From the IMG/VR virus record IMGVR_UViG_3300045135_000538, positions 1-20,837 of that record: a DNA stretch of 20,837 nucleotides, one strand, 5' to 3'. Below are positions 1 through 20,837 of this stretch, piece after piece (position 1 is the first letter of the stretch; every line of letters starts with the position of its first letter). Origin of the DNA: a virus. Below the pieces are notes generated by a model. The model ran no database searches. It had not been told where the DNA came from and saw only the letters and a program-made list of their open reading frames with translations. A program made the translations under genes and the position numbers.

Positions 1-259
1 ATATGTATCTGCCAGTCTGCTTAGTTAACCAAATAGCTACTTCTCTGTAGCTGAACTGTTTTAAGTGTTGCTTAGCTTTATCTAATGCTTCCAGTTCTTC
101 AGGTATTGGTTCTAAAAGCTTATCATTGTCAGGGTGTATTCTATAGCCAAAGGGTACATACTTAGTCGTTCTAACTATGATGTGCCACTCTTTTTCTTCG
201 CCTTTGTGAGGCTTAGGTAGTTGCCAGTAACCTAGTGATTCTCTATCTAAGTCTGGCAT
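1..259 (-). CDS. terL: Probable terminase large subunit, N-terminal part (cut by window edge)
   Basis: The first 86 residues of a leftward gene, starting at the ATG at 259 and running off the window. It begins MPDLDRESLGYWQLP and contains a 'VPFGYRIHPDN' segment and a helix-turn-helix-like stretch (SYREVAIWLTKQTGRYI, about residues 70-86). This arrangement resembles the N-terminal extension of large terminase subunits in marine phages; the ATPase and nuclease domains would lie beyond the edge. It starts 6 bp after the stop of a small-terminase-like gene, the usual order for packaging genes. A different DNA-binding protein is possible because no Walker motif is visible here. Confidence 0.55.
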   Translation of the reverse strand, partial: MPDLDRESLGYWQLPKPHKGEEKEWHIIVRTTKYVPFGYRIHPDNDKLLEPIPEELEALDKAKQHLKQFSYREVAIWLTKQTGRYI

Positions 260-265
260 TCAGTC

Positions 266-634
266 TTATTCGTTCTTACCTTCCTTTGGTGGAAGATAGA
301 AAACGCCCCCGCTTGATGTAACGTCTACCTTCTCAGTCTTACCCAAGCCTGCACGATCAAGCAAGTCTTTAGCTGCTGACATCTTGTCACGCAATCCTAG
401 CTCAGTAGGATCGTACAAGGCTTGTGTCATTGCCATAGCTGCCTTCGGGGCAATACGAGAGAAGTAAGTTCTAGTAGCCTCAGTAATCTCGTCCTTGAGT
501 GCATCTACAATCAAACGTGTTGGTGTGTTATCGCTATAGCCTGCTAGCTTCTTAGCTGCTACAACATCTCCACCAGCCTCGTCAAAGAGAACCTCAAGGA
601 ACTTCTGTTGCATTTCTGTTAGCTGTTTAGCCAT
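266..634 (-). CDS. terS: Terminase small subunit
   Basis: A 122-residue protein starting MAKQLTEMQQKFLEVLFDEAGGD. The N-terminal helices ('MQQKFLEVLF...GDVVAAKKLAGYSD') look like the DNA-binding helix-turn-helix of small terminase subunits. The middle contains 'SAAKDLLDRAGLGKTEKVDV', a segment typical of these proteins. The role would be recognition of phage DNA and regulation of the large-subunit motor during packaging. A purine-rich AAGG lies upstream of the ATG, and the gene is directly followed by the probable large subunit. Length and layout fit; the call is by family resemblance, not by a diagnostic catalytic motif. Confidence 0.75.
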   Translation of the reverse strand: MAKQLTEMQQKFLEVLFDEAGGDVVAAKKLAGYSDNTPTRLIVDALKDEITEATRTYFSRIAPKAAMAMTQALYDPTELGLRDKMSAAKDLLDRAGLGKTEKVDVTSSGGVFYLPPKEGKNE

Positions 635-645
635 AGTATCATACC

Positions 646-1095
646 TTATAGTGGGTTGTCAACAAGAGAATCATAGGCTTCCCAGATATCGTCAATCTCA
701 GTCTGAATGATATCTAGCTTGTCACCAATGCCATCTGTGATGGTTGTGCTTCTCTCTACTTGACTACGTAAGTCTAGGAGCGTTCTTTGTTGCTCCAAGA
801 TAGTTTGCATCTGTGTGCTGATTTGAGACAGGCGAGTGTTAAGGCCACGGACATCGTTATCTGCTACCGCCTGTTCTAGTGCTTGGATACGTGAAGCTAG
901 AGAGGTAGCTGTCTCGTCAAAGCTGTCAGACTTCTCTACTACTTCTACAATGCCTGCTTCTACAGCATAGAAGCGCTGTACAGTATCGTAGCCAAAGTAG
1001 ATAGCGCCACTGATACCAGATAAGATTGGTAGGGCGGCCATGATGTACCACCCTTTAAAAGTAAAACTACCAATCTTTAGTTCCGTGTTCTCCAT
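646..1095 (-). CDS. Membrane-anchored coiled-coil protein (possible inner-membrane spanin)
   Basis: A 149-residue protein with a single hydrophobic helix near the N-terminus (about residues 17-37, 'WYIMAALPILSGISGAIYFGY'-like). After it comes a long, charged heptad-rich region, about residues 60-140, with no cysteines. The topology is a short cytoplasmic tail, one membrane helix and a periplasmic coiled coil. That is the layout of inner-membrane spanins, which help break the outer membrane at lysis, and the length is close to T7/lambda Rz-type proteins. Function is inferred from topology only; a structural or membrane-remodelling role is equally possible. It lies 11 bp upstream of the terminase small-subunit gene. 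Confidence 0.6.
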   Translation of the reverse strand: MENTELKIGSFTFKGWYIMAALPILSGISGAIYFGYDTVQRFYAVEAGIVEVVEKSDSFDETATSLASRIQALEQAVADNDVRGLNTRLSQISTQMQTILEQQRTLLDLRSQVERSTTITDGIGDKLDIIQTEIDDIWEAYDSLVDNPL

Positions 1096-1103
1096 GTATC
1101 ACC

Positions 1104-1919
1104 TTACATGTTTTGCGATGGGCCGCCATACTCTAGGATGTACTGGCTTGCACCGTAGATATCCTGTGCATTCTTGAAGTCATCCGTCAAGTAACCCTGA
1201 TAGCCTGTGCTGTTGCCTGCTTGATCCCACACAATGATAAACTCGTCTACGCTCTGTGTATACGTAAGGGCAGAGTATGTACCGACTACGATGCCATTGT
1301 TAGCTGTGTAGCTGTCGATACTTGCAGTCAACGCACTATTGTTAGCTGCAGAAAGATATGCACCTGCTTCCTGTGCCAAAGCTTCAACGTTAGTCAGAGC
1401 AGTATTATATGCTTCTACTTCTGCTGCGTCAATAGAGTATTCATCTGTAGCAATCATGCCCTGCAGAGCTACTTGTTCTGGCGCTGTGTCAGCTTCTGCT
1501 GCAAGAGCAATAACACCAGTAGCTGTCATAAGTACGTTAGTTGCATCTGCCAAGACATCTACTGCTAACGTCAAGTCATTCATGGCAGCATTGTGATTCT
1601 GGATAAACATCTGTTCTGCTGTAGTAGCAGTCTCGTAGTCATGTGCCAAGACTTGTGCTGCTGCATCCTGATAGGCTAGCAACATAGCCTCAGTAACTTT
1701 AGCTCCGTCTAGGGAGCCATCTACAATAACCCCACCTACTTCAGCGTAACCTACAGCTCCAATACCAAGATTGATAGACAGTTCCAATCGGTCATCAATG
1801 ACCTGCATGGTATTGATCAGGTCTTGAATCTTCTGGTCACCTGTTTGTGCGTGAAGTCCTGAAGCGCTCAGAAAGAGAACGAGTGTCCCTAGTATCAGCT
1901 TGAGCTTGTTGCCGTTCAT
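1104..1919 (-). CDS. Secreted alanine-rich protein of unknown function
   Basis: A 271-residue protein with a clear signal peptide (positive start MNGNKLK, hydrophobic core, cleavage expected after 'SGLHA' near residue 24). The mature part is rich in alanine, threonine and aspartate and mostly helical in appearance, with no cysteine and no catalytic motif I recognise. The start is well supported: a GGAGAGGA ribosome site lies about 8 bp upstream of the ATG at 1919. The first 83 bp overlap the end of the upstream secreted-protein gene in another reading frame. It is probably exported to the periplasm or associated with the virion; no function can be assigned. Confidence 0.7.
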   Translation of the reverse strand: MNGNKLKLILGTLVLFLSASGLHAQTGDQKIQDLINTMQVIDDRLELSINLGIGAVGYAEVGGVIVDGSLDGAKVTEAMLLAYQDAAAQVLAHDYETATTAEQMFIQNHNAAMNDLTLAVDVLADATNVLMTATGVIALAAEADTAPEQVALQGMIATDEYSIDAAEVEAYNTALTNVEALAQEAGAYLSAANNSALTASIDSYTANNGIVVGTYSALTYTQSVDEFIIVWDQAGNSTGYQGYLTDDFKNAQDIYGASQYILEYGGPSQNM

Positions 1920-2559
1920 CTGTTAAGTCCTCTCCTATACGTAACAGTGTATCATAAAACTGCTGGTCTTCCTCATAACCAACAATATACGCTTCAGGGT
2001 TTGCTCTATATGCATCTACTGCATCAGAACCCATTAGTAGTCTGCCTGTTACAACATCTGTTATAGGGCAGGGTGTTGAGGCTAGAAGCATAGCCTTGAA
2101 CACTTCTGGTGAGCCACACATAACTGAGATAGCACTCACCTGTAATCCTAAGCCACCCATCTGCTGTGGTAAGCCTAGTAGTCTAGCGTTCTTACGAATG
2201 TTACATGCTTCATCCTGAGACATGCCACCGCTAGATATACCTACGATGCTAAGCTGTATGCCTACAGAGTTTGGCATTAGACAGCTATCATTGCCACCAC
2301 CACCCATAACTGTAGGTGCTATTGCTGACATGACTGGCGCTGGGCTACCTGCGCCTGTAGCATTGTAGTTGTTCGTTACAGTCTCGTCTAAGTTGTTACT
2401 GTTGACTGTCGAGTTATCGTAGTTCTCGTTAAAGTCACCTGTAACGTTGTTACTCTGTGCTGAGGCACTGGTCACCCATAACACCACGCACAGTAGCGTC
2501 ACTACACATAAGCTGTATTGCCGCCTCTTCCTGCCCGATTGCTGATAATGTCTGTGCAT
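1837..2559 (-). CDS. Secreted protein of unknown function
   Basis: A 240-residue protein beginning with a basic stretch (MHRHYQQSGRKRRQ), then a hydrophobic segment ending 'VTSASAQ', a good signal-peptidase site near residue 34. The mature N-terminus is asparagine-rich with NxT/NxS-like repetition (NNVTGDFNENYDNS), followed by a glycine-rich part, four or more cysteines and a charged C-terminal tail. No family was recognised. It overlaps the upstream lipoprotein gene by 110 bp and the downstream secreted-protein gene by 83 bp, both out of frame. The ribosome site is weak (GAGAG about 10 bp upstream), so translation may be coupled to the upstream gene. Confidence 0.65.
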   Translation of the reverse strand: MHRHYQQSGRKRRQYSLCVVTLLCVVLWVTSASAQSNNVTGDFNENYDNSTVNSNNLDETVTNNYNATGAGSPAPVMSAIAPTVMGGGGNDSCLMPNSVGIQLSIVGISSGGMSQDEACNIRKNARLLGLPQQMGGLGLQVSAISVMCGSPEVFKAMLLASTPCPITDVVTGRLLMGSDAVDAYRANPEAYIVGYEEDQQFYDTLLRIGEDLTDERQQAQADTRDTRSLSERFRTSRTNR

Positions 2560-2683
2560 TCAGGTTTCTCTCACAAGTCTTATCTTTATCTAGGCAAGAA
2601 GATGGCAGAACTATCTGTGTCGTACTACACGCTGAGGCTACGAAGACGATCCCTAAGCTGGCTACGGCTGTACCCCATGTCAT
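2450..2683 (-). CDS. Small lipoprotein (possible outer-membrane spanin)
   Basis: A 77-residue product with a hydrophobic N-terminal segment and a lipobox-like 'FVASAC' ending at cysteine 19, suggesting lipid modification and a mature lipoprotein of about 59 residues with three further cysteines. The -3 residue is alanine rather than the usual leucine, so the lipobox is imperfect. It is embedded between a DUF1127-like gene (59 bp overlap) and a secreted-protein gene (110 bp overlap). A short lipoprotein encoded out of frame in overlap with an exported protein recalls outer-membrane spanins, but the mature part is not proline-rich and the gene order is unusual. Function unknown. Confidence 0.6.
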   Translation of the reverse strand: MTWGTAVASLGIVFVASACSTTQIVLPSSCLDKDKTCERNLNAQTLSAIGQEEAAIQLMCSDATVRGVMGDQCLSTE

Positions 2684-2783
2684 TTAGTTGCTTATCCGAT
2701 AGTTCGTTAAGGATTAGATATGTAGCTCTGCGTTCTGCGTAACGTTCATAAGCGGCCCACATACGTGCTAAAAAGTCTTTCAT
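2625..2783 (-). CDS. DUF1127-like small protein
   Basis: A 52-residue product read from the ATG at 2783 to a TAG at 2625. Residues 22-47 (YLILNELSDKQLNDMGYSRS followed by QLRDRL) match the pattern of DUF1127 proteins: a leucine-rich helix, 'LSD..L.D.G.SR', then a basic helix. In alphaproteobacteria such proteins include small RNA-binding or stress-linked regulators. The pattern match is the main support; no strong ribosome site is visible directly upstream. Its 3' end overlaps the lipoprotein gene by 59 bp. Its presence suggests an alphaproteobacterial host or a gene acquired from one. Confidence 0.65.
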   Translation of the reverse strand: MKDFLARMWAAYERYAERRATYLILNELSDKQLNDMGYSRSQLRDRLRSLSV

Positions 2784-2880
2784 GATTTGTATTCCTATAT
2801 GTTAATCTCGCCATTGTTAGCGATCACATATAGTTATACTCAAATCGTGGGCCAGTAGAATTGCTAATATGGAATACCCG
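2784..2880 (-). other. Short intergenic gap in the left arm
   Basis: A 97-bp gap, the only one of note inside the otherwise overlapping left-arm operon. On the minus strand it contains a TATAAC (a weak -10-like element) without a well-spaced -35, and a small CGC/GCG inverted repeat. It could house a secondary promoter or processing site for the downstream overlapping gene chain, but nothing here is conclusive. Confidence 0.3.
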
Positions 2881-3240
2881 CTACCCGTTAGGGATAAAGG
2901 TTTCTGTTACAGTAAGTACTGTGTCAATGTGACCAGCACTAACAGGTGTTACTTGTATCTTGTCACCAGCTTCCATTACCAAGTCAATGCTAGCAAACTC
3001 TAAGAAGTCGCCAGCATTCAAGCTTTTACCTTCAACAAAGCCAGAATCATAGCTTTCTGATGCATCATACCACTTAACACTTACTGTATTGGTACTACCA
3101 CCAGAGTTATTGACAATAAGGTAAGTCATCTCTGCCCGACAGTTAGCAGGGCATACATATACATCTTCTGTTGTAGTGCCATTGTTGTGGCCCCACACAG
3201 ATCGTCTACGTGCTGGTTTGCCGGGAGAAGCTAGTGTCAT
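2881..3240 (-). CDS. Beta-rich probable virion protein
   Basis: A 119-residue protein with short alternating hydrophobic strands ('EMTYLIVNNSGGSTNTVSVKWYDAS', 'DKIQVTPVSAGHIDTVLTVTETFIPNG') and no signal peptide. The pattern of a CPANCRAEMTYL segment, then a KWYDAS strand and an MEAGDKIQV strand, is one I associate with small structural proteins of marine phages, possibly a head-decoration or tail-associated beta sandwich. Its start forms TAATG with the stop of the upstream gene, so translation is probably coupled. No enzymatic motif is present. A virion role is an inference from fold-like pattern and its place in the terminase-side arm. Confidence 0.6.
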   Translation of the reverse strand: MTLASPGKPARRRSVWGHNNGTTTEDVYVCPANCRAEMTYLIVNNSGGSTNTVSVKWYDASESYDSGFVEGKSLNAGDFLEFASIDLVMEAGDKIQVTPVSAGHIDTVLTVTETFIPNG

Positions 3241-3683
3241 TACTTAGAAGTTCTCTTTTGTGTTGCTGGGTTAGACGCACCGCAAGCTACCATGCCACCC
3301 TTAGCATAGCCCTTCTTAGCCATACCACCCTTTTTGTAGCCCGGCTTCTTCTTAGCCATGCCACCTTTGTTCATTGCCATGCTATCTTCACCACGAGCTT
3401 GTGGTGTACCGTATACGTTATACATTGCTAGTCCCCCTTCTGCAGCACGAAACTTACGAGTCTTCTCTGCAATACCTTCTGGTTGTGATACAAACTGCTT
3501 ACCTTTAGCAGTACCTTCTCGTTTAGCTCTTGTCGTAGCTGCATACTCTGCACTACTCAAAGACTTGATAGCTTTCTCTGGCAAGTAACGCTCACCAGTC
3601 TCACCTGATGGCTTACCTGACTTAGTACGCCACTTCTGCTTTGTCCACTTGTCTAGGGACTCCTGTGAGGCTTTCTTGGCCAT
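3240..3683 (-). CDS. Basic DUF5872-like protein with GGMAKK repeats
   Basis: A 147-residue lysine-rich protein. The N-terminal half (SLDKWTKQKWRTKSGKPSGE, then RYLPEKAIKSLSSAEYAATT) resembles DUF5872, small basic domains seen in phages and large algal viruses. The C-terminal third (about residues 104-130) is a low-complexity run of repeated GGMAKK / GYKKGGMAKKGYAKGGM units. The repeats and charge suggest nucleic-acid or polyanion binding, for example in a packaged internal protein, but that is inference. It starts with a TAATG junction to another DUF5872-like gene upstream. The likely location is cytoplasmic or in the virion, as there is no signal peptide. Confidence 0.65.
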   Translation of the reverse strand: MAKKASQESLDKWTKQKWRTKSGKPSGETGERYLPEKAIKSLSSAEYAATTRAKREGTAKGKQFVSQPEGIAEKTRKFRAAEGGLAMYNVYGTPQARGEDSMAMNKGGMAKKKPGYKKGGMAKKGYAKGGMVACGASNPATQKRTSK

Positions 3684-3874
3684 TAGTCCTTATACCCCCC
3701 ACCCGCAGCTTTATATTCACGGGCTAGCATTTGAGCTTTACGTGCAGACCACTGCCCAGCTTTGCCACCCTTAGTGCCAGCCTTGATCTTCTCAAACAGA
3801 CGCTTACGCATAGCTGGCTTAGTATAGTTACCTGCTTCGTTTACTCTGCTCTTAGTCTTCTTTGCTGCTGGCAT
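3683..3874 (-). CDS. Small basic DUF5872-like protein
   Basis: A 63-residue, strongly basic protein (MPAAKKTKSRVNEAGNYTKP...). The core 'AGTKGGKAGQWSARKAQMLA' ending 'YKAAGGGYKD' is the signature I associate with DUF5872-type small proteins in phages and nucleocytoplasmic large DNA viruses. No enzyme motif is visible; binding to DNA or RNA is plausible from composition. It is directly coupled (TAATG) to the longer DUF5872-like gene downstream, so the two may act together. The start at 3874 has a modest AGGA-type ribosome site about 8 bp upstream. Confidence 0.65.
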   Translation of the reverse strand: MPAAKKTKSRVNEAGNYTKPAMRKRLFEKIKAGTKGGKAGQWSARKAQMLAREYKAAGGGYKD

Positions 3875-3875
3875 A

Positions 3876-4193
3876 CTAGAATCCTATTTCGTATCCTGCT
3901 ACTAGTCCTACTTCTTCTGCATCACCATAGATAGCTGGACTTACGTAGAAACCATCTTGTACTACTCTGAGGTACGGATAGATGGTATTGTTGTATCCTG
4001 ACACTAAGCCTAACTCTAAGTGACCATCAGCAAACTTCTGTCCTACATAGAGTGACGTATCATATTCGCTGTTGTAGTACACACCTGCTATCTGCTGTCG
4101 CTCTGTTGTGTAGCGTAGATGCGGATGTATCCAGTTGAGGTCATACTGTTCGCCACCCAAATGGTAGCTGAGAGCAAAAGCAAAGCTAAGCAT
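3876..4193 (-). CDS. Small beta-rich outer-membrane-like protein
   Basis: A 105-residue protein made largely of short alternating strands with aromatic residues at strand ends ('VYYNSEYDTSLYVGQKF', 'LELGLVSGYN', 'VGLVAGYEIGF') and a terminal phenylalanine, as in outer-membrane beta barrels. The 'NSEYDTSLYVG' and 'GLVSGY' segments recall a family of small phage proteins with barrel-like repeats. The N-terminus (MLSFAFALSYHLGGE) is only a short hydrophobic start, not a convincing signal peptide, so export is uncertain. It could modify or sit in the host outer membrane, for example in superinfection exclusion, but this is speculation. Confidence 0.55.
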   Translation of the reverse strand: MLSFAFALSYHLGGEQYDLNWIHPHLRYTTERQQIAGVYYNSEYDTSLYVGQKFADGHLELGLVSGYNNTIYPYLRVVQDGFYVSPAIYGDAEEVGLVAGYEIGF

Positions 4194-4194
4194 G

Positions 4195-4455
4195 TCACCA
4201 CTTTACTTTGTCTGCCCAGTAGGCTGCTGACATCTTACCCTTAGCAATGTTCTTAGCGTGACGTGCCTTGAAAGACTTCTGACGTGCTGTAGGCTGTCTG
4301 TCTCCAGTTACACCCTGCTGTCCAAACCTGATAGTCTTGATCTTGTCACCCTCTTTGGCGACTACTACGTGTGACTTCGTAGGATGCTTAGGGGTACGCT
4401 TAGGTTTGTTGTAGCCAGATACACCAGCACGTTCTAGTCTAGGGTCTTTAGCCAT
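4195..4455 (-). CDS. Basic DUF6321-like protein
   Basis: An 86-residue basic protein, MAKDPRLERAGVSGYNKPKR onward. The conserved-looking blocks are 'GYNKPKRTPKHPTKSHVVVA', 'IKTIRFGQQGV' and the C-terminal 'KSFKARHAKNIAKGKMSAAYWADKVKW', a pattern I associate with the phage family DUF6321. I prefer the ATG at 4455 over an upstream alternative at 4494 because it has a purine-rich site (AAGAAGG), overlaps the upstream stop by 8 bp and matches the family's usual MA[K/R]DPRL start. Composition suggests nucleic-acid binding; the function is unknown. Confidence 0.7.
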   Translation of the reverse strand: MAKDPRLERAGVSGYNKPKRTPKHPTKSHVVVAKEGDKIKTIRFGQQGVTGDRQPTARQKSFKARHAKNIAKGKMSAAYWADKVKW

Positions 4456-4786
4456 CCTTCTTGTCCTTGCTTTTAGTGTAGGCTTGACCACCATAGAAGG
4501 CTGCTACGATTGCTGCTACAGATACGAAGTACACAGATGCCATGCTACCCAGCACATTAGCTGCTTCGTCTAAGCCCAGCGCTACTGCTAGTACGACAGC
4601 AAAAGGATACAGAAGCATACCAGCTAAGGCAAACCATGCCATGTTACGCTGTGCATCTTCCTTCTTGTCTTCGTTCTCAAAGCGAACCTTACGCTCATAC
4701 AAAGCGATTTCATCTTCGGTAATGATACCGTCACCATCCGTATCAGCTTCAGCCCACGGTGCAGTATCACTAATAGTCTTAGCCAC
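4448..4786 (-). CDS. EF-hand, two-helix membrane protein (holin-like topology)
   Basis: A 112-residue product starting at a GTG (4786). Residues 15-26 form a textbook EF-hand calcium loop (DTDGDGIITEDE), with acidic or oxygen ligands at loop positions 1, 3, 5 and 9 and Glu at 12. A charged linker follows, then two hydrophobic helices (about 49-71 and 78-98) and a lysine-rich tail. The layout is a soluble calcium-binding head attached to a membrane hairpin; a holin or ion-responsive membrane role is inferred from topology only. It overlaps its upstream neighbour by 8 bp and its downstream neighbour by 8 bp, so it is translationally coupled on both sides. Confidence 0.75.
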   Translation of the reverse strand: MAKTISDTAPWAEADTDGDGIITEDEIALYERKVRFENEDKKEDAQRNMAWFALAGMLLYPFAVVLAVALGLDEAANVLGSMASVYFVSVAAIVAAFYGGQAYTKSKDKKDG

Positions 4787-4970
4787 GGTAATACATCATG
4801 CCTAGCATCATCATGTCTTCATCACGTGCTAGGTTGTCTGTAGTCTTGTTAGTCATACCTTTGTCACCACGAAGGTCTTTGCTACCAAAGCGATCTGTTG
4901 CTTCCTTCTCGAAGACTTTACCTTTGCTAGCAGTACAGCCTTTCTCACGTGGGTCATACAAGTTATTCAT
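4779..4970 (-). CDS. Small hypothetical protein
   Basis: A 63-residue hydrophilic protein (MNNLYDPREKGCTASKGKVF...) ending in a methionine-rich 'DEDMMMLGMMYYRG' tail. No family or motif was recognised. The ATG at 4970 has an AGGAAACGAG ribosome site about 5 bp upstream. It overlaps the preceding gene by 8 bp and the EF-hand gene by 8 bp, so it belongs to the same leftward operon. The coding call rests on this tight packing and the ribosome site. Confidence 0.55.
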   Translation of the reverse strand: MNNLYDPREKGCTASKGKVFEKEATDRFGSKDLRGDKGMTNKTTDNLARDEDMMMLGMMYYRG

Positions 4971-5220
4971 ATTCTCGTTTCCTATCTGGGTCTAGCACTT
5001 CGTGCCTATCTAAGTGACCTTCTAGATACATAGCTCTCTCTACGTGATCTAGAGTATATACCTCACCAGTACGTTGATAGATTGCTTCACGTACGTAGAA
5101 CACATCTGACTTAGGGATGTGTACTTTCTGTATAGCACGGTGATCATTGTTAGCTAATACAGAGTAGAAGTGTTCGATAACATCTTCGTCTGCATATAGT
5201 TGTACTTGTTTTTTAGCCAT
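4963..5220 (-). CDS. First gene of the left arm, unknown function
   Basis: An 85-residue soluble protein, MAKKQVQLYADEDVIEHFYS onward, with an acidic C-terminal end. The frame stays open upstream to 5349, but that extension (cysteine- and leucine-rich) lies over the promoter, so the ATG at 5220 is preferred. It is the promoter-proximal gene of the leftward operon: a sigma70-like promoter lies only about 14 bp upstream, so the transcript would have a leader of roughly 7 bases and no Shine-Dalgarno sequence. The 'YADEDVIEHFYSVLANNDHR' segment hints at a small helical regulator, but no family is recognised. Confidence 0.6.
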   Translation of the reverse strand: MAKKQVQLYADEDVIEHFYSVLANNDHRAIQKVHIPKSDVFYVREAIYQRTGEVYTLDHVERAMYLEGHLDRHEVLDPDRKREYE

Positions 5221-5233
5221 TGTCAAGCTTTTT

Positions 5234-5262
5234 ATTATACACGATGAAAGAAAGTGCCGCAA
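5234..5262 (-). promoter_or_regulatory. Sigma70-like promoter of the left arm
   Basis: On the minus strand, TTGCGG (5262-5257) is separated by exactly 17 bp from a perfect TATAAT (5239-5234). Transcription would begin near 5227, about 7 bp before the ATG at 5220. The consensus -10, ideal spacing and position before the first gene of a 5-kb operon make this a good candidate for a host-polymerase promoter. The -35 matches consensus at four of six positions. Confidence 0.6.
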
Positions 5263-5455
5263 ACTGTATAGGAGATACAGATATGTATGGAGGAGAGGTG
5301 AGAGGAGACACACACACATATAGTCTCGACTACACAGCTTGCGACACATAGATTACGTACCTGCCAACCCAACCAACACAGATACGTAAACTCTAGCTTA
5401 TACTTGCTAGTTACGTATAGTATAGCATGGTAGTAAACATAGTGTCAATACATAA

Positions 5456-5592
5456 AAGTAGTCTAACCTATGTCCAGTAACATAAAAGTCACATCTTAGT
5501 ATAGACTACTTATAGTAGACTACTTTATAGTTGACTTACTTAAGTAGACTACTTTATATAGACTATCTTTAATGTATCAGCATTGTAGTCTA
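5456..5592. repeat. Iteron-like TAGACTACTT array with inverted flanking copies
   Basis: Exact copies of TAGACTACTT begin at 5502, 5516 and 5545; close variants are at 5531 (TTGACTTACTT) and 5559 (TAGACTATCT). Start-to-start spacing is 14, 15, 14 and 14 bp. An exact inverted copy (AAGTAGTCTA) lies at 5456-5465 and a partial one (GTAGTCTA) at 5585-5592, so the direct repeats are bracketed by opposite-facing copies. Regular spacing near one and a half helical turns suggests cooperative binding by a replication initiator or repressor. Confidence 0.7.
5531..5560 (+). promoter_or_regulatory. Weak candidate rightward promoter inside the repeat array
   Basis: TTGACT (5531-5536) is followed after 18 bp by TATATA (5555-5560), a sigma70-like pair overlapping the iteron-like repeats, so a protein bound there could act as a repressor. 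The nearest rightward gene begins at 6700, which would give a leader of over 1 kb. That makes the assignment doubtful. Confidence 0.25.
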
Positions 5593-5711
5593 TCTATACC
5601 CCCTTACCCCCATAGTTATGCATTTTCTGCAAGACCTGTCAAGTCCCTAAATCGTACATCCCTGTAGTTTTTCTTCTAATGTGTGCTATCTTTGCAACAC
5701 TAGTTAGCTAT

Positions 5712-5725
5712 ACTAACATGTTAGT
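5712..5725. repeat. Perfect 14-bp palindrome
   Basis: ACTAACATGTTAGT is its own reverse complement. ACACTA just upstream (5697-5702) and TAGTGT (5723-5728) extend the potential for a larger imperfect hairpin. A dimeric regulator site is the simplest reading. Confidence 0.45.
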
Positions 5726-5801
5726 GTGTCTAGTATTGTATATAGGGTTAACATTGAGAAAAACCCCGTGTGTGTAACTGTACATATACGTATAACGTAT
5801 A

Positions 5802-5835
5802 CCCCCCACGTGGCCCCTGCCTGCCCCCCTACCCC
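5802..5835 (-). other. Minus-strand G-quadruplex motif
   Basis: The plus strand has four C-runs of 6, 4, 6 and 4 bases (5802-5807, 5814-5817, 5824-5829, 5832-5835) with spacers of 6, 6 and 2 bases. The minus strand therefore fits the four-run G-quadruplex pattern with at least four G per run. It includes the palindrome CCACGTGG. In this moderately A/T-rich genome such a cluster is conspicuous. Confidence 0.6.
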
Positions 5836-5887
5836 TGTCATGCTAAGTGTTTGAAAAGAAAAGACTTTCACCCTAGAGGGGCATAAG

Positions 5888-5903
5888 TAAACTATACAGT
5901 TTA
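5888..5903. repeat. Inverted repeat TAAACT-4-AGTTTA
   Basis: TAAACT (5888-5893) and AGTTTA (5898-5903) are separated by ATAC. The same half-site pair recurs at 6048-6070, suggesting a shared binding site. Confidence 0.4.
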
Positions 5904-5923
5904 GCTGCAGAAGCTATGCAATC

Positions 5924-5948
5924 ATGTGTTAAACTACTGAAAACACAT
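5924..5948. repeat. Stem-loop with repeated AAACTACTGA loop
   Basis: ATGTGTT (5924-5930) can pair with AACACAT (5942-5948), leaving an 11-base loop that starts with AAACTACTGA. The same 10-mer recurs 22 bp further on at 5953-5962. Confidence 0.35.
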
Positions 5949-6047
5949 AGAAAAACTACTGATGCCCTATCTGTAGCCACGTAAAAAAGGCATATCCCCG
6001 TGGTTTTGTTACATCATAACACCACACCCTAGACGATGCATGTAATG

Positions 6048-6070
6048 CTAAACTAAACAGTGCAGTTTAG
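6048..6070. repeat. Inverted repeat CTAAACT-9-AGTTTAG
   Basis: CTAAACT (6048-6054) and AGTTTAG (6064-6070) form a 7-bp inverted repeat with a 9-base spacer, sharing half-sites with the inverted repeat at 5888-5903. Single TAAACT copies also occur near 5930 and 6405. Confidence 0.4.
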
Positions 6071-6699
6071 TAGCTTGACTATAGACGCATACACACACAC
6101 GAGACACGATAGCAGAACGAATCAGGAACATCACCACGCCAAGCAAACAGCACAGCAAAAAAGCTAATCAAATCAACGCTCTAAAAGTTTTTTAAAAAAA
6201 TGCTTGCAATACCTGTTTCGATTTGTCAGTCTGTATTCATCGGAAAGCCGAACACCTAGACAAACAGCTAAACACCAAGTCACTGTCTAAACATGACGCA
6301 CCGTGCAAGCCCTAGCACTCAAGAGGGGCATATGAGACTAACTAGACTATCTGACTAAAGGCTTGACACCTGCAAAACTATCTGCAAACGTCTACTGGAA
6401 AGCATACTAAACTAGATAGCTGCGGCGTAGGCAGCACATGGTGGAGATGTATGTGAGGCTCTTTGAATACTACCATGCGGCGTGGACGTGATCCAGCTTG
6501 GGCTTGTGCAGATGCGCTTACCTTGATCTGCCCCCAATATAAAACGAGTAAGACGGGCTAAGTGTAGCAAGGCTAGCCTGTGTCCTGTGGTAGAGCGTTG
6601 CAGAACGTGCAGGGGTGTAGTGTATCTTATGGACACATCTAGTCATTCTGTGGGTTTGATGTGGGTGTGTCTTTATGGTTACACTTGGAGGTGAATATC

Positions 6700-6882
6700 A
6701 TGGCTACGTATAAAGTAATCTTCTTTGATGAAGATCAGGGCGGTATAGATGCGGTAGAAGTATCCGCAAGCAGTGTTGATCAGGCTATCGAAAAGGTAGA
6801 GCTTATGGGTGAATATGAGGTCATTGATGTAGAGATGCAGGGCCGTTTGTATGGTGGCGCTAGCTTTCGTATGACACTCTAA
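6700..6882 (+). CDS. First gene of the right arm, unknown function
   Basis: A 60-residue protein, MATYKVIFFDEDQGGIDAVE onward. It opens with a beta strand and an acidic turn, then 'VSASSVDQAIEKVELMGEYE', a strand-helix-strand pattern common in small phage proteins that modify host metabolism, with no assignable function. I chose the ATG at 6700 because of a TTGGAGGTGA ribosome site about 7 bp upstream; an in-frame GTG at 6661 lacks one. As the first gene after the control region it should be expressed early. Confidence 0.65.
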   Translation: MATYKVIFFDEDQGGIDAVEVSASSVDQAIEKVELMGEYEVIDVEMQGRLYGGASFRMTL

Positions 6883-6896
6883 GAGGAGAAACCAAC

Positions 6897-7169
6897 ATGG
6901 ATCATCTTATCATTGAACAGGCGCAAGATATCATTAAGCGTCTAGACGATACCCTTCAAAATGGCAGGTTTGACCGCCAGACGGGTAAGGATATTGACAT
7001 GGCAAAGGTTCAGATTCACGAGCTTATAGGGTGGATTGCCGTTGTCGAAAGAGAGCGTGATGACTTTGCAGAACGCAACGCACGTAATGCCAACATGGTT
7101 AATCTATTGCGTTCTGAGCTTAAGTCTATAGGCTATGATGATGTCCTAACTGTGACTAGATTTGATTGA
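6897..7169 (+). CDS. Small helical protein, unknown function
   Basis: A 90-residue protein, MDHLIIEQAQDIIKRLDDTL onward, predicted mostly helical with heptad-like spacing over residues 35-80 ('IHELIGWIAVVERERDDFAE'). No catalytic motif or membrane helix. A strong AGAGGAGA ribosome site lies about 7 bp before the ATG. It follows the first right-arm gene by 14 bp in the same operon. It may act by coiled-coil contact with another protein. Confidence 0.6.
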   Translation: MDHLIIEQAQDIIKRLDDTLQNGRFDRQTGKDIDMAKVQIHELIGWIAVVERERDDFAERNARNANMVNLLRSELKSIGYDDVLTVTRFD

Positions 7170-7186
7170 TAGAGGGAGAGACTATT

Positions 7187-7783
7187 ATGAGACTAGCTGA
7201 ACAGACAAAGAATATCTTGAAGGTATACGCTAAAGCAAATGCTGATGAAGTAGCACATGGCAAGCAATGGTATGCGCTAGCTAAAGAAGCATCACAGGCT
7301 ATAGCTGACAAGCATGAGCTACCTTTGCGCATTGTTGTTGGCGTAGTAGCTGCACTTTCACCCACTAACAAATGGGAACGCAATCTAGTAGATGCAGATA
7401 ATATGTGTGGCATATTTGTCACAGGTGGCTATGTGGAAGATACTGCACCTTGCACCTATAAGACGATGCGTGATAAGGCTTGGAATATCTTACAGGAGAA
7501 GCCAGACAGCCTAGATGACGTTGCGGCTATACTAAAGGGGCCAAAGATTACAGACTTCTTTTGGTGTATCATGGGCGAGGATACTTGTGTGATTGATGGA
7601 CATGCGTGGTGCATTGCTAACAATGACAGGCGCACTATGCAAGAAGTGCCTAGCATAGGTGTCAAGCTACGCAAACAGCTACAGCAAGCCTATGCAAATG
7701 CAGGCTCTAGGTATGGCATGACAGCCTTTGAGATGCAGGCAGCAACATGGGTTGCATGGCGTAGACTATACAACATAGCATAG
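7187..7783 (+). CDS. Probable HhH-GPD-like (DUF7178-type) phage protein
   Basis: A 198-residue protein. The blocks 'VAALSPTNKWERNL', 'GPKITDFF', 'CVIDGHAWCIAN' and the C-terminal 'AFEMQAATWVAWRRL' match a phage family I know as DUF7178. Its helical layout and invariant 'VDGHA' resemble the HhH-GPD DNA glycosylase/endonuclease III superfamily, where an aspartate in this region is catalytic. Base excision or DNA-end processing is therefore possible but unproven, and no iron-sulphur cysteine cluster is present. The ATG at 7187 is preferred over one at 7166 because AGAGGGAGAG precedes it. Confidence 0.6.
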   Translation: MRLAEQTKNILKVYAKANADEVAHGKQWYALAKEASQAIADKHELPLRIVVGVVAALSPTNKWERNLVDADNMCGIFVTGGYVEDTAPCTYKTMRDKAWNILQEKPDSLDDVAAILKGPKITDFFWCIMGEDTCVIDGHAWCIANNDRRTMQEVPSIGVKLRKQLQQAYANAGSRYGMTAFEMQAATWVAWRRLYNIA

Positions 7784-7796
7784 AGGAGAGACTGAC

Positions 7797-7952
7797 ATGA
7801 CCGCTTATGTAATCGAAAACAGCAACGGCCTCTATTGGTCTTGCAACTATGGTTGGACAGATGATTTGGAGGATGCTGACCTGTATACCTACGAGGAACA
7901 CATGATCCTGAACCTGCCTATTGGTGGGCAATGGGTTTGCATAGAGAGGTAA
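7797..7952 (+). CDS. Small hypothetical protein (51 residues)
   Basis: The product begins MTAYVIENSNGLYWSCNYGW, contains four tryptophan/cysteine-rich positions and ends 'GGQWVCIER'. It is preceded by an AGAGGAGAG ribosome site 6 bp before the ATG and sits 13 bp after the DUF7178-type gene. The 'YWSCNYGWTDDLEDADLYT' pattern resembles small phage proteins that recur in marine genomes; function unknown. Confidence 0.6.
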   Translation: MTAYVIENSNGLYWSCNYGWTDDLEDADLYTYEEHMILNLPIGGQWVCIER

Positions 7953-7956
7953 CATC

Positions 7957-8151
7957 ATGACTAGAGACGAAGCAAAAAGAAACATAGAAGATCAGCAATG
8001 TGATGAATGTATTTACGTTGCTTCTATGCAATATCTTATCAACAGCGCTGAAATCTGGAGCTTAGATAAAAAGTATCGTGACAGGGCTTCGGCAATGATA
8101 GATGCAGAAGTATGCACCGCACCTGAATGGGCAGAAGGATCAATACAATGA
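7957..8151 (+). CDS. Small hypothetical protein (64 residues)
   Basis: A hydrophilic, helical protein, MTRDEAKRNIEDQQCDECIY onward, with a CDEC pair near residue 15 and an acidic C-terminus. No second cysteine pair exists for a zinc site (one further cysteine only). GAGAGG precedes the ATG, and its stop overlaps the ATG of the HNH gene (ATGA), implying coupled translation. Function unknown. Confidence 0.55.
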   Translation: MTRDEAKRNIEDQQCDECIYVASMQYLINSAEIWSLDKKYRDRASAMIDAEVCTAPEWAEGSIQ

Positions 8152-8699
8152 CTAGCGCAACAAAAGAAGAATGGAAACCTGTTCCAAAACTAGACAATCT
8201 GACAGAAGAACAGAATGCTGAGTGGCAGAGTAAGTATATGGTGTCTAATCTTGGGCGCATTAAATCTAACACACGGCAGCACAATGTGTATCTTAAACCA
8301 ACTATCCACAAGAAAGGGTATCACTTACTTGCTACTAAGTTAGGGGGACGTAAAGGAAAAAACCTGACTGTTCGTATACATCGTATAGTAGCTATGGTAT
8401 TTCTAGATAATCCCTTGAACAAACCAGAGGTAAATCACAAGAATGGAGACAAGGCTAACAACACAGTCTATAACTTAGAGTGGTCTACACCTAGCGAGAA
8501 CATGTTACACTCTGCTCATGTGTTAAACAACAAGCCGCCCAAAGGCGCAGACAATCCATGTGCTGTGCTTACTAAAGATCAACGTTCTTACATTAAACTA
8601 AAGTATCAACCAAAGCACAAACTATATGGCGCACGTGCATTAGCTAGAGAGTTAGGTGTGCATCACAAAACTATCTTAGCTGTGCTAAAAGAGGAGTGA
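8148..8699 (+). CDS. NUMOD4/HNH homing endonuclease
   Basis: A 183-residue free-standing endonuclease. The N-terminal 'EEWKPVP' followed by 'YMVSNLGRIKS' is the NUMOD4 DNA-binding motif. The HNH_3-type catalytic core is 'VNHKNGDKANNTVYNLEWST' (His97 as the likely general base, Asn104/Asn105 downstream), then 'PSENMLHSA'. The C-terminal 'GARALARELGVHHKTILAVL' looks like a helix-turn-helix that adds target specificity. Such genes make site-specific nicks or breaks and spread by copying into cleaved alleles. An ATG at 8148 with an AGAAGGA site is preferred over one at 8127. No intron is evident around it. Confidence 0.9.
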   Translation: MTSATKEEWKPVPKLDNLTEEQNAEWQSKYMVSNLGRIKSNTRQHNVYLKPTIHKKGYHLLATKLGGRKGKNLTVRIHRIVAMVFLDNPLNKPEVNHKNGDKANNTVYNLEWSTPSENMLHSAHVLNNKPPKGADNPCAVLTKDQRSYIKLKYQPKHKLYGARALARELGVHHKTILAVLKEE

Positions 8700-8702
8700 G
8701 AT

Positions 8703-8864
8703 ATGATCAAGGTTTACTTTGAGACACAGCGTTGGGGTGCTGAACATATCGCTACATTCTATGATGAACGTGTGTATATGCTAGCATTACCTGCCTTGGA
8801 GAAGTGGGCAGAAAGTATTGATGGATTCATCACAGAAAGCGTGATAGAGGAGGAGACAGCATGA
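8703..8864 (+). CDS. Small hypothetical protein (53 residues)
   Basis: The product is MIKVYFETQRWGAEHIATFY onward, a strand-turn-strand-helix arrangement ending in an acidic EEETA tail. The ribosome site AGAGGAG precedes the ATG, and the stop overlaps the next ATG (ATGA). The pattern suggests a small compact alpha/beta protein; no family recognised. Confidence 0.6.
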   Translation: MIKVYFETQRWGAEHIATFYDERVYMLALPALEKWAESIDGFITESVIEEETA

Positions 8865-9400
8865 CTGTATCAGTATCAGCAGAAGATGTATCAAAATATA
8901 ATGGTCTTGTTGATTGGAATAGAGATGGCAGTCATCTTGACTACCAACAACGTGTAACTGAAAGGCTTCGAGACGGAGGCAATACGTTCTCTGTTTACAA
9001 TACAGCTAAACGATATGGCGACTATGAATGTGCTGTGTCTATAGAGAATAAACATTTTGAGGTAGACATCACAGGAAAATCTTATGAGATGCTTAAGGAT
9101 GCAATGTTTCATCAGGGTGACACGATGGCAGATGCATATAGGCGTTTTAAGAATATGGGTTTTCAGATTACTATCTCAGAAGATAGGGCAAAATACCTGT
9201 ATCAAAAAGTCAAACACGATAAGAATCCAGATACGCAAGGTATAAGACGATTCCTACGAGGAGCCTTGCTACACTGCACTACTCAGAAAGACAGAACTCT
9301 TGGTGATTGTATGCATTTAGCAGAAAGTGGATGGTTAAACATGAATCACCTAGAGGGATATTTACTGGAGGAGGAAAAGGAGACGGAGGAGTGGACATGA
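8861..9400 (+). CDS. Hypothetical protein (179 residues)
   Basis: The product starts MTVSVSAEDVSKYNGLVDWN and is soluble and charged. It has a strand-rich middle ('TFSVYNTAKRYGDYECAVSI'), a helical second half and a glutamate-rich C-terminus. Three cysteines are scattered and do not form a recognisable metal site. GGAGGAGAC precedes the ATG. Both ends overlap neighbours by 4 bp, consistent with one operon of coupled small genes. I do not recognise a family. Confidence 0.6.
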   Translation: MTVSVSAEDVSKYNGLVDWNRDGSHLDYQQRVTERLRDGGNTFSVYNTAKRYGDYECAVSIENKHFEVDITGKSYEMLKDAMFHQGDTMADAYRRFKNMGFQITISEDRAKYLYQKVKHDKNPDTQGIRRFLRGALLHCTTQKDRTLGDCMHLAESGWLNMNHLEGYLLEEEKETEEWT

Positions 9401-9621
9401 CACAGCTAGACTTGACAATACTAGAAGCACTCAAGAACTATCATCGTGACTTTGACCACTGGCTAAACATGTGTGGCGGTGATCCAGATGAAGTAAACTT
9501 TCACACATCAGGCACACCTGTCTTTGATAGCTTGGAAGATGCACGAGCATACTACCATCAGCTTGGCGAGTTAGTAGCACATGCTGAGTGGGAACATAGA
9601 GAGGAGCTTAAGAATGGGTAA
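9397..9621 (+). CDS. Small hypothetical protein (74 residues)
   Basis: The product MTQLDLTILEALKNYHRDFD onward is helical and acidic, with 'AYYHQLGELVAHAEWEHREEL' near the C-terminus. The ATG at 9397 is chosen because ACGGAGGAG lies just upstream and the codon overlaps the preceding stop; an earlier in-frame start (9307) would put 90 bases inside the upstream gene. Function unknown. Confidence 0.6.
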   Translation: MTQLDLTILEALKNYHRDFDHWLNMCGGDPDEVNFHTSGTPVFDSLEDARAYYHQLGELVAHAEWEHREELKNG

Positions 9622-9793
9622 ACTTACGCTAACACAGCTAGAAGATTTAGCTGACTTTGAGCGTGGCGATATGCCTGACACAGAAAACATCTGGTATATT
9701 GCATACTTGTGGTCTATACTACAGGGCTTATCAGAAGAGTTTGCAGAAGAAATACAACGTGACTACAAGATCTACAGTGAGGAGATTAAGTGA
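9614..9793 (+). CDS. Small hypothetical protein (59 residues)
   Basis: A helical acidic protein, MGKLTLTQLEDLADFERGDM onward. AGAGGAG precedes the ATG at 9614. It overlaps the genes on both sides. No membrane segment or catalytic motif. Confidence 0.55.
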   Translation: MGKLTLTQLEDLADFERGDMPDTENIWYIAYLWSILQGLSEEFAEEIQRDYKIYSEEIK

Positions 9794-9969
9794 TGCCAAG
9801 CTTTGGTAAAGCAAAAAACTTGAAAGCACAATCTAAAATGCATAAGCCTAGTGCTAATAAAAAATGGGTGTATCCTACTAAGTTGAGGGTTGTACCCGCT
9901 TCTATTGCACTCGCATCAACACCTAAATGGTTTGTAACAGCTAACAAAAAGGAGACTACAAATGTCTAA
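9793..9969 (+). CDS. Small basic hypothetical protein (58 residues)
   Basis: The product MPSFGKAKNLKAQSKMHKPS onward is lysine-rich (about a fifth of residues), then 'KKWVYPTKLRVVPASIALAS'. The start overlaps the preceding stop at one base and GGAGATTAAG precedes it. The last eight bases overlap the HTH gene. Charge suggests nucleic-acid contact, but no fold can be named. The coding call is moderate because the gene is short. Confidence 0.45.
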   Translation: MPSFGKAKNLKAQSKMHKPSANKKWVYPTKLRVVPASIALASTPKWFVTANKKETTNV

Positions 9970-10168
9970 CACTATCCAAGCTAAAGTACTGAAGCACTTG
10001 CAGAAGCAAGGCAACATCTCTCCACGTGAGATTTACCTAGACTACCACGCAGGTAGCCCGACTAAGGTTATCTCTCAGCTACGCAAGGCAGGACACAACA
10101 TCGTGTCTATTACCAAGCGTCACCCTACAACAGGTCAACGCTACGTGCGTTACCACATGACAGCGTGA
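9962..10168 (+). CDS. Small helix-turn-helix protein
   Basis: A 68-residue basic protein: 'IQAKVLKHLQKQGNISPREI' followed by 'KVISQLRKAGHNIVSITKRH' and a short strand hairpin. This is a winged-helix pattern like the phage HTH_39-type family, in which the second helix reads DNA. It is a candidate transcription regulator of the phage operon or of host genes. AAGGAGAC precedes the ATG at 9962, and it overlaps the upstream gene by 8 bp. Confidence 0.65.
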   Translation: MSNTIQAKVLKHLQKQGNISPREIYLDYHAGSPTKVISQLRKAGHNIVSITKRHPTTGQRYVRYHMTA

Positions 10169-10173
10169 TAGCT

Positions 10174-10383
10174 ATGTGGCGTGTCAACTTCTACGACAAC
10201 GCCATGCGTCTCCTCTGCTACTACAACACAGCTAACAAGCGTGAAGCAGAGGAGATGGCACGTGGCAGGATGCGTAACTCAACCAAGGTTATCACCGAAG
10301 TAATGAGGATAGACCAACATGAAACACCGCTTCAATACGGAACATCTAGTCAACATTCACAGGTATCACACAGACTTGGCTAA
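10174..10383 (+). CDS. Small hypothetical protein (69 residues)
   Basis: The product MWRVNFYDNAMRLLCYYNTA onward has a strand-turn-helix beginning and a basic middle ('REAEEMARGRMRNST'). The ATG at 10174 is taken as start. An in-frame GTG at 10165 overlapping the preceding TGA is also possible; neither has a clear ribosome site, so translation may depend on coupling. Its last 65 bases overlap the next gene in another frame. Confidence 0.5.
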   Translation: MWRVNFYDNAMRLLCYYNTANKREAEEMARGRMRNSTKVITEVMRIDQHETPLQYGTSSQHSQVSHRLG

Positions 10384-10501
10384 ACAGATTGACGAGGCTG
10401 AGTGGATTGGTAACTTTGATTATGCTGACTTTCTCAAAGACGAGTATGATCGTGTCACTATTGAGCGTGACAACGGCGCTGTCTATTGGCCTAAGCACTG
10501 A
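10319..10501 (+). CDS. Small hypothetical protein (60 residues)
   Basis: The product MKHRFNTEHLVNIHRYHTDL onward is histidine- and aspartate-rich and helical ('DEAEWIGNFDYADFLKDEYD'). A purine-rich ATGAGGATA lies upstream of the ATG. It overlaps the preceding gene by 65 bp out of frame and touches the following start at one base. Function unknown. Confidence 0.55.
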   Translation: MKHRFNTEHLVNIHRYHTDLAKQIDEAEWIGNFDYADFLKDEYDRVTIERDNGAVYWPKH

Positions 10502-10608
10502 TGTATATATTCAGTAAGCTTCTGATAGTAATCTACCTAGCAGGTTTAGCGTTGGGTATATGGTGGTCATGGAAGGAGTTACGAAGTGGGAAAAAAGAAA
10601 TCAGATGA
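10501..10608 (+). CDS. Small single-helix membrane protein (35 residues)
   Basis: The product MYIFSKLLIVIYLAGLALGI has a hydrophobic helix from about residue 5 to 24, then 'WWSWKELRSGKKEIR', a tryptophan-and-lysine interface tail typical of an inner-membrane microprotein. The start ATG shares a base with the preceding stop. Length and lack of homology knowledge limit confidence. Confidence 0.45.
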   Translation: MYIFSKLLIVIYLAGLALGIWWSWKELRSGKKEIR

Positions 10609-10672
10609 TCCACACGATGACTGGACTAAGCATATACCTTTGCCGCCAAGCAAAGAGGAGAAACCAAAATGA
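10586..10672 (+). CDS. GTG-start microprotein (28 residues) before the recombinase
   Basis: A GTG at 10586 follows GGAAGGAG at 10571-10578 with a 7-bp spacer. The product has an acidic 'DDPHDDWTKHIPLPPSKEE' core and ends in an ATGA overlap with the recombinase start. The good ribosome site and coupling support translation; the peptide may mainly serve to couple recombinase synthesis. It overlaps the membrane-protein gene upstream by 23 bp. Confidence 0.5.
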   Translation: MGKKKSDDPHDDWTKHIPLPPSKEEKPK

Positions 10673-11592
10673 GACAACGTGTAGCTAGGCCAAAGCGTAA
10701 TGCACCTGTGTCACAGCTTGTAGAGTTTTACTTGCACAGTGACAGGTTTGCTAGGCTCAAGGGTAAGACTCAAAAAGAATACGAGACACACCTGCAACGT
10801 GCCTTAGCTACACGTATCTCACACTTAGGTAAGACACTGGGTGCTATTCAGATCAGTAAGCTACGCCTGTCACACCTACGTGAAGGCTATGATGTATGGC
10901 TACTGAGTGGTGTCCGTAATGCTAACTATCGTGCAGCAGCACTGTCAGCCGTGCTTAGCTACGGTGTAGAGTGTGACCTGCTAGAGTATAACCCTATACA
11001 AGGATTACGTAAGCAGTCTACTAAGCCACGCCGTGTACGTTGGGAGCGTGACCAAGTAGTCAGGTTCTTAGACACAGCATACAGCGACTTCAAGTGGCGC
11101 AGCATTGGGCTTATCGTTCACATGGCATACGAGTGGGCGCAGCGTGTAGGCGACATGCGTACACTGACATGGGATAGCCTTGACCTTGAGGCTCAGCGAG
11201 TAGACTTGACACAGAGTAAACGTAACGCTGAGGTACATTTACCTATCAGTGACAGCCTCACTGAGATGCTGAAACAACAACAGCAGGACTTTGGGTTCCA
11301 ACCATATGTTGCACCGAAGCCTAACCCTAGCGGTGGCAGCTACGTGCCATACACAATAGACCTCATTGACAATGCACTGAACTCTGTTAAACTAGAGGCC
11401 GGACTACCAAGCCATCTCACTGCGATGGACTTACGCAGAACAGCTATCACTGAGATGGCAGAAGCAGGCGTTGATGCTATTGGTATACGACAGGTGACAG
11501 GCCATGCTAACTTGCAGTCAGTCACGCCTTACTTGGTGAACACATACAGTGGTGCATCTGCTGCACTAGCTAAGAGGAATGGAGACAGTTAA
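10669..11592 (+). CDS. int: Tyrosine recombinase (integrase)
   Basis: A 307-residue enzyme that would cut and rejoin DNA through a phosphotyrosine bond. The N-terminal ~115 residues form the core-binding domain and the rest the catalytic domain. Visible catalytic residues are Arg159 (WAQRVGDMRTL), Lys184 (SKRN), Arg256 (MDLRRTAIT), His279 (VTGHAN) and Tyr288 (VTPYL), with the usual 9-residue His-to-Tyr spacing. The first histidine of the HxxR box is replaced by Met253. It lies inside the replication operon, coupled (ATGA) to the upstream microprotein and (TAATG) to the primase, rather than beside a recognisable attachment site. Integration, concatemer resolution or host-DNA recombination are all possible. 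Confidence 0.9.
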   Translation: MRQRVARPKRNAPVSQLVEFYLHSDRFARLKGKTQKEYETHLQRALATRISHLGKTLGAIQISKLRLSHLREGYDVWLLSGVRNANYRAAALSAVLSYGVECDLLEYNPIQGLRKQSTKPRRVRWERDQVVRFLDTAYSDFKWRSIGLIVHMAYEWAQRVGDMRTLTWDSLDLEAQRVDLTQSKRNAEVHLPISDSLTEMLKQQQQDFGFQPYVAPKPNPSGGSYVPYTIDLIDNALNSVKLEAGLPSHLTAMDLRRTAITEMAEAGVDAIGIRQVTGHANLQSVTPYLVNTYSGASAALAKRNGDS

Positions 11593-12386
11593 TGCAGAGA
11601 GTGAATGACTACCTAGAAACCCTTGATATTACAGAAGGAATGCAGCACCGCAGCAACTGCCCTATGTGTGGTGGTAAGAATACATTCACTGCTACCAAGG
11701 ATGACGGGCTGATTATCTACAACTGCTACAAGCTAGGCTGTGGCACACGTGGCTTCCTGTCTGTAGGGCTAAGCTTCCAAGAACTACAGCGTAGACTGGC
11801 AGCAATCAACTACGAGGAACAACGAGCCAAGCCACTAGAGAACATGGTCTGGCCTGAGTATATCGTAGACCCTCTACCTGAACACACGCTACTCAAACGC
11901 TTTGCTAACAGGTGGGACTTAGATCTTGATGAACTTATGTATGACGTTAAAGACAGACGTGCAGTCTTTCCTATCAAGCACAAGGGTGTTCTCATTGACG
12001 CTGCGGGACGTGCTTTGGATGGTGCTACACCTAAGTGGTATCGCTACACTGGTGACGCTGATGTATATACACATGTAGTAGGTAAGCAGCAAGGCATCGT
12101 AGTTATCGTAGAGGATATCATCTCAGCTATCACTGTAGCTAAACGCTTTCCCGGCACTACAGGATTAGCTATTTTAGGGACTTCTATGTCGGCTAAGCAC
12201 ATGGAATACTTGGAAGACTTCTACAAGGTTATCGTTGCGCTTGACCCTGATGCAGCACACAAGACACTGCAGTTCAAGCGTGAGATAGAAGCATGGACAG
12301 GGCTACCTACCAAAGCTTTACGATTGACTGATGACCTCAAGTATAATATATTAGCTGACATTCAACAGCTAAGGGAGCTGATATGA
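11592..12386 (+). CDS. DNA primase (zinc finger plus Toprim)
   Basis: A 264-residue primase-like protein. The N-terminal zinc ribbon has Cys23-x2-Cys26 and Cys45-x4-Cys50 (CPMCGG...CYKLGC). The Toprim domain follows, with Glu174 in 'VIVEDIISAITVA' and the Asp218-x-Asp220 pair in 'IVALDPDAAHKT', the metal-binding residues for RNA primer synthesis. No helicase domain is fused (unlike T7 gp4); the helicase is a separate gene at 16465. It is short compared with bacterial DnaG, as is common for phage primases. It is translated by TAATG coupling from the recombinase gene. Confidence 0.88.
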   Translation: MQRVNDYLETLDITEGMQHRSNCPMCGGKNTFTATKDDGLIIYNCYKLGCGTRGFLSVGLSFQELQRRLAAINYEEQRAKPLENMVWPEYIVDPLPEHTLLKRFANRWDLDLDELMYDVKDRRAVFPIKHKGVLIDAAGRALDGATPKWYRYTGDADVYTHVVGKQQGIVVIVEDIISAITVAKRFPGTTGLAILGTSMSAKHMEYLEDFYKVIVALDPDAAHKTLQFKREIEAWTGLPTKALRLTDDLKYNILADIQQLRELI

Positions 12387-13039
12387 GTAAGCCAGAACTT
12401 AAAACGCTGATGACAGAGTATGTCCACGGCAAGATAGAAAAACATAATGAGATAAAAAAAGATCTTATCTTAAAGATACGATTAAGTAACAGCCACTCAA
12501 TCTTTGATGAAACAGAGAGGGTTTCTCATACAGATCTTAACTACAGAGATCAGGAAAGACCTTGGCTACCTTTGTTCTTTGATAATATCAGGCCGTACAT
12601 GGATGCCTTTGCTAAGCTCTTCATGCACGAGAACTGGGCTATCCATCATACTTGGTACTTTAGATACCTGAAGGGAGAGTACTCTCAGTGGCATGTTCAT
12701 CCAGACTGTTCATGGACTAACGTATATTTCTTGCAGCTACCTGATAAGAAATCAAGGACAACTTTATTAAACGCTAGCTCAGGAGAAGAAGTTATCATAG
12801 CAGATGTCGAAGAGGGAGACATCATTAGCTTTCCTTCTGCGGTTATACACTGTTCAAAACCAAACATGTTTGATGAAGACAAGATTGTGATTGCGTTTAA
12901 CTCAGACATATACGATACACAGGTACACAAGACGTACCCTGTTGAAACCTACAAAAGAACTACGATAAGAGACTTCAATACTGAAGAACGTAAAGCAGCT
13001 AAACAACGTGAAGAAAGGAATCGTGACAATGCTGAATAA
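12383..13039 (+). CDS. Putative 2-oxoglutarate/Fe(II) oxygenase
   Basis: A 218-residue protein. An HxD motif (His106-Pro-Asp108 in 'SQWHVHPDCSWTNVYFLQL') and a distal His156 in 'GDIISFPSAVIHCSKPN' form a plausible iron triad; 'KIVIAFNSD' occupies the place of the 2-oxoglutarate-binding strand, with lysine where arginine is usual. The layout matches the 2OG-FeII_Oxy_5-like family. The substrate is unknown; phage enzymes of this type can hydroxylate proteins or nucleic-acid bases. It overlaps the primase by 4 bp. The C-terminal 40 residues are a charged helical tail. Confidence 0.65.
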   Translation: MSKPELKTLMTEYVHGKIEKHNEIKKDLILKIRLSNSHSIFDETERVSHTDLNYRDQERPWLPLFFDNIRPYMDAFAKLFMHENWAIHHTWYFRYLKGEYSQWHVHPDCSWTNVYFLQLPDKKSRTTLLNASSGEEVIIADVEEGDIISFPSAVIHCSKPNMFDEDKIVIAFNSDIYDTQVHKTYPVETYKRTTIRDFNTEERKAAKQREERNRDNAE

Positions 13040-13214
13040 GAAAGAACACTCTGAGTTTCTTAACCTGATCAAAGCTAATGGTGTCCCTAAGAAATACAAG
13101 AAGTCTTTGATGGGTAACTACAAGCCTGAGACTGTAGTAAACATCATGGCTGATGTATTGTGTAGCTATCGTGATGCACAGATCAACAAGCTAAAGAAGA
13201 ACACACATGACTGA
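13029..13214 (+). CDS. Small lysine-rich hypothetical protein (61 residues)
   Basis: The product MLNKKEHSEFLNLIKANGVP onward is helical and basic ('KKYKKSLMGNYKPETVVNIM'). The ATG at 13029 is preferred, with GAAAGGA 9 bp upstream; in-frame GTGs lie at 13008 and 13023. It overlaps the oxygenase gene and the next microprotein. Function unknown. Confidence 0.5.
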   Translation: MLNKKEHSEFLNLIKANGVPKKYKKSLMGNYKPETVVNIMADVLCSYRDAQINKLKKNTHD

Positions 13215-13284
13215 TCTGATAGCACAAGCAATCGTCTACGCTACTTTAGCAGGCGGCATAGCAATCTTTGGAGCGTACAAGTAA
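13207..13284 (+). CDS. Single-helix membrane microprotein (25 residues)
   Basis: The product is MTDLIAQAIVYATLAGGIAI followed by FGAYK, essentially one membrane helix. It sits snugly between its neighbours: its ATG overlaps the preceding gene end, and its TAA forms TAATG with the next gene. The tight fit supports expression; the length alone would not. Confidence 0.4.
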   Translation: MTDLIAQAIVYATLAGGIAIFGAYK

Positions 13285-13517
13285 TGACATTAGCAGTGTG
13301 GCCTACAGCAACAGCAGTAGTGTATTTCTTAGGTATACTTATGCATTATCGTTTTAGTATGGCTTTGATCCGCACTGCAGTCCTGCTTAATAGAGATGAC
13401 GATGAGACTTACATAGTCAATACCTACAGGCTTATCCTTGTTAGCATGTGTTGGCCGCTTGTCATGTTAGCGTATCTTGCAACAGACTTACTTGGTGGGA
13501 GACATGAAGATGACTGA
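13284..13517 (+). CDS. Two-helix membrane protein (77 residues)
   Basis: Hydrophobic helices at about residues 5-30 and 48-68 are joined by a charged loop ('LLNRDDDETYIVN'); the tail is acidic ('GGRHEDD'). It starts at a TAATG junction with the preceding microprotein. The two-helix hairpin topology is shared by some holins and antiholins, but the location in the replication arm argues for an early membrane function instead. Confidence 0.6.
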   Translation: MTLAVWPTATAVVYFLGILMHYRFSMALIRTAVLLNRDDDETYIVNTYRLILVSMCWPLVMLAYLATDLLGGRHEDD

Positions 13518-13716
13518 CAGCCCGTTTGAAATAGTGGTGGACACAGTGACAGACCACGAGGATGGATCAGCAGGCATCACTGTCACTATGTCAGAACAAG
13601 CACAGGCTTCGGTGATTGAACTGGGCTTACAGTTTATCTTCACCTGTGCAGCAGCCAAGGCGGACATACAGGATGCACTTGAGTTGATACTGAAACAAGG
13701 AGGCGAGGATGAGTGA
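13504..13716 (+). CDS. Small acidic hypothetical protein (70 residues)
   Basis: The product MKMTDSPFEIVVDTVTDHED onward has a strand-rich first half, then a helix ('ASVIELGLQFIFTCAAAKAD') and an acidic end. The ATG at 13504 has GGTGGGAG upstream; the next Met (13510) is an alternative. It overlaps both neighbours. A pattern of the type 'MSEQAQASVIELGLQF..' occurs in small marine-phage proteins, with no known function. Confidence 0.5.
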   Translation: MKMTDSPFEIVVDTVTDHEDGSAGITVTMSEQAQASVIELGLQFIFTCAAAKADIQDALELILKQGGEDE

Positions 13717-14176
13717 CTATAACGACATCACGCTAGACATAGATGACGATGGTATCTGGCTTATAGACAATACAGATCAGGGCGATATGCAGATGGGTCA
13801 TGTGTCTTGGCGACAGGTAGCGATACACGTTCAGAAAGAACTGGCAGAACTGAAGGAAGACGACACAGATGCTCAGGTTATCCCCGCACTGAAGGAAGCA
13901 CAGGAGCGGACAAAGGGTATGCTGACTGAGGTTTTTGAGGATGACAAAGAAATGTCCAAGCACTTTGTTGAGATGGCAGACAAGATCAAGGAACTAGAGG
14001 CCAAGCTACAAGATCAAACACGCCTGATCGAACAGTTCTTTGCCCTGCTTGATATTAAAGAGCAAAAAGACGATGGGCGTTATTTCCACCCAAACATAAT
14101 CCGATCTTCTCGTGCATTAGATGCGGAAAAGTTGGAAGAAATCTTGGGTAAACTGAGAGGGTATATCAATGGCTAA
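13709..14176 (+). CDS. Acidic coiled-coil protein (155 residues)
   Basis: The N-terminal 40 residues are acidic and strand-like ('DITLDIDDDGIWLIDN'). Residues about 45-125 are a strongly helical coiled coil ('LKEAQERTKGMLTEVFEDDK', 'MADKIKELEAKLQDQTRLIE'). GGAGGCGAGG precedes the ATG at 13709. It overlaps both neighbours by 8 bp. A scaffold or DNA-mimic role could be imagined from the acidity, but I do not recognise a family. Confidence 0.55.
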   Translation: MSDYNDITLDIDDDGIWLIDNTDQGDMQMGHVSWRQVAIHVQKELAELKEDDTDAQVIPALKEAQERTKGMLTEVFEDDKEMSKHFVEMADKIKELEAKLQDQTRLIEQFFALLDIKEQKDDGRYFHPNIIRSSRALDAEKLEEILGKLRGYING

Positions 14177-14381
14177 CCATTGGCACTATCAATTGATGCG
14201 CCACATGACACCACAGGGTGAGACATACTACGCCGTGCATGAATACTATCCGCTAGATGATGGCCCTGCATGGACTGAAAATCCTGCTACTGTCGATGGT
14301 GAAAGTAAATCTGATATTATCTGGATGCTTAATACTATGTTAGAAGACATTGAGAAGCACGGAGTGAAAGACTATGAGTAG
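14169..14381 (+). CDS. Small conserved-looking phage protein (70 residues)
   Basis: The product MANHWHYQLMRHMTPQGETY onward has the blocks 'YAVHEYYPLDDGPAWTENPA' and 'DIIWMLNTMLEDIEKHGV', a pattern I recognise from small proteins next to nucleotide-metabolism genes of marine phages. Mostly strand-hairpin-helix. It overlaps the ThyX gene by 8 bp, so it may be linked to dTMP synthesis, but its function is not known. Confidence 0.6.
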   Translation: MANHWHYQLMRHMTPQGETYYAVHEYYPLDDGPAWTENPATVDGESKSDIIWMLNTMLEDIEKHGVKDYE

Positions 14382-15075
14382 TATTAGGACTACATTGATT
14401 GACTACATGGGCAGCGACTTGTCTGTAGTTAATGCAGCACGTGTTAGCTTCGGTAAAAAGCATGACACATTCCAAGACAAAGACAAGAAGCTTATCCAAT
14501 ACCTAGCTAAGCACAAGCACATGTCACCTTTTGGTCATGCCTTTGCTAGCTTCCATGTCAAAGCCCCTATCTTTGTAGCACGACAGCTAGTTAAGCATAA
14601 GTTTCTGCGGTGGAATGAGATCAGCAGACGCTATGTAGATGAAGAGCCTGAGTTCTATGTGCCGCAGGTATGGCGTGGGCGTAGTGCTGACAAGAAGCAA
14701 GGCAGTCAAGGCGAGGTTGATACAGCTATTGACCCTGACTACATCAACACCTTGTCTACACAGATATACAAGAACCTGTTGAAGCAAGAGGTAGCACCTG
14801 AGCAAGCACGTATGGTACTGCCACAGTCAACCATGACAGAGTGGTACTGGTCAGGTAGCCTTGATGCTTTCGCTGCGATGTGTGTCCTGAGATGCGCTTC
14901 TGATACACAGTATGAGACACGTGTTGTAGCTGACTACATCAACATGAAGATGCAAGACATCTTTCCTGTATCTTGGGCTGCACTCATGGGTGTTGCAAAT
15001 GTGCAACAGTTCTCTGAGTATGGCAACTATGGTGAGAACAATCCACCACTAGGAGATACCAGTGCTTACCAATGA
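14374..15075 (+). CDS. thyX: Flavin-dependent thymidylate synthase ThyX
   Basis: A 233-residue enzyme that methylates dUMP to dTMP using methylenetetrahydrofolate, FAD and NADPH, supplying thymidylate for phage replication. The signature is 'KHKFLRWNEISRRY' (residues 74-87), corresponding to the ThyX motif RHRx7S...RY but with lysine in place of both arginines. 'HMSPFGHAFASFHVKAPIFV' precedes it, and 'ARMVLPQSTMTEWYWSGSLD' plus 'RCASDTQYETR' follow, all typical of the active-site and substrate regions. Length matches the family. It is coupled to the upstream small gene (8 bp overlap), so it is made with the replication proteins. Confidence 0.95.
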   Translation: MSSIRTTLIDYMGSDLSVVNAARVSFGKKHDTFQDKDKKLIQYLAKHKHMSPFGHAFASFHVKAPIFVARQLVKHKFLRWNEISRRYVDEEPEFYVPQVWRGRSADKKQGSQGEVDTAIDPDYINTLSTQIYKNLLKQEVAPEQARMVLPQSTMTEWYWSGSLDAFAAMCVLRCASDTQYETRVVADYINMKMQDIFPVSWAALMGVANVQQFSEYGNYGENNPPLGDTSAYQ

Positions 15076-15172
15076 GGATATTGCTTTAATAGCAGGTGCT
15101 GTAGTTTGTACTCCTCTCATTGCTATAGGGGTCTGGCTGTGGTATAGTGAAATAAAGGAGTGGTTTAAGTAA
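15062..15172 (+). CDS. GTG-start single-helix membrane microprotein (36 residues)
   Basis: A GTG at 15062 follows AGGAG with a 6-bp spacer. The product has an N-terminal 'LTNEDIAL' then a hydrophobic helix ('IAGAVVCTPLIAIGVWLWY') and a charged tail ('SEIKEWFK'). Its TAA forms TAATG with the next gene. It overlaps the end of ThyX by 14 bp. The ribosome site and packing support it. Confidence 0.5.
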   Translation: MLTNEDIALIAGAVVCTPLIAIGVWLWYSEIKEWFK

Positions 15173-15408
15173 TGTTTACGGTTGAAGAAGTATACGATGC
15201 ATCTGTTGTTACAACGATGGACGAGTCAGACAAGTTCGAGGATGTAGAAGTTACCTTCGATCAAGACGGTGTAGTGTGGATTCGACAGTATTGTGAAGAG
15301 CTTAAGAATCATCAGCTTATTTACATGTCTTATCAACAACTGCTAGACATCATATGTTCAATGCAACGGCCTGAAGGAATGTATTACTTAGAAAGGCAAA
15401 GACCATGA
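15172..15408 (+). CDS. Small acidic hypothetical protein (78 residues)
   Basis: The product MFTVEEVYDASVVTTMDESD onward, with 'VEVTFDQDGVVWIRQYCEEL' and a helical C-terminal half. Translation starts at a TAATG junction with a strong AAAGGAG site upstream. Alpha/beta in appearance; no family recognised. Confidence 0.55.
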   Translation: MFTVEEVYDASVVTTMDESDKFEDVEVTFDQDGVVWIRQYCEELKNHQLIYMSYQQLLDIICSMQRPEGMYYLERQRP

Positions 15409-15584
15409 GTATGTGTGGTGAGATAGAAAATACAAAAAACCAAATACAGCGCTTGCAACGTGATCTGTGTGACCCTACAGTTAACTACGAGGAAAGACAG
15501 AAGCTTATATTCAGGTTGGCTGTAGAGAAAGACCGACTAGAACAGCTTGAGAGAGCGAGGCTGAGAGGATACAAAGATGTTTAA
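15405..15584 (+). CDS. Small charged helical protein (59 residues)
   Basis: The product MSMCGEIENTKNQIQRLQRD onward is a predicted antiparallel helical hairpin with heptads ('RQKLIFRLAVEKDRLEQLER'). Its ATG overlaps the preceding stop and its end overlaps the next gene by 8 bp. Likely a coiled-coil adaptor; function unknown. Confidence 0.5.
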   Translation: MSMCGEIENTKNQIQRLQRDLCDPTVNYEERQKLIFRLAVEKDRLEQLERARLRGYKDV

Positions 15585-16440
15585 CTTGTTTAAGTCCAAG
15601 AAGAAGAAAGGTATGTACGAGGATATCAACACAGTGCATTACTCTGTGGATCTTCTTAAGACAGACTATAAGTTTAACCTTTCTACAGAAGACTACTTCA
15701 AGCTATGGATTGACTACCCTGCAACAAAGTCTTGTTCTTGGATTAAAGACATGCCTTTGAATGTTAACTCAATGAATAAAAACTTTGAGGCAGAGAAAGA
15801 TCCAAACCTAGCAAAGCTTGAAGCAGATTACGTAGACTATTGTGTGGCTAATAATATACCACCCGATACAGACACACGTAGCCGTAGCTACTTTTCTACA
15901 GCTAAAATGTGTCCTGCTATTACAGACTTACTGTCTCATAGCTTTGTTGTAAAAGCCCCCGTGGATATCCATGTGTCAGTAGCACAGCATGGAAAGAACA
16001 TGGAGCATTTGCTACATCATGTTTTTGTTGATGTGAACTTTTCTCAGACAAGACCTCACGGGAAGATTCAATACACCTGTAAAGACAGCCCTATGTTTAA
16101 GGACATGGTAAACTTTAAGATTGAAACAGGCATCATCCTTCATGCACACAAGGATGTAATGATTACTTTTATGCAGCCTGTTTACCACAATCACCCTGTA
16201 CCTTGGCAGGTTATACCCGGTGTATTTACAAATCCTTTGAATGGCTATGCAAGTGTTATCATTAATACGTTTGTGCCTAATAACTCAAAGGACTTCATTA
16301 TCAAGAAGGGTACTGCTCTTTTCTATGGGACTTTCAGTAGAAAAGTACGACTCGTACCAACAGACGAACCCAATAATAAACTTATCAAGACAACCCTAAA
16401 TAAACCTTCTGTATCTACACGACACGAGATCGGTAAGTAG
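15577..16440 (+). CDS. Unknown beta-rich protein (287 residues)
   Basis: The product begins with a basic patch (MFNLFKSKKKKG). The body is strand-rich, with blocks 'YPATKSCSWIKDMPLNVNSM', 'STAKMCPAITDLLSHSFVVK', 'FMQPVYHNHPVPWQVIPGVF' and 'IIKKGTALFYGTF'. The proline/histidine-rich 'HNHPVPW..IPG' and the 'KKGTAL' strand resemble a DUF6065-like or cupin-like barrel I have seen in phage genomes, but I cannot confirm a metal site. An AGAGAG..AGGA ribosome site precedes it. It lies directly before the helicase. Confidence 0.55.
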   Translation: MFNLFKSKKKKGMYEDINTVHYSVDLLKTDYKFNLSTEDYFKLWIDYPATKSCSWIKDMPLNVNSMNKNFEAEKDPNLAKLEADYVDYCVANNIPPDTDTRSRSYFSTAKMCPAITDLLSHSFVVKAPVDIHVSVAQHGKNMEHLLHHVFVDVNFSQTRPHGKIQYTCKDSPMFKDMVNFKIETGIILHAHKDVMITFMQPVYHNHPVPWQVIPGVFTNPLNGYASVIINTFVPNNSKDFIIKKGTALFYGTFSRKVRLVPTDEPNNKLIKTTLNKPSVSTRHEIGK

Positions 16441-16464
16441 GGTTATCTAAAGAGGAGACACACG

Positions 16465-17691
16465 ATGATGGAACTAGCATTACTTCGTAGCCTTATGAAT
16501 AAGGAGTTCTACGAAGATCACAAGGGTATTCGTTGCCCTGATAAGATATTCACTAAAGACTTACGTAAGATCAAGCAGACACTTGAGTACGCTATGGATA
16601 CGTATGACCGTACGCTTACACCTGCTGAGCTTGAGGCGTTGTTCTTTGCTAACAACAACAGCATGACCACAGCTAACAAGCAGGTCTACCAAGATATGTT
16701 CCGTAAGATTGCACGGGAAGAGCCGCTATCAAAAGACATTGCAGAAGATGTATTGTCTAAGTTGTTTCAACAGGTAGTCGGTGAAGAGATTGCTAATCTT
16801 GGCTTCAACTATGTGAACGGCACAGAAGCTACGCTTGAGCCACTACGCAAACTGTTGCGTGACTACCAAGACGACTTCATGCCTAACCTCAAGGTTGACT
16901 GGGAAGACATCAGCATTGATACACTACTCAAGGCTAACGATATTCAATCGCAGTGGAAGTGGAACATCCCTTCGCTGGGACGTTGGATTGAAGGCATCTC
17001 AGGTGGACATCTAGTTATCGTAGGCGCACGTCCTAACACAGGTAAGACTAGCTTCCATGCATCCACACTGGCAGGGCCTGATGGCTTTGCACGGCAGGGC
17101 GCTAAGTGTATGATCCTGTGTAATGAGGAAGCCTATGAGCGTGTAGGCGCACGTTACTTGAGCGCCGCTACAAGCATGTCTATGGATGAAGTCAAGGGTA
17201 ACATGGCTCTTGCATCGTCACGCTATAGTGAGGTGAAGGATAATATCTTTATCAAGGATAGCACAGGCAAGGACATGGCATGGGTTGAGGCTATCGTGAA
17301 AGCATATGAGCCTGACATCGTAGTGCTTGACATGGGTGACAAGTTTGCAGCTAAGACTAGCGACAAGTCTGATGTGTATCTTAAGGATGCAGCTATCCAT
17401 GCACGTAACATTGCTAAGCAATACAAGTGTGCAATCATCTGGATGTCGCAGTTATCTGCTGTAGCTGAAGGACTTGTGCGTGTTGACCAGTCAATGCTTG
17501 AAGGCAGTAAGACAGGCAAGGCTGCTGAGGCTGACCTCATGATCCTGATCTCGAAGAACCGTGTAGTAGAGGGACAGGAAGAGGAAGACACACAAAGACA
17601 CTTGAACATTGCGAAGAATAAGCTTAAGGGTGGATGGCATGGAGTTGTGCATTGCGAACTAGATGGTGATCGCAGTCAGTATGTATCGTGA
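16465..17691 (+). CDS. Replicative DNA helicase (DnaB/RecA-like fold)
   Basis: A 408-residue hexameric-type helicase expected to unwind DNA at the fork with the separate primase at 11592. The N-terminal ~150 residues are helical (likely primase-binding or oligomer domain). The RecA-like core has Walker A 'GARPNTGKTS' (Lys194), Walker B 'DIVVLDMGDK' (Asp289), then 'AIIWMSQLS' (sensor glutamine) and 'EGSKTGKAAEADLMILISKN', all as in DnaB/phage helicases. AGAGGAGACAC lies before the ATG. It is followed after 9 bp by the DNA polymerase gene, a typical replication module. Confidence 0.9.
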   Translation: MMELALLRSLMNKEFYEDHKGIRCPDKIFTKDLRKIKQTLEYAMDTYDRTLTPAELEALFFANNNSMTTANKQVYQDMFRKIAREEPLSKDIAEDVLSKLFQQVVGEEIANLGFNYVNGTEATLEPLRKLLRDYQDDFMPNLKVDWEDISIDTLLKANDIQSQWKWNIPSLGRWIEGISGGHLVIVGARPNTGKTSFHASTLAGPDGFARQGAKCMILCNEEAYERVGARYLSAATSMSMDEVKGNMALASSRYSEVKDNIFIKDSTGKDMAWVEAIVKAYEPDIVVLDMGDKFAAKTSDKSDVYLKDAAIHARNIAKQYKCAIIWMSQLSAVAEGLVRVDQSMLEGSKTGKAAEADLMILISKNRVVEGQEEEDTQRHLNIAKNKLKGGWHGVVHCELDGDRSQYVS

Positions 17692-17700
17692 GGAGAGGCT

Positions 17701-19749
17701 ATGAGGTTAGTACTTGATGTAGAAAACACTGTCACCAAGCGAGGTGGCAAGATGCATCTAGACCCCTATGAGCCGGGCAATGTGCTTGTGCAAGTAGGCA
17801 CACAGAATGCTGACAATCCTGACGAGACACACATCTTCACGCTTGACCACAAGGAACAACAAGATCGTTCTGGCATCCAAGGCAGGAAGCTTCAGGTTAT
17901 CTTGGACAACACAACGCTACTCATTGGTCACAACCTACAGCACGACTTGATGTGGCTGTGGGAGTGTGGCTTCAAGTACGATGGTGATGTGTATGATACC
18001 ATGCTAGCAGAGTACTTGCTGCTACGTGGACAGAAGGAACCGCTTAGCCTTGATGCATGTGCTGAGCGCCGTAGCTTGGAGTTTCAGAAAGATGATACAC
18101 TCAAGAAGTATTTCAAGGAAGGGTTCAACACTAACGAGATTCCTCTACAGGAGCTTAGCTTTTATCTTAGGCGTGATCTCGACACTACTCGTGAGTTGTA
18201 CCACGCCATTGAATCTGACTATGCCAACCCTGAATCTGCCTCACTCCACGCAGTCAGAGGAGTTACCTTCAACACCTGCAAGACGCTTACCCGTATGTAC
18301 ATGCGAGGAGTCGCCGTGGATAAGTCAGCCCTAGAGGCTGTGCGTGTAGAGTTCGAGACAGAACGTGCAGCTATATTAGATCGGTTAAGCAAGAAGACAC
18401 GAGACTTGATGGGTGCTACGCCTATCAATCTCAATTCACCAGAACAAGTATCGCAGGTAGTGTTCTCTCGTAAGGTAAACAACAAGGCTGAGTGGGCTAA
18501 GCTGTTTGACTTCGTGTCTACTGATGCAGAGTTCAAGGATGCTATCAATGCTAACAGCACCGTGATCAAGAAGACACGTGCGTCTACCTGCCTAGACTGT
18601 AATGGCGAGGGCAAGGTATACAAGCTTAAGAAGGATGGAACACGATATGCTAGACCCAATAAATGTACTGTTTGCGATTCTCGTGGTTATCTTCTGGTAG
18701 ACACTAACGAGGTAGCAGGCTTGAAGTTTACTGCGCCAAGCAAGAAGTGGGTAAGTGCCAATGGTTTTAGCACAGGTAAAGATAATCTTGATCTACTTAT
18801 GGCGACTGCTAAGACAAAAGGCATGGACGATGCTGTTGATTTTCTTAGTGATCTCAAGCGCCTCTCTGCTATTAGCAGTTATCTTAGCAGCTTTGTTGAT
18901 GGAATATCTACCTATACCAAGCCATCTGGAAAACTACACGTTTCCCTCACCCAACATATTACCGCTACAGGAAGATTTTCTGGGCGCAATCCCAACATGC
19001 AGAACATGCCTAGAGGTGGAACCTTTCCAGTAAAGCGTGTGTTTGTATCACGTTGGCAGGGTGGCAAGATCATGGAAGCTGACTTTGCACAGCTAGAGTT
19101 CCGCACTGCTGCATTTCTTGCGCAGGACAAGGTAGCTATGGAAGAGATTGCTACAGGGTTTGACGTGCATAGCTATACCGCACAGGTTATCACAGATGCA
19201 GGACAGAAGACATCACGACAGGAAGCTAAGGCACATACCTTCGCACCCCTGTTCGGTGCTACAGGCTACGGCAGGAGTAAGGCTGAGGCTGCATACTATG
19301 AACACTTCACAGAGAAATACAAAGGCATTGCTGCATGGCACAAGAAGCTAGCTAGTGAGGCTATGCGTTTCCTGAAGATCACTAACGTGTCAGGCAGACA
19401 GTATGCTTTCCCTGATGTAACACGTAGGGCAAACGGTAGCGTGACACACTTCACGATGATCAAGAACTATCCTGTGCAGGGCTTTGCTACAGGTGACGTT
19501 GTGCCTGTTGTGTTGATTGAGATGGAGAAAAACCTGCAGGGTATGCAGTCCTGTATCGTGAATACTGTGCATGATAGTATGGTGATTGACGTACACCCTA
19601 ACGAAACACAACAAGTTATCAAGCTTGTAGAGGAGATGAATAATGGCTTGAACAAACTGGTAGAAAAGTATTATGGTGTAACCATGAACGTGCCTCTACT
19701 TTTAGAGGCCAAGCTAGGCGAGAATTGGCTTGACACAGTAGACGTTTAA
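17701..19749 (+). CDS. polA: Family A DNA polymerase with DnaJ-type zinc finger
   Basis: A 682-residue replicative polymerase. The 3'-5' exonuclease has Asp6/Glu8 (LDVEN), Asp82 (GHNLQHDL) and Tyr155/Asp159 (YLRRDLDTT). The polymerase domain has motif A (Asp461, EADFAQLEFR), motif B (Arg506, Lys510, Phe514) and motif C (His624-Asp625, VHDS). Between them, residues 297-329 hold two CxxC knuckles (CLDCNGEG and CTVCDSRG) like the DnaJ central zinc-finger repeat, not present in T7 or E. coli Pol I; HMO-2011-type phages are known for this insert. The position equivalent to E. coli Phe762 is Phe514, usually linked to fast, lytic-type polymerases. It follows the helicase by 9 bp; GAGGAGAGG is its ribosome site. 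Confidence 0.97.
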   Translation: MRLVLDVENTVTKRGGKMHLDPYEPGNVLVQVGTQNADNPDETHIFTLDHKEQQDRSGIQGRKLQVILDNTTLLIGHNLQHDLMWLWECGFKYDGDVYDTMLAEYLLLRGQKEPLSLDACAERRSLEFQKDDTLKKYFKEGFNTNEIPLQELSFYLRRDLDTTRELYHAIESDYANPESASLHAVRGVTFNTCKTLTRMYMRGVAVDKSALEAVRVEFETERAAILDRLSKKTRDLMGATPINLNSPEQVSQVVFSRKVNNKAEWAKLFDFVSTDAEFKDAINANSTVIKKTRASTCLDCNGEGKVYKLKKDGTRYARPNKCTVCDSRGYLLVDTNEVAGLKFTAPSKKWVSANGFSTGKDNLDLLMATAKTKGMDDAVDFLSDLKRLSAISSYLSSFVDGISTYTKPSGKLHVSLTQHITATGRFSGRNPNMQNMPRGGTFPVKRVFVSRWQGGKIMEADFAQLEFRTAAFLAQDKVAMEEIATGFDVHSYTAQVITDAGQKTSRQEAKAHTFAPLFGATGYGRSKAEAAYYEHFTEKYKGIAAWHKKLASEAMRFLKITNVSGRQYAFPDVTRRANGSVTHFTMIKNYPVQGFATGDVVPVVLIEMEKNLQGMQSCIVNTVHDSMVIDVHPNETQQVIKLVEEMNNGLNKLVEKYYGVTMNVPLLLEAKLGENWLDTVDV

Positions 19750-19787
19750 TGGTATAACTATTACTCTTTGACTCGAAAGGAAAACAT

Positions 19788-20654
19788 ATGAGTAATGAAC
19801 TAGCAACCCTTACGAATGATGGCCAGTCTATGCTTGAAGCTATGGGCATGGCTAACCTGACAGGCGGTAGCGGAAGTACATTTGTTCCCCGCATTAGCCT
19901 ACTGCAGGATGCCATCATGGGTACGATGGATGTTGGCGGCAAGATCGTCAAGACTGAGGTTGTACCTGCAGGTGCATTCCGTATCAATGCTGATAAAGAC
20001 ACGACTATCTATGCAGAGGAAATCTCTATCCGTATCTTTACTGTCCGTCAGCAACTGACACGCTACGATGTCGATACTAACAAGACATACAAGACTGTAC
20101 AAGCAACTGACCTGAAGGGTGAACTGAAGGACGAGCTTGGTGGGTTTAACTTAGGTAAGCCCGGCGGTTACGTAGCTGACTACAACAGCCTAACAGACAA
20201 GCAGAAAGCAGTACGCACAGCTAAGATTTACTATGGCGTTGCAGTAATCAAGAATGCTTTAAACGAGAACGGAGAGCCTGTAGCAGGGTACGAAGAGCCT
20301 ATGCCTTTTGTGATGGACGTGACTAGCTCCTTCTCTCGCCGTGCTTTGGATGAAGGCTTGAAGGCTGTACTTCGTAAGAACGTTCTGCCTATTAACTTTG
20401 TATTCAACTTGGCTCACGCATCTACTGCTAACAAAGCAGGCAAGAAGATCATGCACGTCAAAGTGCTAGGCGGTGATCAAGTAGAACCTGATGCACGTGA
20501 CAACGATACGTTCCAGATGTTCTTGGATCGCATTGAGGGGGTCAACAAGTATGTATTGTCTAAGTGGGATGAAGCTAACAGCAATGATCCGCAGATGGAT
20601 GCAGACGAGATCGACATGGTACATGAGTTTGTCAACGTAGAAGAGGCAGACTAA
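19788..20654 (+). CDS. Probable ssDNA-binding-type replication protein
   Basis: A 288-residue protein. An acidic C-terminus ('MDADEIDMVHEFVNVEEAD') follows a strand-rich body ('AFRINADKDTTIYAEEISIR', 'AVRTAKIYYGVAVIKNAL', 'HVKVLGG'). That combination and the place just after the polymerase and before a probable nuclease fit phage single-stranded-DNA-binding proteins, whose acidic tails contact partner enzymes. The primary sequence is not a clear OB-fold match, so the role is an inference from layout and tail. The 38-bp gap after the polymerase holds AAAGGAAAAC as the ribosome site. Confidence 0.5.
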   Translation: MSNELATLTNDGQSMLEAMGMANLTGGSGSTFVPRISLLQDAIMGTMDVGGKIVKTEVVPAGAFRINADKDTTIYAEEISIRIFTVRQQLTRYDVDTNKTYKTVQATDLKGELKDELGGFNLGKPGGYVADYNSLTDKQKAVRTAKIYYGVAVIKNALNENGEPVAGYEEPMPFVMDVTSSFSRRALDEGLKAVLRKNVLPINFVFNLAHASTANKAGKKIMHVKVLGGDQVEPDARDNDTFQMFLDRIEGVNKYVLSKWDEANSNDPQMDADEIDMVHEFVNVEEAD

Positions 20655-20837
20655 TGAATCATCCCGCCGAACTTGCGGTCTACTCATATCTTCAGAAAGC
20701 TATGAAGGGCGAGACAGACATGGCTGAAGACATTCGTGAGCAAGTAGCAAACGATGTCAAAGCAGCCTTACTAAAGCAGTTCGGCGGCCCTCCTCGTGAC
20801 GAGTTCCGGCTACGTATGTCTAACATTGGTAAGCCTA
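20654..20837 (+). CDS. Probable PD-(D/E)XK nuclease, N-terminal part (cut by window edge)
   Basis: The first 61 residues of a rightward gene, starting at a TAATG junction with the ssDNA-binding-type gene. The sequence is MNHPAELAVYSYLQKAMKGE onward, ending 'DEFRLRMSNIGKP' at the window edge. The 'RLRMSNIGKP' block resembles the N-terminal 'SxIG' strand-helix of Cas4/RecB-like exonucleases used by phages for DNA recombination or end processing. The catalytic motif lies beyond the edge, so this is a tentative call. Confidence 0.5.
   Translation, partial: MNHPAELAVYSYLQKAMKGETDMAEDIREQVANDVKAALLKQFGGPPRDEFRLRMSNIGKP

Follow-up and report, generated by a model that had tools for sequence, protein, structure and literature searches.

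What function is served by a cluster of regularly spaced short repeats that lies between the two divergent gene series of a marine podovirus? The cluster occupies positions 5456-5592 of the 20,837-base virus record analysed here (the window, a 20.8-kb fragment), and an initial annotation had offered it as a candidate origin or operator cluster. Only the operator half of that proposal was borne out, as the array is situated between two predicted leftward sigma-70-like promoters and recurs across the group, while an origin gained no positive support.

The repeated word, TAGACTACTT, is present in four exact copies (three direct, one inverted) and three variants, all within 137 bp. Exact plus-strand copies at 5502-5511, 5516-5525 and 5545-5554 are accompanied by two variant direct units, TTGACTTACTT at 5531-5541, which carries a one-base insertion, and TAGACTATCT at 5559-5568, which has two mismatches. 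The five direct units, of which the 5531 unit is degenerate, start at 5502, 5516, 5531, 5545 and 5559 (spacings of 14, 15, 14 and 14 bp) and form a plus-strand core array at 5502-5571, an interval that Tandem Repeats Finder likewise reports as a single array of period 14. On the minus strand, an exact inverted copy lies to the left (5456-5465) and a partial one, TAGACTACAA, with two mismatches, to the right (5583-5592). The direct copies, their spacing, the flanking inverted copies and the location of the whole in a gene-free region between divergent operons are all as the initial annotation had described them. The array cores are near-palindromic, for instance AAGTAG-A-CTACTT at 5542-5554, and the 'direct' and 'inverted' copies therefore overlap on the same sites.

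Four exact copies of any 10-mer, counted on both strands of the 1,440-bp gap, were found in none of 2,000 dinucleotide shuffles; the shuffle maximum was three, reached in 27 of the 2,000. Across the whole window, matches to TAGACTACTT with up to two mismatches are not enriched (41 versus 31.6 expected), but they are clustered locally: a single 200-bp bin contains eight, whereas the mean is 0.39, and the array is the densest cluster of its motif within the window. The same is true of the whole genome of phage CRP-2, where seven copies of its motif share a bin of 200 bp (mean 0.38). Words resembling ACAGCTAACAATG, which are dispersed, are more frequent than expected in the window (25 when up to three mismatches are allowed versus 10.1, a count seen in 0 of 100 shuffles), and an unrelated viral contig (L286, 1971-2076, minus strand) carries a tandem 14-bp array of TAGACTACTGAACG.

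By its gene content, the window phage is one of the HMO-2011-type marine podoviruses, with a related family A DNA polymerase, the helicase, primase and integrase common to these phages, and a divergent late arm. Its closest isolates are the Roseobacter phages CRP-603, CRP-2 and CRP-207; along its full length, the DNA polymerase shares 76%, 75% and 72% identity with theirs, respectively, and 59% with that of HMO-2011. The rightward arm carries the integrase, primase, helicase and polymerase genes. The leftward genes include the small terminase, and because the equivalent arm of CRP-2 holds the terminase, portal, coat and tail genes, the leftward arm is the late arm. The products of its operon are virion and packaging proteins, late being used here for lysis, packaging and virion functions. 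The two series are separated by the gene-free gap at 5221-6660, and the leftward operon begins with a gene for an 85-residue protein with a conserved HIPKSDVFYVREA core (4963-5220, minus strand).

A leftward promoter is predicted on each side of the array. P1 (5615-5642, minus strand) consists of a -35 TTGACA (5642-5637), a 16-bp spacer and a -10 CATAAC (5620-5615), for which relatives have TATAAC, TATAAT or TAAAAC. P2 (5419-5448, minus strand) reads TTGACA-N18-TATACT with a TG before the -10 box, and matches the consensus at 11 of 12 positions. The dyad repeats overlap or flank these promoters, which are assigned purely by consensus match: the left-hand inverted copy ends 7 bp before the -35 box of P2, and the right-hand one falls in what is predicted to be the first part transcribed from P1. 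A further TTGACA directly precedes the start codon of the first late gene (TTGACAATG; 5221-5226, minus strand), an arrangement seen without a Shine-Dalgarno sequence in most lineages, and similar TTGACA boxes are found between late genes in CRP-2.

To what extent is this arrangement shared? Relatives were fetched from IMG/VR through the conserved first leftward gene, giving 80 loci, and 87 upstream regions were reduced to 42 distinguishable lineages for comparison of the arrays. P1 with a 16- or 17-bp spacer was found in 64 of the 87 upstream regions before the CATAAC variant of the window was allowed, and in 75 once it was. None of the relatives compared matches the window's array region at the nucleotide level, whereas P1 has a DNA match in 26 loci and a block at 5755-5835 has one in 57, the window locus being counted in both cases; the word is thus private and the place is shared. 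The 5755-5835 block, which lies to the right of P1 at a variable distance of 60-240 bp, is the most conserved non-coding block of the gap, with the sequence AAAACCCCGTGTGTGTAA...ATATACGTATAACGTA...CCCC.CGTGGCCCCTGCC. Elsewhere in the gap, the non-coding stretch at 6236-6345 is about 80% identical to DNA before the first rightward gene of the cobaviruses SIO1 and ICBM2, which belong to another family, the Zobellviridae; it has weaker matches in two further loci (L080 and L156), and its folding is not strong.

At the same spot, directly downstream of the conserved leftward P1, the 42 lineages carry lineage-specific short repeats at offsets of 12-15 bp, typically AGTTTAACT. Pooling the lineages gives a sharp excess of repeat offsets of 12-15 bp (at 13 bp, 102 pairs versus 4.0 in shuffles) and additional maxima near 27-34, 42-48 and 60-64, although the lineages share ancestry and these counts are inflated rather than independent. 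The best 9-mer, with one mismatch allowed, occurs at six sites in the window, where shuffles yield at most four; several relatives likewise exceed their own shuffles, while others, including CRP-2 and CRP-345, do not. Among isolates, CRP-2, CRP-603, CRP-207, CRP-1, CRP-345 and HMO-2011 all resemble the window in gene order, intergenic position of the repeats and the P1-type promoter, but the repeat word of each differs from that of the window. The conservation in close relatives by which the initial annotation would have judged the array therefore holds for position and geometry, in 42 lineages, and fails for the exact 10-mer. For the distant members CRP-3, CRP-212 and HTVC033P, the end sequence alone was viewed, and statements about the arrays concern the other members.

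Searches of IMG/VR with the word itself point the same way. Two exact 10-mer matches (L004 and L005) were rejected as relatives, being chance matches in coding sequence, and two more (L002 and L003) came from an unrelated phage with a 12-bp tandem of TAGACTACTTGA, in which use of the window word is coincidental or convergent; in that phage the tandem units (177-348 and 3599-3770, respectively) immediately precede a TTGACA-type promoter. Searching with a looser doublet of the word brought up at least 119 matches, and those that were fetched all lacked the late gene, P1 and the 5755 block, so that no relative with the window word was found. An open scan with the loose triple pattern GTTTAACT-N3-6-GTTTAACT-N20-40-GTTTAAC returned 74 matches, 40 of them at 168-306 bp from a first late gene; the matches elsewhere were mostly coding-type repeats.

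The far side of the array has recurring features as well. An equivalent of P2 (TTGACW) is found there in 29 of the 42 lineages, as compared with 6 of 42 after shuffling, and P2 spacers tend to hold a copy of the array word of their own lineage. The mean best 10-mer match of a P2 spacer to its own array is 9.17, versus 8.07 for shuffled spacers (p = 2e-5), 7.97 for leader segments (p = 2e-5) and 8.63 for the match to arrays of other lineages (p = 1.4e-4). In the window, a possible degenerate site, GTAGTAAAC, lies inside the P2 spacer (5430-5438, plus strand) and agrees with GTAGTCTAC at seven of nine positions; taken alone, the match of this spacer is not significant (9 of 10, a value reached by 4 of 30 shuffles).

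Repeats downstream of a promoter might also act in RNA, by forming hairpins in the leader that P1 would transcribe, and the window array does fold better than shuffles on the leftward strand (z = -3.6). Across lineages, however, array folding is symmetric (mean z of -1.7 on the minus and -2.1 on the plus strand), as expected of DNA dyads, whereas a neighbouring leader hairpin is clearly asymmetric. This difference points to a DNA-level function for the array, and an RNA element is accordingly an extremely unlikely explanation of the repeats. The hairpin itself (5250-5352, minus strand; z = -8.4) is predicted in the leftward transcript, with a long stem and a C/U-rich loop (UGUGUCUCCUCU...). 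In the leader, from P2 to the first gene, mean z across lineages is -4.0 for the transcribed strand and -1.8 for its complement. Stem positions that depart from Watson-Crick pairing comprise 44 A/C versus 9 G/T when read on the plus strand, which implies G-U pairs in the leftward RNA. The stem sequence varies between lineages but pairing is kept, and by these measures of folding the leader hairpin of the late transcript is conserved. In several lineages it is followed by a run of U, and the hairpin may therefore be an attenuator; an antitermination site is another possibility. A search of the gap against Rfam, hairpin included, gave no match.

In our view, and with moderate confidence, the observations are best accommodated by a multi-site operator: the array would be recognised by a sequence-specific DNA-binding regulator, encoded by the phage, and the leftward late operon would be under its control. 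In the mechanism envisaged, dimers would bind the near-palindromic cores, AGTAGACTACT here and AGTTTAACT in most relatives, packed 14-15 bp apart, and would cover both the DNA ahead of P2 and the beginning of the stretch transcribed from P1, with one more site between the -35 and -10 boxes of P2 in many lineages. The regulator is probably a repressor: sites inside P2 spacers and in the transcribed region of P1, together with a P2 that is already near consensus, favour repression. In the simplest working version, the bound regulator would occlude P2 and block P1 until its removal or dilution, which would set the timing of late expression or hold the late genes off in a prophage. The window includes an integrase gene, and at least one member of the group, CRP-3, does form lysogens, by integration at a tRNA-Met gene (PMC6918029). 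The divergence of the words is best read as divergence of the regulator's specificity between lineages.

Several other readings have to be set against a repressor-bound operator, and an activator array is the strongest of them. Here, an early phage protein would bind upstream of P2 and switch on late transcription, possibly shutting P1; the array does lie upstream of P2, with the exact inverted copy ending just before the -35 box, and protein p4 of phi29 provides a precedent, with four sites between early and late promoters (PMC3100819). Activation is nevertheless unlikely, as the window P2 is too close to consensus for an activator-dependent promoter, the site inside the P2 spacer of many lineages is in a position for repression, and the two flanking promoters run in the same direction, unlike A2b/A2c versus A3 in phi29. 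It is very unlikely that the sites belong to a host transcription factor. Phages often use host regulators, and the AGTTTAACT form contains TTAA, which we take to be loosely like a CtrA half site. The word of the window, however, is without TTAA, and the array spacing presumably differs from that of CtrA. In addition, the Rhodobacteraceae strain FZCC0023 is host to both CRP-1 and CRP-2, yet their array words differ, which argues for a phage protein and against a host factor. That the repeats are a chance occurrence or a product of local slippage without function would fit the lack of an exact counterpart in relatives, but the shuffling results and the equally placed arrays with other words across the group leave this reading with next to no probability.

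A replication origin, with the repeats as iterons for an initiator protein, is improbable as well. In its favour, the direct repeats are short, they occupy the window's most AT-rich stretch (GC of 0.37 at 5251-5750), and the gap around them is free of genes and separates divergent gene series. Plasmid and phage iterons are similarly short, regularly spaced direct repeats in AT-rich non-coding DNA; the array differs in lying in promoter and leader DNA of the late operon, in having no recognised initiator gene and in its spacing of 14-15 bp. Classic iterons are spaced about 20-22 bp apart. The sharing of the array word with P2 spacers also speaks against an origin, as does the fact that the most conserved block of the gap is elsewhere, at 5755-5835. 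The replication genes seen are those for a primase, a helicase and a family A polymerase, and no initiator family was recognised among the proteins scanned, in a fragment where the primase, polymerase and an HTH_39 protein could be named and many small proteins had no match. GC skew, which the initial annotation had proposed as a check, does not single out the array: the skew turns at about 6.25-6.5 kb, and the cumulative minimum lies at about 6.0-6.5 kb, some 0.8 kb to the right, and is explained by gene orientation.

Operator arrays are a known kind of element, and what is new here is a geometry conserved across a group in which the words are private; the descriptive papers on HMO-2011-type phages that were searched make no mention of promoters or repeats in this region. 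The array resembles the p4/p6 early-late switch of phi29 in that several internally symmetric sites for phage protein are packed between promoters controlling early and late genes (PMC3100819). In phi29, the sites are CTTTTT-N15-AAAATG inverted repeats between divergent promoters (PMC3100819), whereas here the site words are different and dyads of 9-13 bp, set 14-15 bp apart, lie between two promoters that are both leftward. A second likeness is to the operators, or stoperators, of the temperate Cluster A mycobacteriophages, whose word also diverges between related phages and does so together with the regulator, and whose repressor sites are found in promoters and in transcribed DNA (PMC6550527). 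Stoperator sites, 13 bp long and asymmetric, number 20-30 and are scattered across the genome (PMC6550527), as opposed to the near-palindromic sites described here, which are clustered at one locus in the window and in CRP-2.

Which protein might bind the array? The initial annotation had suggested the gene at 9962 (9962-10168, plus strand), which encodes a 68-residue winged-helix protein of the Pfam HTH_39 family (E = 3e-8) and lies upstream of the integrase gene in 34 of 38 relatives. Five near-complete, array-bearing relatives of 48-52 kb lack HTH_39, as do CRP-1, CRP-345 and HMO-2011, which makes it an unlikely general binder, and it was set aside as such; it may act in some members. The HTH_39 gene is also found in cobaviruses, with up to 50% identity, and its presence in both groups suggests that early-region modules have been exchanged between cobaviruses and HMO-2011-type phages. 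The first late protein is universal and its gene adjoins the array region, but as a candidate self-regulator it yielded an AlphaFold model too poor to interpret (pLDDT of 57) and no informative family match. A core-gene comparison of ten genomes did not reveal a recognised universal regulator.

A conserved locus with a lineage-specific word provides a handle on the timing of lysis, or the maintenance of lysogeny, in these phages, and the word allows metagenomic contigs to be sorted by regulatory specificity. The locus also points to a DNA-binding protein and a new leader RNA, both approachable in cultured phage-host pairs. More tentatively, and as a possibility rather than an expectation, late genes may be controlled throughout the HMO-2011-type phages by a fast-diverging operator array between tandem late promoters, an unrecognised phage regulator and a structured leader RNA that gates the operon. 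If so, these phages would fall, by operator word, into regulatory groups that resemble immunity groups.
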